From NCBI RefSeq assembly GCF_002005565.1, contig NZ_BDJC01000001.1, positions 62,001-126,000 on the forward strand: 64,000 nt of DNA, given 5' to 3'. A program made the position numbers and the translations under genes. Positions 1 through 64,000 of this stretch are shown one piece after another. The notes under the pieces are model-generated. The model had not been told where the DNA came from and did no database searches. It worked only from the letters and a program-made list of their open reading frames with translations. Each line of letters opens with the position of its first letter. The stretch's first letter is position 1. This DNA is from Streptomyces sp. JHA26. GTDB lineage: Bacteria; Actinomycetota; Actinomycetes; Streptomycetales; Streptomycetaceae.

Positions 1-69
1 GCCCTGGAGGACGGCCGGCTCACCGCCGTCCTGGAGCCGCTGTCCTGGAACGTGATCCGGCTCGGCTGA
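1..69 (+). CDS. C-terminal end of a probable GH51 alpha-L-arabinofuranosidase (partial)
   Basis: Only the last 22 codons and a TGA stop lie in the window. The reading frame is open from base 1 and ends in the peptide PLSWNVIRLG. A terminal sheet ending in 'LSWNVIRL' is typical of GH51 alpha-L-arabinofuranosidases, which release arabinose from hemicellulose and pectin. The gene runs convergently into the GH35-like gene, only 7 bases away. The family call rests on this short tail alone and the 5' part cannot be assessed. Confidence 0.5.
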   Translation, partial: ALEDGRLTAVLEPLSWNVIRLG

Positions 70-76
70 GCCGGCG

Positions 77-2809
77 TCAGGTCTCCCGGCAGCCGGGGGA
101 GACGACCGGTTCCACCGGCACCCCTCCGGCCGCGCCGCCCAGCACGGTGAGCCGCACCGACCCCGGCCCCGCCGGGATGCCGCCGCCGGCCAGCACCGCC
201 AGCGCGAGGGTGTTGGCGGCGGCACGCGTGCGCAGGACGCCGTTCGGCAGGACCAGCGTGTGCTGCGTGCCCGCCGCGCCGTTGACGTACTCGCCCATGT
301 TCCAGCCGTTCAGGAAGACCTGGACGCGGTAGTCGCGGTCCGGGTCGTCGTCGAGGGTGAGCCCGATCGAGGCGTCGACGTCCGGCGGAACGTCCAGCCG
401 GAACGTCGTCCGGTACCACGTGACGCCCTGCCGGCGGTGCGCGCGGGGGAAGGTCACGGACTCCCAGTCGCCGTCGTCGTACCCGGGCAGGTGCCAGCCC
501 TTCCGTTCCCCGTACAGCCCGCCGTTGTTGAGCGGTCCGCGCACGGGGTCGGAGGCCGTCGCGCCCCGCAACCGCCAGTGCACCTCCGGCGAGGTGCCCC
601 CGAAGGAGGCCGACACGAGCCCCCGGGCCGCCCGGTGGTCGTCCTCGCCGTGCTGCGTGCGCCGGACCAGGACGGACAGGACGGGGGAGTCCGGCCGCCC
701 CTCGCGCAGCCGCCTCCGCAGCCCCTGCGGCAGACGGAAGCCGGCCGTGGCGGTCCACGTGCCCTTCCCCGTCTCCCGGTCCACGTGGTGGGTGCCCAGC
801 GGCTCCCCGTCCAGCCAGGCCATGAGCATCCCCCGCGCGCCCGTGCCGTACGTGAGGGAGACGGACTCCAGACCGGCGGCGCCGGTGAGCCGGCCCCGGT
901 ACCAGACGTCGCCGTAGTGGAAGCCGTAGTCGTCGGCGAAGAGCACGGGCTGCTCGTCGGGCACGGGCGTCGGGCCGGCCGACGTCCTGCGGTCGGCGAC
1001 CGTCCAGTCGGAGTCGTCGTGACCGGGCAGGGCCTCCGGGTTCTCGTCCCGGCACCGCCAGCCGTCGAGCACGGGCGGCACCAGTTCCGGCACGCCCGGC
1101 AGCGGCTGCCTCGACCGCAGGCTCCGGGCCCGGCTGACCGACGTGGGGACCGGGCGGCCGTTCCAGGTGACACCGGTGATGCCGCGCGGCGCCCACACCT
1201 CCAGCCCGTGCGCGTCGACCGTGTCGCCGGTCAGCCGCACCGTGTCGCCGTCCAGGGCGGCGTCGCGCAGCAGCGCCGGGCCGTACACGAGTCCCTTGCC
1301 CGACGGCGTCTCGTACGGCCACAGCCGCAGGGAGACGGCGTCGTCGGCGAAGAGCAGCAGCAGCGTGCGGTCGGAGCCGGCGCCGCGCACCCGCACCCGG
1401 GTCAGGCCGCCCGCCCCGAGCGGCGCCGTCACGTGCAACTGGTCCTTGTCGTACGCCCAGGCGGCCTCCTCGTCCAGCCGGGTGGGCCACGGCTCGTCGG
1501 GGCAGTCCAGCACGAGGTGGGCCATCTCGCCGGTCCGGCCCACGAAGGCGGCGATGTCCAGCCGCCCGACGCTCAGGGTCAGCATGGGCTGCACGGTGGC
1601 GTGGGCCAGCTTCCGTCCCCCGCCCAGGTCGAGCCCGGCGGCGAGCAGCCTGGCGTCCCGCGCGGGCACGGTGACCGGCACGTCCGTCCCGGCCATCGGC
1701 AGCGTGGACGTCACGTCCTCGGCGGTGTCGTTGCGCAGGACGTACACATGGGCGCCGGTGTCCGGGTTGGTCAGGTGCCGCACCTGGATCCGGGCGTCGC
1801 CGGCCCGGACCCCGGGTGCCGCGTCCAGCCGCGCCACGTCGGGGACGTGGCGCAGGAGGTGGCCGATCTGGTGGAGCGGGGCGAGCTTGCCGGTGGGCCT
1901 GCGCGCCTCGTCGATCGCCGCCGCGGGGTCGTACGTGGGCGCGGGCGCCGACGGCGCGGCCAGCCAGCCCCACGAGGTGCCGCCGAACACCGGGCCGGCG
2001 CCGTGCAGCGTGATGCCGTCGGCGAGGTGGGCGAGATGGACCCGCCGCGCCTCGGCCGCGTCCGCGGTCCGGTGCACCACCCCCCGGGCGAGCGGGGTGC
2101 CGTCGTGGAGGAAGGGCACGTCGATGCCGTCCGCGCGGATCCTCCGCCGCAGGCGGGCCGAGGTGCCGGGCCGCGGGGCGCCGAGCCGGTAGAGCAGGAC
2201 GGTGCCGGTGCCCCGCGTGTACTGGTGCCGGGCGGCGACGGCGTCGACGCGGGCCAGCCACTCCTCGGCGTGCCGGAGGTACGCCGGACCGGTGGCGCGG
2301 GCCGCGTCCCCGGCCGCCGTCAGCCAGCCCGGCAGCCCGCCGGCGTCGACGTCCGCGTCGATGTGCGGGCCCGGCCGCAGGACGACGTACAGACCGGTCT
2401 CGGCGGCCGTGCGCAGGAACAGGTCCAGGTCCCGGACGCCGGTGAAGTCGTAGCGGCCCGGGGCGGGGGAGTGCTGGTTCCAGGCGACGGGCACGTCGAC
2501 CGCGTTGAAGCCGTACGCCCGCATCTTCTGCAGCACGTCCCGCCACAGGGACGGGCTCGGCAGCCGGAAGGGGTGCAGTTCGCCGGCCCACAGCGCGAGG
2601 CGCCTGCCGTCGACCAGCAGGGAGTACCGGTCGAGGGCGACCCGGTGGCGCACCCCGTCGGCGCGGGGCGGTGCGGGCGGCGGCCCGGTCGGTACGGGGC
2701 CGGGGGCGCCGGAGGCCTGCACCGTCCCGCCGCTCATGCTGCCGCCGAGGGCGAGACCGAGGACGGTGGTGCCCGCGAGGGCGCTGAAAACTCGTCTGCT
2801 GAGCTCCAA
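77..2809 (-). CDS. Exported GH35-like beta-galactosidase family protein, catalytic residues missing
   Basis: The protein has 910 residues. The TTG start at 2809 was chosen because GAGAGG lies just upstream and the N-terminus (LELSRRVFSALAGTT) is a twin-arginine-type signal peptide; the longer open frame upstream is antisense coding of the Rrf2 gene. The GH35 barrel is recognisable: LWAGELHPFRLP, QKMRAYGFNAVDVPVAWNQH, and GGTSWGWLAAP with TYDPAAAIDEAR. Jelly-roll beta-galactosidase domains follow. The acid/base motif (usually ENE(Y/F)G after VLLYQ) reads LLYRLGAPRPG. The segment that normally carries the nucleophile (PEFQGG-like) is absent between the DGIDVPFLHDG and GGTSWG regions. It is therefore probably a non-catalytic carbohydrate-binding relative. 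Family placement is firm; function is uncertain. Confidence 0.85.
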   Translation of the reverse strand: MELSRRVFSALAGTTVLGLALGGSMSGGTVQASGAPGPVPTGPPPAPPRADGVRHRVALDRYSLLVDGRRLALWAGELHPFRLPSPSLWRDVLQKMRAYGFNAVDVPVAWNQHSPAPGRYDFTGVRDLDLFLRTAAETGLYVVLRPGPHIDADVDAGGLPGWLTAAGDAARATGPAYLRHAEEWLARVDAVAARHQYTRGTGTVLLYRLGAPRPGTSARLRRRIRADGIDVPFLHDGTPLARGVVHRTADAAEARRVHLAHLADGITLHGAGPVFGGTSWGWLAAPSAPAPTYDPAAAIDEARRPTGKLAPLHQIGHLLRHVPDVARLDAAPGVRAGDARIQVRHLTNPDTGAHVYVLRNDTAEDVTSTLPMAGTDVPVTVPARDARLLAAGLDLGGGRKLAHATVQPMLTLSVGRLDIAAFVGRTGEMAHLVLDCPDEPWPTRLDEEAAWAYDKDQLHVTAPLGAGGLTRVRVRGAGSDRTLLLLFADDAVSLRLWPYETPSGKGLVYGPALLRDAALDGDTVRLTGDTVDAHGLEVWAPRGITGVTWNGRPVPTSVSRARSLRSRQPLPGVPELVPPVLDGWRCRDENPEALPGHDDSDWTVADRRTSAGPTPVPDEQPVLFADDYGFHYGDVWYRGRLTGAAGLESVSLTYGTGARGMLMAWLDGEPLGTHHVDRETGKGTWTATAGFRLPQGLRRRLREGRPDSPVLSVLVRRTQHGEDDHRAARGLVSASFGGTSPEVHWRLRGATASDPVRGPLNNGGLYGERKGWHLPGYDDGDWESVTFPRAHRRQGVTWYRTTFRLDVPPDVDASIGLTLDDDPDRDYRVQVFLNGWNMGEYVNGAAGTQHTLVLPNGVLRTRAAANTLALAVLAGGGIPAGPGSVRLTVLGGAAGGVPVEPVVSPGCRET

Positions 2810-2905
2810 GGGAGCCTCTCCTGTTGCCTGTACCGCTGGTGCCGGTGCGTCCGCCGGGACACCTGTGCCGGGCCCATTGTCCACAACGCCCCGCACCATG
2901 GGCGT

Positions 2906-3362
2906 ATGAGGATCTCGGCACGGGCGGACTGCGCGGTACGGGCGGTTCTGGAACTCGCCGTCCGGCAGGGCGAGAGCCCCGTGAAGGCGGAGGCGGTCGC
3001 CACCGCCCAGGACATCCCGCACAAGTTCCTGGAGGGCATCCTCGGAGACCTGCGCCGGGGCGGCATCGTGCGGAGCCGGCGCGGCGGGGGCGGCGGGTAC
3101 CTGCTGGCGCGAGGCGTCCGCGGTCACGGTCGCGGACGTGATCCGGGCGGTGGACGGCCCGATCGTCTCGGTGCGCGGCGAGCGGCCGACGGGCCTCGTG
3201 CACACGGGCACGGCGGGGCCCCTGCCGCCCCTGTGGGTGGCGCTGCGCGCCAACGTCCGCCGGATCCTGGAGGGCGTGACCATCGCGGACCTGGCGGCGG
3301 ACGCGCTGCCGGAGCCGGTGCGGAAGCCGGCGGCGGAACCGGCGGCGTGGGAGAACCCGTAG
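2906..3362 (+). pseudogene. Rrf2-family transcriptional regulator, frameshifted
   Basis: The first part, from ATG 2906, encodes a winged helix (MRISARADCAVRAVLELA, then DIPHKFLEGILGDLRRGGIV and a glycine-rich wing YLLAR), typical of Rrf2/IscR/NsrR-type repressors. Near position 3110 the homologous sequence moves to another frame, which resumes as TVADVIRAVDGPIVSVRGERPTGL and ends at TAG 3360-3362. One extra base, for example in the GAGG run around 3110-3117, would explain the shift. No cysteine triad for an Fe-S cluster is visible. It is divergent from the GH35-like gene across 96 bases. It could be a true pseudogene or a sequencing error. Confidence 0.75.
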
Positions 3363-3384
3363 GCCCGTGACGGGCCCCGCTTTT
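3362..3384 (+). terminator. Hairpin with T-run after the Rrf2 gene
   Basis: GGCCCG-TGA-CGGGCC begins at the last base of the stop codon and is followed by CCGCTTTT. This is a short intrinsic-terminator-like structure with a T tract, which is rare in this genome. Confidence 0.55.
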
Positions 3385-3531
3385 GGCCGGAGTTCCCCCT
3401 GTCCGGGACGAACGGGTTCCGCTTACGATGCGACCGCCCTGTGGATGACATGTGCACGACTATTCACATGGCACGCACATTCAACCAGTTCCCGTTCCGC
3501 TTCCACCCCCCACCGACCGGATGGGAGACCC

Positions 3532-4182
3532 ATGGCCACCGGCCTGCTCCTGAGCGGCACGATCGCCGCGCTCCTCACCTCCGCGCTGCCCGCGCAGCAC
3601 CAGCCCTCCGGCGGGTTCGACGACCCGCCCCCGGACAAGATCGTCATCAAGGTCGCCACGGTGAACGGCTCCGGCTGCCCCCAGGGCACGGCCGCCGTCG
3701 CCGTCTCCGAGGACAACACGGCCTTCACCGTCACCTACAGCGAGTACCTGGCCCAGGCCGGCGGCGACTCGGCGCCCACCGCGTACCGCAGGAACTGCCA
3801 GCTCAACCTGCTCGTCCACGTCCCGCAGGGCTTCACCTACGCCGTCGCGAGCGCGGACTACCGCGGTTTCGCCGCGCTCCAGCCGGGCGCCAGGGGCACC
3901 CAGCGGGCCTCGTACTACTTCCAGGGCTCCCCGAACACGGAGTACCGCGCCCACCCGTTCAACGGTCCCTACGACGACAACTGGCAGGCCACCGACTCCA
4001 CCGACTGGGCCCAACTGGTCTGGGCACCCTGCGGGGTCCAGCGCAACTTCAACATCAACACGGAGCTGCGGGTGAGCGCCGGGACGGACCCGGACCAGGT
4101 CAGCTTCATGACGATGGACTCGACCGACGGCGGCATCAGCACCGTCTACCACCTGGCGTGGAAGGAGTGCCCGGAGTCCTGA
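3532..4182 (+). CDS. Secreted DUF4360 family protein
   Basis: The protein has 216 residues with a short hydrophobic signal peptide (TGLLLSGTIAALLTSALPAQ). A GGGAGA ribosome-binding site at 3523-3528 supports ATG 3532. The mature part contains conserved DUF4360 features: VNGSGCPQGTAAVAV near the N-terminus, YRRNCQLNL in the middle, and a terminal LAWKECPE, giving four cysteines likely paired in disulfides. DUF4360 proteins are small secreted proteins of fungi and actinomycetes with no assigned function. It stands alone between the Rrf2 gene and a convergent aminotransferase gene. Confidence 0.8.
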   Translation: MATGLLLSGTIAALLTSALPAQHQPSGGFDDPPPDKIVIKVATVNGSGCPQGTAAVAVSEDNTAFTVTYSEYLAQAGGDSAPTAYRRNCQLNLLVHVPQGFTYAVASADYRGFAALQPGARGTQRASYYFQGSPNTEYRAHPFNGPYDDNWQATDSTDWAQLVWAPCGVQRNFNINTELRVSAGTDPDQVSFMTMDSTDGGISTVYHLAWKECPES

Positions 4183-4306
4183 CCCCGGCGCCGTCAGGGG
4201 TCACGTCCCGCCCGGCCGGCACAGCAGGGGCTCGTCCGGTTCCGCGCGGGGGTGGTGGCCCTCGGAGCGGATGACGTCCTTGCCGACCTCGTCGGCGAGG
4301 TGGCGC

Positions 4307-4342
4307 GGGAGCCCCCGGCGATCGAGTCCGCCGGGGGCTCCC
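4307..4342. terminator. Bidirectional hairpin between DUF4360 and aminotransferase genes
   Basis: A perfect 14-bp inverted repeat, GGGAGCCCCCGGCG / CGCCGGGGGCTCCC, surrounds an 8-base loop. It sits in the 332-base convergent gap 4183-4514, where I recognise no gene. There is no T tract, as is usual for high-GC terminators. Confidence 0.7.
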
Positions 4343-4514
4343 CGTACGGATACGCGCCCTCGTCGGCGCCCTCGAGGGTCGCCGGGTAGCCGTGATGCGG
4401 ACCGGCCGCACGTCGTCGCGGGGGTGGCGAGCAGCGGCCTGCCGCCCAGCACCTGCTTCTGGAGCGCGGTCCGGGACCGCCGGCCGGCCGGGCGCCCGTC
4501 GAGGGCGTCGGGGG

Positions 4515-6158
4515 TCAGCCCGTGCGGCCCATGTCCGCTGCGTCCGGCCAGGCCCGCGGTCCCGGGCGACCCGTCGCCGGTACCGGGTCCAGGCCGTCGG
4601 TGCCCCGGACCTGGGCGGCCGTGAGGCCCCCGCGGGCCGGGACACCGGGCGGGGTGGGACCGGTGGGCACCGGATACCCGACCGACGCGGCAGCCGGGGC
4701 CTGGGCCGGAACCGGGACGGGCGCGGGCTGCGGGGCCGGTGCCGGGTGGGGGACCGGCCCCGGCCCGGGATACGGCACCGGCTGGGGCACCGGCGCGGGG
4801 CCGGGCGCGGCGGCCGCCGCCGGAGCGACCGGCACCGCGGCGGGGAGCGGCATGCCGGTGCCGGTGCCGGTGCCGGGGGCCGGAGCGGCGGCGAGCCCGG
4901 GGGCACCGGCACCGGTGGTCCGTGCGGTGATCGCGCGCATCCCGGAACCGTTGGTCTCGTACACCAGGCGGTCCACCGCCGCCGTGCCCGAGCTGTAGTC
5001 GGCCCCGGTGGCCGGCTCGGGCACGGCGGCTCCCCTCCCGGCCCCGTAGAGCACCTGTTCCAGACCGGACACCAGGCGACGCACGTCCACCTGGGGGCGC
5101 ACCACGAGACGCAGGAAGCGGCTGGACGAACCGATCTTGTTGCCGCACTCGCGGACCAGGACCCGGTGCTCGGCGAGCATGCGGTCGCGCACGACGGTGC
5201 CCTCCGCGCCCACGGGGAGGCGGACGAAGAGGAAGTTGCCCTGGGAGGGGTAGACGGTCAGGCCGGGCAGCGCGGACAGTTGGGCGGCCATCTCCAGGCG
5301 GTCGCGGCGCACCTGGTGCAGGCTCTGCGCGTACTCGGGGCCGTGGTCGCGCAGCATGAACACCACGTGTTCCGCGAAGGAGTTGAGGTTCCACTTGGGC
5401 AGCATGGAGCGCACCCGGCCCGCCAGCGCCGGGTTGGCGACGAGGTAGCCGAAGCGGATGCCGTGCAGTCCGAAGTTCTTGCCGAGGCTGCGCAGCACCA
5501 CGACGTTGGGGCGCAGCATCGCCTCCTGGACGACGCTGGGTTCGGCCTCCGCGTCGGCGAACTCCAGGAAGGACTCGTCGACCACGACGAGGTCCCGGTC
5601 GGCCATGGCGTCCATGAACTGCACCAGCGCCTGCTTGTGCAGGTAGCCGCCGTCGGGGTTGTTGGGGTTGCAGACCACCACGGTCCGGGTGCCCCTGGTC
5701 CGGACGAACTCGGCGTACCGGGCGAGGTCGAGGGCGAAGCCGCCGGCCTCCTGGAGCGGGAACATGTCGACCCGCTTGCCGGTCTCCATGGGCTGGTCGG
5801 TCCAGCGGCCGAAGGTGGGGACGGGGACGGCGAGGGACTCCCGGACCAGCAGGTGGTCGATCCAGGTGATCAGCTCCGTGGAGCCGTTGCCCATCGCCAC
5901 GCACTGCGGCGGGAGTCGGAGCAGGCTGCACAGTTCGGCGGTGATGGTGTCGGCGCCGCTCGGGTAGTACGTGATGATGTCGCGCAGCCGGCCGGCCATC
6001 TCCTCGAACATCGCCGGGGTGGGGAAGTACGGGTTGCAGGGGATGCAGAAGTCCACCGGACCGGCGCCCGCCGCCTCGCCGCTCTCCCGCGTCAGCGCCG
6101 CCATCGAGGGGCTGTGCGCCGCGGTGCTGCGGAACAACGAGGTGACGTTGCCGGACAA
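4515..6158 (-). CDS. PLP-dependent aminotransferase (class I/II, histidinol-phosphate aminotransferase-like) with low-complexity tail
   Basis: The protein has 547 residues. TTG at 6158 is preceded by GGAGG at 6164-6168, so I prefer it to longer starts. Residues about 30-390 form a fold-type I aminotransferase: VVVCNPNNPDGGY (substrate/PLP contact), VVVDESFLEFAD, and LGKNFGLHGIRFGY with the Schiff-base lysine. After about residue 395 comes a tail of some 150 residues rich in Pro, Ala and Gly, with PVPVP and GTGTGTG runs, unlike ordinary aminotransferases of about 350-400 residues. The substrate cannot be told. It lies downstream of the sugar cluster but is separated from galM by 116 bases. Confidence 0.85.
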   Translation of the reverse strand: MSGNVTSLFRSTAAHSPSMAALTRESGEAAGAGPVDFCIPCNPYFPTPAMFEEMAGRLRDIITYYPSGADTITAELCSLLRLPPQCVAMGNGSTELITWIDHLLVRESLAVPVPTFGRWTDQPMETGKRVDMFPLQEAGGFALDLARYAEFVRTRGTRTVVVCNPNNPDGGYLHKQALVQFMDAMADRDLVVVDESFLEFADAEAEPSVVQEAMLRPNVVVLRSLGKNFGLHGIRFGYLVANPALAGRVRSMLPKWNLNSFAEHVVFMLRDHGPEYAQSLHQVRRDRLEMAAQLSALPGLTVYPSQGNFLFVRLPVGAEGTVVRDRMLAEHRVLVRECGNKIGSSSRFLRLVVRPQVDVRRLVSGLEQVLYGAGRGAAVPEPATGADYSSGTAAVDRLVYETNGSGMRAITARTTGAGAPGLAAAPAPGTGTGTGMPLPAAVPVAPAAAAAPGPAPVPQPVPYPGPGPVPHPAPAPQPAPVPVPAQAPAAASVGYPVPTGPTPPGVPARGGLTAAQVRGTDGLDPVPATGRPGPRAWPDAADMGRTG

Positions 6159-6274
6159 GGAGACCTCCGTGAGTGGGCGGCCCGTGCGGGGGACACGGGC
6201 CGCCCAGGTATACGGAGGCGGACGGGGCACCGTTCAACACGTGTGAAGAAAGTGTGCCCGTGTGCTGTCGTCGG

Positions 6275-7423
6275 CTACGCGTCGAACGAGTGCACCGTCG
6301 TCGTCCGGTACGTCTCGCCGGGCCGCAGCACGGTCGACGGGAACGAGGGGTGGTTGGGCGAGTCCGGGAAGTGCTGGGTCTCCAGGCACAGGGCGTCGCC
6401 CTGGCGGTAGAGGGAGCCGCCGGTGCCGGTCAGGGTGCCGTCGAGGAAGTTGCCCGAGTAGAACTGCAGGCCGGGCTGGTCGGTGGCGATGCGCAGGGTG
6501 CGGCCGGAGGCGTGGTCGCGCAGGGTGGCGATGTGCTCGGGGCGGTCGGTGATGCCCTTGTCGAGCACCCAGTTGTGGTCGAATCCCTTGGCGGTGACCA
6601 GCTGCGGGTGGGCGTCGCGGATGTCCCGGCCGATCGGCTTGGCGCGGCGGAAGTCGAACGGGGTGCCCGCGACCTTCGCCAGCTCGCCGGTGGGGATCAG
6701 TCCCGCGTCGGTGGGCGTGAACCGGGAGGCGGCGATCGACAGCTCGTGGTCCTCGATGGTGCCGCTGCCCTCGCCGGCCAGGTTCCAGTAGACGTGGCTG
6801 GTGAGGTTGACGACGGTGGCCCTGTCGGTGGTCGCCTCGTAGTCGATGCGCCAGTCGCCGCGCCGGGTGAGGGTGTACGTCACCTTCGCCTTCAGCGTGC
6901 CCGGGTAGCCCATCTCGCCGTCGACGCTGGTGTAGTGCAGGACCAGGCCCACGTCGGAGCCCGCGGTGAACGGCTCGACGTCCCACACCCGGTAGTCGAA
7001 GCCCAGGGCGCCGCCGTGCAGGGAGTTCTCCCCGTCGTTGACGGAGAGCTGGTACTCCTTGCCGTCCAGGGTGAAGCGGCCCTTGGCGATGCGGTTGCCG
7101 TACCGCCCGATCAGGGCGCCGAAGTGCGGGCTGCGGGCGACGTAGTCCTCGAGGTTGTCGAAGCCCAGGGAGACGTTCGCGTAGCGGCCCCGGCGGTCCG
7201 GGATCTCCAGGGACTGCACGACGCCGCCGTACGACAGCACCTTCATCCGCGTGCCGCCGTTCTCCAGCGACCAGCGGTACACCTTCGTGCCGTCGGCGAG
7301 CCTGCCGAAGAGCTCCTTCACCGGCTTCCTGCCTCCCGTGGCGTGTGCCGTGCCGCCGAGCGTGGTGGCGGCGATGCCCGCGGCCGCGGCGGATGCCATG
7401 ACCGTGCGTCTGCTCAGTTCCAT
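6275..7423 (-). CDS. Exported galactose mutarotase (aldose 1-epimerase)
   Basis: The protein has 382 residues. It interconverts alpha and beta anomers of galactose or related sugars. The N-terminus MELSRRTVMASAAAAGIAATTLGG is a Tat-type signal peptide ending near AHA, so the enzyme acts outside the membrane. GalM family signatures are visible: YGGVVQSLEIPDR, GRYGNRIAKGRF, ENSLHGG, SHVYWNLAG, and the C-terminal LETQHFPDSPNHP with the catalytic glutamate. Its start is 64 bases downstream of the permease gene on the same strand, so it probably belongs to the transporter operon. A second, cytoplasmic mutarotase is encoded at 19147-20118. Confidence 0.93.
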   Translation of the reverse strand: MELSRRTVMASAAAAGIAATTLGGTAHATGGRKPVKELFGRLADGTKVYRWSLENGGTRMKVLSYGGVVQSLEIPDRRGRYANVSLGFDNLEDYVARSPHFGALIGRYGNRIAKGRFTLDGKEYQLSVNDGENSLHGGALGFDYRVWDVEPFTAGSDVGLVLHYTSVDGEMGYPGTLKAKVTYTLTRRGDWRIDYEATTDRATVVNLTSHVYWNLAGEGSGTIEDHELSIAASRFTPTDAGLIPTGELAKVAGTPFDFRRAKPIGRDIRDAHPQLVTAKGFDHNWVLDKGITDRPEHIATLRDHASGRTLRIATDQPGLQFYSGNFLDGTLTGTGGSLYRQGDALCLETQHFPDSPNHPSFPSTVLRPGETYRTTTVHSFDA

Positions 7424-7487
7424 TGCGGCTCCTGTACTTCCGTGGAAAGAAGCGGGCCCCGCCCGGAGCAGGCGGGGCCCGGAGTGA

Positions 7488-8732
7488 CTACGAACCGACC
7501 TTGCGCTTGTTCCACACGTCGAACCCGACCGCCGCCAGCAGCACCAGGCCCTTGATGACCTGCTGCCAGTCGGTGCCGATGCCGACGAGGTTCATGCCGT
7601 TGTTCAGCACGCCCAGGACCAGACCACCGATGATCGCGCCGAGCACCGTGCCGACGCCGCCGCTCATCGACGCGCCGCCGATGAACGAGGCCGCGATGGC
7701 CTCCAGCTCGAAGTTGAGGCCGGCCTTGGGCGAGGCCGCGTTGAAGCGGGAGGCGAAGACGAGACCCGCCAGGGCCGCGAGCACGCCCATGTTCAGGAAG
7801 ACCAGGAAGGTGACCTTCTTGTCCTTCACGCCCGACAGCTTGGCCGCGGGCAGGTTGCCGCCGATGGCGTAGATGTGGCGGCCGATGATCGCGTTGCGCA
7901 TCAGGTAGCCGAAGCCGACGACCAGCACGCCCAGGATGAGCAGCACGATCGGGGCACCCTTGTAGCTGGCCAGCAGCAGCGTGACCACGAGGACGGCGGC
8001 GACCAGCGCGACCAGCTTGAGCAGGAACAGCTTGGCCGGCAGCACGTCCAGGGAGAACTCCTGCTGGCGCCTGCGGTCGCGGACCTCCTGGAGGACCACG
8101 AAGGCGATCAGCGCGAAGCCGAGCAGCAGGGTGAGGTTGTGGTAGTTGGTGTTCGGGCCGACCTCGGGCAGGAAGCCGTTGGCGATCTTCTGCAGGTCCT
8201 TCGGGAACGGGCCGAGCGTCTGGCCCTTCAGGACGATCTCCGTCAGACCGCGGAAGAGCAGCATGCCCGCCAGGGTCACGATGAACGACGGTATGCCGAG
8301 ATAGGCGATGAAGAACCCTTGCAGGGACCCCGCGACCGCGCCGACGGCCAGGCACAGCACCACCGCGAGCGGCCAGGACAGATCGTGCTCGACCATCAGG
8401 ACGGCGGCCATCGCGCCGACGAACGCCGTCAGCGAGCCGACCGACAGGTCGATGTGGCCCGCGATGATGACGAGCATCATGCCGATCGCGAGGATCAGGA
8501 TGTAGCTGTTCTGCAGCACCAGGTTGGAGACGTTGCGCGGCAGCAGCAGGTCGCCGTCGGACCACACGGCGAACAGCGCCACGATCAGGCCGAGCGCGAT
8601 CAGCATGCCGTACTGCCGCATGTTGCGGCGCATGCCGTCGAGTATCAGCCGCAGCAGGCCGCCCCCGTCGGCCGAAGCGCCCTTGCCCGGTGGTGCGGGG
8701 GCCGGGGTCTTGGCGGTCACGTCCGTGCTCAT
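7488..8732 (-). CDS. mmsB: Monosaccharide ABC transporter permease (MmsB/GguB type)
   Basis: The protein has 414 residues with about 10 hydrophobic segments. It is the membrane channel of a carbohydrate uptake 2 (CUT2) transporter. The BPD-type permease signature is clear: [18 protein letters not shown] near residue 80, and [24 protein letters not shown] and [17 protein letters not shown] near the end. The ATG start overlaps the stop of the ATPase gene by four bases (ATGA), showing translational coupling. Its length matches MmsB-type permeases rather than the shorter RbsC type. Confidence 0.92.
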
Positions 8733-10279
8733 CGGGTTACCTCTTTGTCCTTCGTCATCTGACGCATCAGCGCTTCCTGCGACGCCTCGGCCCGCGAGAA
8801 CTCACCCGTCAGCCGTCCCGCGGCCATCGTGTAGATGCGGTCGCACATGCCGAGCAGCTCCGGCAGTTCGGAGGAGATGAAGACGACCGCCTTGCCCTGG
8901 GCCGCCAGTTGGTCGATGACCGTGTAGATCTCGTACTTGGCGCCCACGTCGATGCCGCGGGTGGGCTCGTCCAGGATCAGCACCTCGGGACCCGCGAAGA
9001 TCCACTTGCTGAGGACGACCTTCTGCTGGTTGCCGCCGGACAGCTTGCCCACCGGCTCGAAGACGGTCGGTGCCTTGATGTTCATGGAGGTGCGGAAGCC
9101 CTCGGCGACCTGCCGCTCCCCGTGCTCGTCGACCACACCCCGCTTGGCGACCTTGCCCAGCGCGGTCAGCGAGATGTTCCGGTTGATGGTGTCGATGAGG
9201 TTGAGGCCGTAGTGCTTGCGGTCCTCGGTGACGTACGCGATGCCGTGCCCGACCGCCTCCGGGACGGTCTTGGTGCGGACCTCGACGCCGTCGCGCAGCA
9301 CCGTGCCGCCCGCGTACCGGCCGTAGGTGCGGCCGAACACGCTCATCGCCAGTTCCGTGCGGCCGGCGCCCATGAGGCCGGCGATGCCGACGATCTCGCC
9401 GCGCCGGACCTCGATCGACACGTCGTCGACGACCTTGCGCTGCTGGTCGAGGGGGTGGTGCACGGTCCAGTTGCGGATCTCCAGGGCGGGCGAGGTGCCC
9501 GCCTCCGGCTCGTGCGGGGTCCGCTCCGGGAAGCGGTTCTCCAGGTCGCGGCCGACCATCCCGGAGATGATCCGGTCCTCGGTGGTCCCCGCGTCCTTCA
9601 CGTCGAGCGTCTCGATGGAGCGCCCGTCGCGGATGATCGTCACCGAGTCGGCGACCCGGCGGATCTCGTTGAGCTTGTGGGAGATGATGATCGAGGTCAT
9701 CCCCTGCTCCTTCAACTGAAGGATCAGGTCGAGGAGCTTGCCGCTGTCCTCGTCGTTGAGCGCCGCCGTCGGCTCGTCGAGGATGAGCAGCTTCACCTTC
9801 TTCGACAGCGCCTTGGCGATCTCCACCAGCTGCTGCTTGCCGACGCCGATGTCGGCGACGCGGGTCTCGGGGTGCTCGTCGAGACCGACCCGGCGCAGCA
9901 GTTCGGTGGCGTGCCGGAGGGTTTCGTTCCAGTTGATCAGCCCGCGCTTGGCGTGCTCGTTGCCGAGGAAGATGTTCTCCGCGATGGAGAGGTACGGCAC
10001 CAGCGCCAGCTCCTGGTGGATGATCACGATGCCGTGCTGTTCGCTCGCCCGGATGTCCCTGAACCGGCAGGTCTCCCCTTCAAAGAGGATCTCCCCTTCG
10101 TAACTGCCGTGCGGATGGACGCCGGAGAGCACCTTCATCAGGGTCGACTTCCCGGCGCCGTTCTCGCCGCAGATGGCGTGGACCTCGCCCTGACGGACGG
10201 TCAGGGTGACGTCCGACAGCGCCTTGACGCCGGGAAAGGTCTTGACGATCGAGCGCATTTCCAGGACGGGTCCCGCCAT
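8729..10279 (-). CDS. mmsA: Monosaccharide ABC transporter ATP-binding protein (MmsA/GguA type)
   Basis: The protein has 516 residues with two tandem ABC domains, as in all CUT2 ATPases. Domain 1 has Walker [10 protein letters not shown] and Walker [12 protein letters not shown]; its signature region [15 protein letters not shown] is degenerate. Domain 2 has a degenerate Walker A ([10 protein letters not shown]), the signature LSGGNQQKV and Walker [15 protein letters not shown]. The N-terminus [21 protein letters not shown] and the phrase [13 protein letters not shown] resemble GguA/MmsA multiple-monosaccharide transporters. ATG 10279 is preceded by GGAAGG. It follows the binding-protein gene by 32 bases. 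Confidence 0.93.
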
Positions 10280-10311
10280 GGTCGTGCCTTCCAATCCTTG
10301 AAGGGGCCCGG

Positions 10312-11421
10312 TTACTTGAGCTGGTCCTCGGTGTAGTAGCCGCCGTCGACCAGGACCTGCTTGTAGTTGGACTTGTCGACGCTGACCGGCTGCAGCAGGT
10401 AGGCGGGGACGACCTTGGAGCCGTTGTCGTAGGACTTGGTGTCGTTGACCTCGGGCTTCTTGTCGTTCAGCACCGCGTCGACCATGTTCGAGGCGACCTT
10501 GGCGAGCTGGCGCAGGTCCTTGTAGACGGTCTGCGTCTGCTCGCCGGCGATGATCGACTTCACCGAGGCGACCTCGGCGTCCTGGCCCGTGACGACCGGC
10601 ATGGCCTTGCTGCCGGAGCCGTAGCCGTCCGACTTCAGGGCGGACAGGATGCCGATGGAGATGCCGTCGTACGGCGAGAGCACGGCGTCGACGCGGGCGC
10701 TGCGGTAGCTGGAGGTCAGCAGGTCGTCCATGCGCTTCTGCGCGGTGCCGCCGTCCCAGCGCAGGGTGGTGACCTGGTTGAGGGCGGTCTGCTTGGACCG
10801 GACGACCAGCTGGCCCTTGTCCATGTACGGCTTCAGGACGTTCATCGCGCCCTGGAAGAAGTACTTGGTGTTGTTGTCGTCGTTGGAGCCGGCGAACAGC
10901 TCGATGTTGAACGGGCCCTTCTTGCCCGCCTTCAGACCGAGCTTGTCGACGATGTAACCGCCCTGGAGCTCGCCGACCTTCTCGTTGTCGAACGAGGCGT
11001 AGTAGTCGACGTTCTCGGTGCCGAGGATCAGCCGGTCGTAGGAGATCACCGGGATGTCGGCGTCCTTGGCCTGCTGGAGGACGTTGTTCAGGGACTTGTT
11101 GTCGATCGCGGCGACGATCAGGGCGTCCACGCCCTGCGTGATCATGTTCTCGATCTGGGAGACCTGCTGGTCGGGGTCGTCCTCGCCGTAGACGAGCTTG
11201 GTCTTGTACCCCTTGGCCTTCAGCTCCTTCTCGACGTTGGCGCCGTCGGCGATCCAGCGCTCGGAGGACTTGGTCGGCATCGCGATGCCGATGGTGGCGT
11301 CTTCGCCGCCGCCCTTCTTCTCCTCGCTGCCGCCCTCGCTGTTCTGGCCGCAGGCGGTCAGGGTCAGGGCGAGGGTGGCGGCCGAGGCGATGGCGGCGAG
11401 TGCGGCTCTGCGGTTGCGCAT
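10312..11421 (-). CDS. chvE: Sugar-binding lipoprotein (ChvE/XylF-like) of the ABC transporter
   Basis: The protein has 369 residues with a lipobox LTACGQ (Cys about 23), so it is anchored outside the membrane. The periplasmic-binding-protein type 1 fold is shown by [47 protein letters not shown], and [14 protein letters not shown] near the C-terminus. This pattern matches ChvE and XylF proteins, which bind arabinose, xylose, galactose or similar monosaccharides. ATG 11421 was chosen because AAGGA lies 8-9 bases upstream; two further ATG codons lie at 11427 and 11430. It has its own 140-base upstream region and is probably the first gene of the transporter operon. Confidence 0.92.
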
Positions 11422-11561
11422 GGTCATCATCCTTGAGGTGGGTGCAGGGCTCGGTCTGGTGGTGCCGGCACGCTGGAAACGCTGAGGGTGGGTCGACCGA
11501 GAGCAGGTGTGTGGGATTGTGCGCGGACCTGTCTTCTTTTGTGAAGGGGGTTTCCGGAACG

Positions 11562-12533
11562 TTATGACGGAAGCGGGAACCGGTTGAGCGTGCCCGGCAG
11601 CCGTGAGCCCAGCGGGGCCATGTCCCCGTCCGCACCGTGCCGTTGGAGGAGGTCCAGGGCCAGCCGGCCGCGCCGCACCCGCTCCTTGGCGGTCGCCAGC
11701 GTCAGTTCCCGCAGGTGGTGCCCGTACGGGTAGATCCCCGGCGACTTGGAAAGGCCGAACTTCAGGTACAGCGGGGCGCCGCGCCGGATCAGCTCGGCCA
11801 CCTCGTACATGCGCACGTAACCGCCGAGGTCGTCCGGCGCCTCGATGTACATGTCCATCGGCGCGGCCGACACCCGCCGGATCTCGGTCAGGTGATCCAG
11901 CGTCAGGTCGCTGGGCACGTTGATCGAGTCGGCGCCCAGCTGCTCGTACACCGCGTACGCGGCCGGGTTGACGGGGCCCACGAGCGCGGAGAGCTTGAGC
12001 GTGGTGTCGGCCGGGAGGATGCCGGCCGCCCGCGCCCGGTGCAGCGTCCACAGCACGCCCTCGTCGGCGACGAGGAGGCACTTGACGCCCAGTTCCGTGG
12101 CCCGGACGGCGTCCTCGACGCATCCGGCGACCGCGTCGTGGCCGCGCGCCCGCAGACCCGCGCCGCCGGAGTCGGTCCGGGTGGAACCGCCGATGTCCCA
12201 GGTGCCGCGCGGACCGGTGAACAGGCAGAGCTCGATGTCGCGTTCGGCGGTGGACTCGACCATCTCGGTGATCTCGGCGTCGGTCAGCATCCACACGCCG
12301 CTGCCCTGGCTGATCCGGTGGATCGGCACGTCCAGTCGCGAGGCCTCCTTGAGGACCACCGCCAGCGCCTCCGGCCCCTCGCAGGAGGGGATCTCGGTGC
12401 GCCAGCGGCCACCGCCCGGGAAGGTGTGCGGCGAGGCGTCGGCGGGGTCCAGGGCGGGCGCGGCCAGGCCGAGGTCGGTGAGCGCCTGCTCGCCGGGCCG
12501 ACGGGCGGCCGCCTGGACGGAAGAGTCGGTCAC
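11562..12533 (-). CDS. U32-peptidase-like / TIM-barrel protein of a sugar cluster
   Basis: The protein has 323 residues, starting at an ATG. Alternating hydrophobic strands and helices suggest a TIM barrel, and the segments [27 protein letters not shown] and YLKFGLSK resemble the so-called U32 peptidase family, which includes non-peptidase barrel enzymes. No protease catalytic site can be named. It lies between the zinc dehydrogenase gene and the sugar-binding protein gene on the same strand, with about 140-150 bases on either side, so it may have its own promoter. A role in processing the imported sugar or sugar acid is an inference from context only. Confidence 0.7.
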
Positions 12534-12547
12534 GGGCTGTCCTTCGT

Positions 12548-12587
12548 GTTCGATGTGCCGCCCCGATGTGCCGGTTCGACATACCGG
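12548..12587. promoter_or_regulatory. Repeated GTTCGAnrTrCCG motif, candidate operator
   Basis: GTTCGATGTGCCG (12548-12560) and GTTCGACATACCGG (12574-12587) flank another CGATGTGCCG copy at 12564-12573. The cluster lies just upstream of the U32-like gene. A related word is found in front of the dehydratase gene (14888-14901). This suggests a shared regulator, which is not encoded in the window. Confidence 0.4.
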
Positions 12588-12681
12588 ACAACGTTCGCGG
12601 CGAAGGGTGCGGAAAGCTCGGTTCGGGAGGGTGTACGCCGGTACGGGAGCCGTCAGGTCGCTGCCGTACCGGCGTACGGTT

Positions 12682-13686
12682 TCAGGGACGCAGCAGCACC
12701 TTGCCGACCTTCGGGTCGCCGGCGCCCACCAGCTCGATGGCCTGCGCGAACTCGTCGAGCGGCAGCTCGTGCGTCACCAGCGGCAGCGGGTCGAGCAGGC
12801 CGGCGGCGAAGACCCGCACGGTGTGCGCCCAGGCGTCCGGCGGCGCCCCGAAGACGGTGTGCACCTCCAGCTGGCGCACCACCAGGTCGGTCGGGTCCAG
12901 TCCGTCGGCGCCCGGCGCCGGGATGCCGGTCAGGACCAGGCGCCCGCCCCGGCGCAGCAGCGCGGCGGAGGTGCGGGCCGCGTCCGCGGACCCGGCGGTC
13001 TCGATCACGAGGTCGAAGTCGTCCGGTAGGGGCTGGTCCTTGGTGCGGAAGTCGGTCGCCCCGTACCGTCGCGCCAGCGCCTCCCGGTCCCCGCGCGTGC
13101 CGACCACCAGCAGCTCGGCCGGGGAGGCGGCGCGCAGGAACTGCACGGCGAACATGCCGAGCGTCCCGGTGCCGACGACGGCGACCCGCTCGCCGGGGCG
13201 GGCGTTCGCCTTGAGCGCGGCGGCGGCGATGCAGGCGGCCGGCTCCAGCAGGGCGGCGGCCGTGAGGTCCGCGTCGTCGGGCAGGACGTGCAGGAGGCGG
13301 GCGGGCAGGGTCAGCGTGGGTGCCATGGCGCCCGGCTGGGTGAAACCCGTCTCCTCGTACCCGGCGCCGCACAGGGTGGTCTCGCCCGCGTGACAGCGGT
13401 CGCACACCTGGCAGTTGCGGAAACCCTCGCCGACGACCTTGCGGCCCACGAGGGACCCGGGCACCCCGGCGCCGACCGCCTCGACGGTCCCGGACCACTC
13501 GTGACCGGGGACGAGCGGGTACCGCACGTACCCCTCGGGCCGGTTGCCCTGGTAGACCTCGCGGTCGCTGCCGCAGATCCCGGCGGCGTGCACCCGCACC
13601 AGCGCCTCGCCGGGACCGGGCTCGCGCGGCTCGTGCGCCACGAGCCGGTGCTCGCCGGGCGCCTCGACGACGACCGCGCCGCTCAT
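12682..13686 (-). CDS. Zinc-dependent alcohol/polyol dehydrogenase (MDR family)
   Basis: The protein has 334 residues. It has the medium-chain dehydrogenase pattern: a GroES-like N-terminus with catalytic-zinc ligands (HAAGICGSD, PGHEWSG), a structural-zinc cluster CQVCDRCHAGETTLC, and a Rossmann domain with VVGTGTLGMFAV. It probably oxidises a sugar alcohol or reduces a keto-sugar using NAD(P). ATG 13686 overlaps the stop of the dehydratase gene by four bases (ATGA), so the two are translated together and likely act in one sugar-acid pathway. Substrate not determinable. Confidence 0.88.
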   Translation of the reverse strand: MSGAVVVEAPGEHRLVAHEPREPGPGEALVRVHAAGICGSDREVYQGNRPEGYVRYPLVPGHEWSGTVEAVGAGVPGSLVGRKVVGEGFRNCQVCDRCHAGETTLCGAGYEETGFTQPGAMAPTLTLPARLLHVLPDDADLTAAALLEPAACIAAAALKANARPGERVAVVGTGTLGMFAVQFLRAASPAELLVVGTRGDREALARRYGATDFRTKDQPLPDDFDLVIETAGSADAARTSAALLRRGGRLVLTGIPAPGADGLDPTDLVVRQLEVHTVFGAPPDAWAHTVRVFAAGLLDPLPLVTHELPLDEFAQAIELVGAGDPKVGKVLLRP

Positions 13687-14849
13687 GCCTGCGTCCCCTT
13701 GGGCTTGCGCTGCTCCCAGCCCTCGGCCCACAGGTCGAACCGCGCCTGCTGCTGCGGGAACTCGGCCGCCGCGTCGGTGTCCAGCTCCACGCCGAGACCG
13801 GGGGCGTCGGAGAGGTGGAAGCACCCGTCCTCCGGGTCCACCACCGGCGCTCCCTTGACCACCTTCTTGATCTCCGCGTCGGCGAAGTCGTTGAAGTGCT
13901 CCAGGATCTTGAAGTTCGGCGCGGTGAAGCCGACCTGGAGGGAGGCGGCGGTCAGCACCGGCCCGCCCACGTTGTGCGGGGCGACGAGCGTGTAGTGGGT
14001 CTCGGCGGTGGCGGCGAGCTTGCGGGTCTCCCAGATGCCGCCGATGTGGCCGACGTCGGGCTGGATGATGTCGACGGACTGGTCCTCGAACAGCTCGCGG
14101 AACTCGATCCGGTCGTGGATGCGCTCACCGGTGGCGACGGGGAGGTCCACCTTCTCGGCGACCTTCTTCAGCGCGCGCAGGTTCTCCGGGGGCACCGGCT
14201 CCTCCAGCCAGGCCGGCTTGAAGGGCGCCATCTCCTTGGCGAGCCGCACGGCGGTGGCGGGGGAGAAGCGGCCGTGCATCTCCAGCATCAGCTCGGCGTC
14301 GGGGCCGATGGCGTCGCGCACGGCCTCGATCAGCGACACGGCGTACAGGGTCTGCTGGTGGTCGAGCTCGAAGTGCCCGGTGCCGAACGGGTCGATCTTC
14401 AGCGCCCGGTACCCGCGCTCCATCACGCCCCGCGCGGCCTTGTGGTACGCCTCCGGGGTGCGCTCGGTGGTGTACCAGCCGTTGGCGTACGCCTTGACCT
14501 TGTCGGTGACCCTGCCGCCCAGCAGCTGCCAGACCGGGACGCCGAGGGCCTTGCCCTTGATGTCCCAGCAGGCCATCTCGACGACGGCGATACCGGACAT
14601 CACGATCTCGCCGGCGCGGCCGTAGTCGCCGTACTTCATGCGGCGGGTCAGGTCCTCGACAGCGAACGGGTCGGAGCCGAGAATGTGGTTGACCTCGGCC
14701 TCCTTCAGGTAGCCGAGGAGGGCATCGGTGTGGCCCAGCATCCGGGTCTCACCGACCCCGGTGAGGCCCTCGTCGGTGTGCACCTGGACGTACGTCAGGT
14801 TGCGCCACGGCGTCCCGACCACGTGTGTGCTGATTCCGGTGATGCGCAC
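13683..14849 (-). CDS. Enolase-superfamily sugar-acid dehydratase (mandelate racemase / galactonate dehydratase-like)
   Basis: The protein has 388 residues. GTG 14849 (VRITGISTHVVG) is preferred because AAGGG lies 9 bases upstream; a GTG at 14885 lacks one. Metal ligands of the enolase superfamily are visible: the Glu of LMLEMHGRFSPATAVRLA, LEEPVPPEN, and VATGERIHDR. IIQPDVGHIGGI and VAPHN supply the second acid/base region. HGRFSPA plus EEPVPPEN resembles D-galactonate dehydratase (DgoD) and mannonate dehydratase families, which remove water from aldonic acids. It is first in the minus-strand sugar cluster. The exact sugar acid is not known. Confidence 0.85.
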   Translation of the reverse strand: MRITGISTHVVGTPWRNLTYVQVHTDEGLTGVGETRMLGHTDALLGYLKEAEVNHILGSDPFAVEDLTRRMKYGDYGRAGEIVMSGIAVVEMACWDIKGKALGVPVWQLLGGRVTDKVKAYANGWYTTERTPEAYHKAARGVMERGYRALKIDPFGTGHFELDHQQTLYAVSLIEAVRDAIGPDAELMLEMHGRFSPATAVRLAKEMAPFKPAWLEEPVPPENLRALKKVAEKVDLPVATGERIHDRIEFRELFEDQSVDIIQPDVGHIGGIWETRKLAATAETHYTLVAPHNVGGPVLTAASLQVGFTAPNFKILEHFNDFADAEIKKVVKGAPVVDPEDGCFHLSDAPGLGVELDTDAAAEFPQQQARFDLWAEGWEQRKPKGTQA

Positions 14850-14873
14850 GGCGGTTGCCCTTCGCTCTGTTCG

Positions 14874-14901
14874 GTATTTCGTCACTCGTTCGAAATGCTG
14901 G
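14874..14901. promoter_or_regulatory. Inverted repeat upstream of the dehydratase gene, candidate operator
   Basis: GTATTTCG (14874-14881) and CGAAATGC (14891-14898) form an imperfect inverted repeat (7 of 8 pairs) around 9 bases. The right arm belongs to GTTCGAAATGCTGG, which matches the motif near 12574 at most positions. It sits 25-50 bases upstream of GTG 14849, where an operator would be expected. Confidence 0.45.
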
Positions 14902-15063
14902 CGTGACAGTAAGGAGGGGGTGGCGGGGGTGTCAATGGGTCGGACACATAACGGTTTCGGCGGTTACGGCGGCGCGGGGTCACGGGGGGCGGAGGCTTTC
15001 ACACACAACCTTCACAGGAGTCCCTGGGAACACGCCTGTCGCGGAACTTAACCTTCCCGCGTC

Positions 15064-15777
15064 ATGGACTACTGCCACCCGTGCCGACGGCACCTCAACG
15101 GCGCCCTCGCCTGCCCTGGGTGCGGCACTCCTGCCGAACAACTCCCCGCGTCCCAGGGGCACTCGGAGGACGACGAGACGCGTCCCCCGCGGGACGCCGA
15201 CGAACCCGGCGTCGCCTCCGACGCCGCGCGTCCGGCGGGCGGCGGCAGGACGAGCCGCCGGGACCGCAAGGCCGCCGCCCACCGCCGCCGGCGCCGGCGG
15301 ACGCTGCTCGTCGCCGCGGGCTTCGTCCTCGCGGCCGGTGGGCTGAGCCTCGCCGAACTCGGCATGGACGCCGGGGGCTCCCCGGCGCGGCCGGCGGCCG
15401 CCGGTGGCGAGACGGCGGACGGCGCCTCGACGCGGGAGGTGGGGGAGACGGAGAGGGCGGGGGACGTGTCGGCGGTGCCGGTCGACGACACGTCGGTGAC
15501 GGCACCGACCTCGGCCACCCCGTCCCCGAGTGCCTCCACCTCGGCCTCACCGTCGACGTCGGCCTCGGTGTCGGCGTCCCCGGGCGCGGACGAGTCGCAA
15601 CCGCCGGCCGGCCCGGACTCCCCGTCGACACCCCCACTGCCGGATGCGACCCCGCCTGCGGAATCCCCGGCCGTCCCCTCCGACGCTCCGCCGACGACCA
15701 CGCCGCCCACCCCGACGGCCTCACCGGACCCGACCCCCACGGAGACCTGCGACCGCTTCCTGTGGTGGTGCACGTAG
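15064..15777 (+). CDS. Zinc-ribbon membrane protein, SCO2400-like family
   Basis: The protein has 237 residues. It starts with a four-cysteine zinc ribbon (C4-x2-C7 and C17-x2-C20 in MDYCHPCRRHLNGALACPGC). An arginine-rich stretch follows, then one membrane segment near residues 80-97 (TLLVAAGFVLAAGGLSLA), then a long Ser/Thr/Pro-rich outer tail ending TCDRFLWWCT. This layout is that of an actinomycete family named after SCO2400, of unknown function. It is probably a single-pass protein with the ribbon in the cytoplasm. It is divergent from the sugar cluster across 214 bases. Confidence 0.8.
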   Translation: MDYCHPCRRHLNGALACPGCGTPAEQLPASQGHSEDDETRPPRDADEPGVASDAARPAGGGRTSRRDRKAAAHRRRRRRTLLVAAGFVLAAGGLSLAELGMDAGGSPARPAAAGGETADGASTREVGETERAGDVSAVPVDDTSVTAPTSATPSPSASTSASPSTSASVSASPGADESQPPAGPDSPSTPPLPDATPPAESPAVPSDAPPTTTPPTPTASPDPTPTETCDRFLWWCT

Positions 15778-15980
15778 CCACCCGGCCACGTGGCCGCCCG
15801 GCCACGGGGTCCCGGAGGTGACGGGGTTCCCGCGCAGGGGGGCCTGCGCGCGAGCGAACCCGAGCGCGGGGGAGAGCCCGAGCGCGGGCGCCGGGAGTCC
15901 CCCTCCGGGGAAGGCGCCCTGTCGGCGCCGGGCCGCGCGGTCCGCCCCTCGAGCGCGACGCCGGGCCACCGTACCCCCGT

Positions 15981-16421
15981 TCAGCCCCCCAGCATCCGGC
16001 GCAACGCGTCCCGCAGGGCGATCCGCTCCCCCTCCGACAGCCCCGCCAACGGCTCCCGCGCGAACCGCAGCGACTCCCGCAGGCCCCGCGCCACCCGCCG
16101 CCCCTCCTCCGTCGCCGCCGCCACCTTCACCCGCCGGTCGGCCGGGTCCGGGCGCCGCTCGACCAGGCCCCGTGCCTCCAGCCGGTCCACGATCCCCGTG
16201 ACGTTCGACGGCTCGCACTTCAGCTTCTGCGCCAGCTTCCGCATCGGCAGCGGCTCCAGTGCGAGCAGGCTCAGCAGCTTGGCCTGGGCCCCCGTGAGGG
16301 AGCGCTCCGCGGCGGCCTCCTCGTAGTCCGCGTGGAAGCGGGCCACGACCTCGCCGATCAGCTCGACGACTTCGAGGGTGAGCGTGTCGGGTCGACGGGG
16401 AGCGTCGGGTGGTGTGGCCAT
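15981..16421 (-). CDS. MarR-family transcriptional regulator
   Basis: The protein has 146 residues with a MarR winged helix: LTGAQAKLLSLL, MRKLAQKLKCEPSNVTGIVDRLEARGLVERRPDPADRRVK, and a dimerising C-terminal helix. An alternative ATG at 16439 would add six residues; neither start has a strong ribosome-binding site. It is divergent from an NADP-dependent oxidoreductase gene, and the 100-base gap holds two palindromes that are obvious operator candidates. An Ohr gene lies further on, but the N-terminal redox cysteine of OhrR is absent; the only cysteine is in KLKCEPSN. The ligand is unknown. Confidence 0.88.
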   Translation of the reverse strand: MATPPDAPRRPDTLTLEVVELIGEVVARFHADYEEAAAERSLTGAQAKLLSLLALEPLPMRKLAQKLKCEPSNVTGIVDRLEARGLVERRPDPADRRVKVAAATEEGRRVARGLRESLRFAREPLAGLSEGERIALRDALRRMLGG

Positions 16422-16451
16422 GGGAACAAGGGTACCCATGTGTTTGACAAG

Positions 16452-16492
16452 CTGAAATATTCAGACGCATGGTTGTTTCAGACCCTGAAACA
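16452..16492. promoter_or_regulatory. Two palindromic operator candidates for the MarR regulator
   Basis: CTGAAATATTCAG (16452-16464) and TGTTTCAGACCCTGAAACA (16474-16492, perfect 8-bp arms, 3-base centre) share the half-site CTGAA/TTCAG. Both lie in the divergent gap between the MarR gene and the oxidoreductase gene. Spacing of about two helical turns between centres fits cooperative binding of two dimers. Confidence 0.7.
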
Positions 16493-16520
16493 TTTTCCCC
16501 GGTACTCAGGAAGGCGTCCC

Positions 16521-17543
16521 ATGGCCGACTCCCCCGCTCTCCCCGCCGTCAACCGCGAATGGCACCTGCTCAGCCGCCCGGTCGGCTGGCCGAAGCCGGA
16601 GGACTTCGCCCTCGTCGAGGCCGAGGTCCCCACCCCGGGTGACGGCCAGGTGCTGGTCCGTAACCTGTACCTCTCCGTCGACCCGTACATGCGCGGCCGC
16701 ATGAGCGCCGCCAAGTCCTACGTCGCCCCCTTCGAGCTCGGCAAGGTCATGCAGGGCGGCGCGGTCGGCGAGGTCGTCGCCTCCAACGCCGAGGGCATCG
16801 CTGTCGGCGACCACGTCCTGCACTTCTTCGGCTGGCGCGAGTACGCCGCCGTGGACGCGAGGAACGCCGTCAAGGTGGACCCGGAGGCCGCGCCGCTGTC
16901 GACGTACCTGGGCGTGCTCGGCATGACCGGCCTGACCGCCTACGCCGGTCTGCTGCGCACCGCCGCCTTCAAGGAGGGCGACACGGTGTTCGTCTCCGGC
17001 GCCGCCGGTGCCGTCGGCAGCCAGGTCGGGCAGATCGCCCGGCTCAAGGGCGCCGCGCGGGTCATCGGCTCGGCCGGCTCCGACGAGAAGGTCGAGCTGC
17101 TCACCGACGAGTACGGCTTCGACGCCGCCTTCAACTACAAGACGGGCCCGGTGAGCGAGCAGCTGCGCGCCGCCGCCCCCGACGGCATCGACGTCTACTT
17201 CGACAACGTGGGCGGCGACCACCTGGAGGCCGCCATCGGGTCGCTCAACCAGGGAGGCCGCATCGCGGTCTGCGGCATGATCTCGGTCTACAACAACACC
17301 GAGCCCGCCCCGGGCCCGAAGAACCTGGCCCGCCTGATCCAGACCCGCGGCCGCATCGAGGGCTTCCTCGTCGGCGACCACTACGACCTCCAGCCGCAGT
17401 TCGTCCAGGAGGTCGGCCCCTGGGTGCGCGAGGGCCGGCTGAAGTACCGCGAGACGGTCGTCGAGGGCATCGAGAACAACCTCGAGGCCTTCCTCGGCGT
17501 CCTGCGCGGCGACAACACCGGCAAGATGATCGTCAAGCTCTGA
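16521..17543 (+). CDS. NADP-dependent oxidoreductase (leukotriene B4 12-hydroxydehydrogenase / CurA-like MDR)
   Basis: The protein has 340 residues. ATG 16521 is preceded by AGGAAGG. It is a zinc-less MDR enzyme: SVDPYMRGRMS near residue 55, GMTGLTAYAGL near 135, the nucleotide motif VSGAAGAVGSQVGQIARLKG, and FDNVGGDHLEAAI. These fit the prostaglandin/enone reductase group, which reduces alpha,beta-unsaturated carbonyls with NADPH. Divergence from the MarR gene and the palindromes between them suggest induction by an electrophile or aromatic ligand. Ohr lies 107 bases downstream. Confidence 0.93.
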   Translation: MADSPALPAVNREWHLLSRPVGWPKPEDFALVEAEVPTPGDGQVLVRNLYLSVDPYMRGRMSAAKSYVAPFELGKVMQGGAVGEVVASNAEGIAVGDHVLHFFGWREYAAVDARNAVKVDPEAAPLSTYLGVLGMTGLTAYAGLLRTAAFKEGDTVFVSGAAGAVGSQVGQIARLKGAARVIGSAGSDEKVELLTDEYGFDAAFNYKTGPVSEQLRAAAPDGIDVYFDNVGGDHLEAAIGSLNQGGRIAVCGMISVYNNTEPAPGPKNLARLIQTRGRIEGFLVGDHYDLQPQFVQEVGPWVREGRLKYRETVVEGIENNLEAFLGVLRGDNTGKMIVKL

Positions 17544-17650
17544 GCCGGACGGCGGACCTTCACGGAGTTTCCGGCATGCGGTAGCGTCATTCCGAAATCC
17601 GTCGTGATCGTGGGCGCGAGTCACGGCGGACCGAGGAGGAAGACACCCGC

Positions 17651-18070
17651 ATGCCCATCCAGCAGTCCGAGGTCCTGTACACCGCCGTCGCCACCGCCGA
17701 GAACGGGCGCGACGGACGCGTCGCCACCGATGACGGCAAGCTCGACGTGGTCGTGAACCCGCCCGAGGAGATGGGCGGCAGCGGCGCCGGCACCAACCCC
17801 GAGCAGCTGTTCGCCGCCGGCTACAGCGCCTGCTTCCAGGGCGCGCTCGCCGTCGTCGCCCGCCAGGAGGGCGCCGACGTCTCCGGTTCGACCGTCACCG
17901 CGAAGGTCGGCATCGGCAAGAACGACGACGGCTTCGGCATCATCGTGGAGATCTCCGCCGAGATCCCCGCCGTGGACGCCGCCACCGCGCGGTCCCTGGT
18001 GGAGAAGGCCCACCAGGTCTGCCCGTACTCCAAGGCGACCCGCGGCGACATCACCGTGACGCTCGTCTGA
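17651..18070 (+). CDS. ohr: Organic hydroperoxide resistance protein (Ohr/OsmC family)
   Basis: The protein has 139 residues, a thiol peroxidase that reduces organic hydroperoxides. Both catalytic cysteines are present: C61 in GYSACFQGAL and C124 in HQVCPYSKATRG, the latter typical of Ohr rather than OsmC. GGAGGAAGA precedes ATG 17651. It lies downstream of the oxidoreductase on the same strand with its own possible promoter in the 107-base gap. No OhrR with an N-terminal cysteine is seen nearby. Confidence 0.93.
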   Translation: MPIQQSEVLYTAVATAENGRDGRVATDDGKLDVVVNPPEEMGGSGAGTNPEQLFAAGYSACFQGALAVVARQEGADVSGSTVTAKVGIGKNDDGFGIIVEISAEIPAVDAATARSLVEKAHQVCPYSKATRGDITVTLV

Positions 18071-18087
18071 CCGGGCCCCTCGCGCCC

Positions 18088-18131
18088 GGCGGAGGCCGCA
18101 CCCCCGAAAGCCCGGGGGCGCGGCCTCCGCC
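18088..18131 (+). terminator. Strong hairpin after ohr
   Basis: GGCGGAGGCCGC (18088-18099) pairs perfectly with GCGGCCTCCGCC (18120-18131), with an inner CCCCCG/CGGGGG pairing. It ends 20 bases before the next start codon. Confidence 0.8.
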
Positions 18132-18150
18132 GCCCGGTAGAGTGCCGTCC

Positions 18151-18999
18151 ATGCGTGATCTTGGGGCGGGATTCGGCCATCTCCTGAAGGGCCAGCGCTG
18201 GGTGGCCCGGCACGGCAAGAGCTACGGCTTCGGGCTCGTCCCGGGCCTGATCACCCTCGTCCTGTACGTGGGCGTGCTGGTCGCACTGGCGCTGTGGGGC
18301 GGGGACGCCGTCGCCTGGGCGACCCCCTTCGCCGACGACTGGTCGAGCCCCTGGTCCGGCCTCTTCCGCGGCTTCCTCACCGCCGTCCTGTTCGCCCTCG
18401 TCCTGCTCCTGGCCGTCCTCACCTTCACCGCGGTCACGCTGCTGGTCGGGCAGCCCTTCTACGAGAGCCTCTCCGAGCGGGTCGACCGGGACGTCTCCCC
18501 GGACGGCACCGCGCCCGAGTCGGACCTGCCGCTCTGGCGCGACCTGTGGGTCTCCGGCCGCGACAGCCTGCGCATCGTCCTGCGCGCCGCCGTCTGGGGC
18601 GTGCTGCTCTTCGCCGCCGGCTTCGTCCCGGTCGTCGGCCAGACGGTCGTGCCGGTGATCGGCTTCTTCGTCACCGGCTTCTTCCTCACCGAGGAGCTGA
18701 CCGCCGTCGCCCTCCAGCGCCGCGGGGTCGAGCTGCGCGACCGCCTCGCCCTGCTCCGCTCCCGCAGGATGCTGGTCTGGGGGTTCGGCACACCGCTGGG
18801 CCTGGCCTTCCTGGTGCCGTTCGTCGCGGTGTTCCTGATGCCGGGCGCGGTCGCGGGCGCCACGCTCCTCGCCCGCGAGCTGCTGGGCGAGGAGACCCAC
18901 GAGGACGGCACCGGACCCTCCGGCGACGACCCCTCCGGCCCCGCCCCGGCGCCCGGCACCGCGTTCACCGACCCCATCGGGCGCGACGGGCGTTTGTGA
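18151..18999 (+). CDS. EI24-domain (CysZ-like) membrane protein
   Basis: The protein has 282 residues with five or six hydrophobic segments: LVPGLITLVLYVGVLVALAL near residue 30, FLTAVLFALVLLLAVLTF near 75, VWGVLLFAAGFVPVVG near 150, VIGFFVTGFFLTEEL, and LGLAFLVPFVAVFLMPG. The patterns QPFYESLSERVD and the terminal GATLLARELL are typical of the EI24/CysZ family, some members of which carry sulfate. The hydrophilic C-terminal 30 residues are acidic and Pro/Gly-rich. It is a lone gene between two terminator hairpins. Transport substrate unknown. Confidence 0.88.
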   Translation: MRDLGAGFGHLLKGQRWVARHGKSYGFGLVPGLITLVLYVGVLVALALWGGDAVAWATPFADDWSSPWSGLFRGFLTAVLFALVLLLAVLTFTAVTLLVGQPFYESLSERVDRDVSPDGTAPESDLPLWRDLWVSGRDSLRIVLRAAVWGVLLFAAGFVPVVGQTVVPVIGFFVTGFFLTEELTAVALQRRGVELRDRLALLRSRRMLVWGFGTPLGLAFLVPFVAVFLMPGAVAGATLLARELLGEETHEDGTGPSGDDPSGPAPAPGTAFTDPIGRDGRL

Positions 19000-19102
19000 A
19001 AGGTTCGTACGAACCGCCCCGCCGAGAGCCCCCGCACGGGCCCTCGGGCCACCGCGGCGATTACCGTCGGACCGGGACGGCGCACGGCGCCTCCCGCGGG
19101 AC

Positions 19103-19138
19103 AGCCCCGGCCCGGGACCTGACGGCCGGGCCGGGGCT
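19103..19138. terminator. Bidirectional hairpin between EI24 and galM genes
   Basis: AGCCCCGGCCCGG (19103-19115) and CCGGGCCGGGGCT (19126-19138) are perfect 13-bp arms with a 10-base loop, placed between two convergent genes. Confidence 0.75.
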
Positions 19139-19146
19139 CACGCGGG

Positions 19147-20118
19147 CTACCGCGCCGAGAACCCGTACACCGTCTCCGAGCGGAACACCTCGCCCGGACG
19201 CAGCACCGTGCTCGGGAAGTCCGGCCGGTTCGGGGAGTCCGGGAAGTGCTGCGTCTCCAGCGCGATGCCGTCCCCGGGCGCGAACGGCTCGCCCAGGTGG
19301 TCCGCGGTGTACAGCTGGAGGCCGGGCTCGGTGGTCGCCACCGTCAGGACCCGCCCGGACGCCGGGTCGTACAGCTCGGCGACCGGCACGGCCGCGTCCG
19401 TCACGCCCTTGTCGAGGACGAAGTTGTGGTCGTAGCCCGCACCGACCTTGCGGGCCTCACGGAAGTCGAAGCGCGTGCCCGCCACCTCGGCGGGCGCACC
19501 CACCGGGATCAGGTCCGCGTCGACCGGCGTGATCCGGGACGCGGCGATCCGCAGCTCGTGCCCGCCCGTGTGACCGGAGCCGCCCAGGTTGAAGTAGCTG
19601 TGGTTGGTCGGGTTCAGCACGGTCGGCGCGTCGGTGACCGCCTCGTACGCGATCCGCAGCGCCCCGGACCCGTCCAGCGTGTACGTCGCCGAGATCTCCA
19701 GGCGGCCCGGGAAGCCCTCCTCGCCGTGCGGACTGACCCGGCTGAGGCGGACGCCGTGCCCGACGGGCTCCACGTCCCACACGCGCTTGTCGAAGCCCCG
19801 CTCACCGCCGTGCAGCGAGTTCGGCCCGTTGTTGAGCGCCAGCGCGTACGTCCGCCCGTCCAGCGGGAAACGGCCGCCCGCGATCCGGTTGGCGTACCGT
19901 CCGACGAGCGCGCCGAAGTACGGCTCCGGGTGCGCCACATAGCCGTCCAGGTCCGCGAACCCCAGCACCACGTCCGCGGTGCGCCCGTCCCGATCCGGGA
20001 CCTCGGCCGACTGCACGATCCCGCCGTACGACAGGATCCGCACCCGCACGCCGGACCGCTCCAGGGTCCAGCGGTGGACCGGCGTGCCGTCGGGAAGTGT
20101 GCCGAAGAGTTCGTTCAT
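19147..20118 (-). CDS. galM: Cytoplasmic galactose mutarotase (aldose 1-epimerase)
   Basis: The protein has 323 residues starting MNELFGTLPDGTPVHRW with no signal peptide, unlike the exported mutarotase at 6275-7423. GalM signatures are intact: YGGIVQSAEVPDRDGR, GRYANRIAGGRF, NGPNSLHGG, TNHSYFNLGG, and LETQHFPDSPNRP. The C-terminus FRSETVYGFSAR is typical. It converts beta- to alpha-galactose for the Leloir pathway. It is transcribed in isolation, with the SGNH lipoprotein gene 58 bases downstream of the start in the head direction on the same strand. Confidence 0.94.
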   Translation of the reverse strand: MNELFGTLPDGTPVHRWTLERSGVRVRILSYGGIVQSAEVPDRDGRTADVVLGFADLDGYVAHPEPYFGALVGRYANRIAGGRFPLDGRTYALALNNGPNSLHGGERGFDKRVWDVEPVGHGVRLSRVSPHGEEGFPGRLEISATYTLDGSGALRIAYEAVTDAPTVLNPTNHSYFNLGGSGHTGGHELRIAASRITPVDADLIPVGAPAEVAGTRFDFREARKVGAGYDHNFVLDKGVTDAAVPVAELYDPASGRVLTVATTEPGLQLYTADHLGEPFAPGDGIALETQHFPDSPNRPDFPSTVLRPGEVFRSETVYGFSAR

Positions 20119-20176
20119 GTGCGGAACTCTAGGACACGCCCGGAACACGCGGGGAACGCGCCGGGGCGCTGTCCCC

Positions 20177-21091
20177 TCAGGGCTTCTCCGCGGTGACGAC
20201 GCGGTAGGCGATCTCCGCCAGCCGGGCCTGCCCGTCCACGCTCGGGTGGAACCAGTCCCACCGGCTCAGCTGCCCGGTGCCGAACCGGAAGGCGTGCACC
20301 GCGCCCCCGTCGGTACGGCACTTGCGGTCCTTCGCGCAGACCTCCCGCAGGACCTCGTTGTAGTCCTCCACCCGGTCCCGCACCGTGTTGCGCCGCAGCG
20401 TCGCCGCCGGGTCCACGGCGTCCGCGTCGGCCAGCATCGACGGGCAGATGCCCAGCTTCCACACCTGCTTGCCCAGCGGGTCGGCGCGGCCCTCGGACCA
20501 CAGCCGCTTCAGGTCCGGGATGCTCGCCACGAACACCTGCGCCCGGGGCAGTTCCCTGCGCAGCGTACGCATCGCGTCCTCGAACTGGGCCCGGAAGTCG
20601 GCCACCGGCGTCATCGCGTCGGTCGTGGTCCGGCAGGCGTCGTTCGCCCCGGCCATCACCGTCACCAGCTCCGGCTTCCGTGCCGCCGCGCGTCTCACCT
20701 GCCCCGTCAGATCCGCCATCCGGGCCCCGGTGACCGCGTAGTTCCAGCTCCGCCCGGCCGCCCTCGCCCCCAGCAGCCGTACGGCCAGGCTGTCGACCTC
20801 GGCACTGCTGCCGGTCGCCCACGACACCTCGGGACAGTCCGACAGGACCGCGCAGGCGTCGAAGCCGCGCGTGATGGAGTCGCCCACCGCGGCGATCGAC
20901 CCCGGGCTCGTGTCCCAGGCCGGAGCCGGCTTCGGGGACGGCCGCCCGGACGCGGTGCCGGACGCGCCGGGGGAGTCGCCGCCGACGGCGTCGCAGCCGG
21001 CCACGCCCAGGACGGCGGCGGTCAGGACGGCGAACACGGCACGCGAACGGCGCCGTCGGCCACGCGTCCCGCGGTCCGTCCCCTGCCCCAT
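20177..21091 (-). CDS. SGNH/GDSL-family lipoprotein hydrolase
   Basis: The protein has 304 residues with a twin-arginine-like charged N-terminus and a lipobox LGVAGCD, so it is anchored on the outer face of the membrane. SGNH blocks are visible: block I AVGDSITRGFD with the nucleophile serine, block III MAGANDAC, and block V WDWFHPSVDG with the Asp-His pair. Several cysteines (ACAVLSDCPE, ICPSM, VCAKDRKC) suggest disulfides, as in secreted Streptomyces SGNH lipases and esterases. Substrate unknown. Confidence 0.9.
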   Translation of the reverse strand: MGQGTDRGTRGRRRRSRAVFAVLTAAVLGVAGCDAVGGDSPGASGTASGRPSPKPAPAWDTSPGSIAAVGDSITRGFDACAVLSDCPEVSWATGSSAEVDSLAVRLLGARAAGRSWNYAVTGARMADLTGQVRRAAARKPELVTVMAGANDACRTTTDAMTPVADFRAQFEDAMRTLRRELPRAQVFVASIPDLKRLWSEGRADPLGKQVWKLGICPSMLADADAVDPAATLRRNTVRDRVEDYNEVLREVCAKDRKCRTDGGAVHAFRFGTGQLSRWDWFHPSVDGQARLAEIAYRVVTAEKP

Positions 21092-21347
21092 GCCGACACC
21101 GTCCCTCGCCTCGTGCCTCCACCGTCCTCAACCCATGACACCGCGCCGGGGTTCCCGGGGGCGGTGATGAGACGGGTCACGTCCGCACAGGCGTCCTGCC
21201 GGGTGAATGGCGGGAGTTTCCCGGCACCAGGACCGACGGTACGTCACACTCCCCGCCCCGGCGCACGGTAGCCTCGCCCTCATGTGGCCCGCCCGGCCAC
21301 GGCCGTTCCACCCGTTCCGAGATGTCCCGCTCAGCCCGGAGGTTCCG

Positions 21348-21842
21348 GTGACGACCCGTGGAGTTCTGTACGTGCACTCCGCGCCGCGCGCGCTCTGCCC
21401 GCACGTCGAGTGGGCCGTCGCCGGGGTGCTCGGCACGCGCGTCGGCCTGGACTGGATCCGGCAGCCCGCCTCGCCGGGCACCTGGCGCTCGGAGTTCTCC
21501 TGGCAGGGCCAGGCCGGCACCGCCTCCAAGCTCGCCTCCGCGCTGCGCGGCTGGCAGATGCTGCGCTTCGAGGTCACCGCGGAACCGTCCGCCGGAGCCG
21601 AGGGCGAGCGCTACAGCTGCACCCCCGACCTCGGCATCTTCCACGCCGTCACCGGCGTCCACGGCGACATCCTGATCCCCGAGGACCGGCTGCGCGCCGC
21701 CCTCGTCCGCTCCCAGGCCGGCGAGACCGACCTGGAGAAGGAGATCGCCAAGCTCCTCGGCAAGCCCTGGGACGACGAACTGGAGCCGTTCCGGTACGCC
21801 GGTGAGGGCGCCCCGGTGCGCTGGCTGCACCAGGTGGTCTGA
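21348..21842 (+). CDS. DUF3145 family protein
   Basis: The protein has 164 residues. GTG 21348 has GGAGG five bases upstream and gives the conserved N-terminus TTRGVLYVHSAPRALCPHVEWA. The sequence is conserved across actinomycetes (WRSEFSWQGQAGTASKLAS, LRFEVTAEPS, MGDLIPEDRL-like GDILIPEDRLR). No function has been assigned to DUF3145. It is convergent with fabF and separated from it by a perfect palindromic terminator. Confidence 0.9.
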   Translation: MTTRGVLYVHSAPRALCPHVEWAVAGVLGTRVGLDWIRQPASPGTWRSEFSWQGQAGTASKLASALRGWQMLRFEVTAEPSAGAEGERYSCTPDLGIFHAVTGVHGDILIPEDRLRAALVRSQAGETDLEKEIAKLLGKPWDDELEPFRYAGEGAPVRWLHQVV

Positions 21843-21888
21843 CGCCGCGCCCCGGCGGCGGCACGCGTGAGAGGCGCGAGGGCACGGG

Positions 21889-21920
21889 AAAGGGCCCCCA
21901 CCGGCCGGTGGGGGCCCTTT
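21889..21920. terminator. Perfect 32-bp palindromic terminator between DUF3145 gene and fabF
   Basis: AAAGGGCCCCCACCGG is followed directly by its own reverse complement ending CCCTTT. It lies 20 bases before the fabF stop and ends in T residues on both strands, so it can serve both genes. Confidence 0.85.
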
Positions 21921-21940
21921 CAGGCGCGTACGGACGTCGC

Positions 21941-23212
21941 TCAGACCGTCCGGAACGCCAGCACGACGTTGTGCCCGCCGAAGCCGAACGAGTCGTTCAG
22001 CGCGGCGATGCGGCCCTCGGCGGGCAGCTTGCGGGCCTCACCGCGCACGATGTCCGCGTTGGCCTCGGCCTCGGGGTCGAGGTTCTCGATGTTGATGGTC
22101 GGCGGCGCCACCCGGTGGTACAGGGCGAGGACCGACGCGACGGACTCCACGCCGCCCGCGCCACCGAGGAGGTGACCGGTCATCGACTTGGTGGCGGAGA
22201 CCGCCATGTGGTCCACGTCGTCGCCGAAGACCTTGCGCAGCGCCTTCAGCTCGGCGATGTCACCGGCCGGCGTCGAGGTGGCGTGCGCGTTGACGTGCAC
22301 GACCTCCGCCGGGTCCAGGTCGGTGCCGTCCAGCAGGTGCTGCAGGGCGGCGGAGATGCCGCGGCCCTCGGGCTCCGGCTGCACGATGTCGTGGCTGTCG
22401 GCGGAGATGCCCTGGCCGACCGCCTCCGCGTAGACGCGGGCACCGCGCTCGGCGGCGTGCTCGGCCGACTCCAGCACGAGGACGCCGGCGCCCTCACCGA
22501 GGACGAAGCCGTCCCGGGCGGTGTCGAAGGGACGCGAGGCGCCCTGCGGGTCGTCGTTGTTCTTGGACATCGCCATCATGTTGCCGAACGCGGCGATGGG
22601 CAGCGGGTGGATCGCCGCCTCCGTGCCACCCGCGACGACGACGTCGGCGCGGCCGGTGCGGATCATCTCGATGGCGTAGCCGATGGCCTCAGCGCCCGAC
22701 GCGCAGGCGGAGACCGGCGTGTGCACGCCCGCCCGGGCGCCCACGGCCAGACCCACGTTGGCGGAGGGGCCGTTCGGCATCAGCATCGGCACGGTGTGCG
22801 GGGAGACGCGGCGGACGCCCTTCTCCTTGAGCACGTCGTACTGGTCCAGCAGGGTCGTCACGCCGCCGATGCCGGAGGCGATGACCGCACCGAGCCGGTC
22901 CGGGTCGACGGAACCGTCCTCACCGGCCTTGCCGGTGAAGCCGGCGTCCTTCCACGCCTCCTGGGCCGCGATCAGCGCGAACTGCGCCGAGCGGTCCAGC
23001 CGGCGGGCCTGGGGCCGCGGAATGATCTCGGAGGGGTCCACGGCGGCCGGGGCCGCGATGCGGACCGCCTGGTCGGCGGCCCACTCCTGCTCGAGGGGCT
23101 TGGCGCCGGACCTGCCGGCCACCAGGCCCTCCCAGGTAGAGGCTGCGTCGCCACCCAGCGGTGTGGTTGCGCCGATACCGGTGACGACCACGGTGCGATT
23201 GGTCGAGCTCAC
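21941..23212 (-). CDS. fabF: 3-oxoacyl-ACP synthase II (FabF)
   Basis: The protein has 423 residues and elongates acyl-ACP with malonyl-ACP in type II fatty acid synthesis. The Cys-His-His triad is intact: C170 in TPVSACASGAEA, H310 in HVNAHATSTPAGD, and H347 in SMTGHLLGGAG. GTG 23212 gives SSTNRTVVVTGIGATTPLG. It is last in the operon fabD-fabH-acpP-fabF, 87 bases after acpP, and ends at the palindromic terminator. Confidence 0.97.
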   Translation of the reverse strand: MSSTNRTVVVTGIGATTPLGGDAASTWEGLVAGRSGAKPLEQEWAADQAVRIAAPAAVDPSEIIPRPQARRLDRSAQFALIAAQEAWKDAGFTGKAGEDGSVDPDRLGAVIASGIGGVTTLLDQYDVLKEKGVRRVSPHTVPMLMPNGPSANVGLAVGARAGVHTPVSACASGAEAIGYAIEMIRTGRADVVVAGGTEAAIHPLPIAAFGNMMAMSKNNDDPQGASRPFDTARDGFVLGEGAGVLVLESAEHAAERGARVYAEAVGQGISADSHDIVQPEPEGRGISAALQHLLDGTDLDPAEVVHVNAHATSTPAGDIAELKALRKVFGDDVDHMAVSATKSMTGHLLGGAGGVESVASVLALYHRVAPPTINIENLDPEAEANADIVRGEARKLPAEGRIAALNDSFGFGGHNVVLAFRTV

Positions 23213-23299
23213 GGGAATTCTTTCTCCAACGGGATACGGATTCGTACGGCGCCACCGCCGGGTGGCGGGGCAGTCAGCCCAGAGGCAGTGATCGGTCGA

Positions 23300-23548
23300 T
23301 CAGCTCTGGTGCTTGAGGATGTAGTCGGTCGCGTCGCCGACGGTCTTGAGGTTCTTGACGTCGTCGTCCGGGATCTTGACGTCGAAACGCTCTTCGGCGG
23401 CGACGACGACCTCGACCATGGACAGCGAGTCGACGTCCAGGTCGTCGGTGAAGGACTTGTCCAGCTGGACGTCCTCAACCGGGATACCGGCGATCTCGTT
23501 CACGATCTCGGCGAGACCGTCGACGATCTCCTTCTGAGTGGCGGCCAT
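23300..23548 (-). CDS. acpP: Acyl carrier protein (fatty acid synthesis)
   Basis: The protein has 82 residues and is acidic. S41 in DLDVDSLSMVEVV is the phosphopantetheine attachment site. The carrier protein shuttles intermediates between FabD, FabH and FabF, encoded around it. The ATG at 23548 is preceded by AAGGAGCGCC. The 79-base gap to fabH contains a GC-rich palindrome. Confidence 0.97.
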   Translation of the reverse strand: MAATQKEIVDGLAEIVNEIAGIPVEDVQLDKSFTDDLDVDSLSMVEVVVAAEERFDVKIPDDDVKNLKTVGDATDYILKHQS

Positions 23549-23599
23549 GGCGGCGCTCCTTCGTAGATGTTCCAGAGGGTGTGGCTCTTGTACTCCGCC

Positions 23600-23617
23600 C
23601 CGGACCGCGCGGTCCGG
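23600..23617 (-). other. Intercistronic palindrome between fabH and acpP
   Basis: CCGGACCGCGCGGTCCGG is an 18-bp perfect palindrome located 10 bases after the fabH stop, flanked by ACTCCG/CGGAGT extending the stem. It may mark mRNA processing or partial termination that sets the ACP level. No independent support. Confidence 0.4.
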
Positions 23618-23627
23618 CACGGAGTGC

Positions 23628-24659
23628 CTAGGGGAGAGTAACGACCGTCGCGGCGTAGACGAGACCCGCCCCGAAGCCGATGACGAGCGCGGTGTCGCCG
23701 CTCTTCGCCTCACCGGTCGCCAGGAGCCGCTCCATCGCGAGCGGGATCGAGGCGGCCGAGGTGTTGCCGGTGGTGCGGATGTCACGGGCGACCGTGACGT
23801 GCTCCGGCAGCTTCAGCGTCTTCACCATCGAGTCGATGATCCGCACGTTGGCCTGGTGCGGAATGAAGACATCCAGGTCGTCCGAGCTGATCCCGGCCGC
23901 GTCCAGCGCCTGCTGGGCGACCTTCGCCATCTCGAACACGGCCCAGCGGAACACCGCCTGGCCCTCCTGCGTGATCGCAGGAAACTTCACGTTGCCCTCG
24001 TCGTCGACGGGCAGCTCGGAGACGTCGCCGATCCGGAAGCGGTCCCAGGGCACCGTCTGCTTGATCGTCTCGGACTTGTCGCCCTCCGAGCCCCAGACGG
24101 TCGGGCCGATCGCCGGCTCCTGGGACGGGCCGACCACGACCGCGCCGGCGCCGTCGCCGAACAGGAAGGCCGTGGCCCGGTCCGTCAGGTCGGTCAGGTC
24201 GGACAGCCGCTCCACACCGATGACGAGGACGTACTCGGCGGAGCCCTCGACGACCATGCCCTTGGCGAGGGTCAGACCGTAGCCGAAGCCCGCGCAGCCC
24301 GCCGAGATGTCGAAGGCCGCGGCCTTGTCCGTGCCCAGCTTGTCGGCGATCGCGGTGGCGATGGCCGGGGTCTGGCTGAAGTGCGACACGGTCGACACGA
24401 CCACCGCGCCGATCTGCGAGGCGTCGATCCCGGCGTCCGCGATGGCCTTGCCGGACGCCTCGATCGACATCGCCGCGACGGTCTCCTCGGGCGAGGCCCA
24501 GTGCCGCGTCTCGATGCCGGAGCGCGAGCGGATCCACTCGTCGGACGAGTCGATCTTCTCGAGGATCACCTCGTTGGGCACGACCCGCGTCGGGCGGTAG
24601 CCGCCCACGCCGAGGATGCGCGCGTACGGGGCGCCCTTGCTGGGCTTGATCTTCGGCAT
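23628..24659 (-). CDS. fabH: 3-oxoacyl-ACP synthase III (FabH)
   Basis: The protein has 343 residues and condenses a starter acyl-CoA with malonyl-ACP, choosing straight or branched fatty acids in Streptomyces. Catalytic residues are C122 (DISAGCAGFGYG), H268 (FIPHQANVRI) and N299 (TTGNTSAASIP). ATG 24659 is 16 bases after the fabD stop with GGAG upstream. The length is slightly above average through an N-terminal MPKIKPSKGAPYARIL extension common in this genus. Confidence 0.97.
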   Translation of the reverse strand: MPKIKPSKGAPYARILGVGGYRPTRVVPNEVILEKIDSSDEWIRSRSGIETRHWASPEETVAAMSIEASGKAIADAGIDASQIGAVVVSTVSHFSQTPAIATAIADKLGTDKAAAFDISAGCAGFGYGLTLAKGMVVEGSAEYVLVIGVERLSDLTDLTDRATAFLFGDGAGAVVVGPSQEPAIGPTVWGSEGDKSETIKQTVPWDRFRIGDVSELPVDDEGNVKFPAITQEGQAVFRWAVFEMAKVAQQALDAAGISSDDLDVFIPHQANVRIIDSMVKTLKLPEHVTVARDIRTTGNTSAASIPLAMERLLATGEAKSGDTALVIGFGAGLVYAATVVTLP

Positions 24660-24675
24660 GCTCTCGGGCTCCTTG

Positions 24676-25593
24676 TCAGGCCTGCTCGGCGACGAGCGCG
24701 CGGGCCGCGTCGAGATCGGCTGGGGTCTTCAGGGCCAGCGTCTTCACGCCGGGCAGCGCGCGCTTGGCCAGGCCGGTCAGCGTGCCACCGGGGCACACCT
24801 CGATCAGCGCGGTGACGCCGAGTTCCCCGAAGGTCTCCATGCACAGGTCCCAGCGGACCGGGTTGGCGACCTGGCCGACCAGCCGCTCCAGCACCTCGGC
24901 ACCGGTGGCGACGGCCCGCCCGTCCTTGTTGGAGACGTACGTCACCTTCGGGTCGGCCGGCGTCAGCTCCTCGGCGGCCTCCGCGAGCGCGTCCACCGCG
25001 GGGGCCATGTGGTGCGTGTGGAAGGCGCCGGCGACCTTCAGGGAGACGACCTTGCGGACGCCCTCGGGCTTGTCCTCGTTCAGCGCCGCCAGCTGCTCCA
25101 GGGTGCCGGCCGCCACGATCTGGCCCGCGCCGTTCATGTTGGCCGGGGTCAGGCCGAGCTTCTCCAGGTGCGCCACGCTCACCTCGGGGTCGCCGCCGAG
25201 CAGCGCCGCCATGCCCGTCTCGGTGACCGCGGCGGCCTCGGCCATGGCCAGGCCCCGACGGCGTACGAGGGTCAGCGCGGCGGTGTCGTCGAGGACGCCC
25301 GCGAAGGCGGCGGCGGTGATCTCGCCGACGCTGTGGCCCGCGACCGCGCCCGGCGTGATGTCACCGAGTGCCGCGGCGGACAGCAGACCGGCGGCGACCA
25401 GCAGCGGCTGCGCCACGGAGGTGTCGCGGATCTCGTCCGCGTCGGCCTTCGTGCCGTAGTGGGCGAGGTCGAGTCCGATGGCGTCGGACCACGCGGCGAC
25501 GCGGTCGGCGGCGCCGGGGAGTTCGAGCCATTCAGTCAGGAAGCCGGGCGTCTGGGCGCCCTGGCCGGGAGCGACGAGTACGAGCACTCTCAC
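24676..25593 (-). CDS. fabD: Malonyl-CoA:ACP transacylase (FabD)
   Basis: The protein has 305 residues and loads malonate onto ACP, also serving polyketide ACPs in streptomycetes. The GHSVGE motif carries nucleophile S88 and the partner H192 lies in AGAFHTHHM. The terminal region EVCPGGTLTGLAKRALPGVK is standard. GTG 25593 (RVLVLVAPGQGAQ) is preceded by AAGAGAGA. It is the first gene of the fab operon, 83 bases after fasR. Confidence 0.96.
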   Translation of the reverse strand: MRVLVLVAPGQGAQTPGFLTEWLELPGAADRVAAWSDAIGLDLAHYGTKADADEIRDTSVAQPLLVAAGLLSAAALGDITPGAVAGHSVGEITAAAFAGVLDDTAALTLVRRRGLAMAEAAAVTETGMAALLGGDPEVSVAHLEKLGLTPANMNGAGQIVAAGTLEQLAALNEDKPEGVRKVVSLKVAGAFHTHHMAPAVDALAEAAEELTPADPKVTYVSNKDGRAVATGAEVLERLVGQVANPVRWDLCMETFGELGVTALIEVCPGGTLTGLAKRALPGVKTLALKTPADLDAARALVAEQA

Positions 25594-25648
25594 ACTCTCT
25601 CTTGAGGACGGCCACGACCGCCCGTGGGGACAAGGACGAAGAACACGA

Positions 25649-25674
25649 GGGGGTTTTGTGGACCCCCGACAAAA
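25649..25674. promoter_or_regulatory. Nested inverted repeats upstream of fabD, candidate FasR site or attenuator
   Basis: GGGGGT...ACCCCC and TTTTGT (25654-25659)...ACAAAA (25669-25674) overlap between the fasR stop and the fabD start. FasR of S. coelicolor is known to bind upstream of fabD; whether it uses this repeat is inference. Confidence 0.4.
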
Positions 25675-25676
25675 GA

Positions 25677-26882
25677 CTAGAGTTGCGGATCTCCATCCGC
25701 CAGACGCCCCAGGATGAGCGCGATCCGCAGTGTGAACGCAGACCGTACATCAGAGGGCGACCAACCGGTGACGTCAGTCACACGTCGGAGCCGGTAGCGC
25801 ACGGTGTTCGGGTGAACGAAGAGCATCCGCGCGGCACCTTCGAGACTGCTCGCCTGCTCCAGATAGACACTGAGCGTCTCCAGGAGCGCGGCCCCGGCAT
25901 CCTCCAGCGGTCTGTAGATCTCCTCCACCAACTGCTCGCGGGCCGAAGGGTCGGAGGCGATCGCGCGCTCCGGCAGCAGATCGTCCGCCAGCACCGGGCG
26001 CGGGGCGTCCTGCCAGGCCGTGCACGCCTTGAGGCCGGCCGCGGCGGCCTGCGCGGACCGGGTCGCGGCCAGCAGGTCCGGCACCACCGGCCCGGCCACC
26101 ACCGGCCCCTGCGCGAACGGCCCGATCAGCGACCTGGCCACGGCCAGCGGATTGTCGCTGCCGCCCGCGATCACCACCAGCCGGTCGCCGAGCACCCCGG
26201 TCAGCACCTGGAGCTTGGCGTGCCGGGCCGCACGCCGGATGGCCTCCACGGTGAGCTCGGAGTCCCCGTCGGGGGCGGTGCCCAGCACCACGCACACGTG
26301 CTCGGGGGAGTTCCAGCCCAGCGCCGCCGCCCGGGACACGGCGCCCTCGTCGGCCTCGCCGCTGAGCACGGCGTTCACCACCAGCGACTCCAGCCGCGCG
26401 TCCCAGGCACCGCGTGCCTCGGCGGCCTGCGCGTACACCTGGGCGGTCGCGAAGGCGATCTCCCGGGCGTACACCAGCAGTGCCTCGCGCAGCACGGACT
26501 CGTCGCCGGGCGCGGCGACCTCGTCGATCGCGGACTCCATCACCTCGATGGTCGTCCGCACCATCTCCACGGTCTGCCGCAGCGTGATCGCCCGGGTCAG
26601 CTCGCGCGGCGCGGTGCCGAAGACGTCGGTGGAGATGGCCTGCGGGGCGTCCGGGTGCCGGAACCACTCGGTGAAGGCGGCGATACCGGCCTGGGCGACC
26701 AGCCCGATCCAGGAACGGTTCTCCGGGGGCATCGCCCGGTACCACGGCAGCGTCTCGTCCATCCGCGCGATCGCCTGCGCGGCGAGCGATCCGGAGGACT
26801 GCTCCAGCCGCTTCAGGGTCGCGGAGTGCGGATGGACGGCGCGCGCCGTGGGCTCGGGCTTGCTGGTTTCGGGTTCGGGCAC
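25677..26882 (-). CDS. fasR: FasR, PucR-family activator of fatty acid synthesis
   Basis: The protein has 401 residues. The C-terminal PucR/CdaR-type helix-turn-helix is clear (SLEGAARMLFVHPNTVRYRLRRVTDVTGW), preceded by a GGDEF-like ligand-domain remnant and an N-terminal helical part. It lies directly upstream of fabD on the same strand. In S. coelicolor the gene in this position, fasR, activates the fabD-fabH-acpP-fabF operon. Identity is by synteny and family. GTG/ATG alternatives upstream are not supported; ATG 26882 gives MPEPETSKPEPTARAV. Confidence 0.9.
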   Translation of the reverse strand: MPEPETSKPEPTARAVHPHSATLKRLEQSSGSLAAQAIARMDETLPWYRAMPPENRSWIGLVAQAGIAAFTEWFRHPDAPQAISTDVFGTAPRELTRAITLRQTVEMVRTTIEVMESAIDEVAAPGDESVLREALLVYAREIAFATAQVYAQAAEARGAWDARLESLVVNAVLSGEADEGAVSRAAALGWNSPEHVCVVLGTAPDGDSELTVEAIRRAARHAKLQVLTGVLGDRLVVIAGGSDNPLAVARSLIGPFAQGPVVAGPVVPDLLAATRSAQAAAAGLKACTAWQDAPRPVLADDLLPERAIASDPSAREQLVEEIYRPLEDAGAALLETLSVYLEQASSLEGAARMLFVHPNTVRYRLRRVTDVTGWSPSDVRSAFTLRIALILGRLADGDPQL

Positions 26883-26944
26883 GGGGACAAGACTGCCTTA
26901 TCCGGACGGGTGGTCGTGCGGCCGGGTCTACGGTGGACGGTGTG

Positions 26945-27595
26945 ATGGACGTACGGCGCGCCGACGAGCGCTACCCCGGCGGCGACCGGTCGGCCGGCAT
27001 CGAGTCGCACCACGCCTTCTCCTTCGGCACCCACTACGACCCCGACAACCTCCGCTTCGGCGCGCTGATCGCCTGCAACGAGGAGCGCCTCGCCCCCGGC
27101 GCGGGCTTCGACGAGCACCCGCACAGCCACACCGAGATCGTCACGTGGGTGGTGGAGGGCGAGCTGACCCACCGGGACACCGCGGGCCACGAGACGCTGG
27201 TGCGCGCCGGGGACGTGCAGCGCCTCAGCTCGGCAGGCGGCGTCCGCCACGTCGAGCGCAACGACGGCTCGGCCCCCCTGACCTTCGTCCAGATGTGGCT
27301 GACCCCGCGCGAGCCCGGCGGAGACCCGTCCTACGAGATCGTCCGCGGCATCGCCGACTCCACCCCGTACGCCGTCCCGGAGGCGGGCGCGGTGCTCCAC
27401 GTGCGGCGCCTGACCGCGGGGGAGCGCACGGCGGTGCCGGACGCGGCGCACGTCTACGTCCACGTCGTGCGCGGCGACGTACGTCTCGGCGACGAGGAGC
27501 TGGGCCCGGGCGACGCGGCCCGTGTCACGGATGCCGAAGGGGTGGACGCGGTGGCACTGACGCCGGCCGAGGTACTGGTCTGGGAGATGACCTAG
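26945..27595 (+). CDS. Pirin family protein (bicupin)
   Basis: The protein has 216 residues. The N-terminal cupin has metal ligands H58, H60 and H62 in DEHPHSHTEIVTWVVEGEL, with H104 or so in GVRHVERND. The short length and missing second metal site resemble YhaK-like pirins, some of which are quercetinases or redox sensors. ATG 26945 is directly after a GTG at 26942, which is an alternative start. It is divergent from fasR across 62 bases and its 3' end overlaps the next gene by four bases. Confidence 0.85.
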   Translation: MDVRRADERYPGGDRSAGIESHHAFSFGTHYDPDNLRFGALIACNEERLAPGAGFDEHPHSHTEIVTWVVEGELTHRDTAGHETLVRAGDVQRLSSAGGVRHVERNDGSAPLTFVQMWLTPREPGGDPSYEIVRGIADSTPYAVPEAGAVLHVRRLTAGERTAVPDAAHVYVHVVRGDVRLGDEELGPGDAARVTDAEGVDAVALTPAEVLVWEMT

Positions 27596-28407
27596 ACCTC
27601 GGCGAGCACCGCGTCCGTGAACGGCGGCCACGCCTCGACCGCCCACGGGCCGAAGGCGCGGTCGGTCAGCGCCACGCAGGCCAGGCCGGCGTCGGGGTCG
27701 ATCCACAGGAACGTGCCCGACTGGCCGAAGTGCCCGAAGGCGCGCGGCGAGGACGAAGCGCCCGTCCAGTGCGGGGACTTCGCGTCGCGGATCTCGAAGC
27801 CGAGGCCCCAGTCGTTGGGGTTCTGGTGACCGTAACCCGGCAGCACGCCCTTGGTGCCCGGGTACTGCACCGTCATCGCCTCGGCGACCGTGCGCGGGTC
27901 CAGCAGCCGCGGCGCCTGCACCTCGGCGGCGAACCGCAGCAGGTCCTCGACCGTCGAGACGCCGTCCTTCGCCGGGGAACCCTCCAGGGTGGTGCCCGTC
28001 ATGCCCAGCGGCTCCAGCACCGCCTGCCGCGCGTACTCGGCGAACGGGATGTCCGTCGCCTTCGCGATGTGGTCGCCGAGCTGCTCGAAACCGGCGTTGG
28101 AGTACAGCCGGCGCTCCCCGGGCGGAGCGGTCGTCCGGTGCTCGTCGAAGGCCAGCCCCGAGGTGTGCGCGAGGAGGTGACGGACCGTCGAACCGACCGG
28201 ACCGGCGGGCTCGTCCAGCTCGATCGCGCCCTCCTCGTACGCGACGAGCGCCGCGTACGCCGCGAGCGGCTTGGTGACCGAGGCGAGGGGGAAGCGCCGC
28301 GAGACGGGTCCGTGCGACCCCAGGACCGTGCCGTCGGCGCGCACGACGCCCGCCGCCGCGGTGGGAACGGGCCAGTTCTCGATCGACGCGAGGCTCTTCA
28401 AGGACAT
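27592..28407 (-). CDS. Serine hydrolase, beta-lactamase / class C penicillin-binding-like family
   Basis: The protein has 271 residues. The serine-protease-like triad of this superfamily is visible: S43-x-x-K46 in LASVTKPLA, the YSN tyrosine motif in RRLYSNAGFEQLG, and HFGQSGT in place of the KTG/HxG box. There is no signal peptide, so the enzyme is cytoplasmic and probably acts as an esterase or amidase rather than on cell wall. It is convergent with the pirin gene with a four-base overlap. Confidence 0.9.
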   Translation of the reverse strand: MSLKSLASIENWPVPTAAAGVVRADGTVLGSHGPVSRRFPLASVTKPLAAYAALVAYEEGAIELDEPAGPVGSTVRHLLAHTSGLAFDEHRTTAPPGERRLYSNAGFEQLGDHIAKATDIPFAEYARQAVLEPLGMTGTTLEGSPAKDGVSTVEDLLRFAAEVQAPRLLDPRTVAEAMTVQYPGTKGVLPGYGHQNPNDWGLGFEIRDAKSPHWTGASSSPRAFGHFGQSGTFLWIDPDAGLACVALTDRAFGPWAVEAWPPFTDAVLAEV

Positions 28408-28476
28408 GCCCCGAGCCTAAGCGGCCCACGGGCACGGCCGCATCGAGGGGTCCCGCCCCTCTCCCGCCCGCCGTGC

Positions 28477-28507
28477 TTGCCTGGAGTGCACTCCAAGGTC
28501 ATAGCGT
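28477..28507 (+). promoter_or_regulatory. MerR-type promoter with 19-bp spacer and palindromic operator
   Basis: -35 TTGCCT (28477-28482) and -10 TAGCGT (28502-28507) are 19 bp apart, the overlong spacing characteristic of MerR-regulated promoters. A perfect palindrome TGGAGTGCACTCCA (28482-28495) lies in the spacer. The start codon at 28515 is only 7 bases past the -10 box, so the mRNA is probably leaderless. Confidence 0.75.
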
Positions 28508-28514
28508 GGGGGCC

Positions 28515-29000
28515 ATGACGGTGATGCAGACCACGGCAGGCCCCGTCCGGCCGGACGCCACCAGAACGGACATCTGCTCCGCCCCGCCCCGGCGCCACCC
28601 GCGCCCCGACGGCCAGGACCGCTACACCATCAGCGAGGTCGTCGCCTTCACCGGACTGACGGCCCACACCCTGCGCTGGTACGAGCGGATCGGCCTGATG
28701 TCCTCCATCGACCGCTCGCACACCGGGCAGCGCCGCTACAGCAACCGCGACCTCGACTGGCTCGACTTCGTCGGCAAGCTGCGCCTGACCGGCATGCCGG
28801 TGGCCGACATGGTCCGGTACGCGGAGCTGGTGCGCGAGGGCGAGAGCACGTACCTCGACCGGCGCGAACTCCTGGAGTCGACCCGCCGTGACGTGCTGGC
28901 GCGGATCGCGGAGCTCCAGGACACCCTCGCCGTGCTCGACCGCAAGATCAGTTTCTACGGGGACGCGGGACGCGCCCGCGAAGGGGAGAGGACCCGATGA
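28515..29000 (+). CDS. MerR-family transcriptional regulator
   Basis: The protein has 161 residues. After a 35-residue basic leader it has the MerR winged helix YTISEVVAFTGLTAHTLRWYERIGLM, RRYSNRDLDWLDFVGKLRLTGMPVADMVRYAEL, and a C-terminal dimerisation helix. No effector-binding domain or metal-binding cysteines are present, so it resembles the small MerR proteins paired with aldo/keto reductases. The next gene overlaps by four bases (ATGA). The promoter has a MerR-type operator, so it probably controls itself and the reductase. Confidence 0.92.
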   Translation: MTVMQTTAGPVRPDATRTDICSAPPRRHPRPDGQDRYTISEVVAFTGLTAHTLRWYERIGLMSSIDRSHTGQRRYSNRDLDWLDFVGKLRLTGMPVADMVRYAELVREGESTYLDRRELLESTRRDVLARIAELQDTLAVLDRKISFYGDAGRAREGERTR

Positions 29001-30013
29001 CCGGCAACAGGATCCCGACGGTACGGCTCGGCGACGGCGGCCCGGAGGTGGGCGTCCAGGGCCTGGGCTGCATGGGCATGAGCTTCGCCTACGGCCCCTC
29101 GGACGCCGAGGCGTCGCGGGCGTCGCTGGAGCGGGCGCTGGAGCTGGGCGTCACGCTCTACGACACGGCCGACGCGTACGGCGCGGGGGAGAACGAACGG
29201 TTCCTGGCGCCGTTCTTCGAGGCGCACCGCGACGAGGTCGTCATCGCGACCAAGTTCGCCCTGTCGATCCCGCCGGACGACCCCACGAAGCGGATCATCC
29301 GCAACGACGAGCCGTACGTCCGCGAGGCGGTGGAGGCGAGCCTGCGCCGCCTGGGCGTGGACGTCATCGACCTCTACTACATGCACCGGCGCGACGTGAA
29401 CGTGCCGATCGAGGAGACCGTCGCCGTCATGGCCGACCTGGTCCGCGAGGGCAAGGTCAAGCACCTGGGCCTGAGCGAGGTGACGGGCGACGAGCTGCGG
29501 GCCGCGCAGGCGGTGCACCCGATCGCCGCCGTGCAGTCGGAGTGGTCGCTGTTCAGCCGGGACATCGAGGCGGGCGTGGTGCCCGCCTCCCGCGAACTGG
29601 GCGTGGCCCTGGTCCCGTACTCGCCGCTCGGCCGGGGCTTCCTCACCGGCGCCTTCACCGACGCCGACCGGGACCTGACGGCCGACGACTTCCGCCGTCA
29701 GCACCCCCGCTTCACCGGCGACAACGCGGCGGCCAACGCGGCCCTGCTCGACCCGGTCCGCACGGTCGCCGACGCGCACGGCGCCACCCTCGGCCAGATC
29801 GCGCTGGCCTGGGCCCAGCAGCGGGCGCAGGTGCACGGCCTGCCGGTGGTCCCGATCCCGGGCACCCGCAAGCCGGCCCGGGTGGAGGAGAACACGGCGG
29901 CGACGGGGATCACCCTGACGGACGAGGAACTGGCCCTGCTGGAACCGATCGCGTCCAAGGTCGCGGGCGACCGCTACGCGGACATGACGTTCGCGTCGGC
30001 GGGCCGGGAGTAG
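28997..30013 (+). CDS. Aldo/keto reductase
   Basis: The protein has 338 residues, an NADPH-dependent carbonyl reductase on an (alpha/beta)8 barrel. The catalytic tetrad is recognisable: Asp and Tyr in LYDTADAYGAGENE, Lys in VIATKFAL, and His in YYMHRRD. The nucleotide-binding C-terminus PIPGTRKPARVEENTAA is typical of AKR family 13-like enzymes. It is translationally coupled to the MerR gene, which suggests induction by its substrate or a toxic aldehyde. Confidence 0.94.
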   Translation: MTGNRIPTVRLGDGGPEVGVQGLGCMGMSFAYGPSDAEASRASLERALELGVTLYDTADAYGAGENERFLAPFFEAHRDEVVIATKFALSIPPDDPTKRIIRNDEPYVREAVEASLRRLGVDVIDLYYMHRRDVNVPIEETVAVMADLVREGKVKHLGLSEVTGDELRAAQAVHPIAAVQSEWSLFSRDIEAGVVPASRELGVALVPYSPLGRGFLTGAFTDADRDLTADDFRRQHPRFTGDNAAANAALLDPVRTVADAHGATLGQIALAWAQQRAQVHGLPVVPIPGTRKPARVEENTAATGITLTDEELALLEPIASKVAGDRYADMTFASAGRE

Positions 30014-30030
30014 CAGAGCCCCGGAGGGGC

Positions 30031-30058
30031 GCGGGGTCGCACGGACGTGCGGCCCCGC
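30031..30058. terminator. Hairpin between aldo/keto reductase and DUF4429 genes
   Basis: GCGGGGTCGCAC and GTGCGGCCCCGC pair at 12 positions with one G-T pair around a GGAC loop. It separates two convergent genes. Confidence 0.7.
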
Positions 30059-30142
30059 CGCGCGGGCGCGAGCACCCCGCCACGATCCGCACCCGACGAC
30101 GGGACGGAAGCCGGCGGACGCTGGGGCCACTTTCGCAACAGG

Positions 30143-30991
30143 CTAGAGCTCCGCCAGCAGCTCCGCCTTCTTCGAGGAGAACTCCTCGTCCGTCACCAGC
30201 CCCTGCTGGTGCAGCTCCCCGAGGTGCCGGATCCGCTCGGCGATGTCCGCGGGGTCCCGCCGGGGCGCCGGTACCGGTACCGGCGCCCCGGCACCCTGCT
30301 CCCGCACCGCCGCCAGCACCGCCGCGGCGAACGGCAGCGACTCGTGCACCGGCCCGTACCCGAGCCCGAACACGACCGACGCGGGGTCCTGGTCGGCCTG
30401 CGGCGCGAGGGGCGCGGCGTCCCGCGGCAGCAGCCGCAGGTACCCCTCGAAGGCCTCGGGGGACCGCCACTCCACCCCGCCCAGCCCGGCGACCGGGAAG
30501 CTCTGGTCGCCGGCCTTCCACTTCGCCGACGACGCGCCCGTCCAGGACCAGCGGAACGTCACCGCCGTACCGTCGAAGGACGCCTTCCCGTCGTACGCCT
30601 TGAACTGCAGCGGTGCCTCGGGCGCCGCCACCAGGAACCGCTCGGACCTGCCGGACCCGCCCAGCAGCCCGCGCAGCTCGTCGGCGTAGTACTCCGCGAG
30701 GGTCTCCCGGTCGGCGGGCAGCACCAGCCGGTACGGGTCGCAGCCCTCCTTGAGCTGGCCGGCCGCCGCCTCCATCAGCGGATCGGCGCCCGGGCGCGGC
30801 TCGGCGCGCAGCACGACGGTGCCGCGCCTCCCGGGCGTCAGCGTCACCCCGGCGAGCGCCTCCAGCGGGACGCGGCGTTCCCCCAGAGCCTGGAACAGTT
30901 TGGGTGTTCGAATCCCCCGTTCGTAGCGGATGAGCACGGAGTCGGACTCGAACTCCCAGGCGGCTTGAAATCCGGCCAGTACGTCACCCAT
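30143..30991 (-). CDS. DUF4429 protein with C-terminal SHOCT domain
   Basis: The protein has 282 residues. Two DUF4429 units (N-terminal GDVLAGFQAAWEFESDSVLIRYERG and middle KAYDGKASFDGTAVTFRW) each end in an aromatic-rich strand. The last 35 residues (DIAERIRHLGELHQQGLVTDEEFSSKKAELL) are a SHOCT motif, often an oligomerisation or membrane-proximal module. ATG 30991 gives MGDVL; ATG 31000 is an alternative. Function unknown. Confidence 0.85.
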   Translation of the reverse strand: MGDVLAGFQAAWEFESDSVLIRYERGIRTPKLFQALGERRVPLEALAGVTLTPGRRGTVVLRAEPRPGADPLMEAAAGQLKEGCDPYRLVLPADRETLAEYYADELRGLLGGSGRSERFLVAAPEAPLQFKAYDGKASFDGTAVTFRWSWTGASSAKWKAGDQSFPVAGLGGVEWRSPEAFEGYLRLLPRDAAPLAPQADQDPASVVFGLGYGPVHESLPFAAAVLAAVREQGAGAPVPVPAPRRDPADIAERIRHLGELHQQGLVTDEEFSSKKAELLAEL

Positions 30992-31066
30992 GCGGCTCAT
31001 CGTATGCGGCACGAGCTTCTTCGTCCCCTCCCCGTGCAAACCGGAGTTTCTGCTCTTCTACGCGCG

Positions 31067-32275
31067 TCAGGCCGCCACTGCTGCGGACAAATCCGCCCGG
31101 CATGTGTCGTCCTCGTGGGCGCAGGCGAGCGTGCGGTACGCGCCGACGCCGATCTCGGCGAAGTTCTCGAGGCTCTCCGTGCCCGGCACGAAGTACCCGG
31201 CGTGTCCCTGGGCGCCCCGCGCGGACAGCACGCGCGCCCCGAACGCCGCGGACACCGGGTCGGCGCCGTGTCCCAGCCCGCCGAACTCCAGGTTCGGCAC
31301 GTCCTGGATCCAGTCGTCGGCGTCCCGCATCGACCACACACGGGCGGAGGTGCGCAGGTGGGAGGCCTTCTCGACCCGCATGCCGGGGCTGCCGGCCACG
31401 GCGATGTCGCTGACCCGGCCGGGCAGTTCGTCGGCGGCGACGCCGCACACGACCGAGCCGTAGCTGTGGCAGAACAGCGCGACGGGCGCGCGGCCGGGCA
31501 GCGCCCGCAGCAGCGCGTTCAGCCGGACGGCGCCCTGTTCGGCGCGCGACGCCGTGGCCGCCTCCATGCCGAGGCCGCTGGGGGACGTGTAGTCGGCCCA
31601 GGCGATCACCGCCGTGCGCGTGGACGGGCTCGCCGCGCGTTCGGCCGCGTACAGCGACTCGGCCATGCCGACGGGCGCCGAGTACTTGCGGCCGGTGCGC
31701 TGGAAGGTGAGCAGCTCGGTGTCCACGCCGGGGACGACGACGGACACGCGGTCGGCGCGGTCCAGGTCCCCGAACACCTCGGCGATCCGGCCCGAGCCCG
31801 CCGGGTCGAAGGCGAGGATGTGGCGGCCGGGGTCGAGCAGTGACGCGTAGCGGTGCATGCGCCGGGCCGCCTCCCGCTGCCCGGAGGGGGAGAGGCGCTT
31901 GTCGTGCATGCGCCGCCGCTCGACCGTGCGCGCCGTGCGGAGCGCCGCGCGGTTGGCCCGGTAGCGCAGCTCGACGGGCGCGCCGTTCATGTTGCCGACG
32001 GCCAGGGGGTAGCGGCGGGCCAGGCTCGCGCGCTGGGCGGCGGTGAGCGAGGCGAAGAAGCGGGACAGCCGGGCGGGGGCCGCCTGCGCGTCGGGCAGCC
32101 GGCGTCCGTCCAGCCGGCCGTGCTCCCAGGCCGTGACCGAGGCCTCGAGCGCCGTGGGGCCCCGGTGGTTGCGCAGGGCGGTCCAGCCGGTGGTCGCCAG
32201 CATCACGAACACCACGGCCAGGGCGAGCAGGGCGCGCCAGACGTTCGATTGCGAGGAGGTGTCGAAGGAAGTCAC
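31067..32275 (-). CDS. DUF1023 alpha/beta hydrolase, membrane-anchored
   Basis: The protein has 402 residues. A membrane segment at about 14-30 (ALLALAVVFVMLATTGW) anchors it, with the hydrolase outside. The nucleophile elbow is FCHSYGSVVCG instead of GxSxG-typical GHSYGS, and a catalytic histidine is likely in QGHAGYF. DUF1023 hydrolases are abundant in actinomycetes and have no fixed substrate. GTG 32275 lacks a good ribosome-binding site, so the start is uncertain; it gives MTSFDTSSQSNVWRALL. Confidence 0.88.
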   Translation of the reverse strand: MTSFDTSSQSNVWRALLALAVVFVMLATTGWTALRNHRGPTALEASVTAWEHGRLDGRRLPDAQAAPARLSRFFASLTAAQRASLARRYPLAVGNMNGAPVELRYRANRAALRTARTVERRRMHDKRLSPSGQREAARRMHRYASLLDPGRHILAFDPAGSGRIAEVFGDLDRADRVSVVVPGVDTELLTFQRTGRKYSAPVGMAESLYAAERAASPSTRTAVIAWADYTSPSGLGMEAATASRAEQGAVRLNALLRALPGRAPVALFCHSYGSVVCGVAADELPGRVSDIAVAGSPGMRVEKASHLRTSARVWSMRDADDWIQDVPNLEFGGLGHGADPVSAAFGARVLSARGAQGHAGYFVPGTESLENFAEIGVGAYRTLACAHEDDTCRADLSAAVAA

Positions 32276-32347
32276 TGGGAGGACACACTAGGAGAACGGT
32301 GGAGTCCCGCGTGAATCGAGTGACACGGATCACGTTTCACCCCTGTG

Positions 32348-33028
32348 TCACGGGGTTGTCCGCCAGCTCCCGGCGAGCGCCGGTTCCACCTGGTCGAGGT
32401 ACGAGGCCGTCAGGTCGCGCAGCGCCGCGAGGCCCGCGTCGTCGCGTTCCGACCAGATCCGCTCGGTCACCCGCATCACCGCGCCGAAGACGGCCACGAC
32501 CACGCGCGGCCGCGGGTCCGCGTCCGGGTCGAGGCCCTCGCGGGCGGCGACGACCCGGGCGATCTCCTCCTCCAGCTCGGTCGCGCGCCGCAGGTGGGCC
32601 GCGAGCAGGGCGGGCGTCGACTCGACCACCCGGTAGAAGCGCATGTGCAGGTCGAGGGGCACCAGCCGCTCGACGGCGTCGCCGATGGTGTCCCAGCTCT
32701 CCATCAGGGCGCCGCGCAGCGCGTCCAGCGGCGCCTCGCCGGGCGGGCGGCGGCGTACGGCGTCGACGAAGTGCGCCTCGGCGAGCTTCGACACGAAGAA
32801 CGCCGCCTCCTCCTTGCTCGTGAAGTAGCGGAAGAAGGTGCGCTGCGAGACGTCGGCGGCCTCGACGATGTCGTCGACGGTCGTCTCCTCGTAGCCGCGC
32901 TCGGTGAACAGCTCCAGGGCGGAACGCAGCAGTGTGTCCCGGGTGCGCTGCTTCTTGCGTTCGCGCAGGCCCGGCCGGGGAGCCGACGGGGCGTCTCCCG
33001 CTGCCACCGGCGTGTCCGCCGTCTTCAA
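32348..33028 (-). CDS. TetR-family regulator, likely repressor of the adjacent MFS pump
   Basis: The protein has 226 residues. TTG 33028 is preceded by GGAGAG. The TetR helix-turn-helix lies at about residues 25-75: RDTLLRSALELFTERGYEETTVDDIVEAADVSQRTFFRYFTSKEEA. The C-terminal part is a helical ligand domain (MftR/YcdC-type). It is divergent from a 14-TM drug-efflux gene across 136 bases that contain palindromes, the common repressor-pump arrangement. Ligand unknown. Confidence 0.93.
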   Translation of the reverse strand: MKTADTPVAAGDAPSAPRPGLRERKKQRTRDTLLRSALELFTERGYEETTVDDIVEAADVSQRTFFRYFTSKEEAAFFVSKLAEAHFVDAVRRRPPGEAPLDALRGALMESWDTIGDAVERLVPLDLHMRFYRVVESTPALLAAHLRRATELEEEIARVVAAREGLDPDADPRPRVVVAVFGAVMRVTERIWSERDDAGLAALRDLTASYLDQVEPALAGSWRTTP

Positions 33029-33096
33029 AAGGTCTCTCCCTGTCTCCCGTGCCCGTCCGTTTCCGCAGATCAGGCTCCGTTCAGGCTATACGGGCA

Positions 33097-33115
33097 TGAC
33101 ATGTCAGTTACTGAC
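33097..33115. promoter_or_regulatory. Overlapping palindromes in the TetR-MFS gap, candidate operator
   Basis: TGACATGTCA (33097-33106) overlaps GTCAGT-T-ACTGAC (33103-33115). Further GTCA words lie at 33130-33150. Both palindromes are in the divergent promoter region and are plausible TetR sites. Confidence 0.6.
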
Positions 33116-33164
33116 TGGTGAATTGGTTTGTCAACTGTCAGCGGCTGTCATTAGCCTCGAAGGT

Positions 33165-34781
33165 ATGACTAGTCAGACCACCATCGACAAGACCGGGCCG
33201 GGGAGCGGACCGTCCACGCCGTCGGACGCCACGCCTGCCTCGGGGTTGCGCGGCCATCCGTGGGTCACCCTCGTCACCGTCGCGGTAGGCGTCATGATGG
33301 TGGCCCTCGACGGCACCATCGTGGCCATCGCCAACCCGGCGATCGGCAAGGACCTGGGCGCCAGCTGGTCCCAGCTCCAGTGGATCACCAACGCCTACTT
33401 CCTCGCCCTCGCGGTCTCCCTGATCACCGCGGGCAAGCTCGGTGACCGCTTCGGCCACCGGCAGACCTTCCTCATCGGCGTGGCGGGCTTCGCCGCCGCC
33501 TCCGGCGCCATCGGGCTGTCCGACAGCATCGCGATGGTCATCACCTTCCGTGTCTTCCAGGGCCTGTTCGGGGCACTGCTGATGCCCGCCGCGCTCGGCC
33601 TGCTGCGCGCCACCTTCCCGGCCGAGAAGCTCAACATGGCCATCGGCATCTGGGGCATGGTCATCGGCGCCTCCACCGCGGGTGGCCCGATCCTGGGCGG
33701 CGTGCTGGTCGAGCACGTCAGCTGGCAGTCGGTGTTCTTCATCAACGTGCCGGTCGGTGTCCTCGCCCTGGTGCTCGGGGTGCTGATCCTGCTGGACCAC
33801 CGGGCCGAGAACGCCCCGCGATCCTTCGACATCCTCGGCATCGTCCTGCTCTCCGGCGCGATGTTCTGCCTGGTGTGGGCCCTCATCAAGGCGCCGGAAT
33901 GGGGCTGGGGCGGCCGTGACACCTGGCTGTTCATCGCCGTCTCCGTCGTGGCCTTCACCGCCTTCGCCTTCTGGGAGACGAAGGTGAAGGAGCCGCTGGT
34001 CCCGCTGGCGATGTTCCGTTCGGTGCCGCTGTCGGCGGGTGTCGTCCTGATGGTCCTGATGGCCATCGCCTTCATGGGCGGCCTCTTCTTCGTCACCTTC
34101 TACCTGCAGAACGTGCACGGCATGAGCCCGATCGACGCCGGTCTGCACCTGCTGCCGCTCACCGGCATGATGATCGTCGGCTCGCCGCTGGCCGGGGCGA
34201 TGATCACCAAGGTCGGTCCGCGCGTCCCGCTCGCGGGCGGCATGGCGTTCACCGCGGTCGCCATGTACGGCATGTCCACGCTGGAGACGGACACCGGCAG
34301 CCTGACGATGTCGATCTGGTTCGCCCTGCTCGGCCTCGGTCTCGCGCCCGTCATGGTCGGGGCGACCGAGGTCATCGTCGGCAACGCGCCGATGGAGCTG
34401 TCCGGCGTGGCCGGTGGCCTCCAGCAGGCCGCGATGCAGATCGGCGGCAGCCTCGGTACGGCGGTGCTCGGTGCCGTGATGGCGTCCAAGGTCGACAGCG
34501 ACCTGGCGGGGAACTGGGCCGAGGCGGGTCTGCCGAAGCTCGGCCCCGAACAGCACGACCAGGCCGCGCAGCTCGTGCAGCAGGGTGTCGCCCCGGTGGC
34601 CGAGGGCACCCCCGCCCCGATCGCCGCGAAGATCGCGGACGTCGCGCACGACACCTTCATCTCCGGCATGAGCCTGGCATCGCTCGTCGCCGCGGGCGTC
34701 GCCGCCGTGGCGGTGCTGGTCGCGTTCCTCACCAAGCGCGGTGACAACGCCGAGGCCGGCGCGGGCGTGGGCCACATCTGA
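33165..34781 (+). CDS. MFS drug:H+ antiporter-2 (EmrB/QacA-type efflux pump)
   Basis: The protein has 538 residues with about 14 membrane segments. Motif A appears as GKLGDRFGHRQTFLIG, and motif D1-like VALDGTIVAIANPAI lies in TM1, typical of DHA2 pumps. AAGG at 33160-33163 supports ATG 33165. The closest-looking group is the Streptomyces antibiotic exporters. It is divergent from the TetR gene, its presumed repressor, and ends before the hairpin at 35054. Drug specificity unknown. Confidence 0.94.
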   Translation: MTSQTTIDKTGPGSGPSTPSDATPASGLRGHPWVTLVTVAVGVMMVALDGTIVAIANPAIGKDLGASWSQLQWITNAYFLALAVSLITAGKLGDRFGHRQTFLIGVAGFAAASGAIGLSDSIAMVITFRVFQGLFGALLMPAALGLLRATFPAEKLNMAIGIWGMVIGASTAGGPILGGVLVEHVSWQSVFFINVPVGVLALVLGVLILLDHRAENAPRSFDILGIVLLSGAMFCLVWALIKAPEWGWGGRDTWLFIAVSVVAFTAFAFWETKVKEPLVPLAMFRSVPLSAGVVLMVLMAIAFMGGLFFVTFYLQNVHGMSPIDAGLHLLPLTGMMIVGSPLAGAMITKVGPRVPLAGGMAFTAVAMYGMSTLETDTGSLTMSIWFALLGLGLAPVMVGATEVIVGNAPMELSGVAGGLQQAAMQIGGSLGTAVLGAVMASKVDSDLAGNWAEAGLPKLGPEQHDQAAQLVQQGVAPVAEGTPAPIAAKIADVAHDTFISGMSLASLVAAGVAAVAVLVAFLTKRGDNAEAGAGVGHI

Positions 34782-35053
34782 CGGGGCGCCCGGCCCCGTC
34801 GCCCGGTTCGTCCATCAGGGTGACAGGGCCGGCGAACCCTCCCCACCGGAGGGCCCCGCAGGTCACAGTGGGTCACGTCCTCCGCAGGACATGGGGGACG
34901 AGAGGCTGCGGCGCGCTGCTGGAGGGGGGCAGCGCGCAGGCGGCACACCGCAGCGGGACGGCCCACCCGGACGCGGGCGTCCCCGCCGCCGGACCGGCCG
35001 GCCGGGACGACGGAGTGCTCCGACCGGCCGGCGAGCCCGGAACCGAACGCGGA
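34782..35053. other. Gene-free, hairpin-rich spacer
   Basis: No convincing gene is present in this spacer between the MFS and aceE genes. It has several small inverted repeats (for instance GCGCGCTGC...GCAGCGCGC near 34907-34933) and a duplicated GGTCAC word near 34862 and 34871. It could be a long 3' untranslated region or an unrecognised RNA. Confidence 0.4.
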
Positions 35054-35090
35054 CGAGGAGGGGCCCCGGCACCGCCGGGGCCCCTCCTCG
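35054..35090. terminator. Perfect 17-bp hairpin between MFS and aceE genes
   Basis: CGAGGAGGGGCCCCGGC (35054-35070) and its reverse complement (35074-35090) surround a 3-base loop, 22 bases from the aceE stop. It serves both convergent genes. Confidence 0.85.
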
Positions 35091-35111
35091 TACCGGCCGA
35101 CTCGCCCGCCG

Positions 35112-37859
35112 CTACGCGTCACCGCCCGCGACCCCGGGGTCGGCCGCCGTCACGTCCCGCAGCCGGTACCGGTCGACCGCCTGCTTCAGCGCCGACCGGT
35201 CGATCCTGCCCTCCCGGGCCAGCTCGGTCAGCACGGCCACCACGATCGACTCGGCGTCGATGTGGAAGAAGCGCCGGGCCGCACCGCGCGTGTCCGCGAA
35301 GCCCCAGCCGTCGGCGCCCAGCGACTGGTACGTCCCCGGCACCCACCGCGCGATCTGGTCCGGCACCGACCGCATCCAGTCGGACACCGCCACGAACGGC
35401 CCCTCGGCACCGGCCAGCTTCCGCGTCACGTACGGCACCCGCTGCTCCTCCTCGGGGTGCAGCAGGTTGTGCTCCTCGCACGCCACCGCCTCGCGGCGCA
35501 GCTCGTTCCACGAGGTCGCCGACCACACGTCGGCCCGCACGTTCCACTCGTCGGCGAGGATCCGCTGCGCCTCGACGGCCCACGGCACCGCGACGCCGGA
35601 CGCCATGATCTGCGCCGGGATCGCGCCGCCGGTGCCCTCGCTGAAGCGGTGGATGCCCTTGAGGATGCCCTCGACGTCCACGTTCTCGGGCTCGGCCGGG
35701 TGCCGGATCGGCTCGTTGTAGACGGTGAGGTAGTAGAAGACGTCCTCGCCGTGCGGGTGCTCCTCGTCCGCGCCGTACATCCGGCGCAGGCCGTCCTCGA
35801 CGATGTGCGCGATCTCGAAGCCGAAGGCCGGGTCGTACGCCACGCACGCCGGGTTCGTCGAGGCCAGGAGCTGCGAGTGGCCGTCCGCGTGCTGGAGGCC
35901 CTCACCGGTCAGGGTCGTGCGGCCGGCGGTCGCGCCCAGCACGAATCCGCGCGCGAGCTGGTCGCCCATCTGCCAGAACTGGTCGCCGGTGCGCTGGAAA
36001 CCGAACATCGAGTAGAAGACGTAGACCGGGATGAGCGGCTCGCCGTGCGTGGCGTACGCCGAGCCCGCCGCGATCAGCGAGGCCGTGCAACCGGCCTCCG
36101 AGATGCCGTCGTGCAGCATCTGCCCGTTCGGCGCCTCCTTGTAGGCGAGCAGCAGGTCCCGGTCCACGGACTCGTACTGCTGCCCGAGCGGGTTGTAGAT
36201 CTTCGCACTCGGGAAGAAGGAGTCCATGCCGAACGTGCGGTACTCGTCCGGCGCGATCAGCACGAACCGCTTGCCGAGCTCCTTGTCCCGCATGAGGTCC
36301 TTGAGGAGCCGCACGAAGGCCATCGTCGTCGCGATGGACTGCTGCCCCGACCCCTTCTTCACGGTCGCGTACGTCTGCTCGGGCGGCATCGGCAGGGGCT
36401 TGGAACGCACCACACGGGTCGGCACGTAGCCGCCGCAGCCCTTGCGGCGGTCGTGCATGTACTGGATCTCCTCCGTGTCCCGGCCCGGGTGGTAGTACGG
36501 CGGCGGGCCGGACTCCAGCTCCTTGTCGGAGATCGGCAGGTGCAGCCGGTCGCGGAAGCGCTTGAGGTCGTCGACCGTCAGCTTCTTCATCTGGTGCGTG
36601 GCGTTGCGGCCCTCGAAGTTCGGCCCCAGTGTCCAGCCCTTGATCGTCTTGGCCAGGACGACCGTCGGCTGGCCCTTGTGCTCGACGGCCGCCTTGTAGG
36701 CCGCGTAGATCTTCCTGTGGTCGTGACCGCCGCGGCCCAGGTGCAGGATCTGGTCGTCGGTCATGTTCTCGACCATCGCGCGCAGCCGGTGGTCGTCGCC
36801 GAAGAAGTGCTCGCGGATATAGGCGCCGGACTCGGTGGCGTAGGTCTGGAACTGGCCGTCCGGCGTGGTGTTCATCTTGTTGACCAGCACGCCGTCGCGG
36901 TCCTGGGCGAGCAGCGGGTCCCAGGTGCGGTCCCACACCAGCTTGATCACGTTCCAGCCGGCGCCCCGGAAGATCGACTCCAGCTCCTGGATGATCTTGC
37001 CGTTGCCGCGCACCGGGCCGTCCAGGCGCTGCAGGTTGCAGTTGACCACGAAGGTCAGGTTGTCCAGGCCCTCGCGGGCGGCGATGGACAACTGGCCCAG
37101 CGACTCCGGCTCGTCCATCTCGCCGTCGCCGAGGAACGCCCACACGTGCGACTTCGAGGTGTCGGCGATGCCGCGCGCGTGCAGGTAACGGTTCATGCGC
37201 GCCTGGTAGATGGCGCCGATCGGGCCGAGGCCCATCGACACGGTGGGGAACTCCCAGAAGTCCGGCATCGAGCGCGGGTGCGGGTACGACGACAGCATGT
37301 ACGGCGCCTTGGACTTCTCCTGGCGGAAGCCGTCCAGGTGCTGCTCGGTCAGCCGGTCCAGCAGGTAGGCGCGGGCGTAGATGCCCGGCGAGGCGTGCCC
37401 CTGGAAGAAGACCTGGTCGCCGCCGTCGCCCTCGTCCTTGCCGCGGAAGAAGTGGTTGAAGCCCACGTCGTACAGCGAGGCGGAGGAGGCGAAGGTGGCG
37501 ATGTGGCCGCCGACGCCGATGCCGGGCCGCTGCGCGCGCGAGACCATCACGGCGGCGTTCCAGCGGGTGGCGTTGAGGATCCTGCGCTCGATCTCCTCGT
37601 TGCCGGGGAAGAACGGCTCGCTCTTGGTCGGGATGGTGTTGACGTAGTCCGTGCTGCGCATCTCGGGCACGGCCACGCGCTTCTCGCGGGCCCGCTCGAT
37701 CAGCCGCAGCATCAGGTAGCGGGCCCGCTCCCGGCCGCGCTCGTCGACGGCGGCGTCCAGGGAGTCGAGCCACTCCTGGGTTTCCTCGGGGTCGAAGTCA
37801 GGAACCTGACTCGGCAGGCCGCCAATGATGATCGGATTGCGATCGGATGCGGAAGCCAC
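35112..37859 (-). CDS. aceE: Pyruvate dehydrogenase E1 component, homodimeric (AceE)
   Basis: The protein has 915 residues, the usual length of actinobacterial AceE, and decarboxylates pyruvate and acetylates E2 lipoyl groups. GTG 37859 ([20 protein letters not shown]) is preceded by GAAGGA. The thiamine-diphosphate motif is visible as [11 protein letters not shown] about residue 240 continuing to [35 protein letters not shown] and the C-terminal [29 protein letters not shown] region match the family. E2 and E3 genes are not in the window. Confidence 0.97.
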
Positions 37860-38268
37860 GCTGTTCCTTCGCTGTCGGAGGGCCACTTCTGCCGGGGCGT
37901 CTGCGCCGATTCCCCATCGTGTACCTCGCGGAGGCAAACGTCATCTGTACCGTGGGGTAACCGGTTCCCCCATGGGAGCCGGGGGCACGTCCATGCGAGT
38001 CTCGTACCCATACATGGTTCCCAAATACGCAAACGGGGCACAAGGGTGTGGTGTACGTCACCTTCGGCTCGGGCGGCGCGGCTGGAGTTGCGGCGACACG
38101 GCCGGGATCGTCACCGTTTCGGCGGTCCCAGTCGCCGGGTACTTGCGCGATCCGTCCCGCCCGTGTGGACTACGGCCAGGCTTCGCGCACGCGCGTGGCT
38201 GAAGACTTCCCAGGCCCCGGACGGGCCCGGGGGGACTCCCCAACCAAGACATGATCAGGAGGCAACCC
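37860..38268. promoter_or_regulatory. Divergent aceE / DUF3052 control region
   Basis: This 409-base gap has no visible gene. It is the richest AT stretch nearby and carries GGTTCCC-CCAT-GGGAGCC (37963-37980, one mismatch) and a second GGTTCCC word near 38016. These repeats could be a regulator site for aceE, but no known consensus is recognised. Confidence 0.4.
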
Positions 38269-38706
38269 GTGAGCGCGACCGCGGACCACGCGGAGGAGCG
38301 GACCAACCCTGCCGCCAGGCTGGGTTTCCAGCCCGGGCAGGTGGTCCAGGAGATCGGCTACGACGACGACGTCGACCAGGAGCTCCGCGAGGCCATCGAG
38401 GGCGCCGTCGAGGGCGAGCTGGTGGACGAGGACTACGAGGACGTGGCCGACGCCGTCGTGCTGTGGTTCCGTGACGACGACGGCGACCTGACGGATGCGC
38501 TGGTGGATGCCACCACGTACATCGAGGAGGGCGGGGCGATCCTGCTCCTCACGCCGAAGACCGGCCGTGCCGGGTACGTCGAGGCCAGCGACATCTCGGA
38601 GGCCGCCACGACGGCCGGCCTGACGGCGTCCAAGAGCGTCAGCGTCGGAAAGGACTGGAGCGGCAGCCGGCTGGCCACCCCCAAGGCGGCCAAGTCGAAG
38701 CGGTAG
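38269..38706 (+). CDS. DUF3052 family protein
   Basis: The protein has 145 residues. GTG 38269 has AGGAGG upstream. Conserved features are [22 protein letters not shown] and [13 protein letters not shown], an acidic region, ending in a basic KAAKSKR. The family is restricted to actinomycetes and often sits beside aceE and a peroxiredoxin gene, as here. Function unknown. Confidence 0.88.
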
Positions 38707-38728
38707 CCGGTCCGGCTCCGCATCACCC

Positions 38729-38770
38729 GACCCGTGTACGGGCCGACCGCCGTCGGCCCGTACACGGGTC
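38729..38770 (+). terminator. Perfect 19-bp hairpin after the DUF3052 gene
   Basis: GACCCGTGTACGGGCCGAC (38729-38747) pairs perfectly with 38752-38770 around a CGCC loop. The peroxiredoxin promoter must start within or after it. Confidence 0.8.
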
Positions 38771-38833
38771 CGTGACGGTCCCTGCGTAGGGTGTTTCCAG
38801 CGAGAACCACCCCTCGAAGGGACGAACAGGACC

Positions 38834-39292
38834 ATGGCGATCCAGGTCGGCGACAAGGCCCCCGACTTCGAACTCAAGGACAACCACGGCGCGACCGTGA
38901 AGCTGTCCGACTTCCACGGCCGGAAGAACGTCGTGCTGCTCTTCTACCCGTTCGCCTTCACCGGCGTGTGCACGGGCGAGCTGTGCGAGGTGCGGGACAA
39001 CCTGCCGCAGTTCTCCGACCGCGACACCCAGGTGCTCGCCGTCTCCAACGACTCCATCCACACGCTGCGCGTCTTCGCCGAGCAGGAGGGCCTGGAGTAC
39101 CCGCTGCTGTCCGACTTCTGGCCGCACGGCAACGTCTCGCGCGCCTACGGCGTCTTCGACGAGGACAAGGGCTGCGCCGTCCGCGGCACCTTCATCATCG
39201 ACCGGGAGGGCGTCGTCCGCTGGACCGTCGTCAACGGCCTGCCGGACGCCCGCGACCTGACCGAGTACGTGAAGGCGCTCGACGCCCTCTGA
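38834..39292 (+). CDS. Peroxiredoxin (AhpE-like)
   Basis: The protein has 152 residues and reduces peroxides. The peroxidatic cysteine is C46 in [17 protein letters not shown], with C51 close by and a third cysteine in [12 protein letters not shown], one of which may resolve. Start [19 protein letters not shown] and the TGVC motif resemble mycobacterial AhpE. The ATG at 38834 follows GAACAGGACC. It follows the DUF3052 gene, from which it is separated by a terminator. Confidence 0.93.
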
Positions 39293-39434
39293 CCGGCACC
39301 GCGCGATCCGCCGGCTCCCGGGCCTGCGGGGAGCGGGAACCCGTCACTAGGATCGACTCGTTGATCCGACAGCCACAACACGTCATCCAACGCACTACGG
39401 GGCTTCCCGGCCCCTGGACACCAAGGGAGGACTC

Positions 39435-40010
39435 GTGGGAGTCAGCCTCAGCAAGGGCGGCAACGTATCGCTGACCAAGGAGGCCCCGGGACTGACCGCG
39501 GTCATCGTCGGTCTGGGCTGGGACGTCCGCACCACGACCGGCACCGACTTCGACCTCGACGCCAGCGCGCTGCTGCTCAACAGCTCCGGCAAGGTCGCCA
39601 GCGACGCGCACTTCGTGTTCTTCAACAACCTCAAGAGCCCCGACGGCTCCGTCGAGCACACCGGCGACAACCTCACCGGTGAGGGCGAGGGCGACGACGA
39701 GCAGATCAAGATCAACCTCGCCGGCGTGCCCGCCGACGTGGACAAGATCGTCTTCCCGGTGTCGATCTACGACGCCGAGAACCGCCAGCAGTCCTTCGGC
39801 CAGGTGCGCAACGCCTTCATCCGCGTCGTCAACCAGGCCGGCGGCGCCGAGATCGCCCGGTACGACCTGAGCGAGGACGCCTCCACGGAGACCGCCATGG
39901 TCTTCGGCGAGCTGTACCGGCACGGGGCGGAGTGGAAGTTCCGTGCCATCGGCCAGGGCTACGCCTCCGGTCTGCGCGGCATCGCCCAGGACTTCGGCGT
40001 GAACGTCTGA
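39435..40010 (+). CDS. terD: TerD-family stress protein (copy 1)
   Basis: The protein has 191 residues. GTG 39435 has GGGAGG upstream. The calcium-binding TerD fold is shown by [42 protein letters not shown], the repeated acidic loops [13 protein letters not shown] and [11 protein letters not shown], and [18 protein letters not shown]. TerD proteins bind Ca2+ and are linked to tellurite, phage and general stress resistance and to development in Streptomyces. It is first in a Ter island of eight genes. Confidence 0.95.
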
Positions 40011-40043
40011 GTCACCGCTCCACCCGAGGCGACGGCCTCGACC

Positions 40044-40078
40044 GTCCGGCGCCGCACGGTTTGCGTGCGGCGCCGGAC
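40044..40078 (+). terminator. Perfect 14-bp hairpin between two terD genes
   Basis: GTCCGGCGCCGCAC and GTGCGGCGCCGGAC surround GGTTTGC. It ends 43 bases before the second terD start and may act as an attenuator that lets the two paralogues be expressed separately. Confidence 0.7.
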
Positions 40079-40121
40079 GCGCAGAAAACCCGAGAACCAT
40101 CACCCGGGGAGGGACCATCAC

Positions 40122-40697
40122 ATGGGCGTCACTCTTGCCAAGGGGGGCAACGTCTCCCTGTCCAAGGCCGCACCGAACCTCACGCAGGTGCTGGTCGGTC
40201 TCGGCTGGGACGCGCGTTCCACCACCGGAGCACCCTTCGACCTCGACGCGAGCGCACTGGTGTGCAGCGGGGGCCGGGTGCTCGGGGACGAGTGGTTCGT
40301 CTTCTACAACCAGCTCAAGAGCCCGGACGGCTCCATCGAGCACACCGGCGACAACCTGACCGGTGAGGGCGAGGGCGACGACGAGTCGCTGCTCGTCGAC
40401 CTCTCCAAGGTGCCCGCCCACTGCGACAAGATCGTCTTCCCGGTCTCGATCCACATGGCGGACGAGCGCGGCCAGACCTTCGGGCAGGTCAGCAACGCCT
40501 TCATCCGGGTGGTCAACCAGGCCGACGGCCAGGAACTCGCCCGCTACGACCTGAGCGAGGACGCCTCCACGGAGACCGCGATGATCTTCGGTGAGCTCTA
40601 CCGCTACCAGGGCGAGTGGAAGTTCCGTGCAGTGGGGCAGGGGTACGCGTCGGGACTCCGCGGCATCGCTCTAGACTTCGGAGTCAACGTTTCGTAA
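40122..40697 (+). CDS. terD: TerD-family stress protein (copy 2)
   Basis: The protein has 191 residues and is a close paralogue of copy 1, sharing the loops [13 protein letters not shown] and [11 protein letters not shown] exactly. Differences cluster in the first 70 residues and around [18 protein letters not shown] precedes ATG 40122. The tandem arrangement points to a local gene duplication. It is 49 bases before a TerC-family gene. Confidence 0.95.
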
Positions 40698-40746
40698 AGC
40701 CGAGTACGGCGCGGGGGAGCCCCGTACACACACGATTGGGTAGCCA

Positions 40747-41886
40747 GTGCTTCTGAAAACCTTCGGCTGGTCGTTCGCGGTCACCGCGCTCGGCCTGGTC
40801 GCGGCGGTCTTCTACGGGGGGTGGACCGCTTTCGGGATCGTGGCGATCCTCTCCGTCCTGGAGATCTCGCTGTCCTTCGACAACGCGGTGGTCAACGCCG
40901 GGATCCTGAAGAAGATGAACGCCTTCTGGCAGAAGATCTTCCTCACCGTCGGTGTCCTGATCGCCGTCTTCGGCATGCGCCTGGTCTTCCCGGTCGTCAT
41001 CGTGGCCATCAGCGCCCAGCTCGGACCGATCGAGGCCGTCGACCTCGCGCTCACCGACAAGGACCGCTACCAGCAACTGGTCACCGACGCCCACCCGTCG
41101 ATCGCCGCCTTCGGCGGCATGTTCCTGCTGATGATCTTCCTCGACTTCATCTTCGAGGACCGGGACATCAAGTGGCTCCAGTGGCTGGAGCGGCCGCTGG
41201 CCAAGCTGGGCAAGGTCGACATGCTGTCGGTCTGCATCGCCCTGATCGTGCTGCTCGTCTCCTCGATGACCGTCGCCACCCACGCCCACCTGCACGCGGG
41301 CCACGCCGACAAGGCGGAGACGGTGCTGATCTCGGGCATCGCGGGTCTGATCACCTACATGATCGTCGGCGGTCTCTCCGGCTACTTCGAGGACAAGCTC
41401 GAAGAGGAGGAGGACCGCGAGCACGAGGCCGAGGAGGAGGCCGCGCGCACCGGCAAGCCCAAGTCGGCCGTCGCGCTGGCCGGCAAGGCCGCGTTCTTCA
41501 TGTTCCTCTACCTGGAGGTCCTGGACGCGTCGTTCTCCTTCGACGGCGTCATCGGCGCCTTCGCCATCACCAACGACATCGTCCTGATGGCCCTCGGCCT
41601 CGGCATCGGCGCCATGTACGTCCGGTCCCTGACCGTCTACCTGGTCCGCCAGGGCACCCTGGACGACTACGTCTACCTGGAGCACGGCGCGCACTACGCC
41701 ATCGGCGCCCTGGCCGTCATCCTCCTCGTCACCATCCAGTACGAGATCAACGAGATCATCACCGGCCTGGTCGGCGTGGTCCTGATCGGCTGGTCCTTCT
41801 GGTCCTCCGTGCGCCGCAACAAGGCGCTCGCGGCGGCCGAAGGACCGGGCGGCGGAGAGAAGGCGGAGGTCTCCTCCGGGGTGTGA
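40747..41886 (+). CDS. TerC-family (DUF475) integral membrane protein
   Basis: The protein has 379 residues with about nine hydrophobic segments. Two copies of the TerC signature are present: VLEISLSFDNAVVNAGIL near residue 37 and LEVLDASFSFDGVIGAFAI near 255, each with the intramembrane acidic residues thought to bind metal ions. A charged loop DKLEEEEDREHEAEEEA lies between them. DUF475/TerC proteins are linked to Mn2+ export and metal stress. GTG 40747 has only weak upstream pairing. Confidence 0.92.
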   Translation: MLLKTFGWSFAVTALGLVAAVFYGGWTAFGIVAILSVLEISLSFDNAVVNAGILKKMNAFWQKIFLTVGVLIAVFGMRLVFPVVIVAISAQLGPIEAVDLALTDKDRYQQLVTDAHPSIAAFGGMFLLMIFLDFIFEDRDIKWLQWLERPLAKLGKVDMLSVCIALIVLLVSSMTVATHAHLHAGHADKAETVLISGIAGLITYMIVGGLSGYFEDKLEEEEDREHEAEEEAARTGKPKSAVALAGKAAFFMFLYLEVLDASFSFDGVIGAFAITNDIVLMALGLGIGAMYVRSLTVYLVRQGTLDDYVYLEHGAHYAIGALAVILLVTIQYEINEIITGLVGVVLIGWSFWSSVRRNKALAAAEGPGGGEKAEVSSGV

Positions 41887-41967
41887 CCCCGACGATCCCG
41901 GGCCGGTGCGCCCCCGGTGCGCCCGCGCCACCGGTGTGAACCCGGCCCGGACGAGGAACGCTCTGTG

Positions 41968-42006
41968 CGGGGCGGCCGACGAGGACGACTCCTCGGGGCC
42001 GCCCCG
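41968..42006 (+). terminator. Hairpin after the TerC-family gene
   Basis: CGGGGCGGCC (41968-41977) and GGCCGCCCCG (41997-42006) are perfect 10-bp arms with a 19-base loop that itself folds partly (GAGGA..TCCTC). It separates the TerC and TerA-like genes. Confidence 0.5.
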
Positions 42007-42035
42007 TCGGCGGTGGAGGGAACGTGGGGGCGGGA

Positions 42036-42773
42036 ATGGGCTTCTTGGACAGGCTGTGGCGCGGCCGGGACGGCGATTTCGACTCGGGCAGCGCGGCCAC
42101 CAACGCCATCGAACTGACCAAACGGCACAACCAGGTCTCCCTGACCAAACAGGGCGCGGCCACGGGGCACCTGCGCATCAACCTCAGCTGGCGGATGCGC
42201 ACCTCGGACATCATGGGCAACCAGCGCGAGAGCCTGCTGCGCCACCCCTTCAAGGCCCTCAAGCCCCCCGAGGTCGTCGGCCACAGCCAGAGCATGGTCA
42301 ACGTCGACCTCGACCTCGGCTGCCTCTACGAACTCCAGGACGGCACCCGGGGCGTCGTCCAGCCGCTCGGCGGCTACCTGGGCGACGTCAACGCCCCGCC
42401 CTACGTCAAGCTCAGCGGCGACGACCGCTTCGGCTCGGCCTCCGGCGAGACGATCTACGTCAACCTCGACCACAAGGACGACATCAAGCGCCTGCTGCTC
42501 TTCGCCTACATCTACGACCAGACGCCGGCCTTCGACCGTACGCACGCCATCGTCACGCTGTACCCGAGCAACGGGCCGCGCATCGAGATAGGCCTCGACG
42601 AGCGGCACCCGCAGGCCCGCTCGTGCGCCGTGGTGATGATCGAGAACGTCAAGGGCGAGATCCTGGTCCGCCGCGAGGTGAAGTTCGTCTACGGCTTCCA
42701 GGGAGAGCTGGACCGGCTCTACGGGTGGGGGCTGCAGTGGGGGCGGGGCTACAAGACCAAGGTCGAGCGATGA
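42036..42773 (+). CDS. TerA-like / TerD-superfamily protein
   Basis: The protein has 245 residues. The TerD-like core starts after about residue 75: VNVDLDLGCLYELQDGTRGVVQPLGG, PPYVKLSGDDRFGSASGETIYVNL, LLLFAYIYDQTPAFDRTHAIVTLYP. It resembles TerA, a TerD relative with an N-terminal extension. ATG 42036 lies 15 bases after GGAGGG; GTG 42024 lies too close to it, so the start is uncertain by four codons. Confidence 0.88.
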   Translation: MGFLDRLWRGRDGDFDSGSAATNAIELTKRHNQVSLTKQGAATGHLRINLSWRMRTSDIMGNQRESLLRHPFKALKPPEVVGHSQSMVNVDLDLGCLYELQDGTRGVVQPLGGYLGDVNAPPYVKLSGDDRFGSASGETIYVNLDHKDDIKRLLLFAYIYDQTPAFDRTHAIVTLYPSNGPRIEIGLDERHPQARSCAVVMIENVKGEILVRREVKFVYGFQGELDRLYGWGLQWGRGYKTKVER

Positions 42774-42801
42774 GCCCCGCCCCGGCCGGCCCCGGCGCGC
42801 C

Positions 42802-43731
42802 CTACCGGCCGACGAACTGCGGCCCCTGCGGCGGCAGCCGGAAGTCCGGGTCGGGCGCAGCGGCGGCGGCCGGCGGATAGCCGTAGCCGGGCTGGGCGGC
42901 GACCCCGGAGGTGGCGGGCGGCGTCTGCGGATAGCCGTAGGTCGCGGCGGCCGGCTGCGGGTAGCCGTAGGCGGGCTGCGCGGCCGGGGGCTGCTGCGGG
43001 TAGCCGTACGCGGGCTGGGCCGGCACCCCCGGGGGCTGCTCCGGCGGCAGCGGGTGCGAGACCTCGGGCGCGGCCGGGACGGGCAGCGGCTGCACGGTCG
43101 TCGGCTGCTCCGGGTCGACCACGGGACGGGCGGACGTCCGCGCGGCCGGCTCCGGCGCGGGCGCGGCCTCCGGTTCCCCGGCCGCCTCGGACTCGTCCAC
43201 CGAGATGCCGAAGTCGGTCGCCAGGCCCTTCAGCCCGTTCGAGTAGCCCTCGCCGAGCGCCCGGAACTTCCAGCCCTCCCCGCGCCGGTACAGCTCGCCG
43301 CAGATCAGCGCGGTCTCCTGACCCGTCTCCGGCTTCACGTCGAAGCGGGCCAGCGGATCCCCGTCCGGGTCCGCCGCGTCGTACAGCAGGATGCGCAGGT
43401 CCCGTACGCGGTCGAAGGCCACCCCGTCCGCCGAGGCGACCAGCAGGACCCGGCCCACCGAGGGCTCGACGCCGGAGAGGTCTGTCTGGATCGTGTCGGT
43501 CAGACCTTCGGGGACCCGCTTCTTGCCGAGCCGCCAGACCTGCCCGGACGGATGCCGGGGCTGGTTGTAGAAGACGAAGTCCTCGTCGGAGCGCACACGG
43601 TCGTCGGGGCCCAGGAGCAACGCGGAGGCGTCGACGTCGGGGACCCCCTGCCCGGGTGACCAGCGCAGCACGGCGCGTACCGTGGTGGCTTGCAGCGGGA
43701 TGTTCGACCCCTTCAGCATCGCGTGCGTCAT
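42802..43731 (-). CDS. TerD-family protein with repetitive Pro/Tyr-rich tail
   Basis: The protein has 309 residues. Residues 1-175 form a TerD domain ([73 protein letters not shown]). The rest is low-complexity, with four or more AYGYPQ-type repeats and poly-Pro/Ala runs, ending GPQFVGR. Such tails occur in proteins that phase-separate or bind surfaces, but the role here is unknown. It is convergent with the TerA-like gene and divergent from the CitE-like gene. Confidence 0.9.
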
Positions 43732-43848
43732 GCCGTCATCCTGCCCTCTCGGTCCTGCTCACGACAACGCGGGGGCGGGTACCCGGCGACTGTCCGGGCC
43801 GTGCCCGCGAGGCCCCGGCCGCCCGCCGCCGATCCGGCGGGGACACCT

Positions 43849-43886
43849 GGTATTCATGCCCCGGGGGAACCGCCGACATGAATACC
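43849..43886. promoter_or_regulatory. Perfect 10-bp inverted repeat upstream of the Ter metabolic genes
   Basis: GGTATTCATG (43849-43858) and CATGAATACC (43877-43886) are separated by 18 bases, so centres are about 28 bases apart (under three helical turns). A -10-like TACTAT follows at 43891-43896. It lies 65 bases before the CitE-like start and 118 bases from the divergent TerD start, so it may serve both. Confidence 0.6.
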
Positions 43887-43950
43887 TACGTACTATTACC
43901 GGCCACCTTGGACGGCCGACCGATCACCCAAACACCGCGGGGGAGTATTT

Positions 43951-45117
43951 ATGCGTCATTTCGGGCACATCGCCCCTGAGGTGCGCCGACGCCTCTTCCA
44001 CCAGGAGCCCTGCGCGTTCACCGCGGACTCACCGGCCCGGCTGCTGTCCGCGGCCCTGGGCGCCACGCTCTACAGCCCGGCCACCCGGCCGAAGCTCGCC
44101 GACGACGTCCTCAAGCAGGGGGCGCGCGGGGTGGTGTCGATGGTGCTGTGCCTGGAGGACTCGATCGACGACGCCGACGTGGCGGCCGGCGAGGAGAACC
44201 TCGTACGACACTTCACGGACCTGGCGAACCGCCCCCGAGCAGACGTGCCGCTGCTGTTCGTCCGGGTCCGCACCCCCGGACAGATAACCGACCTCGTGCG
44301 GCGCTTCGGCCCGGCGGTGCGGCTGCTGTCCGGATTCGTGCTGCCCAAGTTCACCGAGGAACGCGGCACGGCCTTCCTGGAGGCGCTCACCACGGCCGAG
44401 GCGGCGAGCGGCCGGCGCCTGTTCGCCATGCCGGTGCTGGAGTCGCCGGACCTGCTGTACCGCGAGTCGCGCGTGCAGACGCTGGAGGGCATCTTCCGCG
44501 CGGTCGACAAGTACCGCGACCGGGTGCTCGCCCTGCGCCTCGGCGTGACCGACTTCTGCTCCTCCTACGGGCTGCGCCGGGCCCCCGACATGACGGCCTA
44601 CGACGTCCAGGTCGTCGCCTCCGTGATCGCCGACGTGGTGAACATGCTCGGCCGGGCCGACGGCACCGGGTTCACCGTGACCGGGCCGGTGTGGGAGTAC
44701 TTCCGGGTCCAGGAGAGGATGTTCAAACCGCAGCTGCGACAGAGCCCGTTCCTGGAGGTACAGGCCGTGGAGCTGCGCCAGAAGCTGATCGAGCACTCCA
44801 TGGACGGCCTGCTGCGGGAGATCGCGCTGGACCACGCCAACGGCCTGCTCGGCAAGACCTGCATCCACCCCTCGCACGTGCTGCCGGTGCACGCCCTGTC
44901 CGTCGTCAGCCACGAGGAGTTCAGCGACGCCCAGGACATCCTGCGCCCCGAACGCGGCGGCGGAGGCGTGCTGAGGTCGGCGTACACGAACAAGATGAAC
45001 GAGGTGAAGCCGCACCGCGCCTGGGCGGAACGGACCCTGCTGCGCGCCGAGGTCTTCGGCGTGGCCAACGAGGACATCGGCTTCGTGGAACTCCTCGCCG
45101 CCGGCCTGTCCGACTGA
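43951..45117 (+). CDS. HpcH/HpaI aldolase / citrate lyase (CitE-like) family protein
   Basis: The protein has 388 residues. GGGGAG precedes ATG 43951. The barrel motifs of CitE-type enzymes are recognisable: GVVSMVLCLEDSIDD (metal-binding acidic residue), SGFVLPKFTEERG, RLFAMPVLESPDLLYRE (second metal ligand Glu), and GLLGKTCIHPSHVLPVHAL. CitE-like proteins cleave or form C-C bonds in acyl groups. In Ter gene neighbourhoods this family sits with PRTase and HAD genes and is proposed to build a nucleoside-like metabolite. Confidence 0.88.
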   Translation: MRHFGHIAPEVRRRLFHQEPCAFTADSPARLLSAALGATLYSPATRPKLADDVLKQGARGVVSMVLCLEDSIDDADVAAGEENLVRHFTDLANRPRADVPLLFVRVRTPGQITDLVRRFGPAVRLLSGFVLPKFTEERGTAFLEALTTAEAASGRRLFAMPVLESPDLLYRESRVQTLEGIFRAVDKYRDRVLALRLGVTDFCSSYGLRRAPDMTAYDVQVVASVIADVVNMLGRADGTGFTVTGPVWEYFRVQERMFKPQLRQSPFLEVQAVELRQKLIEHSMDGLLREIALDHANGLLGKTCIHPSHVLPVHALSVVSHEEFSDAQDILRPERGGGGVLRSAYTNKMNEVKPHRAWAERTLLRAEVFGVANEDIGFVELLAAGLSD

Positions 45118-45158
45118 AACCGTCCGACCGAACCCGTCCGACCGAACGCAAGGAACCG

Positions 45159-47696
45159 ATGAACGACGCAGTGGACCACGGGAGTCACGAGCACACGGCC
45201 GAGGGGCCGCGTGCCGGGGAGCACGCCGGCGTCTGGTCCGGCAGCTGGGTCGCGGAGCGGCTCGGCGTCGAACTCGCGGGCGACGACGCCCTCACCGGCA
45301 TGCTGGGACTCGCCCTGCGCCGCAACCCCAAGCGCGCCCACCTGCTCGTGTCCAACGTGCTCGGCAAGCACGTCCCGCAGTCCCCGTCCGTCGTGTACGG
45401 CCACGGCCTCGCCCTCGGCCGCCGCGTCCGCGACCTGCTGGGCGCCGAGGAGACCGGCCGGGCCGTCGTCCTCGGCTACGCGGAGACCGCCACCGGCCTC
45501 GGCCACTCGGTCGCCGACGGCCTGGGCGACGCCCCGTACCTGCACTCCACCCGCCGCCCCGTCACCGGGGTCGCCCGCGCGGGCGGCTTCGAGGAGTCCC
45601 ACTCGCACGCCACCTCCCACCTGCTGCTGCCCGAGGACCCGGCGCTGCTGGCCGGCGACGGGCCCCTGGTCCTGGTCGACGACGAGTTCTCCACGGGGAA
45701 CACGGTGCTGAACACCGTGCGCGATCTCCACGAGCGGTATCCGCGGAAGCGGTACGTGGTGGTCGCCCTGGTGGACATGCGGTCCGCGGCGGACGCGGGG
45801 CGGCTCGAGGAATTCGCCCGGGAGATCGGCGCGCGGGTGGATCTCGTGACGGCCGCCTCGGGAACGGTGCGGTTGCCGGAAGGGGTGCTGGAGAAGGGGC
45901 AGGCACTGGTCGCGCGGTACGAGGCGGAAGGCGCCGGGGCCGGCGGTCCGTCGCCCGCGGCACCGGCCCCCGGCCACCCGCACGCGCACGGCCACCGCAC
46001 CCGCCCCCACGCCACCCCCGTGGACCTGTGCTGGCCCTCCGGCCTCCCCGACGGCGGCCGGCACGGCTTCACCCCCGCCCACCGCGCCCGCCTCGAAGCC
46101 GCCCTCCCCGCCATGGCCGCCCGGATCACCGAGGCGCTGCCCGCGGGCGTCCGCCGCGTGCTCGTCCTCGGCTCCGAGGAGCTGATGTACGCCCCGCTGC
46201 GCCTGGCCTGCGAGCTGGAGCGGACCGCCGGGGCCGAGGTGTGCTACTCCACCACCACCCGCTCGCCCGTCCTCGCCGTCGACGACCCCGGGTACGCGAT
46301 ACGCACCCGCCTGGTCTTCCCCGCGCACGACGACCCCGCCGACGGCCCCGGCGAGCGCTACGCCTACAACGTCGCGGGCGGCGGCTTCGACGCCGTCGTC
46401 GCCGTCGTCGACTCGGCCGCCGACACCCCCGCGCTGCACGCGCCGGGCGGACTGGCGGACCGGCTCGCCGCACACGTCCCGCACGTCCTGCTCGCGGTCG
46501 TCCCGTCGTACGTCCCGCCCGCCTCCGAAAGGCCCCCGATGCTGCCCGAGCCCCTGCGCGGCCCCGCCTTCTCCTCGTACGCCCCCGACGAGGTCGGCTG
46601 GCTGCTCCAGGACCTGTCGGACGTGACGCTGGAGGCGCCGACCGAGGAGCGCGAGGAGGCGATCCAGCGGGGCGGCGCCCACTACGCCGAGTCGCTGCCC
46701 GTGGAGTACCAGCCCAGCGAGCAGTACCAGGAACTGTTCCACGCCGCGCTGGAGGCGTCCGCCGCCCGGCTCGCGCGAGCCGTCGGCGCCGTCACCGAGA
46801 TCGTGCTCACCGAGCGGTCGCCGCGTCCCGTCCTGGTCTCCCTCGCCCGCGCGGGCACCCCCGTCGGCATCCTGATGCGCCGCTGGGCGCAGTACCGCCA
46901 CGGCCTCGACCTCCCCCACTACGCCGTGTCGATCGTCCGGGGCCGCGGCATCGACGCCAACGCGCTGCGCCGGCTGGCCGCCGACCACGACCCCGCCGAC
47001 GTCGTCTTCGTCGACGGCTGGACCGGCAAGGGCGCCATCACCCGCGAACTCGCCGCCGCGCTGCGCGACTTCGAGGAAACCGACGGCATCACCGGCTTCG
47101 ACCCGGAGATCGCCGTCCTCGCCGACCCGGGCTCCTGCGTGCGCACCTACGGCACCCGCGACGACTTCCTCATCCCGTCCGCCTGCCTCAACTCCACCGT
47201 CTCCGGCCTGATATCCCGCACCGTGCTCCGCGCCGACCTGGTCGGCCCGCACGACTACCACGGCGCCAAGTTCTACCGCGAACTCGCCGGCGCCGACCTC
47301 TCGGTGGCCTTCCTCGACGCCGTCTCCGCCCGCTTCCCGGACGTCGTCGACACCGTCGACGCCCAGGTCAAGGAACTCCTCGCCGCCGACCGCACCCCCA
47401 CCTGGGAGGGTTGGGCCGCCGTCGAGCGGATCAGCGAGGAGTACGGCATCCACGACGTCAACCTCGTCAAGCCCGGTGTTGGCGAGACCACCCGCGTGAT
47501 GCTGCGCCGGGTGCCCTGGAAGGTGCTCGCCCGGACCGGCGCGGGCACCGACCTGGACCACGTGCGGCTGCTGGCCGAGCAGCGGGGCGTACCCGTGGAG
47601 GAGGTCGACGGCCTGCCCTACACCTGCGTCGGGCTGATCCACCCGCAGTACACGCGCGGCGCGACCGGCGCCGACGGCAGGGCGGTGACCCGCTGA
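45159..47696 (+). CDS. Multidomain Ter-island protein: PRTase_2, TRSP, StiP-like PRTase and PELOTA domains in one chain
   Basis: The protein has 845 residues; AAGGAA precedes ATG 45159. Residues about 30-255 are a phosphoribosyltransferase with PRPP loop VLVDDEFSTGNT (171-182). A Pro/His-rich linker (255-285) leads to a TRSP domain (about 290-460; STTTRSPVLAVDDPG, TRSP at 367-370). Residues about 470-730 match StiP/PRTase_1 proteins: SSYAPDEVGWLLQDL, HYAESLPVEYQPSEQY, VLVSLARAGTPVGILM, VFVDGWTGKGAIT (616-628). Residues about 765-830 (VMLRRVPWKVLARTGAG..., YTCVGLIHPQ) look like PELOTA_1, an RNA-binding module. These usually occur as separate genes. It is followed by a HAD gene with a one-base stop/start overlap. 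Substrate unknown. Confidence 0.87.
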   Translation: MNDAVDHGSHEHTAEGPRAGEHAGVWSGSWVAERLGVELAGDDALTGMLGLALRRNPKRAHLLVSNVLGKHVPQSPSVVYGHGLALGRRVRDLLGAEETGRAVVLGYAETATGLGHSVADGLGDAPYLHSTRRPVTGVARAGGFEESHSHATSHLLLPEDPALLAGDGPLVLVDDEFSTGNTVLNTVRDLHERYPRKRYVVVALVDMRSAADAGRLEEFAREIGARVDLVTAASGTVRLPEGVLEKGQALVARYEAEGAGAGGPSPAAPAPGHPHAHGHRTRPHATPVDLCWPSGLPDGGRHGFTPAHRARLEAALPAMAARITEALPAGVRRVLVLGSEELMYAPLRLACELERTAGAEVCYSTTTRSPVLAVDDPGYAIRTRLVFPAHDDPADGPGERYAYNVAGGGFDAVVAVVDSAADTPALHAPGGLADRLAAHVPHVLLAVVPSYVPPASERPPMLPEPLRGPAFSSYAPDEVGWLLQDLSDVTLEAPTEEREEAIQRGGAHYAESLPVEYQPSEQYQELFHAALEASAARLARAVGAVTEIVLTERSPRPVLVSLARAGTPVGILMRRWAQYRHGLDLPHYAVSIVRGRGIDANALRRLAADHDPADVVFVDGWTGKGAITRELAAALRDFEETDGITGFDPEIAVLADPGSCVRTYGTRDDFLIPSACLNSTVSGLISRTVLRADLVGPHDYHGAKFYRELAGADLSVAFLDAVSARFPDVVDTVDAQVKELLAADRTPTWEGWAAVERISEEYGIHDVNLVKPGVGETTRVMLRRVPWKVLARTGAGTDLDHVRLLAEQRGVPVEEVDGLPYTCVGLIHPQYTRGATGADGRAVTR

Positions 47697-48505
47697 TGCC
47701 GGTGCTCGTCGCGAGCGACCTCGACCGCACGCTGATCTACTCCGCCGCCGCCCTGGGGCTGACGATGCCCGACCCCGAGGCGCCCCGGCTGCTGTGCGTG
47801 GAGGTCTACGAGAGCAAGCCCCTGTCCTACCTGACCGAGACGGCCGCCGGACTGCTGGGCGACCTCGGCGACACGGCCGTCTTCGTGCCGACCACCACCC
47901 GCACCCGCGAGCAGTACCGGCGGATCAGCCTCCCCGGCCCGCCGCCGAAGTACGCGATCTGCGCCAACGGCGGCCACCTGCTGGTCGACGGCGTCTCCGA
48001 CCCCGACTGGCACGCACGGGTGACCGCACGGCTGGCCGACGAGTGCGCGTCGCTGGACGAGGTCAGCGACCACCTCGTGCGCACCGCCGACCCGGTGTGG
48101 GTGCGCAAGCAGCGCGTCGCCGAGGACCTGTTCGCCTACCTCGTGGTCGAGCGCGAGCTGCTGCCCGAGGACTGGGTGAAGGAACTCGCCGTCTGGGCCG
48201 AGAACCGGGGCTGGACCGTGTCCCTGCAGGGCCGCAAGATCTACGTCGTGCCCAGGCCGCTGACCAAGAGCGCCGCCGTGCGCGAGGTCGCCCGCCGCAC
48301 CGGCGCCGAGCTCATCCTGGCCGCCGGCGACTCCCTCCTCGACGCCGACCTGCTGCTGGCCGCGGACCGCGGCTGGCGTCCGGGCCACGGCGAACTGGCC
48401 GACTCCGGCTGGACGGCGCCGACGATCGAGGCCCTGCCCGAGCGCGGGGTGCTGGCGGGGGAGCGGATCCTGCGGGAGTTCCTCACGGCGGCGCACGGAC
48501 GCTAG
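47696..48505 (+). CDS. HAD-superfamily phosphatase of the Ter island
   Basis: The protein has 269 residues. HAD motif I is ASDLDRTLIYS (nucleophile D8, acid D10), motif III lysine is in PLTKSAAVREVA, and motif IV is AAGDSLLDADLL. The insert between motifs I and II is a C2-type cap as in Cof/sucrose-phosphate-phosphatase-like HADs. The start overlaps the stop of the preceding fusion gene (TGATG), so the two are made together. It probably removes a phosphate from the metabolite made by the PRTase domains. Confidence 0.92.
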   Translation: MPVLVASDLDRTLIYSAAALGLTMPDPEAPRLLCVEVYESKPLSYLTETAAGLLGDLGDTAVFVPTTTRTREQYRRISLPGPPPKYAICANGGHLLVDGVSDPDWHARVTARLADECASLDEVSDHLVRTADPVWVRKQRVAEDLFAYLVVERELLPEDWVKELAVWAENRGWTVSLQGRKIYVVPRPLTKSAAVREVARRTGAELILAAGDSLLDADLLLAADRGWRPGHGELADSGWTAPTIEALPERGVLAGERILREFLTAAHGR

Positions 48506-48524
48506 AGGCCGCGTCCGGCGCCGC

Positions 48525-49181
48525 TCACCGCCGGTCGGCCCTGCGGCGGTTGCCGCGGCCCGGACGCAGCAGCCGCAGGATCACGAAGGCCACCACGGCC
48601 AGCGCGGCGGCGGCGAGCACGACCTTGGAGTACGCGGAGACGACGGTGCTGACCCGGTGCCAGTTGTCGCCGAGGAAGTAGCCCGCGAGCACGAACACCG
48701 TGTTCCAGATCGCGCTGCCCGCGGTGGTCAGCGCCGTGAACACCGGCAGGGGCATGCGTTCCACGCCCGCCGGGACGGAGATCAGGGAGCGGAAGACGGG
48801 GAGCATCCGGCCGAAGAACACGGCCTTCGTGCCGTGCCGGCGGAACCACTCCTCCGTCCGTTCGACGTCCGAGACCTTCACCAGCGGCAGCCGGGCCGCC
48901 ACGGCGACGGTCCGCTCCCGGCCGAGCAGCGCCCCGATGCCGTACAGCGCGAGGGCGCCCACCACCGAACCGGCGATGGTCCACACGAGCGCGGCGGCCA
49001 GGTTCATGCCGCCGGTGCTGGCCGCGAAGCCCGCCAGCGGCAGGATGACCTCGCTGGGGATCGGCGGGAAGAGGTTCTCCAGGGCGACGGCCAGCCCGGC
49101 CCCGGGCGCGCCGAGGGTGTTCATCAGGTCGCTGATCCACTGGGGCGCGCCGCCCGTCGCCTGCGCCGCGATGACTGCCAT
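48525..49181 (-). CDS. DedA-family membrane protein
   Basis: The protein has 218 residues with four or five hydrophobic segments. Conserved DedA features are LENLFPPIPSEVILPLAGF near residue 35, the amphipathic re-entrant region, and FFGRMLPVFRSLISVPAG near 125. DedA proteins are flippase-like proteins for lipid carriers such as undecaprenyl phosphate or phosphatidylethanolamine. The tail is basic (RRLRPGRGNRRRADRR). It is convergent with the HAD gene. Confidence 0.93.
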   Translation of the reverse strand: MAVIAAQATGGAPQWISDLMNTLGAPGAGLAVALENLFPPIPSEVILPLAGFAASTGGMNLAAALVWTIAGSVVGALALYGIGALLGRERTVAVAARLPLVKVSDVERTEEWFRRHGTKAVFFGRMLPVFRSLISVPAGVERMPLPVFTALTTAGSAIWNTVFVLAGYFLGDNWHRVSTVVSAYSKVVLAAAALAVVAFVILRLLRPGRGNRRRADRR

Positions 49182-49222
49182 GTCTCCACGCTAGGCGGGC
49201 GAACCTGAAGAGATCCTGAGCA

Positions 49223-49248
49223 GCCGGGGCGGCCCTGGGCGCCCCGGC
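49223..49248 (-). terminator. Hairpin downstream of the FmdB-like gene
   Basis: GCCGGGGCG and CGCCCCGGC are perfect 9-bp arms around GCCCTGGG, 8 bases after the stop of the minus-strand FmdB gene. Confidence 0.65.
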
Positions 49249-49256
49249 GTCACCGG

Positions 49257-49481
49257 TCAGCCGCAGCAGCCTCCGCCGCAGCAGCCGCCGCCGCCTCCGC
49301 CGTCCGCGCGGGGCGCCGGGGCCGGGGCGGAGGCCGAGCCGCCGACGGCGACCGTCGACAGCAGCTTCACCGTGTCGTCGTGGCCCGCGGGGCAGGGCGC
49401 GGGGGCGGAGGACTCGGCCATGGGACGGCTCAGTTCGAAGGTGTCGCCGCAGCTGCGGCAGCGGTACTCGTAGCGAGGCAT
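49257..49481 (-). CDS. FmdB-family zinc-ribbon regulatory protein
   Basis: The protein has 74 residues. ATG 49481 gives MPRYEYRCRSCGDTFELSRPM. A CxxC (YRCRSCG) and C-x-G-H (PCPAGHDD) pair form a zinc ribbon, and the tail is Gly/Cys-rich, ending GGGCCGGGCCG, a metal-binding pattern typical of this family. FmdB-type proteins are annotated as putative regulators; evidence for regulation is weak. Confidence 0.9.
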   Translation of the reverse strand: MPRYEYRCRSCGDTFELSRPMAESSAPAPCPAGHDDTVKLLSTVAVGGSASAPAPAPRADGGGGGGCCGGGCCG

Positions 49482-49536
49482 GCGCACAGGTTAACCGGCG
49501 CTCCCGGGCGGCCGGACCCGGCGGCGGAAGCCGGTC

Positions 49537-50943
49537 TCAGTGCCCGCTTCCCCGTTCCTCGCGGATGTGCGTCACCACGTCGGCGACCGTCCGGCGGACC
49601 GCGTCCGTCTCCGTCAGGAAGTGCCAGTAGTCGGGGTGCCGGCCCTCCAGCGTGAGGATCGCCCGTTCCAGCCGGGCCACGGCGTCGTCCAGGGGACGCG
49701 CGTGCCGGGGGTCGGGGGTGTTGCGGCCCGCCATGGCGAGCCGCTGGGCGTCGCGGATCGCGAACCGGGTGCGTTCGATCTCCTGCTGCGGGTCCTTCTG
49801 CACGGCGTTCAGCTGCCGCAGCCGGTCGCCGGCGGCGGAGACGGCCTCGTCGGTGCTGTTCAGCAGGGCCCGGACCGTCGACAGCAGGGCGGTGGCGTCG
49901 GGCCAGCGCTGCTCGTCGCGGGCACGCTGCGCCTCGGCCAGCTTGTCCTCGGCCTGCCGGACCGTTTCGGCGGCGTGGTCGGGCACGTGCTGCAGGTCCT
50001 GCCAGCAGGCGGCCGTGAACCGCCGCCGCAGCTCGCTCAGTACCGGCTCGACCTGCCCGGCGCGGGTGGTCAGGGCCTGGGCGCGGGTGCGCAGGGACAC
50101 CAGCCGGTGGTCGGTCTCGGTGGCCCGCTCGGGCAGCCGTTCGGCCTCGGCACGGACCGCCCCGGCCTCCCGGGTGACCCGCTCGGCCCGCTCCAGGGTC
50201 TGCGGTACGCCGTGCTGTCCGGCGCCCTGGTTCAGCCGGGTCAGCTCCGGGCCCAGGTCGGCGAGGCGGGCGGCGAGGTCGTCGGCCTTCAGCCCGGCGC
50301 CCCGTGCGGCGTCCAGGGCGTCGGAGGCGGCGAGCAGGGTCTGCCGGGCGCGCTCGACGGCGGGGGCGAGCCGGGCCAGCTGGGTCTCGGCCTTGCCGAG
50401 CAGCGGGCCGAGCCCGTCGGCGAAGCGGTCCAGTTCCTGCTTGACCCGGCCCAGTTCGTCCTTGGCGGCGGTCAGTTCGGCGCGGGCACGGGAGGCGGCC
50501 GACGCCTCCAGGTCGTCCCGGTCCAGGTCGTGGGCGTCGACGGCGTTGATGTACCGGCCGCTGGCCTCGTCGATGCGCCGGCCCAGCGCCGCGAAGTGGT
50601 CGACGGCGCGCCGGGCGGCGGGGGAGGAGTCGACGGCCGCGATCGTCTCGATCGAGATCCGCAGGTCCCGCTGGGCGGTGTCCAGCTCGTAGAAGGCCGC
50701 GGCGGCGGCGTCCTTCGCGGCCTGCGCCTCGGCCCGCTGGCTCTCGGCCCGGCCGCCGAACCAGCGCCGGGTGCCGCCGCCGGCGAACGCGGCGGGCAGG
50801 GCGAGCGCGGCGAGCAGCGGCAGGCCCAGCAGGGTCAGCGTGTCACGGAGCGCGCCGGGCGGGCGGCGCCGCGGGGACCGGTGCGGCAGGCGCGGCGCGC
50901 GCGGCACCATCGGCGAGTGCGGCTGCGATGGTGTCGCCGTCAC
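49537..50943 (-). CDS. Membrane-anchored coiled-coil protein, function unknown
   Basis: The protein has 468 residues. GTG 50943 is preceded by GAGAGGG. After a basic 30-residue leader there is one hydrophobic segment near 35-53 (LTLLGLPLLAALALPAAFAG), then a long Ala/Glu/Arg-rich region with strong heptad character (about 65-440), so a rod-like coiled coil facing either side. I do not recognise a family. Its neighbours, a zinc-ribbon gene and a DUF4097 lipoprotein gene, give no clue. Confidence 0.75.
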   Translation of the reverse strand: MTATPSQPHSPMVPRAPRLPHRSPRRRPPGALRDTLTLLGLPLLAALALPAAFAGGGTRRWFGGRAESQRAEAQAAKDAAAAAFYELDTAQRDLRISIETIAAVDSSPAARRAVDHFAALGRRIDEASGRYINAVDAHDLDRDDLEASAASRARAELTAAKDELGRVKQELDRFADGLGPLLGKAETQLARLAPAVERARQTLLAASDALDAARGAGLKADDLAARLADLGPELTRLNQGAGQHGVPQTLERAERVTREAGAVRAEAERLPERATETDHRLVSLRTRAQALTTRAGQVEPVLSELRRRFTAACWQDLQHVPDHAAETVRQAEDKLAEAQRARDEQRWPDATALLSTVRALLNSTDEAVSAAGDRLRQLNAVQKDPQQEIERTRFAIRDAQRLAMAGRNTPDPRHARPLDDAVARLERAILTLEGRHPDYWHFLTETDAVRRTVADVVTHIREERGSGH

Positions 50944-51014
50944 ATCCCTCTCCCGTGTCGTCCGTCCTGCCCGGGTTCATTCTCCCACCCGTAAGAGACG
51001 AACACACGGGCTGG

Positions 51015-51785
51015 TCAGTTCGCGGTTCGGACCGTGACTTCGCCGTCCTGGGTCCGTGCGTTCACCACGTGGGAGCTCGCGCCGTCCCGGGGCACGGACA
51101 CGTCGACCGCCCCGTCGTCGCTGTCGGCGGACACCTTGTACGTGGCCCGGGGCAGGTCGACGGTGACGGAGCCGTCGTCGCTGCGGGTCTCCACCAGGTC
51201 GGGCACGGCCCCGAGTTCGAGGTGGACCGAGCCGTCCTTGGTGGTGGCGTCCACCCGGCGCGAGGAGACCTCCGCGCGCAGCGATCCGTCGTCGCTGCGC
51301 AGTGCCAGCGGCCCGGTGGTGTCGCTGACGTGCACGGACCCGTCCGCCGTGCGGATGTCCAGCGCGTCCCGGAAACCCTGCGCCCGGACGCTGCCGTCGT
51401 CGGTCCGCACCGTGACGGTGATGCCGCGGGGCACCTCCACGCGGTGCTTGGTGGCGCAGTCGGCGACCAGGCCGGAGCAGCGGGTCCGCAGCTTCAGCCG
51501 GTCGCCGTCCATGCTCCAGGTCACCTCGGGGCCGGAGCCGAGGGTGACCGAGCCCTTGAACCACCGGGTCACGTCGACCTTTCCGGAGGCGTTGCCGTCG
51601 GCGGCGACGATCTCCAGCGCGGAGTCGTCGGCGTCGACGGTGAGGGTGGTGCCCTGGAGGGCGAAGGCCCGGTGGTCGGGGTCCTTGTCGTCCTCGGCGG
51701 AGGAGCAGGCGGCGAGCCCCGCGACGAGGACGGCGACGGTGCCGGCGGCGGCGAGTGCTCGGACCGGAAGGATGCGGCGGGACAT
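51015..51785 (-). CDS. DUF4097 beta-strand-repeat lipoprotein
   Basis: The protein has 256 residues with a lipobox LAACSS (Cys about 27). The rest is made of repeated beta strands with the phrase DDGSVRAQGF, ADGSVHVSD, DDGSLRAEV, KDGSVHLEL, DDGSVTVDL, DDGAVDVSV and QDGEVTVRT, spaced about 18-22 residues apart, which define a right-handed beta-helix-like solenoid. ATG 51785 is preferred over a TTG at 51800. DUF4097 proteins are often anti-sigma-like or adhesin-like; the function here is unknown. Confidence 0.88.
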   Translation of the reverse strand: MSRRILPVRALAAAGTVAVLVAGLAACSSAEDDKDPDHRAFALQGTTLTVDADDSALEIVAADGNASGKVDVTRWFKGSVTLGSGPEVTWSMDGDRLKLRTRCSGLVADCATKHRVEVPRGITVTVRTDDGSVRAQGFRDALDIRTADGSVHVSDTTGPLALRSDDGSLRAEVSSRRVDATTKDGSVHLELGAVPDLVETRSDDGSVTVDLPRATYKVSADSDDGAVDVSVPRDGASSHVVNARTQDGEVTVRTAN

Positions 51786-51958
51786 GTCGGTTTCCCCCAA
51801 GGACGGACGACGAGGTGCCGCGGGGCGGACCCGTGGCGCGGGCCCCGGCGCGGCGAGGTCCCCCGACCGTACGGAGAGGCGGCTCCCGGCGGAATCCGGG
51901 CCGCTCCCGGATCCGGGGTGGGGGTAACCCCCGGCCGTGGATGCGGCCTGTGACGCGT

Positions 51959-51989
51959 TTGCCGGACGGGGCCCCCGGCCATGTAGGCT
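51959..51989 (+). promoter_or_regulatory. Probable promoter of tRNA-Val
   Basis: TTGCCG (51959-51964) and TAGGCT (51984-51989) are 19 bp apart and about 13 bases before the mature 5' end. The spacing is a little long, so the -35 assignment is tentative. Confidence 0.5.
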
Positions 51990-52002
51990 GTCGACTCGTC
52001 CC

Positions 52003-52077
<75 letters not shown>

Positions 52078-52097
52078 GGACCGGCGTCAGCGCCGGC

Positions 52098-52131
52098 CGA
52101 GAGGCCCCCGGAGATCTCCGGGGGCCTCTCG
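52098..52131 (+). terminator. 34-bp palindromic terminator after tRNA-Val
   Basis: CGAGAGGCCCCCGGAGA is followed directly by its reverse complement, 21 bases after the tRNA. It is a GC-rich factor-independent-like terminator. Confidence 0.85.
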
Positions 52132-52159
52132 TGTGTGCCTGCCGCTTTCGCAACAGGTC

Positions 52160-52510
52160 CTAGGGGGCGTCGTCCTGCTCCGGCCGGGTCTCGTGCGCGT
52201 GCTTCAGCCGTGTGCGCGCGTCCACGCGGTCGGGGCCGGTGATCTCGGTCCAGTAGCGGTGGGTGCTGACGAAGACGGCGAGCTCGCGCTCGCGCTGCCG
52301 GAGCTTGTCCACCTCGGCCTGCTCGTCCTCCGACCAGCCGGGCGAGGCGGGGCGCTCGACCTTGCGCCAGCCGTTGTCGTCGCTGAAGCCGTCCAGCGGC
52401 TCGACGGACCAGGGGAGCCTCTTCAACAGGGCCGACAACTCGGCCCGGACCTGATGCAGTTCCTCCTGACCGGCGAGGAGGTCACTGGGGAAGTCATAGG
52501 TCGTAGCCAC
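52160..52510 (-). CDS. Small hypothetical protein next to tRNA-Val
   Basis: The protein has 116 residues, acidic. GTG 52510 gives ATTYDFPSDLLAGQEELHQVRAELSALLKRLPWS. The first 35 residues form an amphipathic helix, a motif PASPGWSEDEQAEVDKLRQRERELA follows, and the end is charged. Similar small proteins are common as single genes in streptomycetes, sometimes beside tRNA genes that serve as integration sites. No integrase or att repeat is seen here. Confidence 0.7.
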   Translation of the reverse strand: MATTYDFPSDLLAGQEELHQVRAELSALLKRLPWSVEPLDGFSDDNGWRKVERPASPGWSEDEQAEVDKLRQRERELAVFVSTHRYWTEITGPDRVDARTRLKHAHETRPEQDDAP

Positions 52511-52625
52511 CCCCCAATGATACGACTGTTCGATTTTGAAGTGTGCGTTCCCTTCGGTGGTTCACGCGAACGAGTGGCCCGGCCGCGGGTGCCGCACGTG
52601 CCGGGACCGGGGGGAGACTGGAGCC

Positions 52626-52859
52626 ATGTGCCGCAGCATCAAGACGCTTCGCCCGCCCGCGCTGGCCGAGGAGGCCACCGGGGACGAGATCAGGGCCGCC
52701 GCCCTCCAGTACGTGCGCAAGGTGTCCGGGTTCCGGGCGCCGGCCGCGCACAACCGGGAGGTCTTCGACCGGGCCGTGGACGCCGTCGCCGCCGCCACGG
52801 TCGACCTGCTGGAGGGCCTGGAGGTACGGGGAGGGGTCGGAGTGCGCCGGGCGGGATGA
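52626..52859 (+). CDS. DUF2277 family protein
   Basis: The protein has 77 residues. ATG 52626 gives MCRSIKTLRPPALAEEAT, a highly conserved family start, followed by ALQYVRKVSGFRAPAAHNREVFDRAVDAV. DUF2277 proteins are small, mainly helical and uncharacterised. No clear ribosome-binding site other than GGGGGAG about 10 bases upstream. Confidence 0.9.
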   Translation: MCRSIKTLRPPALAEEATGDEIRAAALQYVRKVSGFRAPAAHNREVFDRAVDAVAAATVDLLEGLEVRGGVGVRRAG

Positions 52860-52876
52860 CGCCGCCGTGACCGGTC

Positions 52877-53524
52877 CTAGGATGCCTCGCCGGCCTGCGG
52901 CTGGCGGCGCATCAGGTACGCCGCGCCCGCCCCCGCGCCGAACAGCGCGAGCAGGGACACCCCCGTCGCCAGCCAGCTCGCGCCGAGCCACTGGCCGCCG
53001 AAGTAGCCGAGGGCGACGCTGTAGGCGGCCCAGGACAGTCCGGCGAGGGCGGACCAGGGCAGGAACTCGCGGATCTTGCGGTGGGCGGCTCCGGCGACGA
53101 GGGACACGACCGAGCGGCCGGCCGGGGCGAAGCGGGCCAGGACGACGAGCGCGCCCCGGGCGCCCCCGCTGCGGGCGAGCGCCCCGCCGAGACGCTGCTG
53201 CGCCGTGGACAGCCGGCGGGACCGGGCGATCGCACGGTCCAGACGGGCCCCGCCGCGCCAGGCCAGGCGGTAGACCACCAGGTCGCCGAGGACGGAGGCG
53301 GTCGTGGCGCACAGCAGGAGGACCAGGATGTCGGGGACGTCGTGCGGCACCCGTCCGGCCGCCGCCGCACCCGAACCCGCGGCCGCCGCCGTGGCCGCCG
53401 TGATCACCAGCACGCCGCTCGGCAGGACTGGCAGGACGACGTCGAAGAGCACCGAGAGGGCCACCAGCACATAGATCCACGGGCTGCTGACCAGCGCCGC
53501 GACATTCCCGAAACCCTCGACCAC
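52877..53524 (-). CDS. DedA/VTT-like membrane protein
   Basis: The protein has 215 residues. GTG 53524 has GGGAG six bases upstream; a longer start at 53605 would add a non-membrane leader. Hydrophobic segments and the motif APAGRSVVSLVAGAAHRKIREFLPW fit the VTT/SNARE-associated (DedA) family, along with DVVLPVLPSGVLVITAAT at the N-terminus. Probably a lipid scramblase-like protein. The C-terminus RRQPQAGEAS is soluble. Confidence 0.82.
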   Translation of the reverse strand: MVEGFGNVAALVSSPWIYVLVALSVLFDVVLPVLPSGVLVITAATAAAAGSGAAAAGRVPHDVPDILVLLLCATTASVLGDLVVYRLAWRGGARLDRAIARSRRLSTAQQRLGGALARSGGARGALVVLARFAPAGRSVVSLVAGAAHRKIREFLPWSALAGLSWAAYSVALGYFGGQWLGASWLATGVSLLALFGAGAGAAYLMRRQPQAGEAS

Positions 53525-53660
53525 CGCACACTCCCGTGAAGCCCCCGTGGACCGGACCGTGCCGCGGTACGCGGGGAGACGGCAGGAGCGGTCGATGACA
53601 GCCATACAGCGTACGCCCGGGGTGTGACAGGGGGTTCACAGGGGGCTCGCGGGCACGACA

Positions 53661-53712
53661 CGGGGCGTTCACCCGGCCGCCGCACGTCCGCGGCGGCCGG
53701 GTGAACGCCCCG
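53661..53712 (-). terminator. 22-bp perfect hairpin downstream of the DoxX gene
   Basis: CGGGGCGTTCACCCGGCCGC continues by two bases in a 22-bp stem (53661-53682 with 53691-53712) around an 8-base loop. It lies 27 bases after the DoxX stop in the minus-strand direction. Confidence 0.8.
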
Positions 53713-53738
53713 TACGAGGTGGGCGCCGCCCGGTCGGC

Positions 53739-54191
53739 TCAGGCCGCGACGGGCGTCTGCTCCGCGGCCTGCTCCTCCGGCTCGGACGTGCGCCGGGCCA
53801 GGACGCGGTCCAGGCCGAAGGCGCCGGAACCGGTGAAGGCCAGCAGCAGGAAGGCCCAGCAGAACATGGCGGAGGCCTCGCCGCCGTTCTCCATCGGCCA
53901 CAGGGCCTCCGGCTGGTGCACCCGGAAGTAGGCGTACGCCATGGAGCCCGAGGCGATGACCGCGGCGGCGCGCGTGCCGAGGCCCAGCAGGACGAGGGTG
54001 CCGGCGACGAGCTGGATCACGGCGGCGTACCAGCCCGGCCAGGTGCCGGCCTCCAGCGTGCCGCCACTTCCCGAGGCGCCGCCGAGCACGCCGAAGAGGG
54101 AGGCGGCGCCGTGGCAGGCGAAGAGCAGACCGACGACTATGCGGAACAGGCCGAGGACGTAGGGCTGGGCACTGTCGAGGCGTCCGGACAT
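53739..54191 (-). CDS. DoxX-family membrane protein
   Basis: The protein has 150 residues with four hydrophobic segments: VLGLFRIVVGLLFACHGAASLFG near residue 15, WYAAVIQLVAGTLVLLGLG, AAVIASGSMAYAYF, and SAMFCWAFLLLAF. DoxX/SURF4-like proteins act in membrane redox homeostasis, e.g. with sulfoxide or thiol systems. An iron-box sequence lies 70 bases upstream, which suggests iron-dependent repression. Confidence 0.92.
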   Translation of the reverse strand: MSGRLDSAQPYVLGLFRIVVGLLFACHGAASLFGVLGGASGSGGTLEAGTWPGWYAAVIQLVAGTLVLLGLGTRAAAVIASGSMAYAYFRVHQPEALWPMENGGEASAMFCWAFLLLAFTGSGAFGLDRVLARRTSEPEEQAAEQTPVAA

Positions 54192-54260
54192 GTGGGGGGT
54201 GCTCCTTCGGTCGGACCGGCTCGTGGGCCGGTGGGGACGGAACCGAGTGGGCTGCCCACG

Positions 54261-54274
54261 TTAGGTGAGCCTAA
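54261..54274. promoter_or_regulatory. Iron box (DmdR1/IdeR-like operator) upstream of the DoxX gene
   Basis: TTAGGTGAGCCTAA has perfect TTAGG/CCTAA arms. Its reverse complement TTAGGCTCACCTAA matches the 14 right-hand bases of the actinomycete iron box (TTAGGTTAGGCTCACCTAA), 15 of 19 overall. It sits 70 bases before the DoxX start codon. Confidence 0.7.
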
Positions 54275-54348
54275 TCAGTACTTGCAAGTTCAACATTTGG
54301 CCATAGCCTGACGTGTGGTCACCTGCTTCTCGCCGCTCCGAGACCAGG

Positions 54349-54362
54349 TGGGAGCGCTCCCA
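54349..54362. promoter_or_regulatory. CebR-type operator (cellobiose repressor box), orphan
   Basis: TGGGAGCGCTCCCA is a perfect 14-bp palindrome identical to the published Streptomyces CebR-box consensus that represses cellulase and cellobiose-transport genes. No such gene follows: to the right is a 48-codon open frame (54362-54511) without homology that I recognise. Confidence 0.7.
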
Positions 54363-54456
54363 TGCTTGTGAAGCGATCCTTGAGCGTGACTCAATTCATA
54401 CCCCGCTCCGCCTCCACCCCAAGCCTGAAACGCGTCTCCGGCCGGAAGCGTGTCCC

Positions 54457-54540
54457 GAGCCCGGACGCGGCCACGCCGGTTCTCGAGCCCGGACGCGGCC
54501 ACGCCGGTTCCTGAGCCGGGACGCGGCTACGCCAGCTCCC
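54457..54540. repeat. 28-bp tandem repeat, three copies
   Basis: Copy 1 (54457-54484) and copy 2 (54485-54512) share GAGCCCGGACGCGGCCACGC and differ only in the last two bases. Copy 3 (54513-54540) has four changes and contains the stop codon of the PhoD-like gene. The unit is not a multiple of three. Confidence 0.8.
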
Positions 54541-56176
54541 GGTCCGTGACCGTCCGCAGGGAGGTCGCCCCGTCCCGGTCCGTCCGGGCCTGTTCCAGCC
54601 GCAGCCGCGCCGACCGCCCCCGCAGGGTCAGCGTCATGAGCTGGTTGCCGAACCAGGGCCCGCCGGTCCTGCGCCAGGAGACCGCCGGCGGCGCACAGCG
54701 CCCGTGCCGGGCGATGCGCCGCCCGAGGGCACGCGCCGGGGCGCTCCAGCCGAAGCGGAAGCCGAGCCGCATCGAGAGCGGGACCGAGTTGTGCACGGGG
54801 GAGCAGGTCAGCTGCGCGACCCGGGCGTCGGGCCCCCGGCCCGGCCAGGACGGCTCGGCCACATAGGCGTGGTGGACGTCCCCCGACAGCACGTTCACCG
54901 TCGCGGGCGCCCCCGGCCCCGTCCCGGCCTCGGCGATCAGATCGGCGAGCGCGTCGAAGGAGGCCGGGAAGGCCGGCCAGTGCTCCAGGTCCGCCCCGCG
55001 TCTGATCCGCTCCCCGAGCCGCGCCCAGCGGGCGCCCCGCTCGCCGCCGCACACCGAGGCGTTCCAGGCCTCGAGGTCGTGCACCAGGTGGGGCAGCAGC
55101 CAGGGCAGGGAGGTGCCGATGAGGAGGTGGTCGTAGGCGGCGTCCTCGTCGTCGCCCCGCCCGTCCAGCACCTGCTCGCGCAGCCAGGCGGCCTCGCCCG
55201 GGTCGAGCATCGCGCGCCGGTCCTCGGCCAGGACCCGGGCGGCGCGGGAGTCCACCATCACCAGTCGCACGCGGCCGAAGTCGCGCCGGTAGCTCCAGCG
55301 CACGGAGGCCGGGTCGGCGTCGGCCCGGGCGGCGAAGTCGCGCAGCGCGTCGGTGCCGTCGGGGGCCGCGCGGACGGCCGCGTAGAGCGGGTCGGCGGCC
55401 AGTTCGGCCGGGGAGAGGTTCCCCAGGTGCTGGTACACCCAGTACGACATCAGACCGCTCAGGATCCGCTCGCGCCACCAGTCGGTGGCCCGCATGTCGG
55501 CGACCCAGGCAGCGGAGGTGTTCCAGTCGTCGATCACGTCGTGGTCGTCGAAGACCATGCACGAGGGCACGGTGGACAGCAGCCAGCGCACCTCCGGGTC
55601 GCTCCACGACTCGTCGTAGAGCCGGGTGTACTCCGCGTAGTCCGCGACCTGGCCGCCCGGGGACTCCGCCAGGTCGCGGCGCCCGGCGATCCAGCGGCGG
55701 GTCGCGTCGGAGACCTCGTCGGCGTACACCTGGTCGCCGAGCAGCAGCAGCACGTCGGGCCGCGCGCCCCCGGGGTCGGCCGCGATGCGGGCCGCCAGGG
55801 TGTCCAGGGCGTCCGGTCCCACCGGGTCCTTGCCGCCGGCCGGCGGCGCGGCCCAGCGACAGGAGCCGAAGGCGACGCGCAGGCCCTCCTCGGCGGCGGG
55901 CGTGGCGATCACCGGGGGCGGGAAGCGGGAGTCGGGCGGCGGCCACACGCGGGCGCCGTCGAGCAGCACCTCGTACTCCGTCGCCGTCCCGGGCGTCAGG
56001 CCGGTCACCGGGACCAGGACGTAGTGGTGGCCCGCGATCTGGAACGTGCGGGCCGTGCCCTCCGCGCCGTCGGCGCAGCGCACCTCGGCGGTGCAGGGGC
56101 GGCTCGTCTCGGCCCAGACCGTCGCGGACGATCCGTCGTTGTACCTCAGCAGTGGTCCCAGGCGCAGTCCCGCCAT
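54527..56176 (-). CDS. PhoD-like alkaline phosphatase/phosphodiesterase family protein
   Basis: The protein has 549 residues. The metallophosphatase core is clear: FGSCRWAAPPAGG, LLLLGDQVYADEVSD, DDHDVIDDWNTSAAW and NVLSGDVHHAYV supply the metal ligands. The family uses Fe3+/Ca2+ and cleaves phosphodiesters. Unusually there is no Tat signal peptide, so it acts in the cytoplasm, unlike secreted PhoD. The C-terminus TVTDRELA overlaps the third copy of the tandem repeat. Confidence 0.92.
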   Translation of the reverse strand: MAGLRLGPLLRYNDGSSATVWAETSRPCTAEVRCADGAEGTARTFQIAGHHYVLVPVTGLTPGTATEYEVLLDGARVWPPPDSRFPPPVIATPAAEEGLRVAFGSCRWAAPPAGGKDPVGPDALDTLAARIAADPGGARPDVLLLLGDQVYADEVSDATRRWIAGRRDLAESPGGQVADYAEYTRLYDESWSDPEVRWLLSTVPSCMVFDDHDVIDDWNTSAAWVADMRATDWWRERILSGLMSYWVYQHLGNLSPAELAADPLYAAVRAAPDGTDALRDFAARADADPASVRWSYRRDFGRVRLVMVDSRAARVLAEDRRAMLDPGEAAWLREQVLDGRGDDEDAAYDHLLIGTSLPWLLPHLVHDLEAWNASVCGGERGARWARLGERIRRGADLEHWPAFPASFDALADLIAEAGTGPGAPATVNVLSGDVHHAYVAEPSWPGRGPDARVAQLTCSPVHNSVPLSMRLGFRFGWSAPARALGRRIARHGRCAPPAVSWRRTGGPWFGNQLMTLTLRGRSARLRLEQARTDRDGATSLRTVTDRELA

Positions 56177-56258
56177 GGCGATCCCTCCTCCGTCGCCCCG
56201 TACGGTACGGAACGACGGAGGGTGTGGGGGAGTGTCCGCGCCGAAGCCGCGAGCAGCC

Positions 56259-56903
56259 TCAGCAGCCTGCGAGCTGGTTCTGCAGCGCCGACTTCTCGGC
56301 GGAGTCGACGGAGAGGCCGTAGTAGTACTTCACCTGCACCCACGCGCGCACGTAGGTGCACCGGTAGGCGGTGCGGGAGGGCATCCAGGTGGCCGGGTCC
56401 TGGTCGCCCTTGGCCTGGTTGACGTTGTCGGTGACGGCGAGGAGCTGCGGGCGGGTCAGGTCGTTGGCGAACGCCTGGCGCCGGGAGGTCGTCCAGCCGC
56501 TCGCGCCGGAGTCCCAGGCCTCGGCGAGCGGGACCAGGTGTTCGATGTCGAGGTCGGAGGCGGCGGTCCAGGTGGCGCCGTCGTAGGGGGAGTACCAGCT
56601 GCCCCGGGTGGCGGCGCACGCGGAGTCGGTGACGACGCCCGAGCCGTCGCGCTTGAGGACCGTCTCGCGGGTGTTGCAGGTGCCCGACTGGGTGATCCAG
56701 TGCGGGAAGAGGTCGCGGTCGTAGCCGGTGCGGTTCTCGGTGGCCACGGTGAGGGAGGCGAGGTAGGAGCGGGCGGTGGCGGCGCTCACCGGGGTGGGCA
56801 GGGCGGCGGAGGCGGCCGGGCCGTTGAACAGCCCGGCGGAGGCTATGAGACCGGTGAGCGCGGTGAGCACGGCGAGACGTCGACGCGCGTAGAACCTGGG
56901 CAT
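56259..56903 (-). CDS. Secreted HNH-type (GmrSD/DUF1524-like) nuclease
   Basis: The protein has 214 residues with a Sec signal peptide (RRRLAVLTALTGLIASAGLF... ASAA). ATG 56903 is preceded by GGGAG. The nuclease motif is DLDIEHLVPLAEAWDSGA with the catalytic His, followed by NDLTRPQLLAVTDNVNQAKGDQDP and CTYVRAWVQVKYYYGL. Extracellular members degrade DNA for nutrient use. Several cysteines suggest disulfides. Confidence 0.92.
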   Translation of the reverse strand: MPRFYARRRLAVLTALTGLIASAGLFNGPAASAALPTPVSAATARSYLASLTVATENRTGYDRDLFPHWITQSGTCNTRETVLKRDGSGVVTDSACAATRGSWYSPYDGATWTAASDLDIEHLVPLAEAWDSGASGWTTSRRQAFANDLTRPQLLAVTDNVNQAKGDQDPATWMPSRTAYRCTYVRAWVQVKYYYGLSVDSAEKSALQNQLAGC

Positions 56904-57066
56904 GCGAACTCCCTCGGGGTGTGGGGGTTTCGGGCGCGAGCGGGGGAATGCTCGCGGCGCCGCATGGCGCACAGATGTGCGGCCGGTAAGAAGCTAGTGA
57001 CGTGTGCATGGCACGTCTATGAGCGCGACGGGATTTTCGCCCCTCGAAGGGGTGTGGGGGTTCGCG

Positions 57067-57072
57067 TACGAT
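57067..57072 (+). promoter_or_regulatory. -10 box for the riboswitch transcript
   Basis: TACGAT at 57067-57072 would start transcription about 57079, just before the aptamer. No good -35 box is visible, which is common for streptomycete promoters. Confidence 0.4.
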
Positions 57073-57082
57073 GGGCGGTGCA

Positions 57083-57184
57083 GAAGGGGAGTAGCTCTTC
57101 GCCGGACCGTCGACATACTGCTCAGCTCGTCTGAGCCGGCGCCCGGAGGCGGACCCCGCTCACGGGGCCGCCAGCGAGACCTTC
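57083..57184 (+). ncRNA. yybP-ykoY manganese riboswitch
   Basis: The conserved aptamer elements appear in order: GAAGGGGAGTAGC (57083-57095), GACATACTGCTC (57112-57123), CGCCCGGAGGCGGACC (57140-57155) and CAGCGAGACCTTC (57172-57184). P1 forms between GAAGG (57083-57087) and CCTTC (57180-57184). These are the Mn2+-sensing loops of the yybP-ykoY class. The following 117 bases, with a strong hairpin around CGCCCGCGCCGTACGGCGGG, form the expression platform. Confidence 0.9.
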
Positions 57185-57301
57185 GGCAAGCAGTGCACGC
57201 CCGCGCCGTACGGCGGGGGCGACCGTGTGCTGCCGTGCCGAGGTGTCGTTCGCGCAGGACCAGCACTCTCGGTGGGGCGGCCCCGACCGATAGAGGATTC
57301 C

Positions 57302-57883
57302 TTGATCAGCCTGACCGTGACGGCGCTCGTCTTCGGCGTCGTCTTCCTCGCCGAGCTGCCGGACAAGACCGCGCTCGCCGGCCTCGTCCTCGGCACCCGC
57401 TACCGGGCCTCGTACGTCTTCGCCGGCGTGGCCGCCGCGTTCCTGCTGCACGTCGTGCTCGCGGTCGCGGCCGGCAGCGTGCTGACCCTGCTGCCGCAGC
57501 AGATCGTGCACGCGCTGACGGGTGTGCTGTTCCTGGGCGGCGCCGCGGTGCTGCTGATGAAGAAGGGCGACGAGGAGGAGGAGATCCGCAAGCCCGAGGA
57601 CCAGTCCTTCTGGAAGGTCGCCGGGGCGGGTTTCATGCTCATCCTGGTCGCCGAGTTCGGCGACCTGACGCAGATCATGACGGCCAACCTCGCGGCCCGT
57701 TACGACGACCCGCTCTCCGTCGGCCTGGGCGCCGTGCTCGCGCTGTGGGCGGTGGCCGGGCTCGGCATCGTCGGCGGGAAGGCCCTGATGAAGCGGGTGC
57801 CGCTGGCGCTGATCACGAAGGTCGCGGCGGTGCTGATGCTGGGCCTCGGCGTGTGGAGCCTGTGGGAGGCGGTCGCCGGCTGA
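57302..57883 (+). CDS. TMEM165/GDT1-family (UPF0016) Mn2+ transporter
   Basis: The protein has 193 residues with about six membrane segments. TTG 57302 is preceded by GAGGA. The two family motifs are ELPDKT (18-23; the usual consensus is E-x-G-D-K/R-T/S, so Gly is replaced by Pro) and EFGDLT (118-123). A charged loop KKGDEEEEIRKPED separates the two repeats. Family members export Mn2+ (and Ca2+ in eukaryotes). The Mn2+ riboswitch directly upstream supports a role in Mn2+ efflux. Confidence 0.92.
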   Translation: MISLTVTALVFGVVFLAELPDKTALAGLVLGTRYRASYVFAGVAAAFLLHVVLAVAAGSVLTLLPQQIVHALTGVLFLGGAAVLLMKKGDEEEEIRKPEDQSFWKVAGAGFMLILVAEFGDLTQIMTANLAARYDDPLSVGLGAVLALWAVAGLGIVGGKALMKRVPLALITKVAAVLMLGLGVWSLWEAVAG

Positions 57884-57933
57884 GGGGCGAACGGCGGGTG
57901 AACGTCCACCGGACGCGGTGGCGCGAGCCCGTC

Positions 57934-57962
57934 CCATTTTGTACCGTGGAGGAACAAAGTGG
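57934..57962. promoter_or_regulatory. Inverted repeat upstream of the HAD phosphatase gene
   Basis: CCATTTTGT (57934-57942) and ACAAAGTGG (57954-57962) pair at 8 of 9 positions around 11 bases, 69 bases before ATG 58031. It is the most AT-rich patch in this gap and is a plausible operator. Confidence 0.5.
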
Positions 57963-58030
57963 CTCCCGTCCGTTCTCCCTGACCGGCGGACGGGGCCGCC
58001 TTGTCCCCTCCCCGTGTTTGGAGTCTGCCG

Positions 58031-58690
58031 ATGACGGCCACCACCGTTCTGCCCGCCCGTGCCCTGCTGCTCGACATGGACGGCACCCTCGTCAACTCGG
58101 ACGCCGCCGTCGAGCGCGTCTGGCGGCGCTGGGCCGACCGGCACGGACTGGACGGCGACGAGGTCATGAAGGTCGTCCACGGACGGCAGGGCTACGCCTC
58201 GATGGCGCTGCTGCTGCCGGACCGGCCGATGGCGCAGAACCACGCCGACAACGCGCGGATGCTCGCCGAGGAGACCGCCGACACCGAGGGCGTCGTGGAG
58301 ATCCCCGGGGCACGGGAGTTCCTCGCCTCGCTGCGGGGGCTGCCGCACGCGCTGGTGACCTCCGCCGACGTCGCGCTGTCCACCGCACGGATGGCCGCCG
58401 CCGGGCTGGCCCTGCCGGACGTCCGGGTCACCGCGGAGTCGGTCGGTGCGAGCAAGCCCGATCCGGAGGGGTTCCTCAAGGGCGCGGCCGAACTGGGCGT
58501 CGACCCCGCGGACTGCATCGTCTTCGAGGACTCCGGGGCGGGGATCACGGCCGGGCGGGCGGCGGGGATGCGCGTCGTCGGGGTCGGACCGAGGGCCGGT
58601 GCGCACGGGCCGGACGTGGTGGTGCGGGACCTGACGCAGGTGCGGGTGGAGGCCGACGGGCGCGGGGGGCTGCGGCTGCACATCGGCTGA
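58031..58690 (+). CDS. HAD-family sugar-phosphatase (beta-phosphoglucomutase-like)
   Basis: The protein has 219 residues. HAD motifs are LLLDMDGTLVNS (nucleophile Asp), VTSADVALSTARM, the motif III lysine in GASKPDPEGFLKGA, and FEDSGAGITAG. The C1 cap inserted after motif I and the GTLVNS form resemble sugar-phosphatases such as YfbT/YniC and beta-phosphoglucomutase. It is likely a 2-deoxyglucose-6-phosphate- or sugar-phosphate phosphatase. Confidence 0.93.
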   Translation: MTATTVLPARALLLDMDGTLVNSDAAVERVWRRWADRHGLDGDEVMKVVHGRQGYASMALLLPDRPMAQNHADNARMLAEETADTEGVVEIPGAREFLASLRGLPHALVTSADVALSTARMAAAGLALPDVRVTAESVGASKPDPEGFLKGAAELGVDPADCIVFEDSGAGITAGRAAGMRVVGVGPRAGAHGPDVVVRDLTQVRVEADGRGGLRLHIG

Positions 58691-58769
58691 CGGCCGGCCT
58701 CTGGGCGGGAGCGGAAGCCGGCGCCGAGGGGGAGCGTTCCGGGGTACCCGGTGCCGGCGCGAGCGCCGG

Positions 58770-58859
58770 GGTGCGGGTGGGGCGCGCGGTCCGGTGCGGG
58801 TGGGACGCACAGTTCGGCATGGGTGGGACGTACGGTCCGGTGTGGGCGGGGTGTCTCCC
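58770..58859. repeat. 23-bp imperfect tandem repeat, about four copies
   Basis: Units start at 58770, 58793, 58816 and 58839 with the pattern GGTGCGGGTGGGRCGYRCRG. The fourth copy is shorter and degenerate. The repeat lies in a 246-base gap between a HAD gene and a convergent gene. Confidence 0.6.
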
Positions 58860-58936
58860 CCGCTCCCGGTCTCGACCACGGTCCCGCTCGAGCGGGGCCC
58901 CATCTCCCACCCGTACCGCCCTGGCGGCACGATCCG

Positions 58937-60025
58937 TCAGGGCCGGTGGGTCTCCGACTCCAGCATGCGGCGGGTGGCCTCGCCGTAGACGCCCAGTTCG
59001 TCGGAGCGGATGCCGCGGGACCACTGGTAGGTGCGGACCGAGTCCTCGACCTCGCGGTCGTACGTGCCGTCGTCGGCGCCCGTGTACAGGTACAGCTGGG
59101 CCAGGCGCTGCTGGAGTTCGGTGACCTCGGCGCCGCGGTCGCCGCGGTGCAGGGTGCCGCCGCCGTCGCGGTCGCCGTCCTCCCCGTCGTCGTCGGGGGC
59201 GAAGGCGGGGGCGCTCGGCGTGACCGTGGTCGGCTCGGGCGACCGGGACGGTGTCGGCGAGGCGCTCGACGCCGAGGGGGACGGCGAGGGCGAGGGGCTC
59301 TCGCTCGCCGACGCGGAAGCGGACGCCGACGGGGACGCCGACGCGGACGTGGCGACCGGTTCGGCGGACGAGGCGCTCGGCCGCGGTGCCGTCGAGGACG
59401 CCGTGGCCGACGGGACCGGGACGCTCGCCCGGACCTCGTCCGGCAGGGCACCGTCCCGCGACGGCGACTCGTAGGAGAACAGTCCGCTCGCGTACCCGGC
59501 CGTCCCCACCACGGCCACGACCGCGGCGGCGGCGCCGATCAGCACGCCCCGCCGCCGTCCCCGCGGCGGGCGGTCACCGGTGCCGTCCGGCACGGGCTCC
59601 AGCGGCGCCGTGGAGGCCGGGTCGTCCGCCGCCGAGGCGTCGAACAGGCGCAGGTCGTGGTCGCTGGGCGCACCGGCGGAGGCCGCCGACGGCGCGGAGG
59701 TCGCCCCCGCGGCCGGAGACGCGTCGGACGGCCCGGCGCCGACGGCACGCAGCGTCATGGTGGCGTCCGGCTCCGGCTCCGGCACCGTGGGCTCGCCGGT
59801 GCCGTTCAGCTCGACGTACGGCCGTATCCGCAGCGGATCGAAGTCCTCCGCGGCGGCCGCCTGCGCCGTACGCGCGTCGCGCAGGGCGTCGGCCGCGCGG
59901 GGGCCGCAGGCACAGGACGGCGTGTTGTCCGCCTCCCTGGGCGCTCCACACTCCGGGCACGCGTGCTCCGAGGGCCGCCCCTGCGGCTCCTGAGGCCCCC
60001 GCGAGGGCCCCTGCTGCTGCTCCAA
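58937..60025 (-). CDS. Zinc-ribbon membrane protein with C-terminal peptidoglycan-binding domain
   Basis: The protein has 362 residues. TTG 60025 has GGGAGGG upstream; a longer ATG at 60142 gives non-typical residues. The N-terminus has a zinc ribbon (CPECGA...CACG), the middle a membrane segment (VLIGAAAAVVAVVGTAGYASGLF at about 160), then a Ser/Ala/Pro-rich linker, and at the end a PG_binding_1 domain (LHRGDRGAEVTELQQRLAQ, DGTYDREVEDSVRTYQW, GVYGEATRRML). It likely tethers cell wall to a cytoplasmic zinc-ribbon, similar in layout to the SCO2400-like protein. Confidence 0.85.
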   Translation of the reverse strand: MEQQQGPSRGPQEPQGRPSEHACPECGAPREADNTPSCACGPRAADALRDARTAQAAAAEDFDPLRIRPYVELNGTGEPTVPEPEPDATMTLRAVGAGPSDASPAAGATSAPSAASAGAPSDHDLRLFDASAADDPASTAPLEPVPDGTGDRPPRGRRRGVLIGAAAAVVAVVGTAGYASGLFSYESPSRDGALPDEVRASVPVPSATASSTAPRPSASSAEPVATSASASPSASASASASESPSPSPSPSASSASPTPSRSPEPTTVTPSAPAFAPDDDGEDGDRDGGGTLHRGDRGAEVTELQQRLAQLYLYTGADDGTYDREVEDSVRTYQWSRGIRSDELGVYGEATRRMLESETHRP

Positions 60026-60177
60026 CGCTCGTCCCTCCCCTCGCGACTCCCCTCGCGAACTCCAGAGATTATGCAGATCTTCTTCACGAATGCGCGCACG
60101 CACCCCCGGAACACCGGCCTCCCGCAGGACTGAACAGGCCATAACCGGTCACACCGTTCAGGATGGAGGATGGGTGA

Positions 60178-62259
<2,082 letters not shown>

Positions 62260-62268
62260 ACGACCCCG

Positions 62269-62772
62269 TCAGACGACGGTCCGGGCCAGCGGCTTGGCGA
62301 ACCAGTGCTCGGCGTACGGGTTGTCGTTGTACGCCTCGGTCTCCGTGTAGCCGAGCCGCGCGTACAGGGAGCGGGCCTCGACGAGGTCGCCGCGCGTGTC
62401 GAGGACGATCCGCGCGGCCCCGAGCTCCCGTGCGGCCTCCTCGGCGGCTCCGACGAGCAGCGCGGCGCCGCCCCGGCCGCGCAGGTCCTCCCGGAGGAAC
62501 ACCCGGGTCAGCTCGGCGGTGGTGCCGTCGAGCAGCCGCACACCCGCGGTGCCGGCCGGCTCACCGGCGTACCGCGCCACCAGCAGCCGGCCCCGCGGCG
62601 GGGCGAGGTCGGCGCCGGACCGCGCGGCGATCTCCCGCTCCAGCTCGTCCGGGTCGGTGCGCCGGCCCTCGTGCAGCAGGTACCAGCGGTCGCTGACCTC
62701 CGTGTAGTACGCGCGCCACAGGGCGGCGGCGACGGGGGAGTCGTACGGTTCCGGGGCGATGGTCCAGGTCAT
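62269..62772 (-). CDS. GNAT-family N-acetyltransferase
   Basis: The protein has 167 residues, starting MTWTIAPEPYD at ATG 62772. GNAT motif A appears as LTRVFLREDLRGRGGAALLVGAAEEAARELG, including the acetyl-CoA-binding R-G-x-G-G-A, and motif B as LDTRGDLVEARSLYARLGYTE. Acetylates an amine of unknown nature. It is convergent with the MFS gene, 10 bases apart. Confidence 0.9.
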   Translation of the reverse strand: MTWTIAPEPYDSPVAAALWRAYYTEVSDRWYLLHEGRRTDPDELEREIAARSGADLAPPRGRLLVARYAGEPAGTAGVRLLDGTTAELTRVFLREDLRGRGGAALLVGAAEEAARELGAARIVLDTRGDLVEARSLYARLGYTETEAYNDNPYAEHWFAKPLARTVV

Positions 62773-62936
62773 GACCCGCCATTGTCGGGACCGGTCGGTC
62801 AGGTGCGCGAGCGTATTTTCCCACCGGTGCGGCGCCGGCGCTCCCCGCGCGCCGTTTGAGGGGCACCTGCGCGGCAACACGGAGGGCGAACCGGCCGCTC
62901 GGAGAGCCGGTTGGGCCGAGAACCCGGAAGGCACTC

Positions 62937-63605
62937 ATGTCCACAGGCGTGATCATCGCTCTGATCGTGATCGTGGCGGCCGTGCTCGTCGTCGCGGCCG
63001 TCCTGGCCTCGCGTGCGCGGGGCTCCCAGCACGGCGGGAACCTGAAGCGGCGTTTCGGGCCCGAGTACGACCGGGCCGTGGCCCGGCACGACGGCGACAC
63101 CAAGGCCGCCGAGCGCGAACTGGCCGAGCGTGTCGAGCGGCACGGGTCGCTGCACACGCGGCCGCTGGACCCGGCCGAGCGCGAGCGGTTCGAGGCGCGC
63201 TGGACGGCCGTCCAGGAACGCTTCGTCGACGCCCCGCGCGAGGCGGTCGCCGAGGCGGACCGGCTGATCGCCGAGGTGGCCGGCGCCCGCGGCTTCCCGG
63301 ACGGCGGACAGTACGAGGAGCAGCTCGCCGCGCTGTCCGTGCACCACGCCCACCACGTCGACGGCTACCGGCGCGTGCACCGCGTGACCCACGCCCGGGT
63401 GGACGGCGCGCAGGACGGCGGCGCGGGCACGGAGGAGATGCGCGCGTCCCTCGTGGAGGCGCGCGCGCTGTTCGAGGACCTGCTCGGCCCGGCCCGCCAC
63501 GACGGCGGCCGGCACCGTGCCGGGGCGGACGACGGCGCGGCCGCGCCGGCCCGCACGCAGCACCAGCCCTGGTCGTTCGGCAAGCACCGCCCGAAGGAGA
63601 GTTGA
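62937..63605 (+). CDS. Single-pass membrane protein with FVDAP...EADR motif
   Basis: The protein has 222 residues. A membrane helix at 4-25 (GVIIALIVIVAAVLVVAAVLA) is followed by a soluble, charged helical region: FGPEYDRAVARHDGDTKAAERELAERV, and AVQERFVDAPREAVAEADRLIAEV near 100. The C-terminal 35 residues are Gly/His-rich. GGAAGG precedes ATG 62937. The next gene shares the FVDAP...EADR motif, so the pair is likely one functional unit. Unrecognised family. Confidence 0.85.
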   Translation: MSTGVIIALIVIVAAVLVVAAVLASRARGSQHGGNLKRRFGPEYDRAVARHDGDTKAAERELAERVERHGSLHTRPLDPAERERFEARWTAVQERFVDAPREAVAEADRLIAEVAGARGFPDGGQYEEQLAALSVHHAHHVDGYRRVHRVTHARVDGAQDGGAGTEEMRASLVEARALFEDLLGPARHDGGRHRAGADDGAAAPARTQHQPWSFGKHRPKES

Positions 63606-63610
63606 GACAC

Positions 63611-64000
63611 ATGTCCGACGTGACCCGCCGACCCGGCGGCGACCCCGTCGAGCGAGACGCGCAGACCCCCGACGCCCGCGGAGGAACCGCCCCGGGCACG
63701 AGCCCGACGGGCGGCACCGGCACCTACGACGGCACCGCCCCCTACGGCACCGGCACCCACGCCGACCACGGCACCGGCCCGACGGGCGGTGCGGGCCCGG
63801 CGCCCGGCACCTACACCGACCACGGCGCCGGCACCCGCGACGACGTCACCCCCGGCCCGCGGACCGACGCCGCCGGGGGCGCCGCGGGCGCGCACGGGCT
63901 GCTCCCGCACGAGGAGTGCGACAGGCTCGGGCAGCGGCTCCAGCACGCCGTGGCGGAGTTCGTCGACGCCCCGCGGGCCTCCGTCGAGGAGGCCGACCGC
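63611..64000 (+). CDS. Hypothetical protein sharing the FVDAP...EADR motif (partial, runs off the window)
   Basis: ATG 63611 gives MSDVTRRPGGDPVERDAQTP, with GAAGGAG upstream. The first 85 residues are low-complexity (TGTYDGTAPYGTGT, repeated Thr/Gly), then ECDRLGQRLQHAVAEFVDAPRASVEEADR begins, resembling the preceding protein. 130 codons are visible and the frame is open at the window edge. It is 5 bases downstream of the preceding gene and belongs to the same operon. Confidence 0.75.
   Translation, partial: MSDVTRRPGGDPVERDAQTPDARGGTAPGTSPTGGTGTYDGTAPYGTGTHADHGTGPTGGAGPAPGTYTDHGAGTRDDVTPGPRTDAAGGAAGAHGLLPHEECDRLGQRLQHAVAEFVDAPRASVEEADR

Follow-up and report, generated by a model that had tools for sequence, protein, structure and literature searches.

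A predicted CebR operator upstream of a DoxX-family gene, conserved in one clade of Streptomyces

A 14-bp sequence, TGGGAGCGCTCCCA, found at positions 54349-54362 of the 64-kb stretch of Streptomyces sp. JHA26 DNA that we analyzed (hereafter the window), is probably a genuine operator of the cellulose repressor CebR, with doxX, the next gene on the minus strand, as its target, as judged from comparisons with related genomes. The sequence is a perfect palindrome that matches the CebR operator at all 14 positions, and the same 14-mer is given as a CebR site in excerpts from two publications, one dealing with the cellulases of SirexAA-E (PMC4898821) and one with Streptomyces scabiei (PMC4890002). 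A pattern scan confirmed the exact match at the position given by the first-pass annotation of this DNA and showed it to be the sole exact copy in the window. When up to three mismatches to the box were allowed, four matches were found in the window vs 7.7 expected, so that only the exact match is informative, and no second CebR box was detected near doxX at this tolerance. In the complete genome (7.34 Mb), nine exact copies are present, while the reversed control sequence is absent and the base composition predicts only 0.09-0.10 exact boxes. The exact box was found in 176 of 199 Streptomyces genomes, as compared with 2 of 199 (one copy each) for the reversed control; if one mismatch was tolerated, the reversed control was recovered as well, one to four times per genome.

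The genes lying beside the other eight boxes were called by a simple codon-bias procedure and then scanned against Pfam. Six of these boxes flank clear cellulose or cellobiose genes, the neighbors being GH5-CBM2 (box L002), GH9 (L004), GH12-CBM2 (L006), GH1 together with a LacI regulator (L007), the divergent pair GH48-CBM2 and GH6-CBM2 (L008), and an AA10 lytic polysaccharide monooxygenase (LPMO; L009). One further box (L003) may belong to a glycosidase gene, the nearest gene having no Pfam match and an NCBIfam arabinofuranosidase match far below the cut-off, and the last one (L005, C9:125389-125402) has neighbors of neither kind, being located just upstream of a gene for a GNAT acetyltransferase, with a molybdopterin oxidoreductase gene on its other side. 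An exact box was present at the L005-type locus in 10 of 17 other genomes searched (G270, G195, G118, G190, G239, G136, G307, G224, G301, and G330), and from this pattern the L005 box looks like a CebR target too. In G330, this locus is adjoined by an AA10-like gene that has a separate box. No second exact box is present on the contig of JHA26 that carries the doxX box; a further exact box was seen about 20 kb from the doxX box in G118 (C1:1695681) and G195 (C6:46107).

The genome also encodes a plausible regulator, that is, a LacI-family protein (Pfam) whose gene closes a cebEFG-bglC-cebR-like gene order, and this order is adjoined by a second CebR-like gene and a further GH1 gene. The two CebR-like LacI genes, the products of which are 64% identical, are situated on either side of a single cebEFG-like cluster (C35:42000-59000), in which the Pfam scan covered the binding protein, both regulators, and the further GH1 gene. 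We call the cluster regulator CebR-like on the basis of gene order and similarity; the NCBIfam scan of the regulators offered no CebR model and no match above its cut-off. Since the second CebR-like protein, encoded beside a GH1 gene in the same cluster, has the same helix-turn-helix stretch (VAARAGVGRGTVSRVINGSP) as the first, the main regulator of the box might be a LacI-family paralogue that shares the operator and not the canonical CebR. We regard this as rather unlikely, because among 16 genomes a 90% identical relative of the second protein was present in G195 only, whereas the best matches in G118, G136, and G190, all of which carry the doxX box, are 62-63% identical.

The assignment of the box to doxX follows from its surroundings. 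The doxX gene (53739..54191, minus strand) encodes a protein of 150 amino acids that belongs to the DoxX family (Pfam PF07681, E 1.6e-10, 41.9 bits vs a cut-off of 23.6), and the box is located 158 bp upstream of its start codon (54191). On the other side, at a distance of 165 bp, is the 3' end (54527) of a PhoD-like gene (54527..56176, Pfam DUF7800 and PhoD) that is read from the same strand as doxX. The first-pass annotation had named both neighbors correctly and had rightly stated, as the Pfam analysis showed, that neither is a cellulose gene. To the left of doxX, between it and a DedA-type gene (VTT domain), there is a long, nearly perfect hairpin (53654-53718, -63.8 kcal/mol, z -7.9), which is perhaps a terminator, though it is devoid of a T run. 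No known RNA family was recognized at 53650-54650, where all Rfam matches fall on this hairpin and score below the gathering thresholds. The stretch that separates the box from the 3' end of PhoD contains an imperfect tandem repeat with a 28-bp unit in about three copies (54453-54541), which is absent in this form from the five relatives aligned.

We then compared this locus with those of other strains. A search of 199 genomes of the genus, in which the intergenic DNA and DoxX were used as queries and the returned loci were read, revealed the exact box at the matching place upstream of doxX in G195, G118, G136, and G190, corresponding to 4 of 57 relatives' loci, 5 of the 57 being without an anchor. 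A pattern scan of a collection with named species returned 23 contigs, 22 from Streptomyces (among them S. parvulus, S. olivaceus, S. violaceorubidus, S. tendae, S. coelicoflavus, and S. mutabilis) and one titled Kitasatospora. Since this pattern demanded the 12-bp core of the box and a 13-bp promoter motif, only the spacing and the remaining bases are informative, and the distance from the promoter motif through the box core was exactly 80 bp in 22 of the 23 contigs and 81 bp in the remaining one (L113). In 21 of 23 contigs, the left-hand neighbor of the box is a doxX orthologue, the slices of the other two (L111 and L121) being too short to tell, while in three box-bearing contigs (L112, L113, and L117) the right-hand neighbor is a gene other than PhoD. 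Thus, doxX is constant and PhoD is replaceable, indicating that the box travels with doxX. PhoD was rejected as a target on these grounds and because it is its 3' end that faces the box. Taken together, position, conservation, and the carriers lacking PhoD assign the box to doxX, and the site is therefore probably not the orphan for which it had been taken. A decoy had also been proposed as one possibility, and indeed its distance from the putative doxX promoter, as well as the presence of nine exact sites sharing the repressor, would agree with CebR binding there purely by titration, with no gene being regulated. However, a titration site need not hold an exact place by one promoter, and the 80-bp spacing in 22 of 23 contigs, together with a constant 67-bp offset in all 10 sampled carriers (see below), would be left unexplained, which makes a decoy very improbable.

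The conservation of the box was assessed in a sample of 392 genomes, where a search with the corresponding region of G118 identified 23 genomes at E<=1e-20. As this query and the intergenic one both contain the box, these searches lean mildly toward carriers, though neither demanded its presence. The exact box was found in 10 of the 23 genomes, with a constant offset of 67 bp to the promoter motif, while the other 13 show 5-11 mismatches at the box position. All 14 box columns were invariant, compared with 31 of 100 flanking columns (hypergeometric 5e-7), a test that is partly circular as it was performed on the 10 box-bearing genomes. It was therefore repeated as a comparison of 14-mers with a non-carrier, G152, taken in. 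The box was identical in 10 of the 11 clade members found in this sample, a level of sharing that was matched only by the doxX promoter core and leader, whereas the other 14-mers, whether from the interval separating promoter core and box or from the right-hand flank of the latter, reached at most 5 of 11. The conserved unit is in fact slightly longer, since an 18-bp block made up of CAGG and the box (54345..54362) is identical in 10 of 10 box-bearing genomes, and the 14-mers at offsets -4 to 0 are each found in 10 of 11 members. The box is thus located upstream of doxX and kept in close relatives but not across the genus; it is limited to one clade and isolated species.

A quick single-gene tree of doxX (453 columns, 65 rows, 59 of them different), from which 2 of 67 loci (L111 and L121) were dropped, placed the carriers mainly in one clade (support 91) of 29 rows, 23 of them different, and all but one member of this clade bear the box. 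Six of the pattern-scan contigs are identical in doxX to sampled genomes, which means that the two sets overlap. Contig L115, titled Kitasatospora aureofaciens, fell inside this Streptomyces clade, pointing to either a mislabelled strain or a transfer. The single exception in the clade is G152, the sister of JHA26 (SH-aLRT 97), which possesses CebR homologues but has neither GH48 nor a single exact CebR box in its entire genome, and only one box with one mismatch vs two for its control. A working operator would be expected to vanish together with the remaining exact boxes, as it has here, although this is one case, taken from a draft genome that is 95% complete and split into 1040 contigs. Against this reading, the doxX box is kept in G307 and G224, two genomes without GH48. 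The twelve non-carriers that remain when G152 is set aside contain 3-15 exact CebR boxes at other places, and CebR regulation consequently does not require the doxX box.

The geometry of the site was examined with respect to a putative core promoter of doxX, recognized by eye and conserved in the clade (54258..54287, minus strand), which is composed of a -35 element TTGCAA (54287-54282), an 18-nt spacer, and a -10 element TAACGT (54263-54258). A scan for sigma-70 promoter and terminator consensus sequences returned nothing, this promoter included. The box lies 62-69 bp upstream of the putative -35 element, close to position -104 of the predicted promoter. Such a location is unusual for a simple repressor, and simple occlusion of this promoter is unlikely.

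The distance also lends some weight to another possibility, namely that the CebR operator drives a short transcript (a small RNA or a small protein) starting near the box and not doxX. A second, more loosely conserved block, GTGACTCAATTCATACCC (54386..54403), is found 23 bases to the right of the box, and in this window an ATG overlaps the end of the box. Only 5 of the 26 orthologous sequences, however, have the ATG, none of the frames on the two strands appears conserved, the Rfam matches in the region are confined to the weak ones on the hairpin mentioned above, and the sequence to the right of the second block varies among relatives. Most carriers show the same spacing between this block and the box, the best shared 14-mer of the block is found in 4 of 11 clade members, and the block apparently descends from the coding DNA of a lost gene (see below). 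A short transcript thus seems distinctly improbable, and the small gene that the first-pass annotation had envisaged from position 54362 was discarded, given the scarcity of the ATG and the lack of a conserved-looking frame on the plus strand.

The putative doxX promoter is overlapped by a sequence resembling an iron box, ACTGATTAGGCTCACCTAA (54261..54279, minus strand), which matches a DmdR1 site at 15 of 19 positions. Its four mismatches to TTAGGTTAGGCTCACCTAA all fall within the first five bases, as assessed by mismatch count and with no regulon score threshold applied, and it is the only place in the window with five or fewer mismatches to the iron box. Of 26 orthologous sequences, 24 come within six mismatches of one of two consensus forms, which is a plain count given without a chance level. 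Known DmdR1 sites are tabulated in PMC7174319. Judging from this resemblance, doxX is perhaps also controlled by iron via a DmdR1-like box.

The origin of the site can be partly reconstructed from relatives. In 18 of 27 loci (out of 30; the slices end inside the gene after about 500 codons), there is a long open gene upstream of doxX on the same strand, the product of which ends in NVELASID, or nearly so, directly before the stop codon. The part of this gene that was covered gave a partial match, to the end of an FAD-NAD(P)-binding model of Pfam. In 8 of the 27 loci, PhoD is present in place of the long gene and there is no box, while the remaining locus was called in another frame. In the JHA26 window, a relic of the last codons of this gene (WPNVELASTD and the stop codon) is recognizable at 54271..54303 on the minus strand, that is, at the same place as the end of the gene in relatives, and its NVELAS codons are the same DNA as the TTGCAAGTTCAAC motif. 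We considered a conserved minus-strand peptide in this frame and rejected it, since stops interrupt the frame in 23 of 26 sequences (L111, L124, and L126 have none), as expected for a relic. In the clade that carries the box, the long gene is absent and the TTGCAAGTTCAAC motif is retained, perhaps as it now serves the doxX promoter.

In loci where the gene is intact, the position of the box is occupied by TAGAACCGCTCTCG or a similar sequence, which differs from the box at 5-6 positions in five of the six loci compared and at 8 positions in the other one, and the box was absent from all intact loci that we read. The simplest order of events would be loss of the gene first, followed by substitutions in what remained of it that produced the box. 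These data also bear on the suggestion that the box was left behind by a cellulase gene since lost. The region upstream of doxX does seem to have lost a gene, of which some 3'-terminal sequence can still be recognized, and this would suit a non-functional relic; nevertheless, the intact relatives of that gene match an FAD-NAD(P)-binding model in part and do not contain the box, and no lost cellulase was seen among the relatives' loci read. Moreover, a dead site would not stay identical at 14 of 14 positions in 10 of 11 clade members while neighboring bases change, and only about 0.1 chance matches are expected per genome. A chance match or a dead cellulase relic is accordingly an extremely improbable explanation, and we retain that of an operator of doxX. 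Outside the main clade, the box is carried by L113 (SID8352) and L126 (S. poonensis), and a 13/14 version by L124 (NRRL B-24085), suggesting either repeated gain or an older origin with losses, as the single-gene tree fits both. We tentatively speculate that point mutations in the degenerating 3' end of the gene repeatedly gave rise to CebR operators at one and the same place, and that selection may thereby have wired cellulose and iron sensing to a redox membrane protein that protects cells while cellulose is attacked oxidatively (LPMO, Fenton-type); this is a possibility of clearly lower standing than the operator itself.

The exactness of the box, the regulon recognizable at six other copies, the fixed geometry, the conservation in the clade, and the absence of the box from G152 thus support the view that the box is an operator of doxX. 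According to this model, in the absence of cello-oligosaccharides CebR would sit on the box, some 100 bp ahead of the predicted transcription start, and keep doxX expression low, while cellobiose or cellotriose would release CebR, so that doxX would rise along with the cellulases and the LPMO. CebR would have to act at a distance, either by blocking an upstream promoter or an activator, or by looping, and the overlapping DmdR1-like box would add iron control. In S. scabiei, a CebR site bound in electrophoretic mobility shift assays is reported at -131 of cebE (PMC4890002), a gene for which repression by CebR and its relief by cello-oligosaccharides are likewise reported, and a distance of 158 bp to the start codon is therefore not out of range. 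By analogy with a mycobacterial complex (see below), DoxX might buffer redox stress during oxidative cellulose breakdown, which involves LPMO and iron chemistry, though this is speculation.

If this model is true, the cellulose regulon of Streptomyces extends beyond enzymes and transporters to a DoxX-family membrane protein, which would point to coordination among cellulose feeding, iron status, and redox defence. The locus would also offer a traceable example of an operator that emerged within a degenerating gene and was subsequently retained by a clade. In the open-access literature that we searched, there was no relevant paper joining CebR with DoxX, none on DoxX, Streptomyces, and cellobiose, and none joining CebR with SCO2350, a DoxX-like protein of Streptomyces coelicolor; within this literature, the link between CebR and doxX is not in print.

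The case of SCO2350 is of interest, since, according to PMC12161575, its gene has a predicted DmdR1 site, its expression is uncorrelated with that of dmdR1, and regulation by multiple factors was suggested. Like this predicted DmdR1 target, the doxX gene of the window has an iron-box-like sequence over its putative promoter, and we infer that SCO2350 is its orthologue. If so, CebR is a candidate for the missing factor and might be the second regulator of a DoxX-like predicted DmdR1 target whose expression is not accounted for by dmdR1. The likeness to the DoxX-SodA-SseA membrane oxidoreductase complex of Mycobacterium tuberculosis, described in PMC6930017, is one of domain, the DoxX domain being the only feature in common.

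With the CebR regulon as described in the available parts of the reports on S. scabiei cebE and bglC (PMC4890002) and on SirexAA-E (PMC4898821), JHA26 shares the palindrome, a CebR-like LacI protein accompanied by a cebEFG-bglC-like cluster, and boxes at cellulase and LPMO genes. It differs in that the proposed target is a DoxX-family membrane protein and not a sugar transporter or a carbohydrate-active enzyme, and in that the box is located about 100 bp upstream of the predicted transcription start, its proposed membership in the regulon resting on sequence and conservation. The closest parallel is provided by the thaxtomin genes of S. scabiei, which, according to excerpts of PMC4890002 and PMC8914351, are likewise a non-cellulose function placed under the cellulose repressor through operator sites. 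In that case, however, the sites are part of a phytotoxin cluster and have been studied experimentally, whereas here there is a single predicted site at a chromosomal gene that is common in the genus.
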